DNA from: Branchiostoma floridae
Lineage: Eukaryota > Chordata > Leptocardii > Amphioxiformes > Branchiostomatidae
Length of the DNA stretch: 64,000 bases
NCBI RefSeq assembly: GCF_000003815.2
Contig: NC_049979.1
Span: forward strand, 34,441,738 to 34,505,737
Reading direction: 5' to 3'
Shown piece after piece: positions 1-64,000 of the stretch. Below the pieces are notes generated by a model. That model saw nothing but the letters and a program-made list of their open reading frames with translations, made no database searches and was not told where the DNA came from. The translations under genes and the position numbers were made by a program. Each line of letters opens with the position of its first letter. Positions within the stretch are counted from its first letter, which is position 1.

Positions 1-30
1 GTTCTGCGATAGGACTACTTTCCGACTAAT

Positions 31-109
31 TTACGAGGAGGCATGACCCTGATGCCGACGAAGAAATGGCAGAGTTCCCCCTTCCCGTAAGGGTCATACC
101 TCCTCGTAA
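31..109. repeat. Short inverted repeat (20-bp arms, one mismatch)
   Basis: Arms 31-50 and 90-109 are reverse complements apart from one base and enclose a 39-base loop. Sequence just downstream (110-160) resembles the GC-rich repeat family at 1380-1430. This is probably a fragment of a MITE-like foldback element. No coding signal is seen. Confidence 0.6.
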
Positions 110-271
110 TTTAGAGCTCGCAGACTCGTCGTCCGATCGAATCGCGCCTAATGTGAGGCGGGTATGGAAACTTTTTAACATATGCCCACTTGTTACGTCG
201 ACGGTAAAGATTAGACATCTAGGTGACGAGATTTAGCTTCTCAATACAGAAGTTATTCAAGCAACTGGGTG

Positions 272-590
272 TTAACCCATGACGTTGCGTAGCTTAACGT
301 TAGGGTGTTTGGCTCAAAGCCCAGGGGGCCTGGGTTCGAGTCCCCTGGTATGCTCCGATGTTGTACCCTTGGGAAAGCACTTTGAATGAATTTCCTCACT
401 TCACTAAGGTGGAAATCAATGTCCAAATACCCAGTTTGGGATAGGGCGTTAGATGCATGTTTGAGAAGAGCAACACCTCGAAAACGTAAAAGGTCCCACC
501 ACATTTATCTAATTGAGTAGGGGTCCATCCCGGTGTGAGTGTGAGTCAAATAAATCATGTGCTGCTCAATACAAACCTGGTGTGTTACGT
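272..590 (+). mobile_element. tRNA-derived SINE
   Basis: The head looks like a degenerate tRNA: an A-box-like stretch (TAGCTTAACGTTAGGG, near 291-306) and a B-box-like GGGTTCGAGTCCCC near 331-344. It is followed by a tRNA-unrelated body (gatgttgtacccttgggaaa...) of a kind common in deuterostome SINEs. The 5' acceptor-stem partner of the TATGCTCC end is absent, so it is not a working tRNA gene. Boundaries are approximate; the 3' end is placed near the CAATACAAACC stretch. Confidence 0.65.
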
Positions 591-784
591 CATGGGGCTG
601 TTTACCTGGTATCAATACAAGCAAAGTACTGAGCGTTTCATACGGATGTTTCAAACAGCTTTCGCTGGGTGCGTAGTTCTGTGGTTAGCGACCTTGTTTC
701 TAGCTCTGGACTAAATGGTAGTGAGTTAGTATCCCGGCTCTGTTTCCCACCAGACATGCACGCTACGGGAAAAGCTTGCAGTCC

Positions 785-1435
785 TTATACCCCTGTCACA
801 TTATCGACGATCTTCGGGCGTACTTCGCAATCTCTGGAAGTTCGGCCGATTTTAAGATCGACAGAGGGTCAGCTGTATTTTTCGCCTGAAAACCGTCCCT
901 GTCACATTGAGCGAGGCTCGGGCGATCGCCTAAGAATACATTTTATAATAATAAGCCTCCCATGACATGGCGCCACCTTTTGCACGCGGATGAGATAAGA
1001 CGTTTTTGATGTCTCAGTTGTGGGAATCTTTTGAACCGCATTTAACGGACCGCACGGGCAGAATAGAAACGATCTCAGGAAAGGATTTGTGCGATAAACC
1101 CAGTCCCCACATATTGTCACAGGAGCCACAATGTCAGAATTACTCGCTAGGTCAAACAAAGTCTACATTTGCGACTGATGATCAATAAGTCGGTCTCTAC
1201 TCGCCCAACAACTCAAAGCTCTGCGACCTCAAAGATCACCGGCAAGTAGTCGCTGATGTTAAGACCAGGTTTCGGTGCACAGCGAACATCGGGCGACTCA
1301 TAAAAATCGTCGCTGATCACTAAAAATCGCGCGTTAATCGAGAAAACACCGGACGTATTACTTCCGAAAATGTCATTTGGAGCTCGCAAACTCGTCGTCC
1401 GATTGATTTTCGCGCAATGTGACAGGAGTATTATA
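785..1435. mobile_element. MITE-like element with CCCCTGTCACATT termini
   Basis: The left end (TTATACCCCTGTCACATT, 785-802) and right end (AATGTGACAGGAGTATTATA, 1415-1434) are near reverse complements, giving a terminal-inverted-repeat element of about 650 bp. An internal block at 840-925 recurs in inverse orientation at 6567-6640 inside a second, shorter element with the same termini. No transposase reading frame is seen, so it would be non-autonomous. Confidence 0.5.
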
Positions 1436-1917
1436 CCAAGATCACAGTGCACGGCAATTGATCGGACAACAAGTCCGCGAGCTTATTTTAGGCAGTAATA
1501 CGCCCGGTGTTTTCTTGATCAGCACGACTTTAGGGGCGATTTTAAGGAGTTGGCCGATGCTCCCTGTGCAATCTGTTCTTAAGTTCAGCGACATGTCGCC
1601 GGCGGTCTTTAGGGCCCAGGTGTTGGGCCTGTATAAACCGACTTCATTGGTCATCGGTCGTAAATCGGATCGACGGCGCGCGCCCGTCAGTTTGGCGAGT
1701 TTTGCCGACTCACGTTCGTTTGACCTAACGTGTAATTCTGACATTTTTTTGTTCGTTTGTTTGTTTGTTTTATTGGGATCTCCGTTAGTGATACTAAATG
1801 TAGTATGAAGAACATTGTGGCTCATGCTCAGGTAGCATGTGGACTGGGTTTATCACACCAGTCCTTTTTATATTTCAGCCATACCATAGGTATGGTGAAA
1901 TATATTGTATTCGTAAT
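1436..1917. repeat. Degenerate GC-rich repeat and T-rich tract; no gene
   Basis: 1436-1735 continues the family seen at 1230-1435 (TCGGACAACAAG, GGCAGTAATACG...). 1744-1775 is a run of GTTTGTTTG-type repeats. Sequence from about 1874 (ATACCATAGGTATGG onwards) is found again near 8460, so it belongs to an interspersed family. Short open frames here lack any recognisable protein. Confidence 0.45.
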
Positions 1918-3557
1918 GTTTCTTCTTTCTTTCTTTCTCCTGTCAAATCTTCGGAACACGGTATCTCCGTTGTTCCTGAACCGATTGACTTGAAATTTGG
2001 CACAAAAGTAGAGTGGGCCAATACCCCCAGACGTTTTTTTTTTCATTTTTTTTTCATATCTGCCTTTGAAATGATTTTATTAAGGTTTTTTGGTCATCTT
2101 AAGACCAAAACTGTATATTTGGGCCCCCTGTACCCTGGTATTATAACCGAATGAGCTCAAATTTGGCACAGATGTGCCTTGATAATTCCCCCATATAAAT
2201 TCAATACCACTTTTGGTGTACAGTATAACGAATTGCTTATTTTTGCGATTTTTTGGTCATTTTTTGACCAAAAAAGGAGACTTTTGGCTCCTGTACCTTG
2301 GTTTTAGAACCGGATGACCTGAAATTTAGTATAGGAGTGCCCTAGACATATGCGCACATGGATTCATTAACAGTTGAGGCATACAGTACAACAAAATGCT
2401 TAATTTTGCGATTATTTGGCCATTTTATGACCAAAAAGTACACTTTTGGCTCTTGTGCTCTGGTTTTAAAACCAAATGACCTAAATTTTGGTAAAATGGT
2501 GCACTAGATATTTATTCAAATGACACATGTATAATTTTTGTCATAGACTACGTCAAAATGATATATTTTGGGATTTATTTTGTCATTTTCCAATAGCCAG
2601 AGGGGTCAATGACCTTAAGGTCGTTGACCCCAGCTGCAGATTGCACCTACTGGCATATATGTCTATTTAATCTAATTAGATAGGTAACCAATCACTTAGC
2701 CTGAATCTATATCCTAAAGAGGGGGGGTGACAGCCAATCAGCGAGCCCGGTGTTATCTGGAAGAGTCCATTCTTACACGGAGGGGTTCATTTTTTTGTAA
2801 ATTCATCCTAGGACTGGTGAAGTCTTTCATTGGGTGTATTTTTGGACAGGTCTATTTTGCAGTTTTACAGAAGGTGTGCTGGAAGAGTCTATTCTCGCAC
2901 GGAGGGTTTTTTTTTAAATTCATATTTTGGACTTTGGTGACTTCTAGTTTGTCAAAGTCTTTCAGTAGGGTTATTTTTGGACTGGTCTAATTTTAAATGG
3001 ATGTGCTGGAAGAGTCCATTCTTGCATGGAGGGGGGCTTTTTTTAAAATCCATTGGCATTTTTTAAAATCCATTTTTTGGACTTCAGTGATTATGTCAAA
3101 GTCCTATTTTAGCGGATGTATTTTTGGACTGCTCTACATGGAAGAGTCCATTTTTTGCACACGGAAGGGGGATTTTTTTCAAATTCAGTTTGGACGGGTG
3201 ATGATTCAAAATTCAATTTTTAGTGGAAGTGTTTTTAGACTGGTCTATTATACCTTTTCATGCACTGGGACCTTTTTTTGCTAAATTCAATTTTGGATTT
3301 GGTTTCTTATTCAAAAGGCCAAGGTTTCAGTTTCAGTGGGAGTATTTCTGGACTGGTCTATTGTGCAAATTCACATAGGGTGCACTGGAGTCCATTCTTG
3401 AACGGGGGAATTTTGTAAGATTCATTTTTGGTTTAAACCGTCATTAGTAAAAGTGATTTTTCAAATGGGTGATTTTGAAATAGTCTATTGTTGCATGGGG
3501 AGGGAGATGGCTGAAATATGCTGTATTTGCTCTCAAGCAAATGTCGGCCTTTCTAGT
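1918..3557 (+). repeat. Copy 1 of a 1.64-kb direct tandem duplication
   Basis: This block is repeated in the same orientation and immediately adjacent at 3558-5208. The two are almost identical, apart from microsatellite-length changes, small indels and a different palindrome near the middle. The 3' half (about 2755-3500) is itself built from degenerate 110-130-bp units, each carrying a variant of CTGGAAGAGTCCATTCTTGC followed by a G run and a T run. No protein is recognised. Confidence 0.9.
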
Positions 3558-5208
3558 GTTTCTTCTTTCTTTCTTTCTTTCTCCTGTCAAATCTTCGGAA
3601 CACGGTATCTCCGTTGTTCCTGAACCGATTGACTTGAAATTTGGCACAAAAGTAGAGTGGGCCAATACCCCCAGACGTTTTTTTTCTTTTTTTTCATATC
3701 TGCCTTTAAAATGATTTTATTAAGTTTTTTGGTCACCTTAAGACCAAAACTGTATATTTGGGCCCCCTGTACCCTGGTATTATAACCGAATGAGCTGAAA
3801 TTTGGCACAGATGTGCCTTGATAATTCCCCCATATAAATTCAATACCACTTTTGGTGTACAGTATAACGAAATGCTTATTTATGCGATTTTTTGGTCATT
3901 TTTTGACCAAAAAAGGAGACTTTTGGCTCCTGTACCTTGGTTTTAGAACCGGATGACCTGAAATTTAGTATAGGAGTGCCCTAGATATATGCGCACATGG
4001 ATTCATTAACAGTTGAGGCATACAGTACAACAAAATGCTTAATTTTGCGATTATTTGGCCATTTTATGACCAAAAAGTACACTTTTGGCTCTTGTGCTCT
4101 GGTTTTAAAACCAAATGACCTAAATTTTGGTAAAATGGTGCACTAGATATTTATTCAAATGACACATGTAAAATTTTTGTCATAGATTACGTCAAAATGA
4201 TATATTTGAGGATTTTTTTGTCATTTTCCAATCTGGCTATTGGAAAATGACAAAAAAATCCTCAAATATATCAGCTGCAGATTGCACCTACTGGCATATA
4301 TGTCTATTTAATCTACTTAGATAGGTAACCAATCACTATAGCCTGAATCTATATCCTAAAGAGGGGGGGGTGACAGCCAATCAGCGAGCCCGGTGTTATC
4401 TGGAAGAGTCCATTCTTACACGGAGGGGTTCATTTTTTTGTAAATTCATCCTAGGACTGGTGAAGTCTTTCATTGGGTGTATTTTTGGACAGGTCTATTT
4501 TGCAGTTTTACAGAAGGTGTGCTGGAAGAGTCTATTCTCGCACGGAGGGGGGATTTTTATAAATTCATATTTTGGACTTTGGTGACTTCTAGTTTGTCAA
4601 AGTCTTTAAGTAGGGTTATTTTTGGACTGGTCTAATTTGCATTTTAAATGGGTGTGCTGGAAGAGTCCATTCTTGCATGGAGGGGGGGGTTAAAACCCAT
4701 TGGCTTTTTTTAAAATCCATTTTTTGGACTTCAGTGATTATGTCAAAGTCCTATTTTAGCGGAAGTATTTTTGGACTGCTCTACTTTACATGGAAGAGTC
4801 CATTTTTTGCACACGGAAGGGGGATTTTTTTCAAATTCAGTTTGGACGGGTGATGATTCAAAATTCAATTTTTAGTGGAAGTGTTTTTAGACTGGTCTAT
4901 TATACCTTTTCATGCACTGGGACCTTTTTTTTACTAAATTCAATTTTGGATTTGGTTTCTTATTCAAAAGGCCAAGGTTTCAGTGGGAGTATTTCTGGAC
5001 TGGTCTATTGTGCAAATTCACATATGATAGGGTGCACTGGAGTCCATTCTTGAACGGGGGAATTTTGTAAGATTCATTTTTGGGTTAAATCGTCATTAGT
5101 AAAAGTGATTTTTCAAATGGGTGATTTTGAAATAGTCTATTGTTGCATGGGGAGGGAGATGGCTGAAATATGCTTTATTTGCTCTAAGCAAATGTCGGCC
5201 TTTCTAGT
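3558..5208 (+). repeat. Copy 2 of the 1.64-kb direct tandem duplication
   Basis: Both copies begin at GTTTCTTCTTTCTTTC and end at CGGCCTTTCTAGT. Copy 2 is 1,651 bp against 1,640 bp. The high identity implies a recent duplication or gene conversion. Copy 2 holds a perfect 34-bp inverted repeat (4199-4232 and 4239-4272) where copy 1 has an unrelated 15-bp inverted repeat (2602-2631). Confidence 0.9.
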
Positions 5209-5289
5209 TTATGATCATTTCTATTCTACCTGTTTGTTCCATTAATTGGTTAAAATTGTACAGCTAATACATCAAAATCGATTGAACTA

Positions 5290-6405
5290 TTGCCTTTTCG
5301 CGAGAAACGTCTTGTCTTACCTGGAGTCTTAGTTGGAAGATGTCTTTCCATCCTTCCAAGTGTAAACTTATCCGTTTAACTCGCTCTAAGAGTCCTATTG
5401 TGTACTCTTATCACATGTCTGGTACTACAATAACATCTGTAGACAGTATGCCTGACCTTGGGGTCATTGTCCAGTCGGACCTTCAGTGGAACAGTCACAT
5501 CTTAAAGATGGTAGCCAGGGCCAATTCTATGACTGGTTTCATCAAAAGAACAATCGGGTTCAACTCTAGCACTGATGTACGCAAGGCACTGTACACCACA
5601 TTGGTGAGAAGCATCTTAGAATACTGCTCACCTTTGTGGTCCCCTCAGTCCCGCAAACTCATGTCCCTTGTAGAAGGGGTGCAACGACGGGCGACTAAAT
5701 TCATTCTAGGAGCCCACTCGAACACCCTGACCTACAAGGAACGTCTTTCCACCCTTGGTCTGTTGCCTCTTACGCACAGGCGCGAAGTGTGCGACGTCAT
5801 GGTGTTTATCAAGTCAAAACCAATTGTTCACAAGTATGTATCCTTCCCTTCCAGACCCTCTAGATATCTCAGATCTCACATGCTTACCCCCATTAGAGTA
5901 AGGACATCAGCCTTCAGCTCTTCTTACATACCAAGGCTGGTCACCATCTGGAATCAGCTGAGTCCTGTCCTCCGTAATATTGGGGTTCAAGCCACTGAAA
6001 AGTCTGACATCTTGACATTCAAGCGATCGCTTGTGAGAGCCACGTTTGTGAGATTTGACACCCAGTTCAATATCGACGTCCCCTGCTCTTGGTCCACATC
6101 TTGTGGGTGTGCCTCATGCACTGCTTTAAGGCTACATTAGTATTTAATTAGCTCTTTACTCTGTATATAATGATATTTGATAATTTTGTCTATAATCAAT
6201 TCTGTGTATAATTGTTACCGAATTGTATATTCATGTCTACTGACTTTTGATGTCTAATGTTTATTGTTTGATTTGGTTTCGTATTGTTTTCTATTATCAT
6301 TTCAGGTTTGGGAGGACAACTTGTAAAGGTGTTGATACACCTGTTTTGTCCTCCCTTCCACTTGTTTTTGCATGTGGTAAATTCAAATAAAGAAATAAAG
6401 AAAGC
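5290..6405 (+). mobile_element. 5'-truncated non-LTR retrotransposon (LINE), RT C-terminus and 3' end
   Basis: The open frame from 5340 to 6140 (266 codons; in-frame sequence ending SWK lies just upstream) encodes the end of a non-LTR reverse transcriptase. It begins with MSFHPSKCKLIRL, the usual segment after the YADD region, then has the DLGVIVQSDLQWNSHI, RSILEYCSPLW and VQRRATKFI stretches typical of Jockey/CR1-type RT thumb regions. The frame is intact to its stop, but the endonuclease and the RT palm, including the YADD box, are missing, so this is a dead 5'-truncated copy. The 3' UTR contains a two-part stem-loop (6310-6355), and the element ends in an AAATAAAG-type tail near 6385-6405. 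Confidence 0.85.
6310..6355 (+). other. LINE 3'-UTR stem-loop
   Basis: GGGAGGACAA (6310-6319) pairs perfectly with TTGTCCTCCC (6346-6355), and inside it AGGTGT (6327-6332) pairs with ACACCT (6337-6342). A conserved 3' hairpin is the usual recognition site for the LINE's own reverse transcriptase. That role here is inferred from position. Confidence 0.6.
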
Positions 6406-6448
6406 TCGTCAGCGTGAGCAAGAAGTGGCGCCATGCCATAGGAGTTTC

Positions 6449-6702
6449 ATTATGCCCCTGTCACATTTCGCGAAACTCAATCGGACGACAAGTCTGAGAG
6501 ATCTAAATGACATTTTCGGCAGTAATAAGTCCGGCGTTTTCTCGATCAGCGCGCGATCACATTCTCGCTCAATGTCACAGGGACGGTTTTCAGGCGAAAA
6601 ATACGGCCGACCCTCTGTCGATCTTAAAATCGGCCGACCTTACAGCGACCTCAAAGTACACCCGAAAATCATCGACAATGTAACAGGGGTATTATCGCAC
6701 CT
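6449..6702. mobile_element. Short MITE-like element, same family as 785-1435
   Basis: The left end TTATGCCCCTGTCACATTTCG and the right end AATGTAACAGGGGTATTAT are inverted relative to each other, giving an element of about 250 bp. The internal segment 6567-6640 is the reverse complement of 840-925. It contains no coding capacity. Confidence 0.55.
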
Positions 6703-6753
6703 CTGTATAAGTGCAGCTCCGATTCACACTTTTCCACCTCCGAAACGTACAAG

Positions 6754-6913
6754 GTCCAGTTCCGGAACGCACGGTCCAGCTCCGAACCGCACGGTCCAGC
6801 TCTTGAACGCACGGTCCAGCTCTTGAACGCACGGTTCATCTCTTAAACGCGCAGTCCAGCTGCGGAACGCACGGTCCAGCTGCGGAGCGCACGGTCCAGC
6901 TGCGGAGCGCAGG
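6754..6913 (+). repeat. 20-bp minisatellite, 8 units
   Basis: Eight tandem 20-base units of the form GTCCAGCTNNNGAACGCACG. Early units carry CTCTTGAACGC and late units CTGCGGAGCGC, so variants are arranged in order along the array. Confidence 0.85.
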
Positions 6914-7074
6914 TAGCTTTTTCACCACAGAATAAATATTAATAGGCCAAAAACGTTCAAAAGTTGCCCATTTTAAGAAAATTCGGGAAAGATATACAAA
7001 ACATTATAGTAGAGTCTTTGGCTAACATCCTTTGAATGAATATAAAGGCCCAATACCGGCTACTTTTTGAGATA

Positions 7075-7151
7075 ACCCCGTACCTCCCGCCCTGCTACTA
7101 CATACAATATTGTGTAACCTTAGGATAGTAACATGACGGGAGGTACGGGGT
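7075..7151. repeat. Inverted repeat with 15-bp perfect arms
   Basis: ACCCCGTACCTCCCG (7075-7089) is the exact reverse complement of 7137-7151, with a 47-base spacer. It may be a small foldback element. No gene is nearby. Confidence 0.6.
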
Positions 7152-8454
7152 AAAGATGGGACCCTTTGCCCTTTGATATCGCGATCAACAAGTACCTCTA
7201 AGCTCGTCGACTGTGTGACAGCGCTTGAAAAGGACGTACCTTGAGGAAATCAAAGTCTGTGGCGTCGGAAAAGATTAGACATCAACGTTTGTCGTTTCTT
7301 GTTGCACTTCTGTAAAAGAAATCGCCGGCAAGGTCCTTTATATCCATGACTGACAAGCTTTTGTTCCGTTTATTTCCGTGAGATCTAATCATATGAGTCG
7401 TAATTCATTGAGATGAGTTTTATCAATCATTTAACGTTATACATGAAAGACATATTCCATCTAGGCTAACTCGAAGGCGGTTGTTTTGGCGTTCGGGATG
7501 ACACACACACAACGTGTATTTGAGGCGACAAATATTGTTAATATTTAAGTTGACTTGAATATGCATGCATCGTCCTCACATTTGGACTGAAAAGCACCCA
7601 AAACTCTGTCAAGGCAATATAGTTACATGTACAGGTAAAAGGGCCTACTACTGTCATGTGTCAACAATTTTTTTCCTTCGTTCTAGATTTGCATACAACA
7701 AAAGTCATGAATCGACTAATAACTCTTAGTTATGCCTGTTTGAAAATTGTTTGGTCGCCAGAAAGTCAACAGAAATCGTAATAACGTTACGTCGATGCAC
7801 AACTTTTGCTTAGTTGTTAATGACAGGATCTGCAAACGACACCAGTACTCAAGTGAAATCATTATCTTCTTTGCCGAGGTAGAGATTGAATGATATTATA
7901 CCATTACGCTCATGGGTCTAAATGGGATGGAGGACATTTAGCTAAGCTACTCGTCATTTCAGGCATGTTACCGGCATAGCTGCAGCCATTTATACCCATC
8001 AAGTTACCCCCGTGAGTGGAAGTATTGTTCATTATATGCATGAGATCCTGTAGGACCCCAAACTGATGCAAGCGTGCGAATAAGAAAAGGTTTGGCAAAA
8101 AAGTTGCCCTCATTAAGCCACAGCAAGTTAATTCTATGGATAACACCGTGCGCTCATCAATTTTCGCCTGGTTTCGAAAAGAAAGCAAGAGTCCCCCTGT
8201 AGGTGGTCAACATAGCAAGAAAGTACCAAAATGGGCAAATATAGTGTTGTAGCCAGTCAAACCTGCCCAAGCGGGCACCTCTTCAACCCCGTCACTTGAC
8301 CATAACAGCTGCTTTTTCTCGTTCCCTTGTTTTTCACATAGACGCATGAATTAAGCGACATGGTCAAGACGGCCACCTCCCTAACGCGACCAGGTCAATT
8401 TGGGTCCTCACCCCATCATTTTCAAGCGTGTAGCGACATCTATCATTTTCACTC
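7152..8454. other. Gene-free stretch
   Basis: I read this stretch in both directions and found no convincing exon. In particular I looked for the missing KS N-terminus (a VGIGCRFPG-like block) and did not see it. A minus-strand frame at 7910-8188 has no recognisable protein. Confidence 0.4.
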
Positions 8455-8640
8455 CATCATCCCATAGGAATGGTACGAAATGAAAATATTGTATTCGTAA
8501 TGTTTCTGTTTCTTTTTCTTTCCTGCTTTCTCCTGTCACAATATCTAAGGGGATTCATCTCCTAGACCGAATGATCTGAAATTTTGCAATCTGAAATTTA
8601 TGAAACATGAATATAGTCGTTTGTTTTCGGATATATATTT
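8455..8640 (+). repeat. Partial third copy of the 1.9/3.5-kb repeat family
   Basis: GAAATGAAAATATTGTATTCGTAATGTTTC followed by a CT-rich run, CTCCTGTC, and GACCGAATGATCTGAAATTT matches in order the sequence at 1895-2000 and 3558-3650, but more diverged. Confidence 0.6.
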
Positions 8641-8641
8641 A

Positions 8642-9050
8642 CTAATCAGCGTATCCATGAAAAATAGGTTGTCTCTTGTTCCAAAGTGTTTTCCTAAAAT
8701 CGGCCTGGTTGGGGGATATTAGTTTGTATTCATCTAAGAACTCTGTACAACGCGTGTTTAAGATCAAAGTGAATAGTTTGGCTAAACAATTTGTGACTGA
8801 GATCCCTCTGTAATTATTAGGGTCGACTTTTGCACCACCTTTATGTAGTGCTACGATGTAGCTGGTGACCGGTGCACCATTCGCGTGGAAAGTACACTGT
8901 AGACAGGAACACATTAAACAGTTTAACTAGTGGTTCTAAGATGATGTTTGATGAGCACTTCAGCATTTCGTTGCGAATGACCTTATTACCTTTGCCAGAA
9001 TGGCTAAGGTTATGTTTTAGGCTTGTGAGTCTGCCTGTCTGTGTGTGTGT
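8642..9050 (-). pseudogene. Broken non-LTR reverse transcriptase fragment
   Basis: Read on the minus strand, 9050 to about 8841 gives a frame with RNEMLKCSSNIILEPLVKLF and FPREW, the N-terminal RT finger region. A second frame from about 8914 to 8642 gives NNYRGISVTNCLAKLF and LISPNQADFRK, matching RT motifs 1-2a (normally NYRGISL... and QxGFR). The two frames overlap but are out of register, so there is a frameshift near 8870, and the YADD region is absent. It is a dead remnant of a different LINE from that at 5290-6405. Confidence 0.75.
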
Positions 9051-10200
9051 TAACAGCATAACTCAAGAAGCCTTGGATGGATCCCGGTGATATTTGGTAA
9101 GTGGATAGGGGTTGGGAAAACGAAGGTCAAGTTCGATAATGGGCCCCCTAGCGGCTTGCTACGGTACTGCAGCAGAACCTCAATTTTTGATATCTCGTGT
9201 TCTGGACATGCTGTGGTTATGATTTTTGAGTGGTAGATAGCCCTTGGGGCAGAGAGTAAGTACTATAAGTTTGGACTCCCTAGCGGCTTGTTTGGAACTG
9301 CAGTCGCCAATTTCCTTTCAAACTTTGGACGAGAATAACTCGAGAACGTGTTGATGGATCGTCACGATTTTTGGTATGTAGATAGCCCAAGTAACAATGT
9401 ACATTATGGAATACTAATTATGCAAATCAGCAACTAATTTGCATAATTAATGAGGAAAGTTTATAAATCCGCTGCATTTCATGATAGGACTTTCAAACTT
9501 GTCACATATATAGATGAGAAAGAGAGAAAAATCAATCCATATTAATTATGCAAATGACGACCTCATTTGCATAATTAATGAGAAAATATAAACGTGTTGA
9601 CGGATCGTCATGATTTTTGGTATGTAGATAGCCAAAGGGAAGACTTACATGATGGAATTCAAATTATGCAAGTCAACAGCTAATTTGCATAATTAATGAG
9701 GAAAGTTTGTAAATCCACTGCATTCCTTTATAGGACTTTCAAACTTGTCACATTTGTAGCTGAGAGAAAGAAAGAAATATTTATACATATTAATTATGCA
9801 GATGATGATCTCATTTGCATAATCAATGACAAAATATGAACATGTTGACGGATCGTCATGATTTTTGGTATGTAGATATCCTAAGTAAAAACTTACACAA
9901 TGAGATACTAATTATATAAATTAACAATTTGCATAATTAATGAGGAAAGTTGATAAATCCACTGCATTCCGTGATAGGACTTTCAAACTTGACACATATG
10001 GAACTGAGAAAGATGGCAGAGACTAAGAGGTGTATGTTTGGGTCCGGTAACATCTTTTCTTGAACTGCAGGAGCCGGTTTAGTTTCCTACTTTGAAAGAG
10101 AATAAGTCAAGAAGGGATGAAAGGATCATCATGATTTTTGGTATGCTGATAGCTTAAGTGATGCTTGATACAATTTAATATCAGTATGTAAATAGGGATC
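9050..10200 (+). repeat. ~245-bp tandem repeat units with octamer palindromes
   Basis: The block GGATCGTCATGATTTTTGGT with the following ATGTAGATAGCC recurs near 9357, 9602, 9850 and 10125, a period of about 245-275 bp. Most units contain AATTATGCAAAT...ATTTGCATAATTAATGAGGAAAGTTT, so the octamer ATTTGCAT appears repeatedly in inverted pairs. Upstream, 9050-9340 holds older related units (the GGCCCCCTAGCGGCTTG motif). No coding capacity. Confidence 0.7.
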
Positions 10201-10653
10201 TAATTTGTATAAGCAATGGTGAAATGTTATGAACCAACTCCGGGCATATAAAATAAAATGTAATGAGTAACACATTTATGTCTACAGACATCATTCTACA
10301 TAACAAACCTGGTTTATTTGGCAAATGTATGTGTTCGTGGAACTCTAGTTGCAAATTGCGCGAAGGCTAATTCCAAGTACATGTATACATGGAAATACAA
10401 TAATGACAAAAATAATAATACGGTATAGACTACAGTAATGAAAATATCTTAGGGTCAGTCACTTACCAATTGAGCTAACAGGTCCAATGCAAATACCCAC
10501 CCATTTGATAAGTATATGAGCTGGCCATATATCTACCTCAGCAAGTCCGTTTATCGGTGCTTCCATTGAACTGTATTGTGTCAACGCATATCGCCGCTGC
10601 AGGCAATTCATAACAAAAACACATTGGAATAAAAACGAATTCCTTTTTCTCAG
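10201..10653 (+). other. Intronic sequence upstream of the first visible PKS exon
   Basis: AT-rich sequence without an obvious exon. It ends in a good polypyrimidine tract and acceptor (ATTCCTTTTTCTCAG, AG at 10652-10653). The exon that should precede it must end in phase 1 and encode the KS N-terminus; it was not found. Confidence 0.5.
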
Positions 10654-11705
10654 ATGAAGCCAACCACCTGGACCCTCAAATCCAGCTCCTGCTGGAGGTG
10701 ACTTGGGAAGCGCTGGAAAATGCCGGGATCCCGCCAAGATCCATCCGCGGCTCAAATACCGGCGTTTACGTAGGCGTGACGTCAAGCGAATACCTCACGA
10801 TGACCTGCAGCCCTTATTCAAATATCAGCCAATACACAAACTCCGGCACAAACTCATGCATGGTGTCCAACCGTATCTCCTACGAGTTTGACCTCCATGG
10901 TCCGAGCTTTTCTGTAGACACGGCCTGCTCCTCTTCGCTGTACTCCATCCATCTTGCCAGTGAAGCCATCAGAAAAGGAGATTGTAGTATGGCCATCGCT
11001 GGAGGTGTCAACTTGATGCTGCTGCCAATAACCTCGGTGGGTTTCTGCCAAGCAGGGATGCTGTCACCAGATGGCAAGTGTAAAAGCTTTGACGCCTCTG
11101 CAGACGGGTACTGTCGGAGTGAGGGAGCCGGGGTTGTTGTCCTCAAGCCACTCTCCAGGGCACTGGCAGATGGTGACAGGGTCTATGCTGTCATTAGAGG
11201 CGGCACCCTGACCAATGATGGGAGAACACCAGGCATCGCGAACCCCAGCTACGACGCCCAACTGGACCTTGTTGAGAAAGCGTGTGCAGCAGCCAAAGTA
11301 CATCCTCACGACATTCAGTATGTAGAGGCACATGGAACCGGCACCAAGGTTGGAGACAGAACAGAGGCAAATGCGCTGGGCCAGATCCTTGGTAGAGGAC
11401 GAACAAAGGAAGATCCACCTCTCTACATTGGCTCGGTTAAGTCCAACTTTGGGCACGCAGAGGGCGCTGCAGGTGTAGCGGGAATCATCAAGCTGGCGCT
11501 CATGATTAGCAAGGGCCAAATTCCCAGGGTGGTGCACTTTTCATCACCAAATCCGGACATACACTTTGATGCGCTAAACATCAAGGTCCCCAGCACTTTG
11601 TTACAGTGGGAAGGGAAGGGAAGCAGACTTGCAGGATGCAGCTCCTTTGGCTTTGGTGGAGCTAACGCTCATCTCATCTTGGAGAGGCCCCCAACACCAG
11701 ATCTT
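10654..11705 (+). other. Ketosynthase (KS) domain, N-terminus missing
   Basis: The exon opens inside the KS at EANHLDPQIQLLLE, equivalent to the DPQQRLLLE block. It contains VDTACSSS with the nucleophilic Cys at codon 10926-10928, EAHGTGT with the catalytic His at 11331-11333 and NFGHAEGAAG with the second His at 11454-11456, so the condensing triad is complete. GFGGANAHLILE closes the domain. Roughly 50-100 residues that normally precede it, including the start of the protein, are not in view. Confidence 0.93.
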
Positions 11706-14700
11706 CATCCAGCTATAGAAAACAGTGGCAAAGTCAACGCCAATCACTTCACAAGAGGGACAGAACGTGAGACAAAAACTATCATGTTGCTGTCTGGAAA
11801 CACCAAGGCTGCCCTGAAAGAACAAGTGGAACACTGGATCTCTTTCTTATCGGACACTACAGCTTTCAATGAAGACCGCTTCCTGCAGAGCCTGTACACT
11901 GCTGCAAACCGGTATCAACACCATGCAGAAAGGCTGGCAATGGTTGTCAACGGGCCCGATGACGCCGTTCAAAAGCTAAACCTCATGGCAAGAGGAGAGA
12001 AGCTGAAGACCGCTGTAGAGGGGAAAGTCCCAGAGGGTGCTGAGCGCGGGAAGATGGCCTTTGTCTTCTCCGGGATGGGAACTCAGTGGTGGGGAATGGG
12101 CAGGCGACTTGCCCTGGAGGAGCCAGTATTCAGTGACGTGATGCAGGTATGTTCTTCTGTAGCGTGATTAGGCCCCCTTTCCACTTGACGGCGCTCTCAC
12201 GGCGCTCTCGCTGCGATGGAAAATTGGCCAGAGCGCGGTGAGAGCGCCGCAAAGCCAGAAAAAGCTGCTCTAGTGGAATCTCTCCGGCGACGCCAGCGCG
12301 CTCTCAGCGCGACAAAAAACTAAAATGTCAGCATCTTTTTATGAGCTACCAAAGATTCAAAGATCACTCAACGAATTTCAGAGATAAAGAACGAATCTTT
12401 TAACGTTCAGAGGTGATGGCGACCTTGGCGACCATGGCGCTCCCACCGCGCTCTCTGCGCGCTCTCATGGCGACCTTGGCGATCGCACCGCGCTCTCACC
12501 GCGCTCTTCCCAATTTGAGGTCGCAGAGAGAGCGCGGTGAGAGCGCCGTCCTAATGGAAAGGAGGTATAAGCACTAGTTTGCTGATTATTCTAAAAGCAG
12601 TATTCAAAATCAACAAACCGATACAGATCACACTCGACTCCATAACAGAAGCAAATTTGATGCACATTTCATATCGTAATTGTTGAACAATGTTTAAATG
12701 TGCATCCACATCCACATGTAATTACTCAATTTACAATCCTATATGTCTGCTATGCAAATCCTCTGCACACTATTGATCATGGTTTCCTCTCTTTTCCACA
12801 GCGATTTGAAGATGTGTTGAAGACACTAGGAGCTGACTGGTCCATAGCTGACATGTTGACAAAGGAGACAAATCCTGACAAGATCAACAGGACAGGTAGG
12901 ACGATATCTAATGTTTTGCATGGCTAGGCCCCCATTCCACTAGGACGGCACTCTCACGGCGCTCTCTCTGCGATGGCAAATTTGACCATCGCGGTGAGAG
13001 CGCCGTGGGAGCGCGGCCATCGCAGCGAGAGCGCCGTCACCTCCTCAGGGATGGTCTGGAACCCTGTCATACCATCGCGGTGAGAGCGCTGAGGATGGCG
13101 ATGCCACGATGATCGCCAAGAGAGCGCCAAGAGAGCGCCATGAGAGCGCGGTGAGCGCCAATTGGGATAAACAATGGTTATATGATAGGCCCCATTCCAC
13201 TAGGACGACGATCTCACCGCGCTCTCGCTGCGCTCTCAAGTGTAGTTCATACAATGTTATTATTGAAGAAGTATATTTTGATGAATTTTGTTGTCAAACC
13301 AAACCTTTGGGTCATGAAGAATCACTTCCTAGATAAAATCATGGGTAATACAAATTGAACAACTATTCAAAAAATGTTTTTATTCAGCGTTTTGAATCAC
13401 AGGATTTCTTCAGATTACGCATAATCTTAGCAGCTTTTTCTGGCGTCGCGGCGCTTTCACGGCGATGAGGCAAATTTGCCATCGCCGTGAGAGCGCCGTG
13501 AGAGCACCGTCAAGTGGAATGGGGGTATAAAAGAGTGTGTGCGTGTTTGCATGCATGCGCGCGTGTTCGTGCGAGTTTGTGTATGTATGCATGTGTGCGT
13601 TCTTGTGTCTGCGTTTATGAGTTTGTGTGGGTGGGCGTTTCAGTTCAAGAATTACTTATTGTTTTCTTATACGTTAAATCCATCTGTAACATGTTATTTG
13701 TCAAAACCTGCAATATGCATTTGAGAATGTCACCCAATATCAACATAGCCACGTTGCTTTCGTGCACAGACATCGCACAGCCCTGCATCTGCGCAGTACA
13801 GATGGGTTTGGTTGAGCTCATGAGACAGTATGACGTCATACCTGATGCCATCGTTGGCCACAGCGTTGGAGAAGTGGCAGCAGCATACGCTGCTGGTCTC
13901 CTGAGCTTCGAAGATGCCGTGCGAGTGATCTACTACAGAGGAAAGGAGCTCTGCAAGACAAGTGGCCATGGGAAAATGCTAGCCGTGCTGCACCCAATGA
14001 AAGAAGTGGAGGAGCTCGTCGAAAAGGATGAGAACAGGAACATCATCAATGTAGCCGCTACCAACAGTCCCAACCAGATTGTGCTCTCCGGAGACGACAA
14101 TGCCATCGACAGCTTCCACAACAAGCTGAAGAGTAGAGGCATCAAATGCGTCCTCCTTAAAGTGAACAATGCATTTCACAGCTACCAACAGGAACAGGTA
14201 AAGGATTCCATTCTCAAAAAGCTTAGCATCCTGTCAGCATCCAGCAGGACCACCGAGGCACAGATACCCATGATTTCTACCGTCACAAACCAATGGCTGT
14301 CCTCAGATGTCACCAACACGGCCCACTACTGGTGGACGAACATCAGACAACAGGTCCGCTTCATGCAGTCAGCAGAGGTTCTCCTGCGGGACGGCTACAG
14401 CACGTTTGTGGAGATAGGAGCTCATCCAGCCTTGGGGCCTGCCCTGAAGGATATTCAAAGCACCAGTAACTCGCGTACCACAAAGCAAAACATCATCCCC
14501 ACTCTGGTACGACCAAGAGACATCTCTTCACCAGCCGATGACCGTGAAAACATACTGGTCGCTACTGGAGCCCTGCATGTTGCAGGGTACCCAGTCAACT
14601 TCAGCCCTGCATTTGAGGAAAAGCACCGACGTGTTCGCGACATCCCGACATACCCTTGGCAGAGGGTTCTGTGCAATGCTGGTACAGAAACAAGTTCCTC

Positions 14701-17700
14701 TCGGTACCTGTTTCCTCAGACGTCACATCCTTTACTCGGACAAGCACAAGAAACCACCGAAGGGACGAGCAGTCAAAAGTCAAGGGTCTGGTGTTCCAAT
14801 CTCTCAGAAGAATCTGTGCCATGGCTTCAGCACCACATCCTAGATGGAAATGTGGTTGTCCCCGCTGCAGCATACATGGAGACAGCACTGGCTGCAACCT
14901 CTGAAATCTTTGCGGATCAAAATGTACTTTTCCTGAAAAACCTTCAGTTCAAACGTTTCATGTTTGCCCCCACTTCGGAAGCGGTAATCAAATCAACGCT
15001 GCAACACAAAACTACAAAGGAAAAGCACTTCAGCCTGTACAGCAAAGATGCCTCCGGTGCATGGGTCCTTCATGCCACAGCAGAGGTGCACAAGGGAGAC
15101 CTGACACAACCAGTTGGATCCACCAACGTCCTATCCAATGTTGCAGAGAGGTGTTTCAAAACTATTTCCAGCGAAGAGATCTATGAAGCTGCGGAAGAAG
15201 CTGGCTTCCATCTCGGTAGTTCGTTCCACTGTGTTACTTCATGCACGGCATCCGACAGCTACGAAGAAGCCGTGGTCACAGCAGAGGCACCAGAAGAGAT
15301 TTCACGAGAATTTGGGCGGTACATCTACCATCCTGCCTTCATGGACACATTTCTACACACATTTGCTTGTTTGTCACTCCTAAATGACAAGTACACTGGA
15401 AAGACACCAGCAAAACGAGTTCCATTCTCCATGAAATCTCTGTGCATCTTCAACAAAATGCCATCAAACGTCACTCTCTACTTCAGGATTTCAAAGAAAG
15501 GTCCACGCAGAGTGGTGGACATCACAGTGACCGACCCCAGTGGCCTAGACGTCATTTGCGAAGTCAAAGAGCTCATGTTTGAGGATATTGATGCAGGTTC
15601 GTCCTCCGGAATCAAGCTTTGGAATCTTCAATGGGAGCCCCTTGTCAAGAATGTGAGCGATGACGATCACGAACCAACCACATACAAGTATGTGCTGGTC
15701 CTTCATGAGAATGAAAGCTTTGGCACAACAGTGAGCACAGCACTCCAGGCCAATCTGGGGTGCACAGTTGAGATGATCAATCAAAATGTCCTATCTGCAA
15801 GTGAAGGTATCGAGAGGATGCGGACGCGTGATGATCTGGATCACGTCATTGTTCTGTATGATTTTGCTCGACAGGAGCAAACAGAGGGTTCGGGAGGCTG
15901 TCCCCGTGCTGAAGTCCTAAGATCTTTTCAGTGCCTTTCCATATTTAAGCACCTCACACAAAGTGATCATCCTCCAACACTTTGGATCTTTACACGCGGA
16001 TCATCTTCAGTGCTGGAGCAGGACACCGTGAGCCCACTCCTGGCAGGTACATCGTCTCTCTGCTTGTCCATATCACAAGAACACCCGCAGTTCAAGGTGA
16101 AGGCAGTTGACCTGACACCACAACAAAACTTCGTCGATGCAGCTGTAGAAGTTTTGTCCGTCATGAAAGCAAACCCTAGGGAAAATGAAATTGCAGCTCG
16201 TATGGTAAGCTCCCCAGACGATCAGCATGTTAACCTGTACGCTCGGAGACTGACCCCGATGAAGCCCGACCAGATTCTCACATCCTGCTCTCCCAACGAG
16301 TCATGGGCTTTTGACTCCAAACAAAGGCAAAATGGAAAGAAGCTCTACAAAGCTCATTCCAGTCCAAGCACACGAACGAGAAATGAAGCTACAGTTAAGG
16401 TTGCGGCCTTTGCTGTGTGCCCCTTTACTGACGTGATGGGGAGCTCTGATGGACCTGCCCCCGATATTCACCTCATCTGTGGTACCGTGCATCACCCACC
16501 CACAGATATGATGGTACAGGAAGGTTCCAGGGTGATGGGAGTCGTCGTGGGCTGCATCGGTCCTCACATGAACATACAAATGAGAAATCTAGTGCCCTTG
16601 CCGGATGCCCTCTCCTGGAGCGATGCTGTTGCACTAGTCAAAGACTTCATGCCAGCATTCTCTTTCTTCCAGAAGATTCAGACAGTGTGTAAAGAAGATA
16701 GAGCGGTTGTTTTCCTACCTGATGAGGATAACAAAGAGGCAGTGTCTTATGCTACCCTGGCACTACAGCAGCAGGCCGAAGTCTGTGTTGTAGCAGATAC
16801 AGTTCAAAACGTAAACATCAAAAAACATCTTGTCTGCTCAACAGAACCCCGCCCATCTACATCGACAGCAGTGATCACTACATATGACAAGCTTGACCAA
16901 GACATACCCGACAAGCACGCAAGTGTTGTGTTCTTACCTAAAGGGGAAAGGGCAGGAGATGTCCTCCAACAAGCTACGAGGAAGCTACAAGACTATGGAA
17001 CTTTAGTCAATCTGGGCGGCTCGACAATCCTGATGGACCAACTTCCAAAGAACATCAAATACATCACTGTGGATCCTATCGATAGTTCCCAAGGAGAATC
17101 TTCACTTGTCTGCATCGCGGACAACATTCAACAGCTTTTATCAAAATTTGATAGGTCAGACAACTCGCTTTCCACGCTCAAACCATCTGTACAGACCAGC
17201 ATGGAGCTGTCCTCTCTGTCCCACATATTGCACCAACAACAGAAAGGATTGAAGATGCCCGACATAGTGACTGTCGATGACAGGGAAGTGCAGCTGGGTC
17301 TGGACATCAAACAGAACCAGTTTAAGGCTGTCGACAAAGCTACATACGTCGTCACGGGAGGTCTGAAAGGCTTTGGTCTCGCCCTACTGGAATGGCTGGT
17401 TAAGTGTGGGGCAAGCCATCTGGTCGTACTTGCAAGAAGTGAACCGAATGAAGAGGCCAGAATAAAGCTAGAAGCATTGTCATCAAGGTCGGTCGATGTC
17501 AGGGTGATGAAAGTGGATGTTACAGACAAGAAAGCTGTGGAGGAAGCGCTGACTTGGGCACGTGACACAATGCCACCAATAGAGGGGATCTTCCACTGTG
17601 CAGCAGTGTATGCAGACAAATTGATGGATCAGACTGCACAAGAGGACTGGGAAAGAGTCATGCTTCCAAAGGCAGTTGGTGCTATAATCTTGCATGATGC

Positions 17701-20700
17701 CACGAAAAATCTACAGATGAGGATTAGACACTTTGTCCTCATCTCCTCAGTCGTTGCTCTGTTTGGTAACACGGGACAGGTCGGCTACTGTGCAGCTAAC
17801 AGCACTTTGATAGCACTAGGCGAAGCCAGACGACAAGAGGGTCTGCCTGCAACAGTCGCCAGTTTTGGAGTCATCAACAGCACTGGGTTTGCAGAGAGAT
17901 CCGGTCTTATCCAAATGTGGGAGAGAATGGGCTTGCAAAGCATTTCACCTCACGATGCATTGGAAATCCTTGGATGCATGATAGAAAATCAGTTTCCCCA
18001 TTTTGGTATCACTGCCACGTTCGATATTCGAAAATACTGCAGTGCCCACAAGTCGATGGCAATACAGCACCTACAGGCCGCTGACACCTGCTTTTCTCGA
18101 TTCACAACATTGATACCAAATGACGTGCTCAGCGGGTCAGTATCCCTTTCTGACAAAGTTCTTGCAACAACCAAAGACAAAGGCCTCGGGACCATACAGG
18201 AAGAGCTGATTGCTTATTTATGCCAACAACTTGGCATTGAAGACACTACCTCCATCACCGCCGAAACAAGTCCAGTATCCCTTGGACTGGACTCTCTCTT
18301 GTCCGTGAACATGAGCAACGAAATAGCAGACAAATTTGAGGTGACGGTTACATCCGTGGAACTTCTGAGTGACAAAATGACTGTCAAGGTGCTCAGTGAG
18401 TCCATCTATGACAAGATGGCTAACCTAGCTGGTAGCCAGGGAACAGAAACTGGATCCGTCAACCCAGCAGTACCTGCTGAAGGAAACTCGTGGCTTCATT
18501 TCTTTGGCAAACTCCAAGACCCGATTCATACCTTGGTCTGCTTCCCTGCAAATGGTGGAGGTCCCTCACTCTTCCATCAGTGGGGTGAACATTTTTCAGA
18601 ACACAACATCGAGGTTGTAGCCGCTACTCTGCCGGGATGGGAAAGCAGAGAAAGGGAGTCTCCTATCAGCAATCTACAACAGATTGTTGAGGCACTTGGT
18701 AGTCAAATCATGGAGATACTGATGGGTGACAAGATGGCATTCTATGGTCACAGCATGGGTGCGCTCATAGCATTTGAGGTTGCACATTTTATCCACACTA
18801 AAGGCAGGCCATGTCCGTCGCATCTGTTTGTTGGAGGATGGTATGCTCCATCTCTGCCATATCCACATCCACAGGAACTGAGGGTATCACCCACCTTGTT
18901 TGATCCTTTAGCTGGGACACAGCAGGTCATGGAAGAGGCTAAGGCATTCTCCTTCCTACCAGAAGCTGTTATTAACAACCCCGCCCACCTGCGACGTCTG
19001 TTACCGTGTCTCCAGGCAGGGATTGAAATCTGCAAGTCTTACATCTGCGCACACAAAGAACCACTCCCATGCAGGGTTGCTGCATTTGGCGGCCAGGATG
19101 ACCCATTTGTCTCCCCAGATCTTCTTGACAACTGGGAGCTTGTTACATCTGATTCACCAGCATCAAGACCAGCTTTCAGGAAGTTGATTGTTCAGGGTGG
19201 GCATTTCTTCATCACAACATCACGACAAGACGTTCTCAACAAACTGACGCATGTCCTGCAAGAAGACAATGTAATCATTCAACCTTCATACAAGGGTCGA
19301 AGAGATGCACCAGAAGTGGTCGCCATGGGAACCAATCCGTCCTCTGCAATGGTTCCCGGTGCTCTGTCACTTGTTAAGTCTACACCAGTCATTCACAAGG
19401 CAGCAGCGTATCTTCGGTACCAAATAAGACATCCCACATTCTACACTAAAAATCTGTACATCGTGTTTCGCACACAAAACATCCCTGCTGATGTCGACAG
19501 CTGGCGGTCCGTCTTTGTACAACTGATGGACCGCCATGAGACACTGAGGTCAACTTATCATGCATCAAGCGATGTTCAGCACCCAAGCGGGGCCGAGGCA
19601 AGGTACTACAACACTATTGCAGGCTTTGAAGTCTTGACTGGATATCAAGAGAAGCAGGCTGAAGAAGCAGTGTACCAGAGAACCAAAGTGCCATTCCAGT
19701 TAGACAAGGAGTATCCAGCACGGTGCATTGTTGCCCCCACTGGAAAACGGAGTGCTGTGGTTGGACTTGTCTTGCACCATATCGCAACAGATACAACCAG
19801 TCTCAATATACTATTCAAGGACTTTGGGGAAATCATGCGGGCACATTTCAAGAAGAAACCTCTTCTGAAGTCACTGGCAACACTGACGTATTGTGATTTC
19901 ATACAATACTACTACTCCTACCTTCAGCAGAACCAGAAGGAGCTACAGGATTTCTGGAGGGCAGCCCTGCCTCCTACTATTCCATCCATTAACCTTCCAT
20001 TCGCCAAGCCGAGGCCGTCAACCCTTTGCACAGAAGGTGGCTCCCTCCAGGTGGATCTGTCCAAGGAACAGGTCCACAGCCTTAAGGAATATGCAAAGTC
20101 TGTCGGCACCACAGTGTACAGCATCATTGCTACCACCTATCAACTTTTACTGCACATCTACACAGCCCACGATGACATTGTGATCGCATGCCCATTTGAC
20201 ATGAGGATGTTAGCTCCACAATTCTCCAACATCCATGGCCTCTGTCAGCATCACCTGCCATTGTGTGCCTCCTTCAAGAACAAAGAACAACCCTACCGCC
20301 AGATTATTCTACAGTCTTTCCACAAGCTTCAAGAGAGCAAGAAACATGGGATCTATCCAATAGACGAGATCATGAAATTGGTGTCGTACGAGAAACATCC
20401 AACGATGGATCCCATCATGCAGCATATAGTTGTGCAGAATGACCAAACTGGTCTGAACAAAATGTCCAATGATAAGATAACCATACTCAAAAACGATTAT
20501 CATGATTATGCCAATGACTTTGTCCTCCACTTGTTCCAAGACACCAACACGAAATCTGTCAACTGTAGCGTCCGATACGCAAAGTCCTTATTTGATGAAG
20601 AGGTGGCGCAGTGCATGGTGAATGACTATTTCACTTTGCTTTCCACATGCCTTAAGAATCCAGAATGGAGTGTTTCAAAAATCATCAGTACCGTGGAAAT

Positions 20701-22814
20701 GACAGCCTTAAACAGCAAGCCCGGGGCAGTGTATTCTATGAACGATGATCAGCTACACCACCAAGAACTTGTCAATGGAGGACCCATGCAAGAGGAGACC
20801 ATTCATGGATATTTCCAACTCCAAGCAGCAAGGACACCGACATCTCGCGCAGTCGTCTCCTTCAATGGAGCTGATGTCTCGTATCGAACCCTCGATGAGC
20901 AGTCTGATCATCTGGCCTCTGTACTGACGGTCATGAAGTCCTCCCAGAACAGCAAAGAGAATGTAGTAGCCATTTACATTACAGAAAACAACTACGTGGC
21001 ACAAGTACTCCTTGGAACATGGAAGGCTGGTCTAGCCGTGTGTCCCTTGCCTTTGGACGCGACAGAAGACAGCATTTCTGGCCTGACCGCAACAAGCCAC
21101 ATCGCGGCGATCATCACAGATCAGATGAGTGCTGCCACAAAGCTATTTCCTTCTCAGCTGCATAACTGCATACTCAACATTGACCACATCTGGGATGAAG
21201 CGAGGGACAACTCCACAGACAGAACCTGCTCATTACAGGTTTGCAAGTACGCCTTTGTGATGACCACTACCACTACACCTACAAGGCTCGTCAGGGGCAC
21301 CCATGCAGGACTGCTAAACCGACTCAAGTCAACATGGCAAGAGTTTCCCCACCAGGCCAATGACATTTGCTGTCTCAAATCTCCTCTTGCCGGTCGAGTA
21401 GATGCTATGTTAGAGCTCTTTGGCCCTCTTCTGCAAGGCGTACCAGTGGTTATCATCCCAACGGCTCTCCTCTTTAAGCCTGCTCTACTGTTGGAGTGTA
21501 TCTCTGGGTGTAAGATAACAAGGCTATCTGGTGTACATCAGAGATTCTGGAACACACTACTCCAGGAGCTAAGCAGTACGTCGAGGAGGAAGAGATGGAA
21601 ACAGCTGGCGCTCAAGTACGTCTTTACCGATGCAGGCAGCACCAAATCAAGCACATTGACTGAGTTGTCACGGGCACTCCCATATGCAACTATCGTCAGT
21701 ACGTACAGTACCTTAGAGGTGTACTCTGGCGGGCTGGTCGCCAGTGGGTCAGAGTCAGACCCTTTTAACGAGAGCACGATCGCGATGAAACCGATGAACA
21801 ACACCAAGATCACAGTGCTTGTAAGCAGCGAGAACGGACAAGGAACCCTCTGCATTTCTGTTCCTGAACTATCAGATAATGTTGTGGATGACTTCCCAGC
21901 ATTGACCATCATCAAAGATGGCATCCCCTACTACATAACTGAAAGACAGGCGTCCTTGACAGCGTCAGGAATGGTTCTACTGGCAAAAGAATGTAAAAAT
22001 GGTGACAGCAAGGAGGCCTCAACAGGATCCAGCAGCCCCGACTCCCACCGGCGGCTGATCAAAGCCTCCAGTCCAGATGAGCCACACGAGCTGAACTATT
22101 GGCTCCTGCAGATGCTACAGAAAGGTATGTGCTTTCTCTGCCCCAAGTTAAATGAACGACTTATGACCCTGATATATATAATAGTTGTGTATTCAATCTA
22201 TGTTAGGTGCTTGTAATCTAATTATTAAAACTATTTTGTACCTGGTGTTACCGTATGCAAGCAATAACAATATTTCAAACTACACCCCTTAGTCAAAAGG
22301 AATAATATGTTATCTACAATGTACATCAACAAAGCAATGACTAACAGCAAATAAAATAAAAACGTCAACAGGTATTACAAAAATTCTCTTGTTGCTTCCT
22401 TTTCACAACTCATTCCCTGATCAGGTTTTGATGCCAATCGGTCATAGGATCTGATAGGTTTCATGTTGACCACTTGAACAGGTACTATGGTGAGGAAGAT
22501 GACATCCAAAGGCTGGTCCCACAAGAAACTTCTCCAGCTGGTGGTGGAGAATGACTCGACTGCGAACCTTCTGTGGGGCTCCAACAACAAATCCAGACAG
22601 CTTCCAGTCTCCAGCATTTCCAGTATCCAGAGTTCCACAGTGGAAGGTGGGAAGTCATTACAACACCTCTCAAGAATATAGCATTGCATAGCATTTACGT
22701 TAATTTTCTGATTTCGAAATTTGTACCTGAAGAAAAAAATGGATTTGACAGAACTTGAAATGTCAGACCATGCATACTAACCAGCTTACATCCTATATAA
22801 GCTTATATCCTGCC

Positions 22815-22873
<59 letters not shown>

Positions 22874-23191
22874 AGACCTCAGATACAGCTCAAAGTTCAG
22901 CTGCACATATACCACCAATTCTTATAGTCCACCATACAAAAGGCACAGTACTTTTTGCTGTGCAAGCTTTTGTGAAAAAATTGTTATAAGTTGATATTCA
23001 ATTTCTTTCCTATAGTAAATCCACATTTTGTACTGTCAACAGGAAAACCCAGCCTTCATTTGATAAGCGAGGAACGAGACTTCACCTTCCTCTTCAACTC
23101 CAACCAGGACCAGGAGAGTTGGAGGCACGCCCTGTGGACCCTCATCAACACAGCTGCAGATGGAGATTCAGATGAAGACACACGACTTTAG
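10654..23191 (+). CDS. Hybrid animal polyketide synthase / NRPS-like megasynthase with C-terminal PH-like domain (5' partial)
   Basis: Five exons join in one frame: 10654-12146, 12802-12895, 13770-22124, 22482-22646 and 23043-23191 (TAG stop at 23189-23191). All introns are GT-AG with phases 0, 1, 1, 1. They encode 3,417 residues plus an unseen N-terminus. Domain order is KS, AT, DH, structural KR, degenerate ER, KR, ACP, thioesterase, condensation, degenerate adenylation, PH. Family knowledge: KS-AT-DH-ER-KR-ACP-TE is the layout of animal FAS and FAS-like PKS, iterative enzymes that build chains from malonyl-CoA on the ACP. Here the PKS half keeps its KS, AT, DH, KR, ACP and TE catalytic residues while the ER looks dead, so a partly unsaturated or hydroxylated product is inferred. 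Odd points are the internal TE, the NRPS-like tail without a carrier domain, the PH-like ending and an 8.36-kb exon. The frame continues open upstream of 13770 into intron and GT-rich repeat; that part is not coding. The product is unknown. Confidence 0.88.
12168..12570. mobile_element. MITE with GGCGCTCTC inverted termini, in PKS intron
   Basis: The ends TTAGGCCCCCTTTCCACTTG (left) and the reverse complement of the right end, TTATACCTCCTTTCCATTAG, match closely and both run into GACGGCGCTCTC, giving termini of about 30 bp. The interior is full of AGAGCGCGGTGAGAGCGC-type direct and inverted repeats. It occupies most of the first visible intron of the PKS gene. Confidence 0.75.
12925..13530. 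mobile_element. Composite MITE of the same family, in the next PKS intron
   Basis: The left end TAGGCCCCCATTCCACTAGG (12925) and right end GTCAAGTGGAATGGGGGTAT (near 13510-13529) match the 12168-12570 element. A second left-type end at about 13187 (TAGGCCCCATTCCACTAGGA) shows that at least two copies are nested or recombined here. Confidence 0.7.
13532..13640 (+). repeat. GT-rich simple repeat
   Basis: Degenerate GTGTGTGCGTGTTTGCATG-type sequence immediately after the MITE. It keeps an open frame by low complexity, which merges falsely with the PKS exon that starts at 13770. Confidence 0.8.
14710..18420 (+). other. DH, structural KR, degenerate ER, KR and ACP
   Basis: DH: HILDGNVVVP matches HxxxGxxxxP (His at 14834-14836), and HPAFMDTFLH gives the catalytic Asp (14344 + 1000, codon 15344-15346). 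15600-16230 resembles a structural KR half-domain (PTLWIFTRGSSS). 16370-17140 sits at the ER position but lacks the glycine-rich GGVGxAA NADPH motif, reading VVFLPDEDNKEAV instead. KR: TGGLKGFG (about 17354) is the nucleotide loop, and ISSVVALFGNTGQVGYCAANS gives the Ser, Tyr and Asn of an SDR active site. ACP: LGLDSLLS with the phosphopantetheine Ser at 18293-18295. Confidence 0.85.
18520..19265 (+). other. Internal thioesterase domain
   Basis: An alpha/beta-hydrolase of the FAS/GrsT thioesterase type. CFPANGGGPSLFHQW is the usual opening, YGHSMGALIAFE carries the nucleophile Ser (18752-18754), GGQDDPF the Asp (about 19094) and GGHFF the His (about 19199). All triad residues are present, so hydrolytic or transfer activity is plausible. 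The domain follows the ACP directly, as in animal FAS, but the protein continues for about 1,300 residues after it, which is unusual for a release domain. Confidence 0.88.
19370..21990 (+). other. NRPS-like condensation domain and degenerate adenylation domain
   Basis: Condensation: RHETLRSTYH (motif C2) and HHIATDT at 19775-19795, the HHxxxDG core with His-His-Asp kept but Gly replaced by Thr; CPFDMR and other later blocks follow. Adenylation fold: SFNGADVSYRTLDEQSDHLA opens it and KSPLAGRVDAMLELFGPLLQG resembles AASDH. However, the phosphate loop that normally reads TSGTTGxPK is TTTTTPTRL, the A5 block is STYSTLE, and the later Asp- and Lys-containing motifs are not seen. No peptidyl-carrier domain follows. 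Adenylation activity therefore looks lost; condensation might remain. Assignment by eye, not by profile search. Confidence 0.75.
22095..23160 (+). other. C-terminal PH-like domain on two small exons
   Basis: The end of exon 3 (LNYWLLQMLQKG), exon 4 (22482-22646; TMVRKMTSKGWSHKKLLQL..., LLWGSNNKSRQLPVSSISSI) and exon 5 (23043-23191; PSLHLISEERDFTFLFNS..., ESWRHALWTLI) form about 100 residues with the PH pattern: basic first strands, an LLWGS-type strand, and a final helix carrying the hallmark Trp. The style is closest to phospholipase-C-type PH domains. The basic residues between strands 1 and 2 (VRKMTSKGWSHKK) fit phosphoinositide binding. The reading phase is kept across both introns. A short acidic tail (DGDSDEDTRL) ends the protein. 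Confidence 0.65.
22814..22875 (+). repeat. (TA)n(GA)n microsatellite
   Basis: A TA run passes directly into a GA run and then G residues, in the last intron of the PKS gene between exons 4 and 5. Confidence 0.95.
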
Positions 23192-26100
23192 AGGTACATG
23201 TACCACAAACCTTGTTCATACTCACCAACATAGCACAGACAACGGGAGAAGTCAGCATTCGGTATTTCGTTTCTTTGTACATTAAGGAAGCGTGTCAGCT
23301 GTTTAAAGCAGGGGAAAAGAAGGTTTTTGCAGGTCTGTCCCAAAACTGTGATTATTTACGTATGGTCATGGTAATATCTGTTGATTAAAAACTACATACA
23401 TAATTAAATATGATAGAACAAAAGCAAAACAAAAATAAAGCAGAACAAGAAAATAAGGAAAACTAACATGCTAGCTATATAACTAATGAAATAATGAAAT
23501 ATTATATCTATTTTAACTGGAGTTAAAGTAAACCAAATACATTCATGTAACTTTTACATAACGTAAAACTGAGTTAACTAAACTAAGTTATCAATCATAA
23601 GTACAAAATACAAGAAATAAGTACCAAATACATTCCTAACAAGTGAACATAAAAAAAAAACACGGAAAGGAGGAAGTACATGTAGTTGGCTTCTCTATGA
23701 GGACTTTTATTGTATCTATTTTGCGGTATGCAAATGAGAATACACCACTAAACAATGCCTTATATTGGTAAACTGGATTGCTCTCATATTAATATAATGG
23801 TTATGTTCTATTTTAGAGTTGCCAGTACCCTGGGAGCACCTTTCCACAAGACTGCAGGGGACAAGTCCAGGAGTTGTGACAGCTATTGGCAACAAAGGCT
23901 AGAAAAGGAAATATGCAGAAGCACTGTCATTGCAACAGTATAGCTAAAGACTGGTTTTGAATTATGTATTGATTTTTGTGACAACTATTCCAAACTAATT
24001 TAGTTTAACAGTTGAGTTGTAGCATTTTTTTACTTGAAATTTTATTGAATGACACATGTACTCAATCAATGCAATAGCATACGATGTATAGTTACATACT
24101 TGATGGATAATGCAGATCAGTAATCAATCGTTAACTGCTTCATTAGTATCCGGTACTATTTGAAACTACTGTAAAGACATATTGGAATGTGAATGATTTT
24201 GTGCTAAGCATCACATATGTAACATTAATTTGTGTTTATAAGTTAATAAGGGTTAGGTTAATAAGTAGTATGTGAGTCTAGGTTTTAGATATGAAAAACA
24301 TTGTACTAATTATTAGCATGAAATGATAAGTATTAGCATGGAAGTTCATATCCTGTAGTAACGTTAATCCTAAAGTCAACTGGGGGTAGTTTTATGTTCA
24401 TCTCCTCTTTAAGGCCTCACCAATCTAATAAATTGATTCTCGGAATTGCCCACTCTTATTTTTCCGAAAATGAAAAAAAATACCTTCCAGTTACAATATA
24501 ATTTGGCCCAGATGCCTTTATAAGCGTCTTTATTCAATGTAAATCTATCATTGTAGTATTTTTTTCATTCATCAATGGCATAAGTAACTATTACATACAT
24601 AAAATCCTTACTTTTGTCAATTTTCAACAAACAGGTGCAGTTACTGTACAGTAGTAGTGTTTGTTTGCCTTTTTAAATCTGAAAACTATTTTCTTTGAAA
24701 AAATCCGAGAACCAACTGATTGACATAGAATGTGTATGGGAAACATTCATTTACATGGTGGTAAATAGGCTTGTGGATTTTTAACCCTTGGTGTATTGAT
24801 ATTCACTGTAAGTAAACTAACATATGGGAATCACAGCCTACTAAAAAGAAGACTCAGTCAGGTACCGAACAGGCCAACTTAAACTCTCCATGCTTGTTCA
24901 AAGAACGAGACTGCGATGGCTAGGTCATGCCATTAGGGTGCCCAGGCTATGACTTCCCAGAGTGCCATTTAATTGGTGTCCAACAGTAAGAAGGAAGGGG
25001 GGGGGGGCATGAAAAAGACCTTGGAGATATGGGTTGCAAATACTAGTAGCAGAGTTCTTGAGCGGCCGCATTTATTTGGGGGAGGCACGCTTAGTCACGA
25101 TTTTCAAAATTGTCTTAGGGAAAGGGAGTTTCTGGGTGCAGCAGAATGTCCTTTCCCAGCATAGAGCACCTAATAGTCTTTGTTGAAAAATGGTAATCAC
25201 CCCAAATATAAATTCTGCCACTCTCACAAGTTTGCAAAGGAGGCAATGCAAATGAGAACAAACAAAAAACTGTGGAGGATAACATAACAATGACAGACCA
25301 ACTCAGTGTACAACACTAAAAATGCCAGCAAAGATGGTGATGATTCATCCTGGTTCAAAAGTGCTGTACTACTGTAAGTCCATTCACGTTTGCAGTTGTT
25401 TTACTTTGTGGAAGGGGGATAAGTGAGGTTTTTGAGGTGTTTTGAATTCAAGGTTTAAACAATTTTGTAGACATTGGTCGCTAAAATTTGGAAATATCAA
25501 ATTTTGTATTTTCACTAATTTGCGGTGGAGAGGCAGAAATAAAAGTGTGAAAGTTTGAAGGTTTACAGTATATGGATCTTGTGGTGAGATGCAGTGAGTG
25601 CCATTTTTTTAAATCAAGAGCCATACTTTGAAGTGACTTGAAGGAACATATTCATAAAACTAAGGTGCATAACTCATGATCAAACCTTTTCAGCCACAGC
25701 TTCTTTTTTGAAAATAAATTTAGTTTTTGAAGGATTATTTTACTTGCTTGAAATATCTTATCATACATTTGCGTAGTATTACAAACAATATATACTGTAA
25801 TAACTACTAGTCACATCATAGCATCATGTACTTGAAAAATGAAAGTAAGGTCATATTTGAGTTTAATACTGAATATATTACTACAGTGGACCCAACATCC
25901 AGTTCTAGTACACATTTAAGTGTTTTTTCTTCTATAGTTAATGATTCCACCTTCAAATATCATAATCAAGCTACATTTCAGTGGTTACTTACCGTATTTT
26001 CTCCAATAAAGTACGCACTTTTTTTAAATTTTCAAAATTGAGCGACACTAACATGTTCAATTGTTTTTTCAGTTAGATATACAAGCTGATTTGTTCTACC

Positions 26101-26555
26101 AGTTCATTCTCAGTGGTTTTTATAAGTTGCAGCAGACAATTCACAAGTTTGTAGAGACAATGACAGTGGGATTTATGCAAAATAACCTGGGGAAAACATA
26201 ATAGATTTGAATTTATCCAGTTCAGGGTCTGTTCAAAATTGGTGGAGAAGGGGTGCATACTTAATTTGAGTTTTTCATTTTACCTTTCAGCCCCACAGAT
26301 CTGTCTCAGAGATTTGCCCCAAATCAGGGGTCCATATTACAATTGAAGTGTGTACTTTAGTAAAGAAAATACGGTAGTCATGCATTGGTGTTTGGTGGGT
26401 TTGTATTTGAGTGATATTGACTGTAATTTGTGTTGTTGTTTGTTTACCAGTTTTTCAAAATTTCATATATTTCAGATCTTTGTGTTCAGGCCAATGCATA
26501 TCCTCTGTGGCATTTGGCATTAGAGGAAGGTGCTGATTTAAAATTTTCAACATAT
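23192..26555 (+). other. PKS 3' UTR and intergenic sequence, no further gene
   Basis: AT-rich. The first AATAAA after the stop codon is near 23434 and could be the polyadenylation signal; others lie near 24425 and 26805. No further exon with protein similarity is seen except the RT remnant at 24890. Confidence 0.45.
24890..25035 (+). pseudogene. LINE reverse-transcriptase C-terminal remnant
   Basis: The plus frame around 24899 reads QRTRLRWLGHAIRVPRL, a stop, then LPRVPFNWCP and RRKG. This corresponds to the RRLRWxGHxxRM...LPxxxxxW...GRRxxGRP block that ends many non-LTR RT proteins. It is interrupted by a stop and flanked by unrelated sequence, so it is a small dead fragment. Confidence 0.6.
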
Positions 26556-26639
26556 GGGCCAGGTTCTTATGCCGCTAAGGCCGTGTCTGCACCCGCTAGA
26601 AGGCGCAGACACAGCCTTGGCGGCATAAGAGCCTGGCCC
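26556..26639 (+). repeat. Long near-perfect hairpin (35-bp arms, 14-base loop)
   Basis: 26556-26590 and 26605-26639 are reverse complements at 32 of 35 positions. In plus-strand RNA two of the three differences become G-U pairs, leaving one C-A mismatch. The arms are GC-rich in an AT-rich region. It could be a tiny foldback element or a transcribed structured RNA. Confidence 0.8.
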
Positions 26640-27546
26640 AATCGCAAATCAACACTCCCCTAACTAGTGCTCATGGAAGGTCACGATTACCACGAAGGAG
26701 GAAAATGCAATGTGCTCTCATGATACAATAGTGATCTCAAAGCTATACATGATAGAATACTTTAAGTTATATGATACAAGTAATATGATATGTTTTTCTT
26801 TTATCAATAAATAAGTTGTATGATTTGAAAATCAAAGGCTTGGAGTTTATTTTATTTTCCTAGATTGTTTTTGCTTATGTGTTCCTCTTCTTTGTCAGCC
26901 CCAATCAGGGCTTAGAACTGCAGTGACAATGCAAGATTTTGAAATTTTGACCCTCTGAAACGCTATTTCCTGCATTTTAAGGTGAAACTTTTGCTGACAG
27001 ATTAATCTATTAAAGTTTAATGACATATCTATTAAATTTTTAAAAGATACCCGAGGGATTAAGCTTAAATTTTTGAGGGCAGCACCACTCAACATATTTT
27101 ACCATGTCGAGCGCCAAACGCACAAGGCGTTGCAAGGGAGATCCGGGGAAATTTTAAAATCCTGACCCTCTGAAATGCTTGGCTTTTCGAACTTAACCTT
27201 TCTTTCCACAACTGCTACACACCTACCAAATATCACAACTTCTCGAGTTATATGCTGTTGACCTACATGAACACCCACCATACCACGGCGCAAATGAAAA
27301 CATAACGTTCTTGGCGAAGGCAAAAATTAGGTTTGGTAGGAAGGGATTTTGGCGGAACAATGTGAAATGTATCGGGGCACGTATTTCTGGTATTGTGAAC
27401 ATATATTTCAATCGTACAGATGGACAATATGAAAACACAATTGTCTATTGCAACAGGAATTTGGAGATTATGTGACCAAACAATTCTGCAATCACAGTGT
27501 TTCATCAATCCAGTGTCTGATAACAAACTTACCTTGCAAGCAGTTG

Positions 27547-27570
27547 ACCCCCCCCCCCCCCCCCAAAAAA
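27547..27570 (+). repeat. Poly-C then poly-A tract
   Basis: A run of about 19 C residues is followed by 8 A residues. The surrounding 26640-28340 shows no gene that I can support. Confidence 0.85.
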
Positions 27571-28347
27571 AAGCTAGGGTCAGCAGGCTTTTGCTAGGGT
27601 CGGAAAGTCTTCAAAGTCCTCCAAAACAAAACAATATTGTCCAAAAAAATAAATTAGAAAATGGGAAAATTATTTTTTTACAACTAACTTCCTTTGCTCT
27701 AATCATTTTCGTACCAACCATCTTCTTCGTAGCCTACGAACAAATGCTTATCCCTTCTGGTGTTTGATTGATTGATTGTTTGAAAGATTGATTGCAAGAA
27801 CCTAAGAACATTATTCAGGCAACGTTTTTCTGGAGAGAGCTTCATTTTTACAAAGCTTTCTGTGGCGACCATTCTTGTAATAATAACTTAGCACCTGGGT
27901 TATGCGCAGTGATAAGACTGGTCATCCAAGGATGGAGGACAAAGTCAGTCAGCATGTCCACTGGAACCCCGGTATTACATTTCAATAATACAACGATTTC
28001 TGCACAATTAGTCAAGAGGAAGACATTAGCGGACTGTTACCCGTGTGCATACCAGGCTCCAACACACATTAATTATAGTCATCTATTAGCCCTAATGCCA
28101 TGACCTCAAAGCACTCATTGTCATGAGCAACACTATGTCTATGGATAAACTACTCCAGGAAAGCTGGTTTCAAAGGCTTTTGTTGTTCGTAAAAGAAAGG
28201 TTAAGTGCAGGCCCAGAGTGGGTAGCAACCGAGGAGTTTCCACTGTAGAAAGTGGTCAGAAGTGGAGTTATAACTGATAGGTGTGTTGTATGTGTTTACA
28301 TGGCGGAAATAAATTTTCCTTTCATCGGCGTCACCCCGACTGGGATA

Positions 28348-28412
28348 GAGTCAACTCCAGGTCACAGAGAGTCAACTCCAGGTCACAGAGAGTCAACTCC
28401 AGGTCACAGAGA
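28348..28412 (+). repeat. 21-bp minisatellite, 3 units
   Basis: Three perfect copies of GAGTCAACTCCAGGTCACAG with one further base each (period 21). In frame they would encode ESTPGHR, but there is no other coding evidence. Confidence 0.9.
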
Positions 28413-28593
28413 AGGGTTTCAGACGATATTCCTTACTGACTTTGTAACTACTATAAATAAAAGAGTTAAGGCTATTTCAGTCACAATAATTCTAAATCGT
28501 TCAAACAATTTGAAATGAAATTTTGAACATGATTTAACTGATTTATATTATGTTGTAAGCACTCAGTCTGATCCAATTAGTCAATGTTCTAAC

Positions 28594-28692
28594 ATACGCC
28601 AAAAATACTGACGAAGGATAGTGGATTCTATCCGAAACGTCTGACCGTTTCAAAACCATATCCAGTTGCTTGAGTAACTATTTTTGGCGTAT
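28594..28692 (+). mobile_element. Penelope-like / hammerhead-like motif framed by 14-bp inverted repeats
   Basis: ATACGCCAAAAATA (28594-28607) and TATTTTTGGCGTAT (28679-28692) are perfect reverse complements. Between them lies CTGACGA, a GGATAG...CTATCC stem, and GAAAC, the order of a hammerhead ribozyme core (CUGANGA, stem II, GAAA). This is followed by GAAACG...CGTTTC. Similar motifs mark Penelope-like retroelements. One extra A before stem II and extra sequence before the distal strand mean a functional ribozyme is not certain. Confidence 0.5.
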
Positions 28693-29145
28693 CTTATTAC
28701 CTGGATGTCTAACCTACATCGACGAATGTTCTAACATGTTCTTTCCAAGAACAATCTTAGAATGGAACGTTCACTGTAGTAACTGCCCCGCCACTTGTAT
28801 CCTTCAGGGAGAAGACAGTCCATCGCAACTGCACCATCGTCCCAGCCCCCTACCACATAACTCCTACAAGTAATAATGAACAGCAAAAAGCATCTCTGAC
28901 CACACCTAATGGTGTGACAGTTTCATTGGCCAGTTGATATTGGTGACACATGCCTGAAGAAGGAGATGTTAGAACAGATGATGAATCTTAACTAAATACA
29001 AATAATGTATTCAACCGAGAAAAGTTTCTAACGCGTTGGAATATAGTAGAAAATATTTTAAAGCCAAACAAATGTTAAAAATTGTCTCAGAAGGTTACTT
29101 ATCTCAGTTATATCGCATGGGTTTTGAAAATATTAGAACAGAAGG

Positions 29146-29412
29146 TTTATTTTGGCACTGTTGACAGGATGTTCCTGTCAACAAGATTTATTCGGGTATA
29201 ATTGACAAGTTGTTCATCTCAAGAAGATTTATTCGGGCATTATTGACAAGTTGTTCCTGTCGATAAGATTTATTTTGGCATTATTGGCAAGTTGTTCCTG
29301 TCAAGAACTATTTTGGCAATATTGACAAGTTATTCCTGCCAACAAGATTTATTTGTGCATTATTGACAAGTAGTTGTTCCTGTCATCGAGAATTTGTTGG
29401 CACTAATGACAG
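29146..29412 (+). repeat. ~43-bp degenerate tandem repeat
   Basis: About six units of AAGATTTATTCGGGCATTAT followed by TGACAAGTTGTTCCTGTC, with lengths varying between roughly 40 and 50 bp. The first unit contains a small hairpin (29161-29169 with 29173-29181). Confidence 0.75.
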
Positions 29413-29465
29413 GTTTACGGTTCCTGGACTGTCTGCCTGGTCTGTCTATCGCAAGGCTCCTAGTA

Positions 29466-29639
29466 CAGTAGAAGCCAGTTAATTGCACAACAGATAACAG
29501 CACACTTCTGTTAATGGCACGGAATCCCCAAACCCCAAATCGGTGCGGTCCAGCTGGATAACTCTGCAGTATTGCACCATACGGATAATTGCACGAAATA
29601 CGCTGGCAAATGGGGTGTGCAATTAAAAGGCCTCTGCAG
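29466..29639. mobile_element. pogo/Tigger-like MITE (174 bp)
   Basis: The left end CAGTAGAAGCCAGTTAATTG and the reverse complement of the right end CTGCAGAGGCCTTTTAATTG form about 23-bp inverted termini, each flanked by a TA dinucleotide (29464-29465 and 29640-29641), as expected for a TA target duplication. No transposase is inside. Confidence 0.65.
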
Positions 29640-30784
29640 TACTCAGATCCCCACTCTATAATGTAGCTGCGCCCTCTAGTGGACTATATCAAAATAAACT
29701 CGGCACCAAAATAATTGGAAAATTTAATTAAGTTTGGTAGATCATATTTCCGTTGTTTCTGCATCAACGTCAATGTGTGATTCCATTTGCCATGATATCA
29801 GATTCATTATGATTGTTTATTCATGGAACGAGCACCAAGCCTGCTTTAATACGTGCGTGCCGGTCAACCGAAGTTAACATTCCAAACTTTTTGTGCCGAG
29901 TTTAAATCAATTTCATTGGGTTTACTTACTAGTATCATATTGGCAATATATATCTACAAGTAGGAAGAAATTGATCTAAATATTTGTTTGCTTGTTTGAA
30001 TTTCCACGAAGTAAGTCGACACCCTGACTAACTAGAGTGTAATATTAGCTGTTCCAGCAAATACGAGAACAGGTTTGCGCGTGAGTAACTCATGTTAGGG
30101 AATTAACATAAAAATTAAAATCGACGTTCAAAAACACTTCTAAAGACCTGCCAAAGAAAAGACTCTTGCACTATCATGTTAGGTTGTTAGGGTTTGACGT
30201 TTGGCAAAATTATTCCATCATTGTTCTTATATATCTACCTATGGTAAACAGTGAGATCCAAAACTACACCTTCTTGTAACCTCACCATTGCATTTTTATT
30301 TCCTATTGTTACACCTGCACCTGGCACATATCTCCAATGTGTATACTAGTGTATTGGTTCATTACATACAGAGGTGACAGGGATGGTCACAGTTCCTCTT
30401 TCTCCTAGTTGTGGATCTGTGCAGCCACTGGCTTCATATCCCTAATGTGTACATAGTGATTCACCCCTGCACACAGTGGTGCCTAATTGACCAGCTTGAC
30501 AGGGGTATTTATTGCCCAGCTGGTTTGCTCTAGAATTACCAGATAAACTAGGACCACTCTACTCCTGTCAAAAAGGGGTGTAAATATTTTTTTAAACAAA
30601 CCACAAAACTGCTGCAAACTTCTAATGCGCGCTGTAGCACAATGACTCACAATATCTATCCCCATAGCAAACGTGATCGCAAACGGTTCGGAATCACAAA
30701 CATCCCTACCAGAATCAAGACCTGCTTTTTCAAACAGGTAATAAGAATGAAAAGAAATACAATAATACATGTTTTTTGAAGTTA

Positions 30785-31220
30785 TCAAATTGGAATTATA
30801 TCTGTTTTAAAATAGGATATACCCGTACCTTCTAATGTTACACACAAAGTCCTAAATCTGGGGCGCAATCCTCTGGAGACAACCCAAACACTTTTTCCAG
30901 ACACTGCATACGACAAGATATATTCCATTTTCAAAGTATCTGTACGATCGTTGTGACAGTGTTTCTGCTTCGTACAGAAGTAATTCTTTGGTAGCGCAAA
31001 CTTTGACATTTGATTCAACTAGAAGCGTCCGTGATGATGAAATTGTTTTTTTACTGCAAGCCTTAGTTGCAATAATTTTTTTGAATATCATTATGATAAG
31101 ACCATTTAACAACCCGGCCAAAAAGGACAGGTAAAGAGCATTTACCTATCGCTTCATCTCATATATCCGCTCCTCTTCGTCCCTTCTTCATGATCATCCT
31201 GCTCCTGACAGCGTCCTACT
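30785..31220 (-). repeat. Interspersed repeat copy, related to 39841-39935 and 38660-38800
   Basis: On the minus strand, 30930-30835 reads TATGCAGTGTCTGG...GTTTGGGTTGTCTCC...AGAGGATTGCGCCCCAGATT, clearly homologous to the plus strand at 39850-39935. The block 31220-31130 (minus) matches the family at 38665-38760. Short frames such as VWVVSRGLRPRFRTLCVTLE recur with few changes, but no known protein is recognised. Confidence 0.6.
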
Positions 31221-31552
31221 GCCCTGACCTCGTTTCTGCCAAGTTGACAAAAAAATGTCAAAAAAAAAAAAAAAATTACACCAACCTCGAAAGCTTGGAC
31301 ATATTCTACAAACATTTCTTAGGCTGTGGTGGGGACTGGCGCATGCTATACTAAATCTATCAGCCACAACTACATAACATGTATAAAACATACGTGGAAA
31401 ACACGTATTGCATGACAAGTCCGTTTTTGTAAATATCTCGACAAACTTAGAAAATGCTGAATCAGGGTTTAGTCAGTTGATTTTGTGGTCGCTTTTTTTC
31501 ACAATTGAAACAAGGAGGCAGAGGAAAGAAAGTTCCACGACGTCACAAACAC

Positions 31553-31735
31553 GAACAACTTTAGTGAGGGTTGACAAATGTCACTTTGTCAGAAAAACCA
31601 TGTCAGAAACAGACAAGTTCAGCGAGGTTTCACAAATGTAGAATATCCATGTTACAAAGTTTGTATACAAACAGACTATATCTGTGAAGGTTGACAAATA
31701 TAGAAAGTCCATGTGACAAACGGACAATTTCCATG
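31553..31735 (+). repeat. ~55-60-bp degenerate tandem repeat
   Basis: Three to four units of the form GAGGGTTGACAAATGTxxx...CCATGTGACAAACGGAC. Low identity between units; boundaries are approximate. Confidence 0.5.
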
Positions 31736-32120
31736 CGGTTAAGATCACATCTTATATATGTATTAGCTTATTGATTATTTGACATTTCCTGTGATGTTGT
31801 GATATGAGCTGTTTCAAAAGTCCTAAGTATACCAGCAAGCCCAAAGACAACGAAAAGCCAACGAAAGTCTTCTTACCTTCCTTTGTTTCGAATGACATCT
31901 TTCCATTTATATGCATCATGCAATTTCAAAACGTTTTTCTAAAGGGCAAGTAACTGTTGGTGATGGCCGTAATTTCATTCAAACCTTTGACTAGATCTAT
32001 TTCCTTAAATATAACTTGATGGCTGTTATGTACATATACTTCTGTAAGTTGTGTCCAAGTTTCGTTGTAGTAGGATGAAAAATGCCTACGTTACAGGGTT
32101 GAAAAGATAGTAACCCCTAC

Positions 32121-32157
32121 GTGCCCCCAGACCCGCGCTGGGTCTCTCTGGGGGCAC
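32121..32157 (+). repeat. GC-rich hairpin
   Basis: GTGCCCCCAGA (32121-32131) pairs perfectly with TCTGGGGGCAC (32147-32157), and an inner CCC-GGG stem extends it. It is not followed by a coding region and its nature is unknown. Confidence 0.6.
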
Positions 32158-32429
32158 CTTAAGCTTAATCCGGGCAATATCGAGTAAGTCACGACCTGTC
32201 ATTCAAATGTCAATCAACTGTTTCTTCGGATTGCACCTGGTGGCTTTCTCACGGTGTGGATTGGGGCAAGTAACTGTTAGTGATCGAGATCGAGAAAAAA
32301 TCATCTCCTCAAACTTGTCAGCAGAAGTCAGCTTGATTTAAAATTTGTATACATATACATGTATCTGTGTTATCCAAAACAGGGGAACAAGATAAGGGGG
32401 TGCTGTTTTATATCAAAGTTACTCATGCA

Positions 32430-34745
32430 GGATGTTTTCTACTTATTTTTTAAAAATCTTTTTACTAGGTTTCGACTTACTTTTAAAAATCTTTTTACTA
32501 TAAAAACACTTTCGACTTATTTTCTAAAATCTTTTTACTCGGTTTTCGACTTATTTTTTAAAATCTTTTTACTATAAAAAAATTCGACTTTATTAAAAAA
32601 TGTTTTTACTTGGTTTCGACTTATTTCTAAAAATGTTTTTACTTGGTTTCGACTTATTTTTAAAAATCTTTTTACTTACTAATTGGTTTCGACTTATTTT
32701 TAAAAATGTTTTTACTATAAAATAACTTTCGACTTATTTTTTAAAATCTTACTATAAAAACTTTTGACTTATTTTTAAAAATCTTTTTACTTGGTTTTGA
32801 CTCATTATCTAAAATCTTTTTACTAACTTTCGACTTATTTTTCAAAATCTTTTTACTTGGTTTCGACTAATTTTCTAAAATATTTTTACTTGGTTTCGAC
32901 TTATTTTTTTAAATCTTTTTACTCGGTTTCGACTTATTTTTAAAAATCTTTTTACTTGGTTTCGACTTATTTAGAAAAAATCTTTTAACTTGGTTTCGAC
33001 TTATTTTTAAAAATCTTTTTACTTGGTTTCGACTTATTTTTTAAAATCTTTTCACTATAAAAAAAACTTTCGACTTATTTTTTAAAATCTTTTTACTTGG
33101 TTTCGACTAATTTTCTAAAATATTTTTAATTGGTTTCGACATATTTTTTAAAATCTTTTTACTTGGTTTCGACTTATTTTTAGAAATCTTTTTACTTGGT
33201 TTCGACTTATTTTCTAAAATCTTTTTACTAACTTTCGATTTATTTTTTAAAATCTTTTTATTATAAAAAAACTTTCGACTTATTTTTTAAAATCTTTTTA
33301 CTTGGTTTCGACTAATATTCAAAAATATTTTTAATTGGTTTCGACATATTTTTTAAAATCTTTTTACTTGGTTTCGACTTATTTTAAAAAATCTTTTTAC
33401 TTGGTTCCGATTTATTTTAAAAATGTTTTTACTTGGTTTCGACTCATTTTTAAAAATCTTTTTACTTGGTTTCGACTTATTTTCTAAAATCTTTTTACTA
33501 TAAAAAAATTCGACTTATTTTTAAAAATGTTTTTACTTGGTTTCGACTTATTTCTAAAAATGTTTTTACTTGGTTTCGACTTATTTTTAAAAATCTTTTT
33601 ACTTACTAATTGGTTTCGACTTATTTTTAAAAATCTTTTTACTATAAAAAAACTTTCGACTTATTTTTAAAATCTTTTTACTATAAAAACTTTTGACTTA
33701 TTTTTTAAAATCTTTTTACTTGGTTTCGACTCATTATCTAAAATCTTTTTACTAACTTTCGACTTATTTTTCAAAATCTTTTTACTTGGTTTCGACTAAT
33801 TTTCTAAAATATTTTTACTTGGTTTCGACTTATTTTTTCAAATCTTTTTACTCGGTTTCGACTTATTTTTAAAAATCTTTTTACTTGGTTTCGACTTATT
33901 TAAAAAAAAATCTTTTAACTTGGTTTCGACTTATTTTTAAAAATCTTTTTACTTGGTTTCGACTTATTTTTAAAAATCTTTTTACTTGGTTTCGACTTAT
34001 TTTTCAAAATCTTTTTACTAACTTTCGACTTATTTTTTAAAATCTTTTTATTATAAAAAAACTTTCGACTTATTTTTTAAAATCTTTTTACTTGGTTTCG
34101 ACTAATTTTCTAAAATATTTTTAATTGGTTTCGACATATTTTTAAAAATCTTTTTACTTGGTTTCGACTTATTTTTAAAAATCTTTTTACTTGGTTTCGA
34201 CTAATTTTCTAAAATATTTTTAATTGGTTTCGACATATTTTTAAAAATGTTTTTACTTGATTTCGACTTATTTTTAAAAATGTTTTTACTTGGTTTCGAC
34301 TTATTTTTTAAAATATTTTTACTTGGTTTCCACTTATTTTTAAAAATCTTTTTACTACAAAAAAACTTTCGACTTATTTTTTAAAAATCTTTTTACTATA
34401 AAAACTTTTGACTTATTTTTAAAAATCTTTTTACTTGGTTTCGACTTATTTGCTAAAATCTTTTTACTAACTTTCGACTTATTTTTCAAAATCTTTTTAC
34501 TTGGTTTCGACTAATTTTCTAAAATATTTTTAATTGGTTTCGACTTATTTCTAAAAATCTTTTTACTATAAAAATCTTTCGATTTATTTTTTAAAATCTT
34601 TTTACTTGGTTTCGACTTATTTTTAAAAATTCTTTTTACTTGGTTTCGACTTATGTTTTAAAATCTTTTTACTTGGTTTCGACTTATTCTTTGAAATTAT
34701 TTTACTATAAAAAAACTTTCGACTTATTTTTAAAAATCTTTTTAT
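32430..34745 (+). repeat. 2.3-kb satellite of 33-bp monomers with higher-order structure
   Basis: About 70 units of TTGGTTTCGACTTATTTTTA followed by AAAATCTTTTTAC (33 bp). Variant monomers recur in a set order: ACTATAAAAA-type, ACTAACTTTCGAC-type and ATTTTCTAAAATA-type. The rare variant ACTTACTAATTGG occurs at 32674 and 33601, and its neighbours match too, giving a higher-order period of about 927 bp. No coding sequence. Confidence 0.95.
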
Positions 34746-35890
34746 TGTTTTTTTTCAATCGTACCTTTTGATAAATGGTGATTGGTCTATTCAACATATG
34801 AGAAAGAGATATGCTATCGAGTATGCCTCTTTTCCTAGTGTGTCATAGGCTACACCTGCCTTGGGGTGCTTGATTGACGGGACATGTGCGTGACCGGTGC
34901 ATGAACCCCAGAGTTGACCCCGGGGTCGTCACGCTGAGGACTGCGTTCAGGCGAAGTAATCTTGCAATAACATCTTAGGCACGTAATGTGTCATTCAACC
35001 GGTCACTGTAGTTTTCCGCCTTGACAAATAAAATTTTGCATAGTCATTAATATTAATTGTATTTACATCGTTTTTACCGAATCATGGCCGAGACATTTGC
35101 ATATACTAGCCAAATTTCTGTGTGTAGGCGGGACTCAAACAGTTACAGAATAACACAGACCAACTCCTCGGTTCCAGGGGGCGACCTGCCCGACGAAAAC
35201 TCTACAACAGACCTGGGAACCCCCTGAGTTTGAGTCTCCGCGCGATGAAATTTATAGAGATCAGGGTAGCATCCAGGCTACCAGGCTACCAGTCAGGGTA
35301 GCATCCAGGCTACCAGTTCTTCCACTTTTATTTTGGGAATTGTACCGCTGAGGAGTCCGCTGTAGCTCCTAGACTTTTTCATAGAGTCTAGAGACGTGTT
35401 GCCGCCCGTCGGATCACCACAATATGTTTTGTGCCGGAAGTAAATAGGCAAGGACAGTACTTCTAACAAATTGGGCAGAAAACGAGGTAGGTGTTTTTTT
35501 TAATGTGACTGTGTTCGACTAACGCCGGCGGCATATGTCCATAAAAGGACCCAGTCGGACAGTTTGGGGGGAACGAAAAGTACGTTACAAATGATAACAA
35601 GAACAAAAAACGAGCAAACTCCAATTCCCTTGTAAAAAAAAACTTAAGGTATGTATGGGTATGATCAACGTTAATAGGTACGTTTTCATTATGGTGGCCA
35701 TCATGCCGATGCAACATTCGTAATTTCTCTTCTTTTGGGCTGTTTAATTTTTTTTAGATTTGTGGGTTCGACATCTCTCACGCACCCCGGTCATCAAGCA
35801 CTAATCTGAAGGGGCTATTGTTTCTTGTCCGTAATCTGGGACGTTGTCCGTAATCTGGGACGCAGTGTAACCATATCCACATTCCAGATG
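34746..35890. other. Non-coding stretch with a small duplication
   Basis: No gene is supported. A short direct duplication CAGGGTAGCATCCAGGCTACCAG occurs around 35268-35318. A minus-strand frame at 35463-35717 has no recognisable protein. Confidence 0.4.
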
Positions 35891-36577
35891 TTTCACGTCG
35901 AGTTTGCATGGGGTTGTGCGATATACAGATCAGATTGTGTTAGAACTATGGTGTTTTTCTCCCTTGGGANNNNNNNNNNNNNNNNNNNNNNNNNNNNNNN
36001 NNNNNNNNNNNNNNNNNNNNNNNNNNNNNNNNNNNNNNNNNNNNNNNNNNNNNNNNNNNNNNNNNNNNNNNNNNNNNNNNNNNNNNNNNNNNNNNNNNNN
36101 NNNNNNNNNNNNNNNNNNNNNNNNNNNNNNNNNNNNNNNNNNNNNNNNNNNNNNNNNNNNNNNNNNNNNNNNNNNNNNNNNNNNNNNNNNNNNNNNNNNN
36201 NNNNNNNNNNNNNNNNNNNNNNNNNNNNNNNNNNNNNNNNNNNNNNNNNNNNNNNNNNNNNNNNNNNNNNNNNNNNNNNNNNNNNNNNNNNNNNNNNNNN
36301 NNNNNNNNNNNNNNNNNNNNNNNNNNNNNNNNNNNNNNNNNNNNNNNNNNNNNNNNNNNNNNNNNNNNNNNNNNNNNNNNNNNNNNNNNNNNNNNNNNNN
36401 NNNNNNNNNNNNNNNNNNNNNNNNNNNNNNNNNNNNNNNNNNNNNNNNNNNNNNNNNNNNNNNNNNNNNNNNNNNNNNNNNNNNNNNNNNNNNNNNNNNN
36501 NNNNNNNNTTCACGTCGAGTTTGCATGGGGTTGTGCGATATACAGATCAGATTGTGTTAGAACTATGGTGTTTTTCT
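35891..36577. other. Assembly gap (35970-36508) flanked by a 69-bp direct duplication
   Basis: 539 unknown bases. The 69 bases from TTCACGTCGAGTTTGCATGG to GTGTTTTTCT before the gap (about 35892-35960) are repeated exactly just after it (36509-36577). This could be an unresolved tandem repeat or a haplotype-merging error. The open frames crossing the gap are artefacts of the Ns. Confidence 0.95.
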
Positions 36578-36850
36578 ATGTTTCGAGAATATGTTCACGC
36601 TTTCAAGTTTGGTGCAATTCCTTTTTTTTGTACATGTCAACTCAGCAGACACGAGGTTGGGGCTGCAGGTGGGTTAAAACCAGCTGCAGGATGATTGGAC
36701 GACGAGGAGTGGAGATCAGATTAAGCTACCGTTGGTCGACAAGGCAAGTCCGAGGAAGCGGTCGCCGACGTAGCCAGGAAGCCATAGTTCCAACAGCCTC
36801 TACACAATTCCCCAACTCCAGAGCTGACGCCACCCCAAGGAAAGCATGAA
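36578..36850 (+). repeat. Exon-like repeat family, copy A
   Basis: GCAGACACGAGGTTGGGGCT, followed by a GGTGGGTTAAAACCAG-type stretch, GGATGATTGGACGACGAGGA and GTTGGTCGACAAGGCAAGTC, aligns in order with 38665-38800. It is preceded by a pyrimidine tract and CAG. Frames are short and interrupted in this copy. The function is unknown. Confidence 0.5.
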
Positions 36851-37071
36851 GGTGGGTTTCACCCGTATCATTGTTAGCTTAATGCAAATTTTAAGACCTG
36901 CTTCCAATACCATATTCTGCACGCCCCACGTAGTGAACAATCGTAGAAACCCTGAGGCAGACGCTTCGGTAAATTTTTTCTCGTTGTATTTTAGGTACCG
37001 CTTTTATTGCCACATTTTGTCCGCTCCACATGGTGAACGTCATAATTCAATTCGTCGAAAATCCCTATAAA

Positions 37072-38595
37072 GGCAGGTCTGACATTCTTTGCCAACTTTT
37101 TAAAAACAATAAAACACAATGGGGTCACAGGGCATATATATATATATAACTTTGTTGGTAGCGTCACTATTTACCCGTAATTTTGCTATTCAAAACAACG
37201 ATTTACTTTCTCAAATTACGTCTTTTTCAAACATCAGACACACTTGCACGAGTTAGCATCGGCAGTCACATTCCATCTGTGCACTATCGGTAGCTGCGAT
37301 CAAAAGATGGTTGGGCCTAGGGTTCTAGACAAATATACTCAGAATTGCATGCAATAAATACTTGTTCAAATGACTTCAAACGTGGTGAAAATTACACGCG
37401 GCAAGGAAAGTGTTCATTTTCTGACCATTGAAGGTACCTGGTGTGCTTGTATGACAACCGCCGAAAAGGAAAGGCCTATACTAGTTTTATACAGCTAGTA
37501 ATTTCTAAGTATGTAAGATTCATTCATTAACGGATCATCGGGGTTTTAACCAGTAGATAAAAAGGTAGCAGATGCAAGTTAAAAGACTGGCTCGTTAAAA
37601 ATGATAATGTACACAAAAAATGTTTAAACGTTTCCAATACACCAAGAGTTCTGATCGAACATGTCCGTGACTCACCGTGATTCACCGTTAACGCGTTAAT
37701 TTGACGTTCTGGTCAGGTCTAATTATCGCAAGTGTTCTGATACGTGTATGTAAAGGGTTAGTGTGTGACCACAATCGTTTCCCTCTCATAGCAAAGAAAA
37801 TGTAATGTAAATAATATAACGAACTGTCCCTTAAAATGTTTGAGTTGTCAGAAGAGCGCAGTTGGTAGTTTCAATTACAGAGAATCACGTCGCAGCTTAC
37901 TACGGGTCACTAAGGCGTCACCCACCTGTCAGTTAGCCGCACAGCTGCATCGGGATTATGTTTCTCACGTCACAGGGAAGGTTAATAACAGTGACATTAA
38001 GGGCGTGTGAACAGCTCAGGTCAGCTAGTGTAGTTTATAAACAATCAACTTGCATGCCACACTGTACAGTAGAGTTACGTGAAATTTGTTTGTATTTACA
38101 GTTACGCTGCCCTGTCATATCACATGTCAACGCACTAGAATACCCTCAAAAACGTATTACTATAACGCCTGTGCACATGCGTATTTCTTCACTCATGTTA
38201 TTATGTGTAGCTTTGTCTGCTAGCCAAATTTTCTCACCACAATGCAGGAAATAGCGTTTCAAGGGGTCAATAGTTCAGACTGTTCCCGGGGAGAATACCC
38301 TCAGTCCCACTTGTCACGCCTTCCATGCTGCACATGCTGAAAATTCGGCCAATAATATTTCGCCCAAACCTTAAAAGTAAGAAATTCACTGCCGCCGCCT
38401 CTGAAAAATGTTCGTCGTCACTTCCAAACAACATAAAATTAATACTTTGATGCAGAACTAGCTAACTTAAGATAGTTGAATCCAACTCTAAGTGTTGAAG
38501 TAAGCCTCACGAGGTAACGTAATTCGTAATACATTAGTATCATTCGCGTGCAATACCCTGTACAGGGAAACTAATATAGTATGTTACACAAAATC
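37072..38595. other. Gene-free stretch
   Basis: No supported gene. A short TA run lies near 37135. The words around 38245-38270 (GCAGGAAATAGCGTTTCA) also occur, inverted, near 26955-26975, so part is interspersed repeat. Confidence 0.4.
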
Positions 38596-38599
38596 GCGC

Positions 38600-39290
38600 A
38601 ATCATGTGAATGGAATGTTTGGAGAATATGTCTTGTGTGATTCTTTTATTTTTTTCTTGTCAGATTGGCAGACGTGAGGTCAGGGCTATAGGATGGGTTG
38701 AAACCAGGAGTAGGATGATCATGAAAAAAGGGACGACTAAGGGCGGAGATGAGATGAAGCGACAGGTGGTTGACAAGTCACGCCTGGCCGAGGAACTGGT
38801 CATTCAAACATGCAGGAATATTCTTGAGAGACATTTCAATGTTTTAAAAGCCTAACGAAGCACTTTTGTATGGAACAGTTAGGTTTCCGTAGAAATTTTG
38901 CTTCTCCAATGTTCTTTGCGGATAAGCCTCAACACGATATTTTCGCGAACAGAACATCTGGGTAAACAATCAACAGTAGTTCCAAATCGGTAATAATGAT
39001 CTGGGTGAAACCCACCTTCATATTTTTGCTGGCACATTGTTGGTCCTGGAGTTGTTCTGTGGCTTCCTCTGGTTAGCTATTAGGTCGGCGGTTTGTTCAA
39101 AGCGACCAGTTCCTCGGCCAGGCGTGACTTGTCAACCACCTGTCGCTTCATCTCATCTCCGCTCTTCGTCGTCCCTTTTTTCATGATCATCCTACTCCTG
39201 GTTTCAACCCATCCTATAGCCCTGACCTCACGTCTGCCGTTTTTGTCGGGAAAGTCGGAAAATAAGAGTCCGGTCCAGTTTCGATGATTT
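38600..39290. repeat. Inverted pair of the exon-like repeat family (copies B and C)
   Basis: 38660-38815 (plus) and 39245-39095 (minus) are reverse-complement copies of about 150 bp, highly similar, separated by about 280 bp. Copy B follows a strong pyrimidine tract and acceptor-like TTTTTTTCTTGTCAG and has an open frame QIGRREVRAIGWVETRSRM.... Related diverged copies are at 36640-36750 (plus) and 31220-31130 (minus). No protein family is recognised. Confidence 0.7.
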
Positions 39291-39658
39291 CGACAGGGAT
39301 TTGAATATCGTTTATCGAATATCGTCCCTTTCCCTCGTTTCCACTATGGAATAACCCATGGTTGCTGAGCAATGGCATTCACTGCCTAGTGTACATATTG
39401 CGTAATGCAGATGAAAGGCCAAGCCAAGCTGACTCCCAGCCAAGCAGTCATTTCGCTGCCAGACAGAGAGGAAAAAAGCCACGCCACGGGTCTTGAGCTG
39501 GTCTCTGATGATCAATAACACCTGCTGCCACGAAGTCAACACACTCCCTTTCACGTCGGTAAGTAACTCAGCTTCCACTTCTGCGTAGCGAAGAGGATCT
39601 TAGAAAAGTTCCTTTGTCTAGTTTGATCAGAGCCAGGTATACAAATTAGTAGTTTATC

Positions 39659-39811
39659 AAAGATTATCAAATTGTTAGCTTCGTACTTTTTTTGAATTTG
39701 TACGTAAATGCACTTGACCTGTTCTTTTTGTCAGTAAAGATTATCAAATTGTTAGCTTCGTACTTTTTTTAATTTGTACGTAAATGCACTTGACCTGTTC
39801 TTTTTGTCAGT
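39659..39811 (+). repeat. 77-bp perfect-type tandem duplication
   Basis: 39659-39735 (AAAGATTATCAAATTGTTAG...TTTTTGTCAGT) is repeated at 39736-39811 with a one-base deletion plus one G loss in the T run. Confidence 0.9.
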
Positions 39812-39840
39812 ATATATATATTTGTTTTAAAAATGGGATA

Positions 39841-40480
39841 TATCTTGTGGTATGCAGTGTCCGGAAAACAACGTCGTTTGGGTTGTCTCCCGAGGATTCC
39901 GTCCCAGATTTCGGACATTGTGTGTAACAGTAGAACACAATAGGGCTACGGAACTGCTAAACTGTAATGATATATCTCATTTTCAAAACAGATATGTATT
40001 CAATTTGATTCCTTCTAAAGGGATATATTATTACATTTCTTATTATTCTTACTCTATTTCTTATAATTCTTATTCTTATTCAAAAGCCAAGTATCATTTT
40101 GAAATAGCTTGGATATTTCAATCGGCTAGAGCGTTCAAGTTGATATACGTGTGCATGTTCTCTCTCAATCTCTGCACAGGTCGGGCAAGAGAGATAAACA
40201 CGGGCAAGACCGACTCCTCCCGCCGCAACGGACGTCGCTGATGGCTTGCGCTGGAAGACGAGCTGTATCACTGTGGGGAAGGACGCCCGTATGCAAATTG
40301 CAACAACGGGACCAAGGCTGGGAGCCATGCAAAATCCGGAACAACGTCGCCCTAAGGAGCAAGGCCATGAGAGGAAAATGCCAGACCGGAGCAGAGCCGC
40401 GTACAGCCAAGATTGCGCTGCTACAACTATGGAAATACTGACGCCAGTTTATGGACTGATGTAAACGTATTGTCTGCATT
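39841..40480 (+). repeat. Repeat copy (39841-39935) and unassigned GC-rich segment
   Basis: 39850-39935 is the plus-strand homologue of 30930-30835 (minus), about 80% similar by eye. 40160-40470 is GC-richer than its surroundings and follows an acceptor-like TCTCTCAATCTCTGCACAG, so it may be a transcribed exon. Frames exist on both strands but none resembles a known protein. Confidence 0.4.
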
Positions 40481-41389
40481 ACTAGTATTTGACTTTACAG
40501 ACACAAAAACGTATTGTCTAGTCTATTATGTGTATCAAAGAATATACAAGTAATGTAATTGACTCAGACGACGACGGTCCAAATCAAACCATGTGCGGAT
40601 TTACGAATGGTGGAAATCCCATACAGACGCACGTAAGGTCTCATTGATGAGTTTTAAACTGCATTGGGAGTAATGGCATGCAAAAATACGTGTTTCACAT
40701 GGGCGCGTACAAAATGAACGCACTTGAAATATGTTTATTCTATTTATTCTTTGTTGCGCTCATTTACGTTTTATCTTGTAAAAAATTTACGACAACAGCT
40801 AAACAGTCAGTCTTATATGACAATTAGAACATGCATGAAGTTAGTACACACCGCAACGGGGACTGCACAACTCAGAACTGTGTGCCTCCGACCCAGACCG
40901 CAGCTACCGAACATTGCCTGCTAATTTCTTGAAGTAGAAAGAAACTTTCACCAATCTAACGTTAGAGATCAGTTGGGCTGGATAAAAGGAAAATTCTCAT
41001 CGCTAAAAAAACACCTCCGTGCAGCCGCTTACTTTTTTGGGCCGTAATTTGGAGTAATACATCAACGGGACCTTACAAATATTATGTATGCAAGCTGATG
41101 TTGCATTTCAGTCCGTCACTTGCAACAAGCTATACAACGCAATGGTTGCTGTATGTACCGGCATGTATTAGTCTATATTGTGCCATGATTATTATTCTCA
41201 GACGGTTTCCGGTAATTCGTTAAATTTGATAATGTGAACTGCAACAGACCGAGATAAAGTACTAGTAACAATGTTGTGTGATGTGAGCGGACAGCTGTGT
41301 AACTGTCTGTCAGGTAAGACAGAATATAAAGACGAGAGATTTATTTCTAAGGCAATTCAGGAGAGCAACAGACCGAGTGACATAGCATT
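40481..41389. other. Gene-free stretch with a possible TATA box
   Basis: No protein similarity. ATATAAAG at about 41323-41330 lies some 60 bp upstream of the ATG of the 104-codon frame at 41390. Confidence 0.35.
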
Positions 41390-41704
41390 ATGACGTCGCA
41401 GTTAGTATACGTTCAAAGTCTCCCGTGCCCAGTGTACGGAAATCCCTATCTCTGTGTCATTTCTTTATCGTTAACGTGGTCGTCTTCAAATCAGAATCCA
41501 AAAGAATTAGTTACATGTCCAAGAATACCATTGTTTATCAGAGGAAGAAAATCGTTGTCAGAAACATCGGTAAACATTTATTTTAATTCTGAATCATTTA
41601 CCATATCAAATTCTACTTTGTTGAATTCCAAAACCGCCCTGTCAAGGCATATCATTACATATTGTAAGAAGCAAAACTTAATATACAAAAATGAACAGCT
41701 ATGA
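41390..41704 (+). CDS. Possible small hypothetical protein (104 codons)
   Basis: An uninterrupted frame from ATG 41390 to TGA 41702-41704. It is preceded by a TATA-like box at about 41323-41330 and an AG-rich leader. The protein is Ser/Asn/Lys-rich with no signal peptide, membrane segment or family I can recognise. The composition is not strongly coding-like and the neighbours are repeats. It may be chance. Confidence 0.2.
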   Translation: MTSQLVYVQSLPCPVYGNPYLCVISLSLTWSSSNQNPKELVTCPRIPLFIRGRKSLSETSVNIYFNSESFTISNSTLLNSKTALSRHIITYCKKQNLIYKNEQL

Positions 41705-41721
41705 CTCATATAACATTTTAA

Positions 41722-42600
41722 TCTCATGCAAAACCACTATCTCACCACAACACTGACTGACCATCATTGTTGTGCGGCTGTCGTCGCTACTATGGAATGT
41801 CTTTCCGACAAGTCCACAAGTCCACAAAGCTCACAACATTAAACAGCATCGTTAACACATCAAGATCGCATATAAAACCACCATCCCATTGTTGTTGTTT
41901 TGTTGTCTTTGTTTAAAACAGACTAATCATCTGTTGTGCGGCTGTCGTCCCTACATGTCTTTCCGACAAGTCCGTCACAACAAGTTCACAACGTTAAACA
42001 GCATCGTTACTACCATCCCATTGTTGTTGTTTTGTTGTCCTTGTTTAAAACAGACTAATCATCTGTTGTGCGGCTGTCGTCCCTACATGTCTTTCCAACA
42101 AGTCCGTCACAGCAAGTTCACATATTCCACAGCATCGTTAACACATCAAAATCGCATATAAAACCACCATCCCATGGCCATTGTTGTTGTTCTTTTGTTG
42201 TCCTTCCTTAAAACCGACTAATCATCTGTTGTGCGGCTGTCGTCCCTACATGTCTTTCCAACAAGTCCGTCACAGCAAGTTCACATATTCCACAGCATCG
42301 TTAACACATCAAAATCGCATATAAAGCCACCATCCCATGGCCATTGTTGTTTGTTGTCCTTGTTTAATACAGACTAATCATCTGTTGTGCGGCTGTCGTC
42401 CCTACATGTCTTTCCGACAAGTCCGTCACAACAAGTTCACAATATACCACAGCACCGTTAACACATCAAAATCGCATAATAAACAACCATCTCATTGTTG
42501 TTGTTTTGTTGTCCTTGTTACAAACAAACCGTGAAACTGTGGTGCCTATATCTTCCGACAAGCCCGCAACAACAAGCTCAAAACATAACCACAGCTTTCC
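41722..42600 (+). repeat. ~130-160-bp tandem repeat, about 6 units
   Basis: Units contain CCCATTGTTGTTGTTTTGTT, then ACAGACTAATCATCTGTTGT, GCGGCTGTCGTCCCTACATG and GACAAGTCCGTCACAACAAG. Starts fall near 41760, 41885, 42017, 42172, 42336 and 42492. Small indels between units break any frame; the 90-codon frame at 41889 simply reads the repeat twice. Confidence 0.9.
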
Positions 42601-42712
42601 CGGCATGCCTTACTCCCAGCATGCCTCACTCCCAGCATGCCTCACTCCCTTGACATCATCCAACATGGCGGCGCCCTATAACACAACATGGCGGCGCCCT
42701 ACTCCGCTAACG
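42600..42712 (+). repeat. AGCATGCC repeats and paired ATGGCGGCGCC motifs
   Basis: Three 17-bp units of AGCATGCCTCACTCCC type (42599-42650) are followed by two copies of CAACATGGCGGCGCCCTA (about 42660 and 42685). ATGGCGGC is the YY1 core, so a small promoter is conceivable, but no gene follows. Confidence 0.5.
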
Positions 42713-42759
42713 AAAACAAAACAGGTTGTGCTATCGCAAACCTGTAATAATGACTAGCT

Positions 42760-44126
42760 CAAGAAATATGTAGATCAGTTTATTTCTACTTAACTTGTGG
42801 ATTTCTTGTCAATATGCTACGTACATGCTGTACCATATCCAGTGAAATGAGTGTAATTTTGATAAATTTCGCTAGAGGGCACAGCTGCATATGAATTGGA
42901 GGACGGATCTACTAGTAGTACTACATGTAGTATATAGCAAGCCCAAGTAGACAGGCCAGGTAAACATTCACAACATGCATGCCTGCAGTGTTCGTTGAGG
43001 GAAACAATTTGATTTTAATAACTGTCTTGAAAAACTGTTTCATATTTGGAAATGATAAAGAGCCTATAGATACCAAATTCTCAACAAGCCCTTATCTCAT
43101 TGACATATGGGGCCTTGGGCAAAGCTGATAACTACATTTGGCATTTGTACTTGTAGCCTGGCTTAAGTGCATGTAGACATCAGTTGTCAAACGCAGACTA
43201 GGATGTGATATGGGGAAAAATATTAGGGCTGAACCTCTGTACTCTGCTAGAGCTCCACTACCCGGTGACCTCACTGACCCCAGGATCTACCAACTGTAGT
43301 TAGGCGTGGGGGTGAGGTGGGGTAGTGGCTGGGTTTTATAACTAGATCATCCAAATACGGGAAAAAAAATAGTCTAAAGTGTAAAATTTACACACAATAT
43401 ACACTATGAATTTCATATACCCTCATCCGTTTGAAAAGATTGTGCATAAAACGGTATTTGTTGACTGTTATGTATTATTCTCACGATCGCCCCTAGTTAT
43501 AGAATGCAATGTTCTGCAGATGACATTATTTTATTATCATTGTACACACAGCACTGTTGATGGAAAGATTAAGAGAATGGCATAAGTGATTCCATTATTC
43601 AGAATAAGTGTACTGCATAAAGGGACGGAATGACTCTACGGTTTAATACTACTACTATAAAGGGATCAGCCTTGGCAATATAATAATAGCTCTGCAAACT
43701 GCTGACTTATAGTATTCTCTTTATTGATTTTCCCAACTGAACAGCACAGCACCAATAATGGTTTCAACCATCTTGACAACTTATGACAACCTGCAAATCA
43801 TTTTGGTACATTCCATGAGAAAGCTGTATATAGCATGAACCATACACCAACTACAAAGTCGTATATTAAGGGTGCAAAGCTCAACAGGTAAAGATTTTAT
43901 ATCAAGTATCATGATGCTAGCCTGGTTAAATTGTGCTTATAGCAGCCCACCAAACAACTGCCGGCTCCCTAGCTGAGGGATCAGTTACAGCCCCGAATTT
44001 GCATTTCACAAACTATCATAACACACCCCTCAAGTGCTTATTAAACAAAAAGATGTGGATTCAATTTTTTGTTACATACAACAAATACAGAGCTGATGAT
44101 ACCAGGCTACATTATATGGTCCCTAC
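42760..44126. other. Gene-free stretch
   Basis: AT-rich sequence with no coding, RNA-gene or clear repeat structure that I can support. Confidence 0.4.
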
Positions 44127-44130
44127 GGTA

Positions 44131-44417
44131 CAGGGCTCGAAATACTGTTTTCTGCATATCCGCACAAATTTTACCTGCACCACTCTAAATTTGTTCCTGG
44201 AACCATTGCTATTTTTTCTTTCACAGTTCATAGATAGTAACAGTCAATGCAGCTGATATCAATCCATATACTAGTACATCATAGCCATAGGACATTTATG
44301 TTTAAAACCCAGTACATGAACCAGCGAAGGTTAGGTGCAGGTAGACACCAGAAATACATGCACAGCTCCAATTTTACCTGCACTTACTTGCATATGCAGG
44401 TGGTATTTCGAGCCCTG
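44131..44417. mobile_element. hAT-like MITE
   Basis: CAGGGCTCGAAATAC at the left end is matched by GTATTTCGAGCCCTG at the right end, and CAGGG starts are typical of hAT elements. The flanking octamers (CTACGGTA and CTACCAGT) agree only in part, so the target duplication is decayed or absent. About 287 bp, no transposase. Confidence 0.65.
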
Positions 44418-44422
44418 CTACC

Positions 44423-45457
44423 AGTAATAAGTTTAATGACAACTGAGTTCTTCATAATGTCAGAATACAGAGCATCTTCCCATTTAACTGTCACCAGTAA
44501 TTTACTCTTGCTTGAGACTTGCCAAAAGCATCTTACATGAAAGAAGCACTACCATAAAGACTGTTATTTCTAATGGTGATACATGATATTTTCTAATGAT
44601 GATAAATTCAGGAAGTAAAAAAAGTGCAAATACTGCTTCACAATGTAAAATAAAGTAAGTACAATAACTTTTATCTGAAGGCTGTACCTCTTCTGGGATA
44701 TTATAAAGCTAAGTACAATGTTACATAGTATCTTTTTAATGGCTTTGAACTGTGAACACATATATGGAACATTTATCATCATAGTAAGTATATCTTTATT
44801 TTCTATAACTAGTGGCAATCAGCAAATTATAATATGCATGATGCATAATGATCAGCAGTCAATCAATCTTTCCTACAATACAAACAATATTTTTGAACTT
44901 TTACAAAACACAAACATCTTTTTTATACATGGTGATTACATGTAACATCAAGGGATTGTTTTTGATATTTACTTTGCTACAATTATTGTGTTCAATGGAT
45001 TGCACTTAACACAGGATATTGACACTTAGCTATTGACTATTGTTCTTTATCAGACTTATTTGAACAATGCAGTAGCAAGTAGTGCTTAAACAATCACAAT
45101 TCACAACAAAATCAGACAATGTTTATAATAGTTCAGCTATTAATACATGTGTACCAACATTAAATATCAGGGCTTGAACATTTCCATTTGGGGTTCAATA
45201 TGCTTTTAATGCCTGTATACTTAAGAGCTTGCTAAATTGCAAATTTCTCTTAATACAAGTAAAAATAATGATACTAAACAAAATAATAATGATAAAAAAA
45301 AGTGCTTTACCTACAAAACTATAGTAGAAACTAGAATGAATCTCTTTGGTCAAAAACCAACCTCTTGGCTATGATATGCAATTGTAATGCAAAACACAAC
45401 CATACTATAACGACACTTTCCACTTTTGAAGTAGTACAGCTGTATAATATATGTACT
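44423..45457 (-). other. Downstream region of OXSR1, probable 3' UTR
   Basis: AT-rich. On the minus strand an AATAAA lies near 44795, about 660 bases after the OXSR1 stop, and could be the poly(A) signal. No other gene is seen. Confidence 0.35.
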
Positions 45458-47134
45458 TCACTTGTCTGATAGTGTGAGCTGAGCAAAGCCTACCAAAGCC
45501 TTATCATCAGGGACCTCATTGGGGTAACAGCCGGAGCTGAGGGCAAACGTGACGCTTTTGTTGTTAGCGGGGTTATCCACTATCTTCTGCAGATTAGCCG
45601 CAACGACCACGTAATCTCTACCGTCCACTAGACCTGCCGCGACCAACTCGTGCGACACGCCGTCTGGGGTGTCCTTTCCTGGTATGAACGGGAAACGGAT
45701 GTCTTTCAGTTCCTTGTTCGTGTCCCTTAGGCGGAGGACTAAGTTTTGCGCCGGTTGTAGCTGCACTGGAGCAGGCTGCTGGGCTATGGGGACTGAGCCG
45801 GGTGGTGGATACATGATGCCCCCTTGCATCTGCTGCTGGTATAGCATCTGCTGTTGTTGCTGGTGGGCTAACATCATTTGCTGTTCTTGTGTCAACTGTT
45901 GGCCTTGTTGGAATGCCAGGGGTACAGGCTGGGGTTGTGTGTTGACTGGGGGCTGTGCCTGGTTGGCAGGGGGAGCGTCCGCGGACTTGACGGCTGGGGC
46001 AGACTGCGCGTTTGCGACCTCTTCGGGCTCGTCGTATCCCGTGGGATTCTTCACGCGAGGGGATTTGGACGCGGCGGCAACCTTCCCCTCCTCGCTTTCC
46101 TCGTCCATCTCCTCGTCGGACCACTCCCACTGCCCGTCGGCCGTCTTGTGAAGCCGCCCGCTCGACCCGGGCACGCGCTTCACCTTCTGGGAGCGCGACT
46201 CCAGGCCAGGCCCGCCCCTAATCAACACTTCCACCAGGTGCTCCTTCCCCTTGGCCTTCTTGAAGAACGGGCTCTTGAGCAGCTCCGTGGCGTTCGGTCG
46301 CTGCGCCGGATCCTTCTGCAGACAGGCCGAGACGAGCTTCCTGAACGACTTCCCGTACTTCTTGTACTGATCTTTCTCCTCCGCGCCCGTGTCCAGACTC
46401 GGAGGGTCGTTCTGTAAGGTCAGCATCAAGACCTTCATCGGCGGGTACTTGTGGTACGGCGCAGTCCCCGTGGCTAGCTCTATCGCCACGATCCCGAAAC
46501 TCCAGATGTCGGCCTTGAAGTCGTAGCCTCCCTCCGACTGTTCCATGACCTCGGGCGCCATCCAACATGGCGTCCCCACGAACGTTCGCCGCACCTTCTC
46601 CCGCGCCATGTCGCCGCCGACAGCCAGCCAACCGCTGACTCCGAAATCTGCCAGCTGCACAGTGCCATCGTTTCCAAGAAGGATGTTACCAGCTTTTAGA
46701 TCCCTGTGGATTTGCCCATTGTTGTGCAGGTATTCCAACCCCTTCAGCACCTCTCTCAGCACAGTGGCAATGCTGGTTTCATCCAAAACGCCGTGCTGAC
46801 AGTCCATTTGGGCCTTGCGATGTTTAATGATATCCAACAGGGAACCGCCAGACAGAAGCTTCAGCACTAACCACAGCTCCTCCTTCACAACGAACGACGT
46901 GTAGAAGTTGACCACGTTCGGATGGTTACACTGCCGCATGGCTTGTATCTCCTTGTGTAGCTCTTCCATACTGGTGTTCGCCTTGTCCAGGTTGATTCGT
47001 TTGATGGCACACGGTTCGTTCCTGGGTTTACAGGACGCCACCTGAACCACGGAGGTTGCCCCGCTTCCTATGACTTCTTTCAGCTCATACTCGTCCTTAG
47101 AATTTGGCCACTGCTGTGACTGTTCGGACGCCAT
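45458..47134 (-). CDS. OXSR1: STE20-family kinase OXSR1/SPAK, WNK effector
   Basis: A 558-residue intact, intronless frame. The kinase domain (about 16-292) has GSGATSVV (23-30), Lys45, HRDLKAGN with Asp145, DFG (163-165) and the T-loop RRTFVGT with Thr184, the site phosphorylated by WNK kinases. The S-motif [12 protein letters not shown] (about 320-331) is followed by [15 protein letters not shown] Gln/Pro-rich linker with QQQQQ and MQGG runs to about 458. The last 100 residues ([19 protein letters not shown]... to TLSDK) are the conserved CCT/PASK docking domain, which binds RFxV/I motifs in WNKs and in Na-K-Cl cotransporters. Known role: cytosolic kinase controlling SLC12 cotransporters and cell volume. 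It is divergent from and adjacent to WDR81. Vertebrate OXSR1 and STK39 have many introns, so the single exon is notable. The ancestor of both vertebrate paralogues is likely; the symbol follows the closer overall match. Confidence 0.95.
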
Positions 47135-47772
47135 GTTGGTTAGGGAAGGAGAGTGGGGTTAGTGCCTTACAGGGGCTATTACATATACTCCGTCGAGGGG
47201 GATACGCGCGGCGCTGAACTCCGCGGACATTTCAAACGATAAAATTTGTCTCTGACATAATTTCTGCGATCTAGAGCACGACACTAAAGTGGGCATTAGC
47301 TAAGAAATCTCAGCTTGTTCCCAATGTTCATTTTTCACCGAGGGTTTCAATGGGCTATGATAATTTCTGTAACAATTTCTGGCACATACCATTATTTGTT
47401 AGGGATTTGCAGGCTGATTTCAATATTTTGTTCAGCTTTCTACCCTGCTTGATTGCAAAAGACTGCGCCCCAACAGCTAGAAATAGGGGCGTCGTAAAAC
47501 AACAACCTTGTCGAAGTATGTTTGTTTTCTTATCTTAGAAAGAACGCGAAACATGTGAGAAGAACTTCACGCAGCGGTGCGTACTTCAAGGGTGCACTTT
47601 CATCACTATCTGCTAGGCGGCGCACTTAGACCTTTGTCAGAAGGAAAACATGGCGGCCTCCGGTTGAAAAACTGAGCGACAGAGAATCTCGTGATACCTT
47701 TTGACGGTATCTTTCAGTTCTGGAAGCTCGGAGTTACGTGCAATAATCTACACCGCCTTGGCATGAACGAAG
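47135..47772. promoter_or_regulatory. Candidate bidirectional promoter between OXSR1 and WDR81
   Basis: Only about 640 bp separates the two divergent start codons. The segment contains GC-rich patches and AACATGGCGGCC at 47648-47659, a good YY1 core near the WDR81 side, as is common just at or after TATA-less transcription starts. No TATA box is evident next to either gene. Shared regulation is inference from spacing. Confidence 0.55.
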
Positions 47773-50700
47773 ATGTCTTTAGAACAAACGGAAGGAGACT
47801 TGAAGATCGCCAGGAGCCAGCTTAGGCAACGCGACGCTCGGACAGTGGATGCACTGGTACGTACGGTGATAATAAAATCATTTTGCTGTCTTCAAATTTA
47901 TAGATTTCTTCGGCCTTGAAGGACCAAAATTTAGCTGTATACTTCGTACCATGATAACACGTACTGCCATATAATTTGTTATAACCGTTAATGCATTTGT
48001 AAAGCAGACGAAACTTATGCTAGAGGAACATTATCCCGGAACAGGAACTGATTTATTACATGATGTATATGTGAGTTCGACGACCTCAAACCTTACCCAA
48101 ACAGTCATTGTGACAGTCTCATAAAGTCATATTTTAGGAGATTTAGAAAGTATGTCCTAATTTGCATAATTCATATATGGTGGTGTTAACCCCAACCCAA
48201 GTGCCGTATGTCACAAATATGACATCCCTGTCATTTACCTCTAATATGTTATCAAAGTTGCTTTCACCTATGCAAATATTTGTTTTTCAATGGATATGCA
48301 AATAGATAAGGACTCATCTTCTGTATATAGGGGCCTCAATGCCCCCTTCATATTCATCTGTTTTAATTCTAATATTTCTATATGATTTGTAGCAGGACTG
48401 GCCTGTAAAATAACGTAGAACGTAATTGGTGCATTATGCGGAAAGTGTATTGGATTGATTTATTTCTACAAAATATATAGTTGATTTAGGGTAAAACGTA
48501 ACCAATGAATTATTCATTAAGCATAAGCAAACTAGTTGACATTGCCAAATTTAGCATGCTTTGTTGGAATGCCGTTCAGGCCCCTCATACCCCAAGTACT
48601 AGTATGAAAGTCCAGTGATAAAGTAATGAAGCATTTCCCATTGATTATGCATCATCATTGATTCTGCAAATTATCTTTAAAAATTGACACTGCTTGCATA
48701 CAGTACTGATGTTCTTGTTAGCTTTTTTCTTCCTCTATCATATGTGTGTATGTATCAAAGACTATCACTATGTCAAAGAAGACTCCGATATCCTATGTTC
48801 TATCTACCTGAATAATGTTTGCAAGAGAATTTGGAGCCTGAACAAGCTGTCATGCAAGGACATGCATACATTTTTCAGGTTCACGAGCAATGGCTGTCCA
48901 CCGTCATCAAACAGAGGTGCCTGCCCAGAAAATGTGCCCGTCCCCAGCACCTCTCCAAGTCAGAGCAGGCACTCTTACTGCAGCCATCCACAAAGAAGGT
49001 GCCAGCCCAGTGGAGACGAATTAGCATATCCACCATCGCAAAGACAACTGAGCCTCAAAGGTATGTACAGGACATACATTTATGCCATATCTGGGCCATG
49101 GTGGTGTTTAATATAGGAATCGTACACTGGTCCATATTTTACAGTATTCCTCAGGCTTATTTAGTCCTGTGTCACACAGGCTGCCATAGAATCAAAGTAC
49201 ATAATTCAAAAATTATTTGCGCATATGGGCACCATGTAGTCCGCTGTCTAATTCGAATACAGACTGTACCATAGTTTGACATCAAAACTATTGTTCGTAG
49301 TCTCAGGAAAAGTCAGCTAAGAATACACAAATGTACCTATGGTGACATATTGTGAGTTGGAATAGAAGTTCAAATTTATGTGAATTATACATTGTATAGT
49401 TATAAAGCTAAAGGCCTCATACAAAAAGGCATTATGTAAAATAGTCCATGGTCAGATGTTGTGGTCAGTTGTACCTCCATCTCTTGACCCAGAGTGCCTG
49501 TTGTCGACCCCCTGTGGGACGTTATCCGGCCGTCCCAGGGCTTCAGCCAGACCATGCAGTGTGTGAGCGCACAGAACTACAGGGACATGTGGCAGCAGGC
49601 CTGTCACAAGTACGGCACCAGTACTCACAGACAGGAAGGACTCACACTCACAGCACAGGTAAGTACAGCACCAACCCTCACCAACTAGGACTCATACTCA
49701 CATTGACAGCTCAGGTCAGACACATACAGACTTATACATTGGAAATACATGCTCACCGTTTCAAGGTAGAGAGGTAATCACGAAAAAAACAAAATAGAAC
49801 CACTGCAAACATTTCAAGATTATGGTATCTCAAAAATCATCCTTAATAGTAAAATGTATACCAACTCAGCTTCCTCATTGTAGCTCATTTTTATGATGCA
49901 AGAAGAGGTCGATAAGGCCATTATACGGATATCATCAGCACGCACATTCAAAGAATAGAAAACTTTTGAACCATATACTGTGAATCGTACAAAGCAGCTG
50001 CAAAATGAATGAGCAAATATATGTAGTAGATTGCCAAAAACATATCGGAAAACGTATACTATTGTCATAGAATGTCACCGTCAATTCCAAGGTCAATGAA
50101 GAAGATATGACTATATGGTAAAACTTCTATTCACATGTCTGCATCAGTTTTGGGGTCAGAGAGGATGCCGTCCATAAGGACCATATAATCAAATCAACAT
50201 GACCCAGTGCAATTATAGCCGATTATATCCTCAACAAGTTACCAACGTTCTGTTTGCCACTTCTTTCTGCAGGAGTTTAACAAGGAGACGCAGGCACTGT
50301 TGGAACAGCTTTACTGCTGTCCAGTGGTCAGCACTGACAGGGACAGCGACAGAGACCAGGAGAGGGAACCCGCCGACGCAGCTGTTCCCAGGTGCTCCAA
50401 CCTGCAGGTGGTCCTGGGCATGTTCGAGTCCCCGACGGCCTTCTACCTGATCCAGCCATACCTGGAGCACACCGTGGCGGACTGCGTCGTGTTCAGCCCC
50501 GCCATGTTTGCCAACTCGTACGCCAAACAGCTGTTTGTGCTGTACCAGATCCTGCATGCTGTCCTCAGCTGTCACGACCTTGGTGTGCTGTGCGGCGAGC
50601 TGTCTCTCCAGGATCTTGCGTTGGACGGCAAGCTGTGGGTCCGACTGCCGGCGCCCGACTGCCGGAGAAGGATAGCAAAGGCGGGCAACGTTGTCAAAAA

Positions 50701-53700
50701 TAACCATGTAACAACGACAAAGGACCTGACATGGGAGGAGTCAGAACTGAGGAGCCTGACGCACAAGTGGGTACACAGACGCTTGTCGAATTTCGACTAC
50801 CTCATGGTTCTGAACAGGTTCGCGGGACGGAGGATGTGCGACCCTAACCACCACCCGGTCCTCCCGTGGATCATGGACTTCACCCAACCGCAGGGCGGGT
50901 GGCGGGACCTTACCAGGTCAAAGTTCAGGCTGAACAAGGGCGACCACCAGTTGGACCTCATGTACGAGTCCGACAATGTTGTGCCGTCCGTCAGCCATGA
51001 TGTTGGTTCCCACGCGCATGTACCGCACCACATCACGGACGTGCTGTCGGACATCACGTATTACGTGTACAAGGCGCGCAGGATGCCGAAGACCGTGCTG
51101 TGTACCAACGTGAGGAGTAACTGGGTCCCGGAGGAGTACCCCATGAGCATGCAGAGGATCTACGAGTGGTCGCCCGACGAGTGCATCCCAGAGTTCTTCT
51201 CTGATCCCACCATCTTCCAGTCCCTCCACACGGACCTTCCGGACTTAGAGGTGATAGAAAAAGACTAAATAAATAGATAAACAAGGAAGATATAAATGTA
51301 TGGAAATGGTTTAGCAAGAGTTGATTCACTAACTTTGTGACTAGAAGCTAACCTTAGCATCCAGAAAGAAGAGAAAAGCTTGTCTGTGTTGCCTTGGTAG
51401 AATCTATTTTGGAGTATAATAATAAGACCTAATAATTAATTGTAATTGCCAACACATAAAAATCAGAGATCTAACTCGCATTTTCGACTGTACAGCACCT
51501 TTAAAACTTCAAACTTACCCAATGTTTTGAGATCCGTATGTGTGCATACAGTCAAACCCATAGAAGTGGCTGCCTCTACAAAAGGGCCATATGATCTCTT
51601 TAGGTCAATATATCTGTTGGTCATTGGTGGTCCCCTAGATAATTGTTCTCAATGATAGAAAAAATCAATCCTGCTTATAGTGACCACCCAAGGTTGGACA
51701 AGTTTTCTCAAATTGACTTGTCCTATCGGGCAAGTACTTGAAAAATTTACTTGCCCGAACCAACTTTTCACTTGCCCGAAATTTAAATGACATTTTTCTA
51801 CGTATTTTCATGGCCTTTAATGGAATTCTTGTTATTGGCTCTATTTTCTGTGTTAACCAATGCTTGATGACTGCCATGACTGTGAAAAGTCAAAATCTCA
51901 CTCAGTCAATGGCGAAAAGCTAACTTGCCCGATAGGGCAAGTGGGGAAGGACATACACTTGCCCGATTGGCATTTTCACTTGCCCGGGACAATAGGGCTA
52001 GTGGACTTTTCCAACCCTGCCACCTGCCCACATATATTAGATTTTATTGGTCCCCTGAGTGGTCTTCTTGGGTGGGTTTGACTGTGAACCACTGTTGACT
52101 ATTCTCCAAGCATATGATACCGTCAGGGAAGTCAGGGAGGCTAGTAGGCTGCCACTACTAGTCCCACTGTAACCTCTGCCTGGAGAATAAGTGTTGACTA
52201 TGATGTTCTCTGCAGGTGCCATCTTGGTGCAGCTCACCACAGGATTTTGTAGAGAAACACCGCGCTGCGTTAGAGAGCGAGTTCATCTCACTGAGGATCC
52301 ACCATTGGATAGATCTGACGTTTGGGTACAAGGTAGGAAACTTTGTACTGTTTGTTTGTTTTTTCATTGTGCACAGCATTTGTTAGCATATGTTGTATGG
52401 TTGTCATGCTATCACAAACTCACAGCATTATAAAAGGAAGTTTAAGTAGAATTTCTGTGGCAGCAGAACATAAAATATTCTGGTCCTCTGGATAAGAAAA
52501 TCTTTGTGCCATTATCATTAAGATGGACAATTTAGCACATTGTTTAATTTTCATGACATTCATGAACACTGCAAATACAATCCACACTGTGGTTCCCCCA
52601 TTTCTAATGGTACCAATAAATGCACCCAAGGAAAAGGTAAAAAATCTGACAGCTTTTTTTATATGAGTTTTTATGATACAATTATTGTGCACTTGCATGC
52701 TCTGACTATTGTTATCCAATGCCATAGAGTACATATATAGAGTACATATAGATATGTATAGACTTACCTTAGACCTTAGATCCTCCCGCAACACTCTTCA
52801 GTGTTGTATTGGTCATCAATAATGTAAATGCAGTTAGGTTCGCGGGGATTTAATTAGGTGGTAGCGGTAAGATGGAGTGTTCGCGTTGTTTTTGACTTCG
52901 TGCACCATCCTGCAAACCTAGAAAGGTTAAATGCAGGAGAATGCAGGAGAAAACAGAAGGAACATGTTCAAGGTGGTCTTGTCAGTCTGCAGTGAAGTAA
53001 CCACCGCAAAAAACACAGACGTAAAACTACCGCAAAGGTTTACAGACAAAGAAATGGTCTTAGATATTGACTTTTTTCTGAACATTTTCTTAATCTTACA
53101 CTGAGTACCCCTCATAGACAAAATTAAGATGCTACTGCAGAATTCAGATGTTCTGGAAAAAGTTGACCACTTGTGTTTCTGACCCAGCTGTCAGGCAAAG
53201 ATGCGGTGAAGGCGAAGAACGTGTGCTTCCACCTGGTGGACAACCACACGCGCCCTGTGAACCACGGCATGGTGCAGCTGTTCCACACGCCGCACCCGCT
53301 CAGGAAGTGTGGCGCCAACAGCTTCACCTGGGAGCCTCCGCCGGTACTGCAGCTGGGCAGGGCAAATGGCAGGAGTACTGAGGTGGAGCAGGCAAAGGTA
53401 TGGATGTTAACATTAGAACAAGGGGGCCCCCTGGGAACTGTTACCGGTACTGCAGCAGGGCTGGGCAGGGCGAATATCAGGAGTACTGAAGTGGTGCAGG
53501 CAAAGGTATGGAGGTTGAAGACAGAACAAGGGGGACCCCTGGGAACTGGCACCAGTACTGTAGCTATGAAACTCCTTACATCTACTTGTACTACATGTAT
53601 TTCATTAAGTATCTTAATCATCTTAACACAAGACAAAGTATTCTTTATATGCCTTTCAAGAAGATGTGAAAGAACAGAAATGTATAGTTTATATATTCTG

Positions 53701-56700
53701 TATGTTAAGTCATTTGTTGTAAAACTTTCCTAACAACTTATATTTGAGATTTTTTTGATGGGGGGACTCAGCCTTTATTTTCATACACTCCTCAATTTTG
53801 CAGTGGTTGTCATCCATATAACCAAATCAGTTTGGTCTTTTTAAAAATGTATAACAAAACATGTAACAAAATGTTATATGTGTGTCTTTGTTGTTGACAG
53901 ATGGTGCTTGAGGAAGACAGTGACAGTTTAACAGAGAGCGGGAGGTTGGACGTGGTGGAACCAGATGTGTTCTACCCTGATACAGATTCCATAGTGATGC
54001 AGGGAGACAGTTTCTATGGCAACCAAGAGACTGACACACAGACAGACGGCTATGCGGCTTTGAAATCAGCATTACAGGTTGGTGAAAGTGATATCAAACC
54101 AGTTTAGCTTAAAAGAAAATTACGTTTTCTCTGGTTGTAGCAGGAAAATTCCCCTGGCTCTTTTCAATGAGCATACTGGACCACAGGTTAATATTCTGTC
54201 CTAAGGACTGCTAAGCTTTTTGGTGAGCAACTATGGCTGAATTTAAACTCCTGAATTATTGGTCCAAAGGCGGGGTTGCTTACCACTTGCCTACACAATA
54301 CTATAACACTTAACGGTGCACACACCAGTTATTCTGCAACAGGAGCCGGTAGTACCGATAGTGCACAGAAAAATAGTGACAAAAGGGTTTCAAGCCAGGG
54401 TCCTTGAGTACACATTTCTCAGAATCACATGGTTGAAAAATGTGTGTTTTTTTAATGAAAATTGACTTGGGGGAATGCCCTCTAAAAACCTATGTCAACA
54501 AATCAGTGAAAACAGCTTTTTGTTTGTAACTACAAAAATCAAGTCGGTCTTGTTCTGTTACATGTAGTAAAACTACTCAACTTTCTGTATGTTTCAACTT
54601 TGAGCATCTAGAAAATTATGTTAAATCATATACTATTTATAGGTCATGTTTCTTTCCAACTGACTTGTCATGCCTGTTTCAGGTATTTGGTGAGACCTAT
54701 GACAGACCAGTAAATACTGGAACTGAGGAGCCCAGTTCTCTGGAGAAAGACAAGAAGAGTGGGAGGGGGAGACCTTTCTTCAGCAGGTACCAAGTTATTC
54801 AAGGTTGCACATGATGTAGGAATAACTGTTTTGGTAGTAAGAATGGGTTAAAGTGATTTTAATTTGCAAGTACATTGTAGTTACCATTGGAAATAGGGTG
54901 GAGGGGGGCTTAACCATCCCAGCAATCATCGCAATACACACATCCTACAATTATACACATACAGTTGACTCTCAACAAGTATGTGCTGCTGTCATGTTGT
55001 AACAGTTGGTGCAAAGTCATAGGCAACATGACAAGTCCATATGTTTGTTGGTGACAGTCAGCCATTTGGGATGTGTATTGTGTGCTGTGTATTGCAATGA
55101 TTGTATGGGCTGCATAATTATGCATATATATTAACAATTTTGAGTGTACTAATTTAGTACACTCAAAATTGTTCAGACAACACAGTATATAACAATTATA
55201 CAGATTACATTAATTTTGTACATGATTTAAGTGCTAATAAAAGAACAACATAATGTAAAAAAAAAAACATAAATATATAATTTTTATCCTAATATGGTTA
55301 CATAGTATATAATATTACATGCACCAAGAAAACATACACAAAGCAAATTTTTCATATCTTGTCTATAGAACTAGAACAGAAACGGAGCATACCAAGTCTG
55401 AGACCCGACCGGAGGAGGCGCCCATCAGGCTGCCCGAGGGGTTCAACCCGCTGGCCGCCCTGGTGCAGGTGGAGAGTGAGCTCAAGTTCATGGCCACTGG
55501 TGCACAACATGGCCAACACAATCAGGTAATGAACAAAGAAACTCTTTTTTTTCACAACCACAAATTGTTTTGGTGACCCTCTTCTGTCACCTTCTTCAGG
55601 GCAATTACATACAATACTGCAGTGCGATGTGAACTGGTCAGAATTACCTCGAGGAAGGTTACAGACGGTCACTGAAACATCGGTGAAAATAAAGTTGTGG
55701 TTGTGTAAAAAGAGTCTTTTTACTCAGTGATATTTAACCAATCTGATGAAACTATTCACAGGTCAATCAGGTATAGTAATGTTAAAGTGATATCCATGCA
55801 TTCAGGGTAAGTGCAAAGGGCATACTTTTAAAGTCTATTAGATACATTACAATATTATTGCTTTTGACTGATAATGGCCAGGTGGCAAAATGGTCTTGTG
55901 GTTTGTATTACACACACATTAAACTGCATGCCTTATGGTGTGACATACCAGGTTTTTACTGCTGAATAGTACAAGCTGCATATTCGGACCGATTGATTTC
56001 ATCCATTCACATTGAGATGGATCCCTACTCTATTAAAAAACTGTGGTTGATTCTTAAAAGTGGGTCAGGTGTGACTCTCCTAAAAAAACGTCAAACCTTT
56101 AAGTCCAGTCTTATGCAGTGTGTTACGGGTGAAGGCATAGTCTGGACATTTTTCCTCTGTCATTGACCAACATCCATCTTATATATGTTCTCATTTTGGT
56201 GTCAGTAGTAGCACCAAAGGTGATTGTCTTCCCTGTCCCACAGGTGAGCAGCAGTGACCAGTCAGTGTCGGGTGAGGAGGAGGAGGATGAGAGTACCATC
56301 TCCACCCATCTCCTGACCCAGGACATCACTGCTGTGGGCTGTCTGGTGGCAGAACTGATGTTGGGCAGTAAGCTGGGAGTCCTCAGCCCTCAGGCCAACC
56401 TGCAGGAGAGGGTCAACAACATCAGGAAACATGTGCTAGAATTACCCCGGTACTAGACTTTGATGTGCTTTTGATGTGCTTGGGCAATAGGTGCAATGTA
56501 CAAGATGAGTAATGCCCCTTTCACGTATAGCTGACTGTGGCCTTCTGACCATCTCCAGACCATGGTTCGGGGTTACTGTAAATGCAAAAAATAGTAACGG
56601 TTTTATGTTAAACTTTGCTGTTTTTGCAGGGACTTCTTCACCACAAACTCACACATGTATGCACTATACATGTATATTTAATGCATATTGTACATGCATA

Positions 56701-59700
56701 CATGCATAAATACCTAGAAAGCACAAATTGAACACTGATCCAAATTTGAACGTACATATTTATAAAAAATTAGCAGAAGGTAAATATGGTTTTACCTAGA
56801 TCGGTGACTGTTGATCACACCAGCACTATGAAAGGGACTGTTCTGCACCCTTTTAGAGTCGGTATTAGTTTTCGACTGACTGTAAGTAAATACTCCGGAC
56901 CAGTGTTTCCATTACTGTACAATATGTGTCTATGGTGCTATCTCGAATTCAAAACCACTGCAAATGTTCCATTTTCTTCTTAACACAAAATTAAATCCCC
57001 ACAGTTACTGGAAGGCAAATATAGGACAGTAGCTTGATGTCTTGAAGCCTGCTATCACCAGGCTAATACTGTCTTCCTGCCTTTCAGGCCCATTCAGGAA
57101 TCAGTTGAGACCATCCTCCAGCTGGACTGGAAGGAGAAGCCATCTTCAGGCAGAGATGACGTGTGTGCAGGTGACGAGATCACTTCAGCTGGCCCCCCAA
57201 CCTCCACCCTGGGCTCCCTACTCAACCCCCACACCAGCCCCTTCCCCTTTCCCCCATACTTCCCCAAACTGCACGAGTATCTCTCTCAACATGTACAGCA
57301 GGAAAGGTCTGCTAGACAGGTCCACCTAGTTACCAAGTGGCTTCCAGATCTTCTACCTGAACTGAACCAGGAAGGTTTAGAACTGTTGCTGCCATATGTG
57401 GTGTCCTTACTTGAGAGCCCGAAGTCGGGCGCAGAGGCCACCATTTGTATTTTCGATATCTTCGCGCAGTATTTGGGACCGGCCATGACGAGCCGCAAGC
57501 TGCTCAGGCCGCTGACAAATCTCATGGACCACGGGAATGTGTCGCTGAGTTACGTCAAGCTCTTCCACAGGACGTTTCTACTTCAGTTGCTCGTCAGGTT
57601 TGGTCTCCAGACATTTCTGGGACAGATCGTCGGGCTGATCGTCGAAGCCACGGCCGATCTCAGAGACCCGTTAGCGGAACTGACTGCGATTGGTCGGCTC
57701 TCACCTCCGGAAGAGGACGTTGACCTCGGCATGGATGCGCTTCAGCCGTCGTATGAAGAAGATGAGCAGGAAGATCCTCTGATGTACGATAATATCACCA
57801 CGGAGACTGGGATGTCCTTTCCCAACGTAACAAGTAGATCATGCACTGACGGTACAGATAACAACTTCTCCTTAGAGAGATACCGACAGAATGTGGAAAG
57901 AGTCATAAGCGAAGGAGACAGCCAATCGCTCAACGAAGAGGGCTCCACCTTCTCCGGAGACATCCTATTGGACGGCACGAGCAGCGACATAGACAGAGAC
58001 GACGAGGAAACGGAGTACTCCACGTCAGAAAGAATTTCGCTCGTAGATTGCGGAACTGATGAAGACTCCTTGCAGGACTTTGCCAGATCGGCGTCATTGG
58101 GACCGGATCAAAATCTAGACATGACCGAACTGGAGAGCTCGTCTTTACGCAGAGCAGAGCCGGGCACGAGTAAGGAGAACTTTTTTGTCGGGAGTCCCGG
58201 TGGGGTGTCGGTCCACAGTGTGTCCAGACTTGTGGTCAATGAGGGGCAGGGTAGTGATGAGGAGGAGGAGGAGCAGAGGAGCAGTGATACGGAGGAGGTT
58301 GGGGATCAGCAGGAAGATACAGGTAATGATAATATCAACTTTGAATTTAACTGATACTATAACTAGTATATAATGTGTATTTACAACTCACAGACTGTGT
58401 GTCCACATTGTGCAATTCAGTCTTTGGCTGCCAATGAGCTTTTAGTTTTTTCGTGAAATGATTATGAATTAGTTTACCTTTACAATACAGGACGTAGCCA
58501 GGTGGATAGCAGCGGTGCTGTCTACAGCCTTGTCACATCAGGTGAAAGTGGCAAGCAAGAGGTGGACCTGAACTTAAGCATCTTAGAGGAGTTTGAAGAA
58601 GGTTTGCATTTCACCTTGTATCATTTTTTTTCTATGCAAACACCATTTAGTTGCTCAAAATTACAGTGTTTTAGTAAAGGGACTCCACATTTGGGAATGT
58701 ATAGTGTGTGACAGTTTGACAATGTGTGTATCCAAATAGAGAACAATAAGGAGATGTGCCTTACAAGTTACAGTAACCTATAAGTGTGTGTGCCACTTGA
58801 TAAGATTTGTTGTTACCAATAGAGAGAATGTCCCTGTAGCACAACTGGTATACGTAGCAGCCTCACAGTTGAGCTTCTGGTTCCAATCAGTTGGTAGTAG
58901 GAGAACCTGGTTCAATTCTATGTAGGGCATCTCAGTTAGGGCTGCACCTGTCTTTTGGAAGGAATGTAAAATAGGGCTCATCTGTTCGAGGAGGTGCCAC
59001 GAACATGTTAATTGAGATGGGCTAACAGCGCTGCGTGCCTGCGAAGCTGGTGTGTTACGCCGAAGGGCGGTTATACCGGCTATATAGATACCGATACAGA
59101 TACAGATACATTGTACATATACCCTGCTACAGAAACAGCAGGGTAACTTGCAGCCCTACGTGTATGTTCCACTAGGCAATGGAAACGAACAAACGTTACC
59201 AAGAGAAATCTTTGTTGTCTCCAGGTTTAACCGTGGCTGACGTTGCAGCAGACAGCATCATGTGGCTGGCAGACCGGCTGGGACCGGCCCTGACAGGTCG
59301 CTACCTGGGGAAGAACCTGCTGAAGCTGCTGAACAACTGTTACCAGGGACCTGAACAGCAGTGTCTGGTGGAGGGGGAGGGAGGTCAGTTATGGACACTG
59401 TTTTGTATGAATTACCTTTTAAAAGCACAAAAGCACAATACCACCTCTACATAAGGGTTACTTGGCCTATTTGATCACTTTTTAGCAGTCTGTTCGATAA
59501 CTTACCCATTGATACAATCATCATACAAGCAATAAGAAACTCGGAAGGCAATCCGACCCACGAGATGGCTTGGACTGAGGGTAGTTCAGAGGGTGATTCA
59601 GAATTCTCTTTACTTCATACTCATCCAAGAAAACTGTTTACTAGCTTTGTATTGCATTTCAATGTAAAATGCGCTAGAAGTTGAATACAAACGTCTGACT

Positions 59701-62700
59701 TGAATGTTCAAAACATGCGAAATACATTCAAATTATTCTATAGGGAACATTCGGATTGAAGGTCACCACGTCTGGATGACAACAAAAAAGCATTTGTCTA
59801 CTGTATACAGGTCTATTGCAATCAGTATTACTGGAAGGCTACATATCAAGAAACAAATATATGGTGCAATATCATGTATGGCGAGTTGTTTTTTGTCTGT
59901 TGGATTGAATTCACAAGTTTCTTGCCCAATAGCAGAACAAGCCACAGTGTCTAGCAGAACTGTGGTAGGAGACCGACACTCACGGCTGGTTTTAAAGTGC
60001 CTGACGGACATCGTCGTGATGTATGGAGAGTCTGTCATCACGTCCCAGTATATCCCACACATCACATTCATGGTGAGTCTCAGTACATCCCACACATCAC
60101 ATTCATGGTGAGTCCCAGTACATCCCACACATCACATTCATGGTGAGTCCCAGTACATCCCACACATCACATTCATGGTGAGTCCTAGTACATCCCACAC
60201 ATCACATTCATGGTGAGTCCCAGTACATCCCACACATCACATTCATGGTGAGTCCCAGTACATCCCACACATCACATTCATGGTGAGTCCCAGTACATCC
60301 CACACATCACATTCATGGTGAGTCCCAGTATATCCCACACATCACATTCATGGTGAGTCCCAGTACATCCCACACATCACATTCATGGTGAGTCCCAGTA
60401 CATCCCACACATCACATTCATGGTGAGTCCCAGCACATCCCACACATCACATTCATGGTGAGTCCCAGCACATCCCACACATCACATTCATGGTGAGTCC
60501 CAGCACATCCCACACATCACATTCATGGTGAGTCCCAGTACATCCCACACATCACATTGTTGGGTAGTTAAAATATTTTCTTGTGATACCTTCATTCTTT
60601 AACTTACCAATGTACTATTTTTCTGCCACTTACAAATCTTTGATGAATTTATCAAGAGCCTTATCTCACACATGATAGTGTTTGAAGGGTTGACTGGAGA
60701 ATGGTTTTGTGTACAATTAGGTGTCGTCTGGACGCAGTAGACTGAACAGTAAGATGGAGGCAGGTCTGATCGGAGCCATGGTCCTGCTGAGGCACGTGGT
60801 GCCATTCATGTCCGACACCACCATCATGGACAACCTCAAGGTAAACTTATACAGCCATCAGACCTAAGATCTCGAGTCAATAGGAGCAACCAGTCTTCAT
60901 TATAAACAACAGTGTCTACTGAATACTAAACAGGAGTTAAAAAGAATTCATTCCTCCATAAAATAATTATAATTCTTGTATGTCTTGTTTAATTATAGTT
61001 CATTGATTATGCAAATAAGGTTCTGATTAACATTACATGAGTCGTTCACTTCCTGTCATTCTATTGTGAATTTGACAAGCATGTGGAAAATTGTTTCTGA
61101 TATAACTGCAAAAGCACAAACATGCATATACCAAAAGCAGTACCTCCCATGAAGAAGTAGCCTCTTCCAATGACCTCATGACCTGAAATGTCTGTCGGCA
61201 GTCAGCCAAGGTGATGAATCAGCTAATTCTAAGACCTCTGACCTTGACTTCCTGTTACTCCTGCAACTCTGACCTTTTCCCTTCACCTCCTGTCACTCAG
61301 TGGTGGGACAAAAATACGAGCCGACACACAAACAGATACATTAAAAACTTTTACTTAAGTTTAAAAATGAAATTCACAATTTACCATTATCTGTACAGAT
61401 GCTGGAGCGTGATATCCTGAAGCCGCTGATCTCGCTGGTCTCCAACCCGTGTGTGACGTTCCCCGGGAGCGGGCAGGCGCGGGCTGTCGTGTGTTACAAA
61501 CTGGTGGACGCCATGGTGCTCGTCACCCTGCGGATTGGGCGGGAGATGGCGCGGGAGGAACTCAACAAACTGCTCAGACAGTTCTTCAACTGTTTTGACC
61601 TCGTACATGGGGAAGGCAACACCACAGAAGGTAATGATGGCTTTACCTACCTGGCTTTACTTACATACATTGTGGGTCTTCTACCTGCAAAACTGCCCAA
61701 GATGACAGATGAAATCTGGACTATGTTGACAGTCACACTTTAGACAGGATTATTAAGCTTGTATCCATGCAGGGCTAGAAGTACTAGCCTGGTATTCAAC
61801 CTAGTATCCAACCGTATTATAGCTCCCAAGTCTCTTTTGTCTTCTCCACAATTATTTGCGGAGAGGACAGAAGAGACTAGGGAGCTATAATATGGATGGA
61901 TACCAGGCTAAGAAATACTGGGTGCATCAAACAAGTTGAGCTTACTAAAGATCACTGTAACTCTGCCATTGGTCAAGACAGATGTTTGTGCTCTCTTTCA
62001 CAACCATAATAAACAGTGGATAGTCTTAGACACCCTTTCCAGTAGCGTGCATGTCGGTTGAGCGACATTAGCTGGGATTCAAACTCAAGTTTTTTCAGCT
62101 CAGAGGCAGGATCACTAACTATTGGACAACACATGGTGCACAAAATGTTGAGTTATCTTTGTTGCAACCTTTTATTTCTTTCAGAGAGTACTGCAATGCC
62201 CAAGGCGTCGTCCTTCAGTCTGTCGGACTCCATGGAGTTTGTTGAGATAAAGATGGACACCAACACCAACACCTACAGGATCGGGACCCCCATCCGTATC
62301 AACAGCATCAGCCCACTGTCGTCAGACCCGCGCCGCAGCAGCAGGGTGAAACTCAACGCTTCTCCTGTCATGCCCAGTAAGTATGGACACAGTCTTCTTA
62401 AGTAATACAATATTATTCAATCTGTACAAAAATAGACTTTCTTCAGAAGGGTAATACTTTCAAAATTTGCTTGTTCTTGTGCATTCTTATAAAAAAAGGT
62501 GAATTTCAAAGATTCCACGTACAATTTGTATACTTGCATTAAGCACAGTTTTTTTATATATATAACTGCTTTGCTCACTCAGTGGTTTTATTCTGTGGTT
62601 ATAGTACCATGCATTATGACACCATATACACCTCAGGCTGGTCATTAACCCTTAATTACCGGTAAACTCTTTTCTTGTCATTCCATACCGGTTAATTCTT

Positions 62701-63597
62701 GTCATGCAGGTTGAAAGTCTTGCCTTACCAGGCAATTCTTGCTGTGTCTTGTCCATTTTTGCTTTTGTATAGCTTGGCTGTGTTTAGTCACTTGAAAGTA
62801 TGTGGGATTCTGTTTGGTAATGATGTGAATCTTTCTGTACAGATGGCCTGTATGATGGGGAGGTGACCAGTTCCCAGAAGGAGGCTGGTATGGAAGATCT
62901 AAGGGTAGTCTTCACACCAGCTTTGGCACATGCAGCATTTATTCCTCTCTGTAGACTTACTGGCAGGTGGGACTGAAAGGACGTCTTTTTGTCCAATATT
63001 GTGCTGACACTAGTTCACCTTTGCCCTTGTACAATGTATAGCTGCATAATCAAAATATTGTGTTGAAAATGTCATTGTCCTGATGCAGTTTATTTTTACT
63101 TCGACCGAAATCGAACCTAATGTTATTTTTCAGTACCAAATCTAAAGTATATCCAACAGTGCCTAGGTGATTACAATGACCAGATCACCGCAAAGCAGAT
63201 TTGCCATTTAGCTGCCGACAGAAGGTCTTGGAAGAAACTTACAGTCGCCTGCGCCGCAGCCGACCAATGATGATGATGACCAAAACTAGAAACACAATAT
63301 TTTTATAAAATATTTCTAGGCCATACAGACAGACCCAGTGGTGAACATATGTCTAGTTCAATGTTTATAAGCTGTTGTTAAGATGATAATAATGATTATT
63401 GTTTGTACACAGTATCCACATGGAGCGTATCCTAAAGAACCATGACCTTATATGGAAGCTGTCCAGCACGTATGAGACGGCTCTCTCCACGCACAATCTG
63501 GGGGCGCAGCCGGGCACTGATGTCCTGTCTGATAACGATGATGAGACGCCATCGTCGGAGAACAGAACGGCGTGGTTTGTGGACATGGGTGCAAAAG
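47773..63597 (+). CDS. WDR81: WD repeat-containing protein 81, BEACH-domain protein (3' partial)
   Basis: Twenty exons join in frame: 47773-47856, 48879-49060, 49493-49658, 50273-51250, 52216-52332, 53188-53397, 53901-54077, 54683-54786, 55369-55525, 56244-56449, 57088-58322, 58491-58601, 59225-59383, 59744-59810, 59958-60072, 60721-60840, 61399-61630, 62185-62376, 62843-62966 and 63413-63597, about 1,640 residues. Matches to vertebrate WDR81 include [78 protein letters not shown] and [11 protein letters not shown]. The BEACH domain spans about residues 310-550. An acidic Ser/Glu-rich region is in exon 11, and a helical-repeat region ([20 protein letters not shown]) follows. The start ATG 47773 gives 28 residues in phase. 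The WD40 propeller lies beyond the window. Known role: with WDR91 it restrains class III PI3-kinase during early-to-late endosome conversion and aids aggregate autophagy. Exon 14 and the donor of exon 7 are the least certain parts. Confidence 0.92.
51689..52019. mobile_element. hAT-like MITE in WDR81 intron 4
   Basis: The left end CAAGGTTGGACAAGT and the reverse complement of the right end CAGGGTTGGAAAAGT are clear inverted termini. The interior repeats ACTTGCCCGAAAT and CTTGCCCGATAGGGCAAG in both orientations. About 330 bp, no transposase. A convincing 8-bp target duplication is not seen. Confidence 0.6.
53341..53546 (+). repeat. ~105-bp tandem duplication covering the end and splice donor of WDR81 exon 6
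   Basis: CCGGTACTGCAGCTGGGCAG ... GGCAAAGGTATGG ... CCCCTGGGAACTG (from 53341) is repeated from 53444 with point changes, and a third partial start follows at about 53550. The donor GGCAAAG|GTATGG therefore exists twice, at 53397/53398 and at 53505/53506. The added 108 bases are open in the WDR81 frame. Confidence 0.85.
55134..55172. repeat. Perfect 18-bp palindrome with 3-base loop in WDR81 intron 8
   Basis: ACAATTTTGAGTGTACTA is followed by a 3-base loop and its exact reverse complement TAGTACACTCAAAATTGT. It lies in AT-rich intron sequence. No element boundaries are visible. Confidence 0.85.
58820..59115 (+). mobile_element. Second tRNA-derived SINE, in WDR81 intron 12
   Basis: GTCCCTGTAGCACAACTGGT (A-box region), then CTGGTTCAATTC (B-box-like), form a degenerate tRNA head. 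The body ends in CCGGCTATATAGATACCGAT and a GATACA simple repeat (59088-59108). It is different from the SINE at 272-590. Boundaries are approximate. Confidence 0.6.
60042..60560 (+). repeat. 35-bp minisatellite repeating the exon 15 end and its splice donor
   Basis: The unit GTGAGTCCCAGTACATCCCA followed by CACATCACATTCATG is tandemly repeated with a strict 35-base period. The first unit overlaps the last 31 bases of WDR81 exon 15 (...TACATCCCACACATC-type to TTCATG at 60072). TTCATG|GTGAGT occurs 14 times, from 60073 to 60528. Units differ at only one or two positions. Confidence 0.95.
61785..61910. mobile_element. Foldback MITE in WDR81 intron 17
   Basis: TAGCCTGGTATTCAACCTAG ... TATTATAGCTCCC at the left pairs with GGGAGCTATAATATGGATGG ... 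ATACCAGGCTA at the right, nearly the whole 126-bp length. A similar end sequence (CCAGGCTACCAG) occurs near 35277. Confidence 0.7.
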
Positions 63598-64000
63598 GTG
63601 AGGATTTTCACTCTCTTTTTCAGTGTCAATCACAATTATCAATCCAACCAATGATAGCATGGCAATTACAGGTTTGACCAATCAGAGTGTGACTGCATGT
63701 CTGTTGAATTTCTTTGTTTGGGCTGAGACCGAGGGGACTTTTGGATCCATCTATTTCCTGACTGGGTGTGCAGTTTAAAGTCTTGTGCAGTCAAACTGCC
63801 CAAGAAGACCAGCCAGAGGACCGATAAAATCCTGTTAATGTTGATAGATGGTCACTGTACACAGTATCCTAAATGCTTGAGTTAATGGGGAAAATAACCA
63901 AAGGGACCACTAACAAGTGGTCACATTGGCCAGGTGGTCCTTATGTAGAGGTCGTCACTTACACAGGTTTGACAGTGTTGGGGTGTGATATACTAGAAGT

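What the first reader, a model, noticed from the sequence alone, without database searches (positions are those of the whole stretch)
10654..23191. A PKS-thioesterase-condensation-pseudoadenylation-PH megasynthase in an animal genome
Seen: one spliced frame of at least 3,417 codons with KS, AT, DH, degenerate ER, KR, ACP, TE, C and A-like regions in that order, then a PH-like end. Known: animal FAS-like PKSs normally stop at the ACP or TE, and hybrid PKS/NRPS enzymes carry a working A domain plus carrier. Inference: this is a metazoan lineage in which a FAS-like PKS gained an NRPS-derived tail that now serves another role, such as accepting or transferring the polyketide chain at a membrane.
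Basis: partly seen in the sequence, partly recalled or inferred. Interest (0 to 1): 0.88.

Follow-up and report, generated by a model that had tools for sequence, protein, structure and literature searches.

The report
Amphioxus polyketide synthase with repurposed tail
An amphioxus gene encodes a giant polyketide-making enzyme that ends in an intact joining domain, a peptide-enzyme domain that has lost its chemistry, and a PH domain of the kind often found at membranes; most of the domain order was already published, while the dead domain and PH pairing was not found in the papers searched.

Summary
The window carries one Branchiostoma floridae PKS gene: exons 2-6 give 3,417 codons; the KS start lies 1.4 kb upstream of the window. 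Order: KS-AT-DH-psiER-KR-ACP-TE-C-psiA-PH. AT through psiA share one 8.36-kb exon, so PKS and C-A parts are one gene. New here: (1) the A domain has lost its catalytic motifs and C-terminal subdomain in the six family-1 proteins inspected; (2) the end is a PH fold; (3) a similar dead-A-plus-PH tail ends a second, about 30%-identical PKS family (three loci) in the same genome, without C and apparently without TE; (4) psiA is under purifying selection (dN/dS 0.33) yet missing from two sister loci that keep C and PH. Best reading: an iterative, partly reducing PKS whose chain leaves by TE or C, psiA being non-catalytic scaffold and PH a targeting module. Expression, product and lipid binding are untested.

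The parts
10654..12146 (+). exon 2: KS from about profile position 81 of PF00109 (active-site Cys, two His), KS-AT linker, start of AT
12802..12895 (+). exon 3 (AT, continued)
13770..22124 (+). exon 4, one 8.36-kb exon from AT to the end of psiA
14726..15598 (+). DH domain, HxxxGxxxxP and HPxxxD motifs present
15650..17338 (+). psiKR + psiER (approximate limits): degenerate enoylreductase without GGVG NADPH motif
17339..17875 (+). KR domain; nucleotide motif and K/S/Y/N residues present
18203..18400 (+). ACP with LGLDS serine
18530..19243 (+). thioesterase, GHSMG / D / H present
19490..20692 (+). condensation domain, HHIATDT (canonical HHxxxDG)
20813..21997 (+). psiA: adenylation-domain core, catalytic motifs lost, no AMP-binding C-terminal domain, no carrier after it
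22482..22646 (+). exon 5: first part of PH domain
23043..23191 (+). exon 6: end of PH domain and stop codon

Best explanation
This is a single-module, iterative polyketide synthase of the lancelet. KS and a malonyl-type AT build a chain on the ACP; KR and DH act, ER does not, so an unsaturated (polyene-like) or hydroxylated acyl chain is expected. The chain leaves by the internal TE (hydrolysis or proof-reading) or by the C domain, which joins it to a small amine or alcohol that arrives free, since the protein's own A domain is dead and no second carrier follows. The A core stays as a non-catalytic part beside C; where an NRPS has its mobile A subdomain and carrier, this protein has a PH domain, which most likely brings the enzyme to a phosphoinositide membrane or a membrane-bound partner. 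Shown: gene structure, domain order, intact and lost motifs, PH fold by model and profile, constraint on psiA, a like tail in a second PKS family. Inferred: product class, the choice of TE or C, free acceptor, lipid binding, expression.
Against: No transcript, protein or product was seen. psiA is missing from loci C and D and from P0007 (B. lanceolatum), P0008 and P0240, so it is not needed for the enzyme as such. The C-psiA model does not reproduce the C-A arrangement of solved NRPS modules (joint rmsd 13-17 A; pTM 0.51), and most of its residues after 785 have pLDDT under 50. K11 and H19 of PH are invariant in nine sequences, which does not prove lipid binding. Two other psiA-bearing copies are disrupted in this assembly, which also weakens the dN/dS test.
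Confidence: 0.5

Rival explanations
1. psiA (and perhaps the whole tail) is a decaying relic of a PKS-NRPS hybrid with no present role; the enzyme ends functionally at TE or C.
For: psiA is gone from loci C and D, with remnants of its start still in the linkers of P0007 (0 of 2000 shuffles reach the score, three comparisons) and P0008 (2, 0 and 1 of 2000), and of its end in P0240 (0 of 2000, four comparisons).
Against: psiA dN/dS 0.33 (0.23-0.46), close to psiER (0.34) and under 1; 71-77% identity between species against 53-64% in the TE-C linker (P0002, P0004, P0005); psiA and PH both present in a second PKS family; PH kept even where psiA is gone.
Confidence: 0.25
2. A true PKS-NRPS hybrid in trans: another protein loads an amino acid on its own carrier and the C domain here joins it to the polyketide.
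For: C-domain motif intact; its best PDB matches are NRPS C domains, and the PKS-NRPS PsoA also matches.
Against: The five C domains found in the genome are in this gene family, and psiA as query finds at E<=0.001 only six loci, all in the two PKS families (11 candidates scored), so no matching NRPS partner is seen; A-carrier proteins unlike psiA were not searched for.
Confidence: 0.13
3. Annotation or assembly artefact: a PKS gene and an unrelated tail gene read as one.
For: No RNA evidence is at hand here.
Against: AT to psiA is one uninterrupted exon of 2,785 codons; C followed by PH recurs in five loci, with psiA between them in three, and full or partial models exist in B. lanceolatum, B. 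belcheri and a floridae x japonicum assembly (the name japonicum is partly cut off in the table and completed from memory).
Confidence: 0.02

Closest known systems
B. floridae PKSs BRAFLDRAFT_96863, 96868, 87472 and 125690 (Hojo et al. 2015, PMC4604110; passages, and section 17 part 1 with Table 2)
   Same: KS-AT-DH-KR*-ACP-TE-C-AMP and near variants in the same species; probably this gene or its sister copies (not matched by accession)
   Different: In what I read there is no mention of dead A motifs, a missing A subdomain or a PH end; three of the four are flagged as lacking a KR active-site residue, which I did not find in this family by the motifs I used
LovB, lovastatin nonaketide synthase (PMC7870829, passages; structure 7cpx listed)
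   Same: Iterative PKS with inactive ER and an NRPS-type C domain at the end, no working A
   Different: Fungal, has a methyltransferase; no internal TE (recalled), nothing after C
OaaC-type free-standing C domains (PMC13142362, abstract and passages)
   Same: ACP-bound acyl donor, free small-molecule acceptor; Gly of HHxxxDG often replaced
   Different: OaaC is a separate protein with (D/H)HxxxDS; here HHxxxDT within a megasynthase, and use of a free acceptor is only inferred
Nematode PKS-NRPS (nemamide; PMC10531068, passages)
   Same: Animal PKS joined to NRPS domains
   Different: Multimodule enzymes (passages) with working A and carrier domains (recalled); here one module, A dead
Mollusc PKSs with C domains (PMC10764717, passages)
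   Same: Animal PKS clade with a C domain
   Different: No A-like or PH part in the passages seen

Membership tests
Animal type I PKS | KS-AT-ACP with active-site residues | tested here: met
Animal FAS-like PKS (AFPK) | KS groups with animal FAS rather than with PKS | tested here: inconclusive
   Same KS span: Pks13 354-358 bits, fatty acid synthases 278-290, but LovB and PsoA 280-283 over a longer span; leans against; no tree with AFPK references was made
PKS-NRPS hybrid | C domain with catalytic His and Asp | tested here: met
PKS-NRPS hybrid | A domain with P-loop, TGD and C-terminal Lys | tested here: not met
PKS-NRPS hybrid | carrier domain after A | tested here: not met
   one PP-binding stretch only, before TE; exon 4 ends about 42 codons after psiA and PH follows
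PH domain | Pfam PF00169 gathering score | tested here: not met
   14.8-16.4 bits against 25.1
PH domain | seven-strand barrel capped by C-terminal helix; structural match to PH | tested here: met
PH domain | binds phosphoinositide | not testable with these tools
   two invariant basic residues only

The most novel reading that the evidence does not exclude
A dead adenylation core fused to a PH domain is an ancient, selected, non-catalytic terminal cassette of lancelet polyketide synthases, attached before two PKS families split and kept since, that places the megasynthase at a membrane or partner and positions the ACP-bound chain for release by C (family 1) or by an outside enzyme (family 2).
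Probability: 0.33. Interest if true: 0.75.

Novelty: new variant of a known kind. Interest (0 to 1): 0.52.

Why it matters
If true, an animal lineage turned an NRPS adenylation domain into scaffold and joined it to a PH domain, giving a polyketide synthase that may be held at a membrane. It supplies a defined test case for how C domains work in animals without a loaded carrier, and it shows that 'AMP' calls in animal PKSs need not mean amino-acid activation, which matters for surveys that count animal NRPSs.

Tried and rejected
Tried without result: the search for homologous proteins on the KS region (120 of 2274 matches listed) gave, besides P0001, only long PKSs whose given names, where any, are bacterial, so it said nothing on animal relatives. 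On psiA+PH (73 matches, all listed) it gave P0001, six other Branchiostoma proteins and 66 proteins with NRPS domains; it did not list the second PKS family that the genome search found, so absence of other animals there is not evidence. Of the first search I saw 120 of 869. A PDB search with the family-1 PH profile was weak: its two best rows were repeat proteins matched at their repeats, with PH entries at E 0.19 and 0.5. The ER stretch gave one PDB match at E 2.1.

Rows dropped: the AT part of W-A (dN/dS 0.81, 101 codons beside the gap in copy A) and of W-B (0.13), the short ACP and TE-C linker rows (linker 0.56 and 0.53), and all rows of C and D (psiA remnants not computable; other domains 0.10-0.26, linker 0.51-0.55) were not carried into.

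Not in print: the claim rests on searches (CC-licensed PMC only; listings of 7 to 25 papers); none of the listings or passages I saw describes a PH or a dead A domain in an animal PKS. Motif names and roles (A3, A7, A10, GGVG, NAFH for malonyl, K/S/Y/N of KR) are recalled; HHxxxDG is also.

Full report
Observation. The spliced frame is real. The fourth exon alone is open for 2,785 codons and holds AT (most of it) to the end of psiA. The protein is in public databases as C3YZX1_BRAFL ('Fatty acid synthase', 3,473 aa; P0001), 100% identical over 2,787 residues of exon 4; that model lacks 27 residues which the window has open in exon 2. The KS start is not in the window. In the host assembly G000 (513 Mb; the window is C1:34441738-34505737) it begins at C1:34440173, matches P0001 for 67 residues to 34440373 (1.4 kb before the window), then differs for 29 bases and meets an assembly gap. 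With it the protein is about 3,500 aa in six exons.

Domains. Pfam finds KS, AT, DH, KR, ACP, TE, Condensation and AMP-binding, and no AMP-binding C-terminal family. The DH-KR spacer has no ER hit but aligns as a profile to nine bacterial-type ER segments over 282 columns with probability 95.6; where those have the GGVG loop this family has LPDEDNKEA and variants; no control pair was run. KS, AT, DH, KR, ACP and TE motifs are kept in the nine relatives compared wherever the region is present, except TE GGQND in P0003. NAFH in AT points to malonyl (recalled rule). Over the same KS span the protein scores 354-358 bits with Pks13 and 278-290 with fatty acid synthases, but LovB and PsoA lie at 280-283 over a longer span: it leans away from 'FAS-like' without proving it.

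Relatives in the genome. tblastn of the fetched stretches gives four further family-1 loci on C1 besides the window's: A (34256216-34273215) and B (34380647-34399660, minus), which like the window's gene (W) have psiA, and C (28.85-28.88 Mb) and D (15.87-15.90 Mb, minus), which go from C straight to PH; whether C and D are two genes or one counted twice in the assembly I did not test. PH is split over two exons in W, A, B and D; in C one match spans both. P0008 (same contig) and P0007 (B. lanceolatum) are of the C/D type and keep remnants of the psiA start; P0240 of B. belcheri keeps the psiA end without C, which may be a gene-model fault. In this assembly A has a gap over AT and a shifted frame in exon 3, and B has one in-frame stop shortly before the ACP serine, so W is the only psiA copy of this family here without a seen break, and its exon 1 is cut by a gap.

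A second family. psiA as query finds six loci in the genome at E<=0.001: W, B and A, then C9:12865472 (E 7.5e-41, 32%), C9:14928566 (28%) and C5:9367118 (30%). These three lie in open frames of 2,370-2,429 codons downstream of other KS hits. The two scanned with Pfam read KS(end)-AT-DH-KR-ACP-AMP without TE or C; the ACP of the first is below cut-off (17.0 against 20.8 bits). The third was not scanned; it has no C, and only 56 residues lie between its ACP-side and psiA-side matches, too few for TE. The P-loop is lost in 3 of 3. The A core stops near the hinge in two; in the third the frame changes before that point, and the rest is seen in another frame. The family-1 PH profile hits the stretch downstream in all three (E 1.7e-6, 7e-4, 0.011, the last just outside HMMER's inclusion limit). 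The PH pieces themselves hit PH-type Pfam models, all below cut-off, along with a few unrelated ones. The exon-5 donor lies at the same offset (67 bases past the start of the WGPS codons) and in the same phase in 3 of 3, and the phase matches W; the acceptors are my best candidates. psiA differs between families about as much as the PKS body does (27-31% against 28-31%), which fits one attachment before the split. That the two families are sisters among PKSs was not tested. In Hojo's table this may be the KS-AT-DH*-KR-AMP entry.

Selection. Nei-Gojobori dN/dS for psiA is 0.33 (0.23-0.46) for W-A and 0.34 (0.24-0.47) for A-B; W-B is 0.29 but wide (0.10-0.82), these copies being nearly identical there. 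psiER gives 0.34, 0.33 and 0.26; C 0.17, 0.36 and 0.34; KR, TE and DH 0.18-0.26. A and B carry breaks in this assembly, so these are rough. Between species psiA keeps 71-77% identity, psiER 68-78%, the TE-C linker 53-64%, PH 78-81% (P0002, P0004, P0005).

What is known. Hojo et al. 2015 list 13 lancelet PKSs, among them KS-AT-DH-KR*-ACP-TE-C-AMP, KS-AT-DH-KR-ACP*-TE-C and, in the acorn worm, KS*-AT-DH-KR-ACP-C-AMP. A 2023 survey says Branchiostoma NRPS A domains group with Ebony and that the proteins carry regular C domains (passages); since the C domains found in this genome are all in family 1, those are probably these genes, and then their A domains are dead; the Ebony grouping was not tested here. 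Mollusc PKSs with C are known (passages). In searches I saw no mention of PH or of dead A domains in an animal PKS. So the architecture is mostly known; the dead-A-PH tail and its presence in two families look new.

Mechanism. Most likely the chain is built iteratively, reduced to the alkene level at most, and released by TE or C. C domains with free acceptors have a precedent in OaaC, and LovB is a PKS with inactive ER and an end C domain. psiA lacks what is needed to load an amino acid. The PH most likely targets the enzyme.

Noticed in passing
G000 C1, loci W, A, B, exon 4: The C domain of copy B is more diverged from W (dS 0.29, dN 0.098) than its psiA (dS 0.03), while A's C is closer to W (dN 0.035): a mosaic that suggests gene conversion among tandem copies.
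   Followed up: partly
L016 and L023 (loci C and D): Two copies of the KS first exon about 3.8-3.9 kb apart at each locus.
   Followed up: no
L037, C9b psiA: In-frame hexapeptide repeat (TPNGDR-like) inserted in the dead A domain, with a frame change after it.
   Followed up: no
window 45461-47158 (-): Uninterrupted 566-aa kinase frame with OSR1_C domain, perhaps a retrocopy.
   Followed up: no
window 50219-51265 (+): BEACH domain stretch, perhaps of a WDR81-like gene (name recalled).
   Followed up: no
window 12170-12560, 12930-13510: Introns 2 and 3 both hold GC-rich repeats built on AGAGCGC, read by eye, perhaps a short transposable element.
   Followed up: no
G000 C1 copies A and B: A: gap over AT and shifted frame in exon 3; B: one in-frame stop near ACP, in this assembly.
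   Followed up: partly
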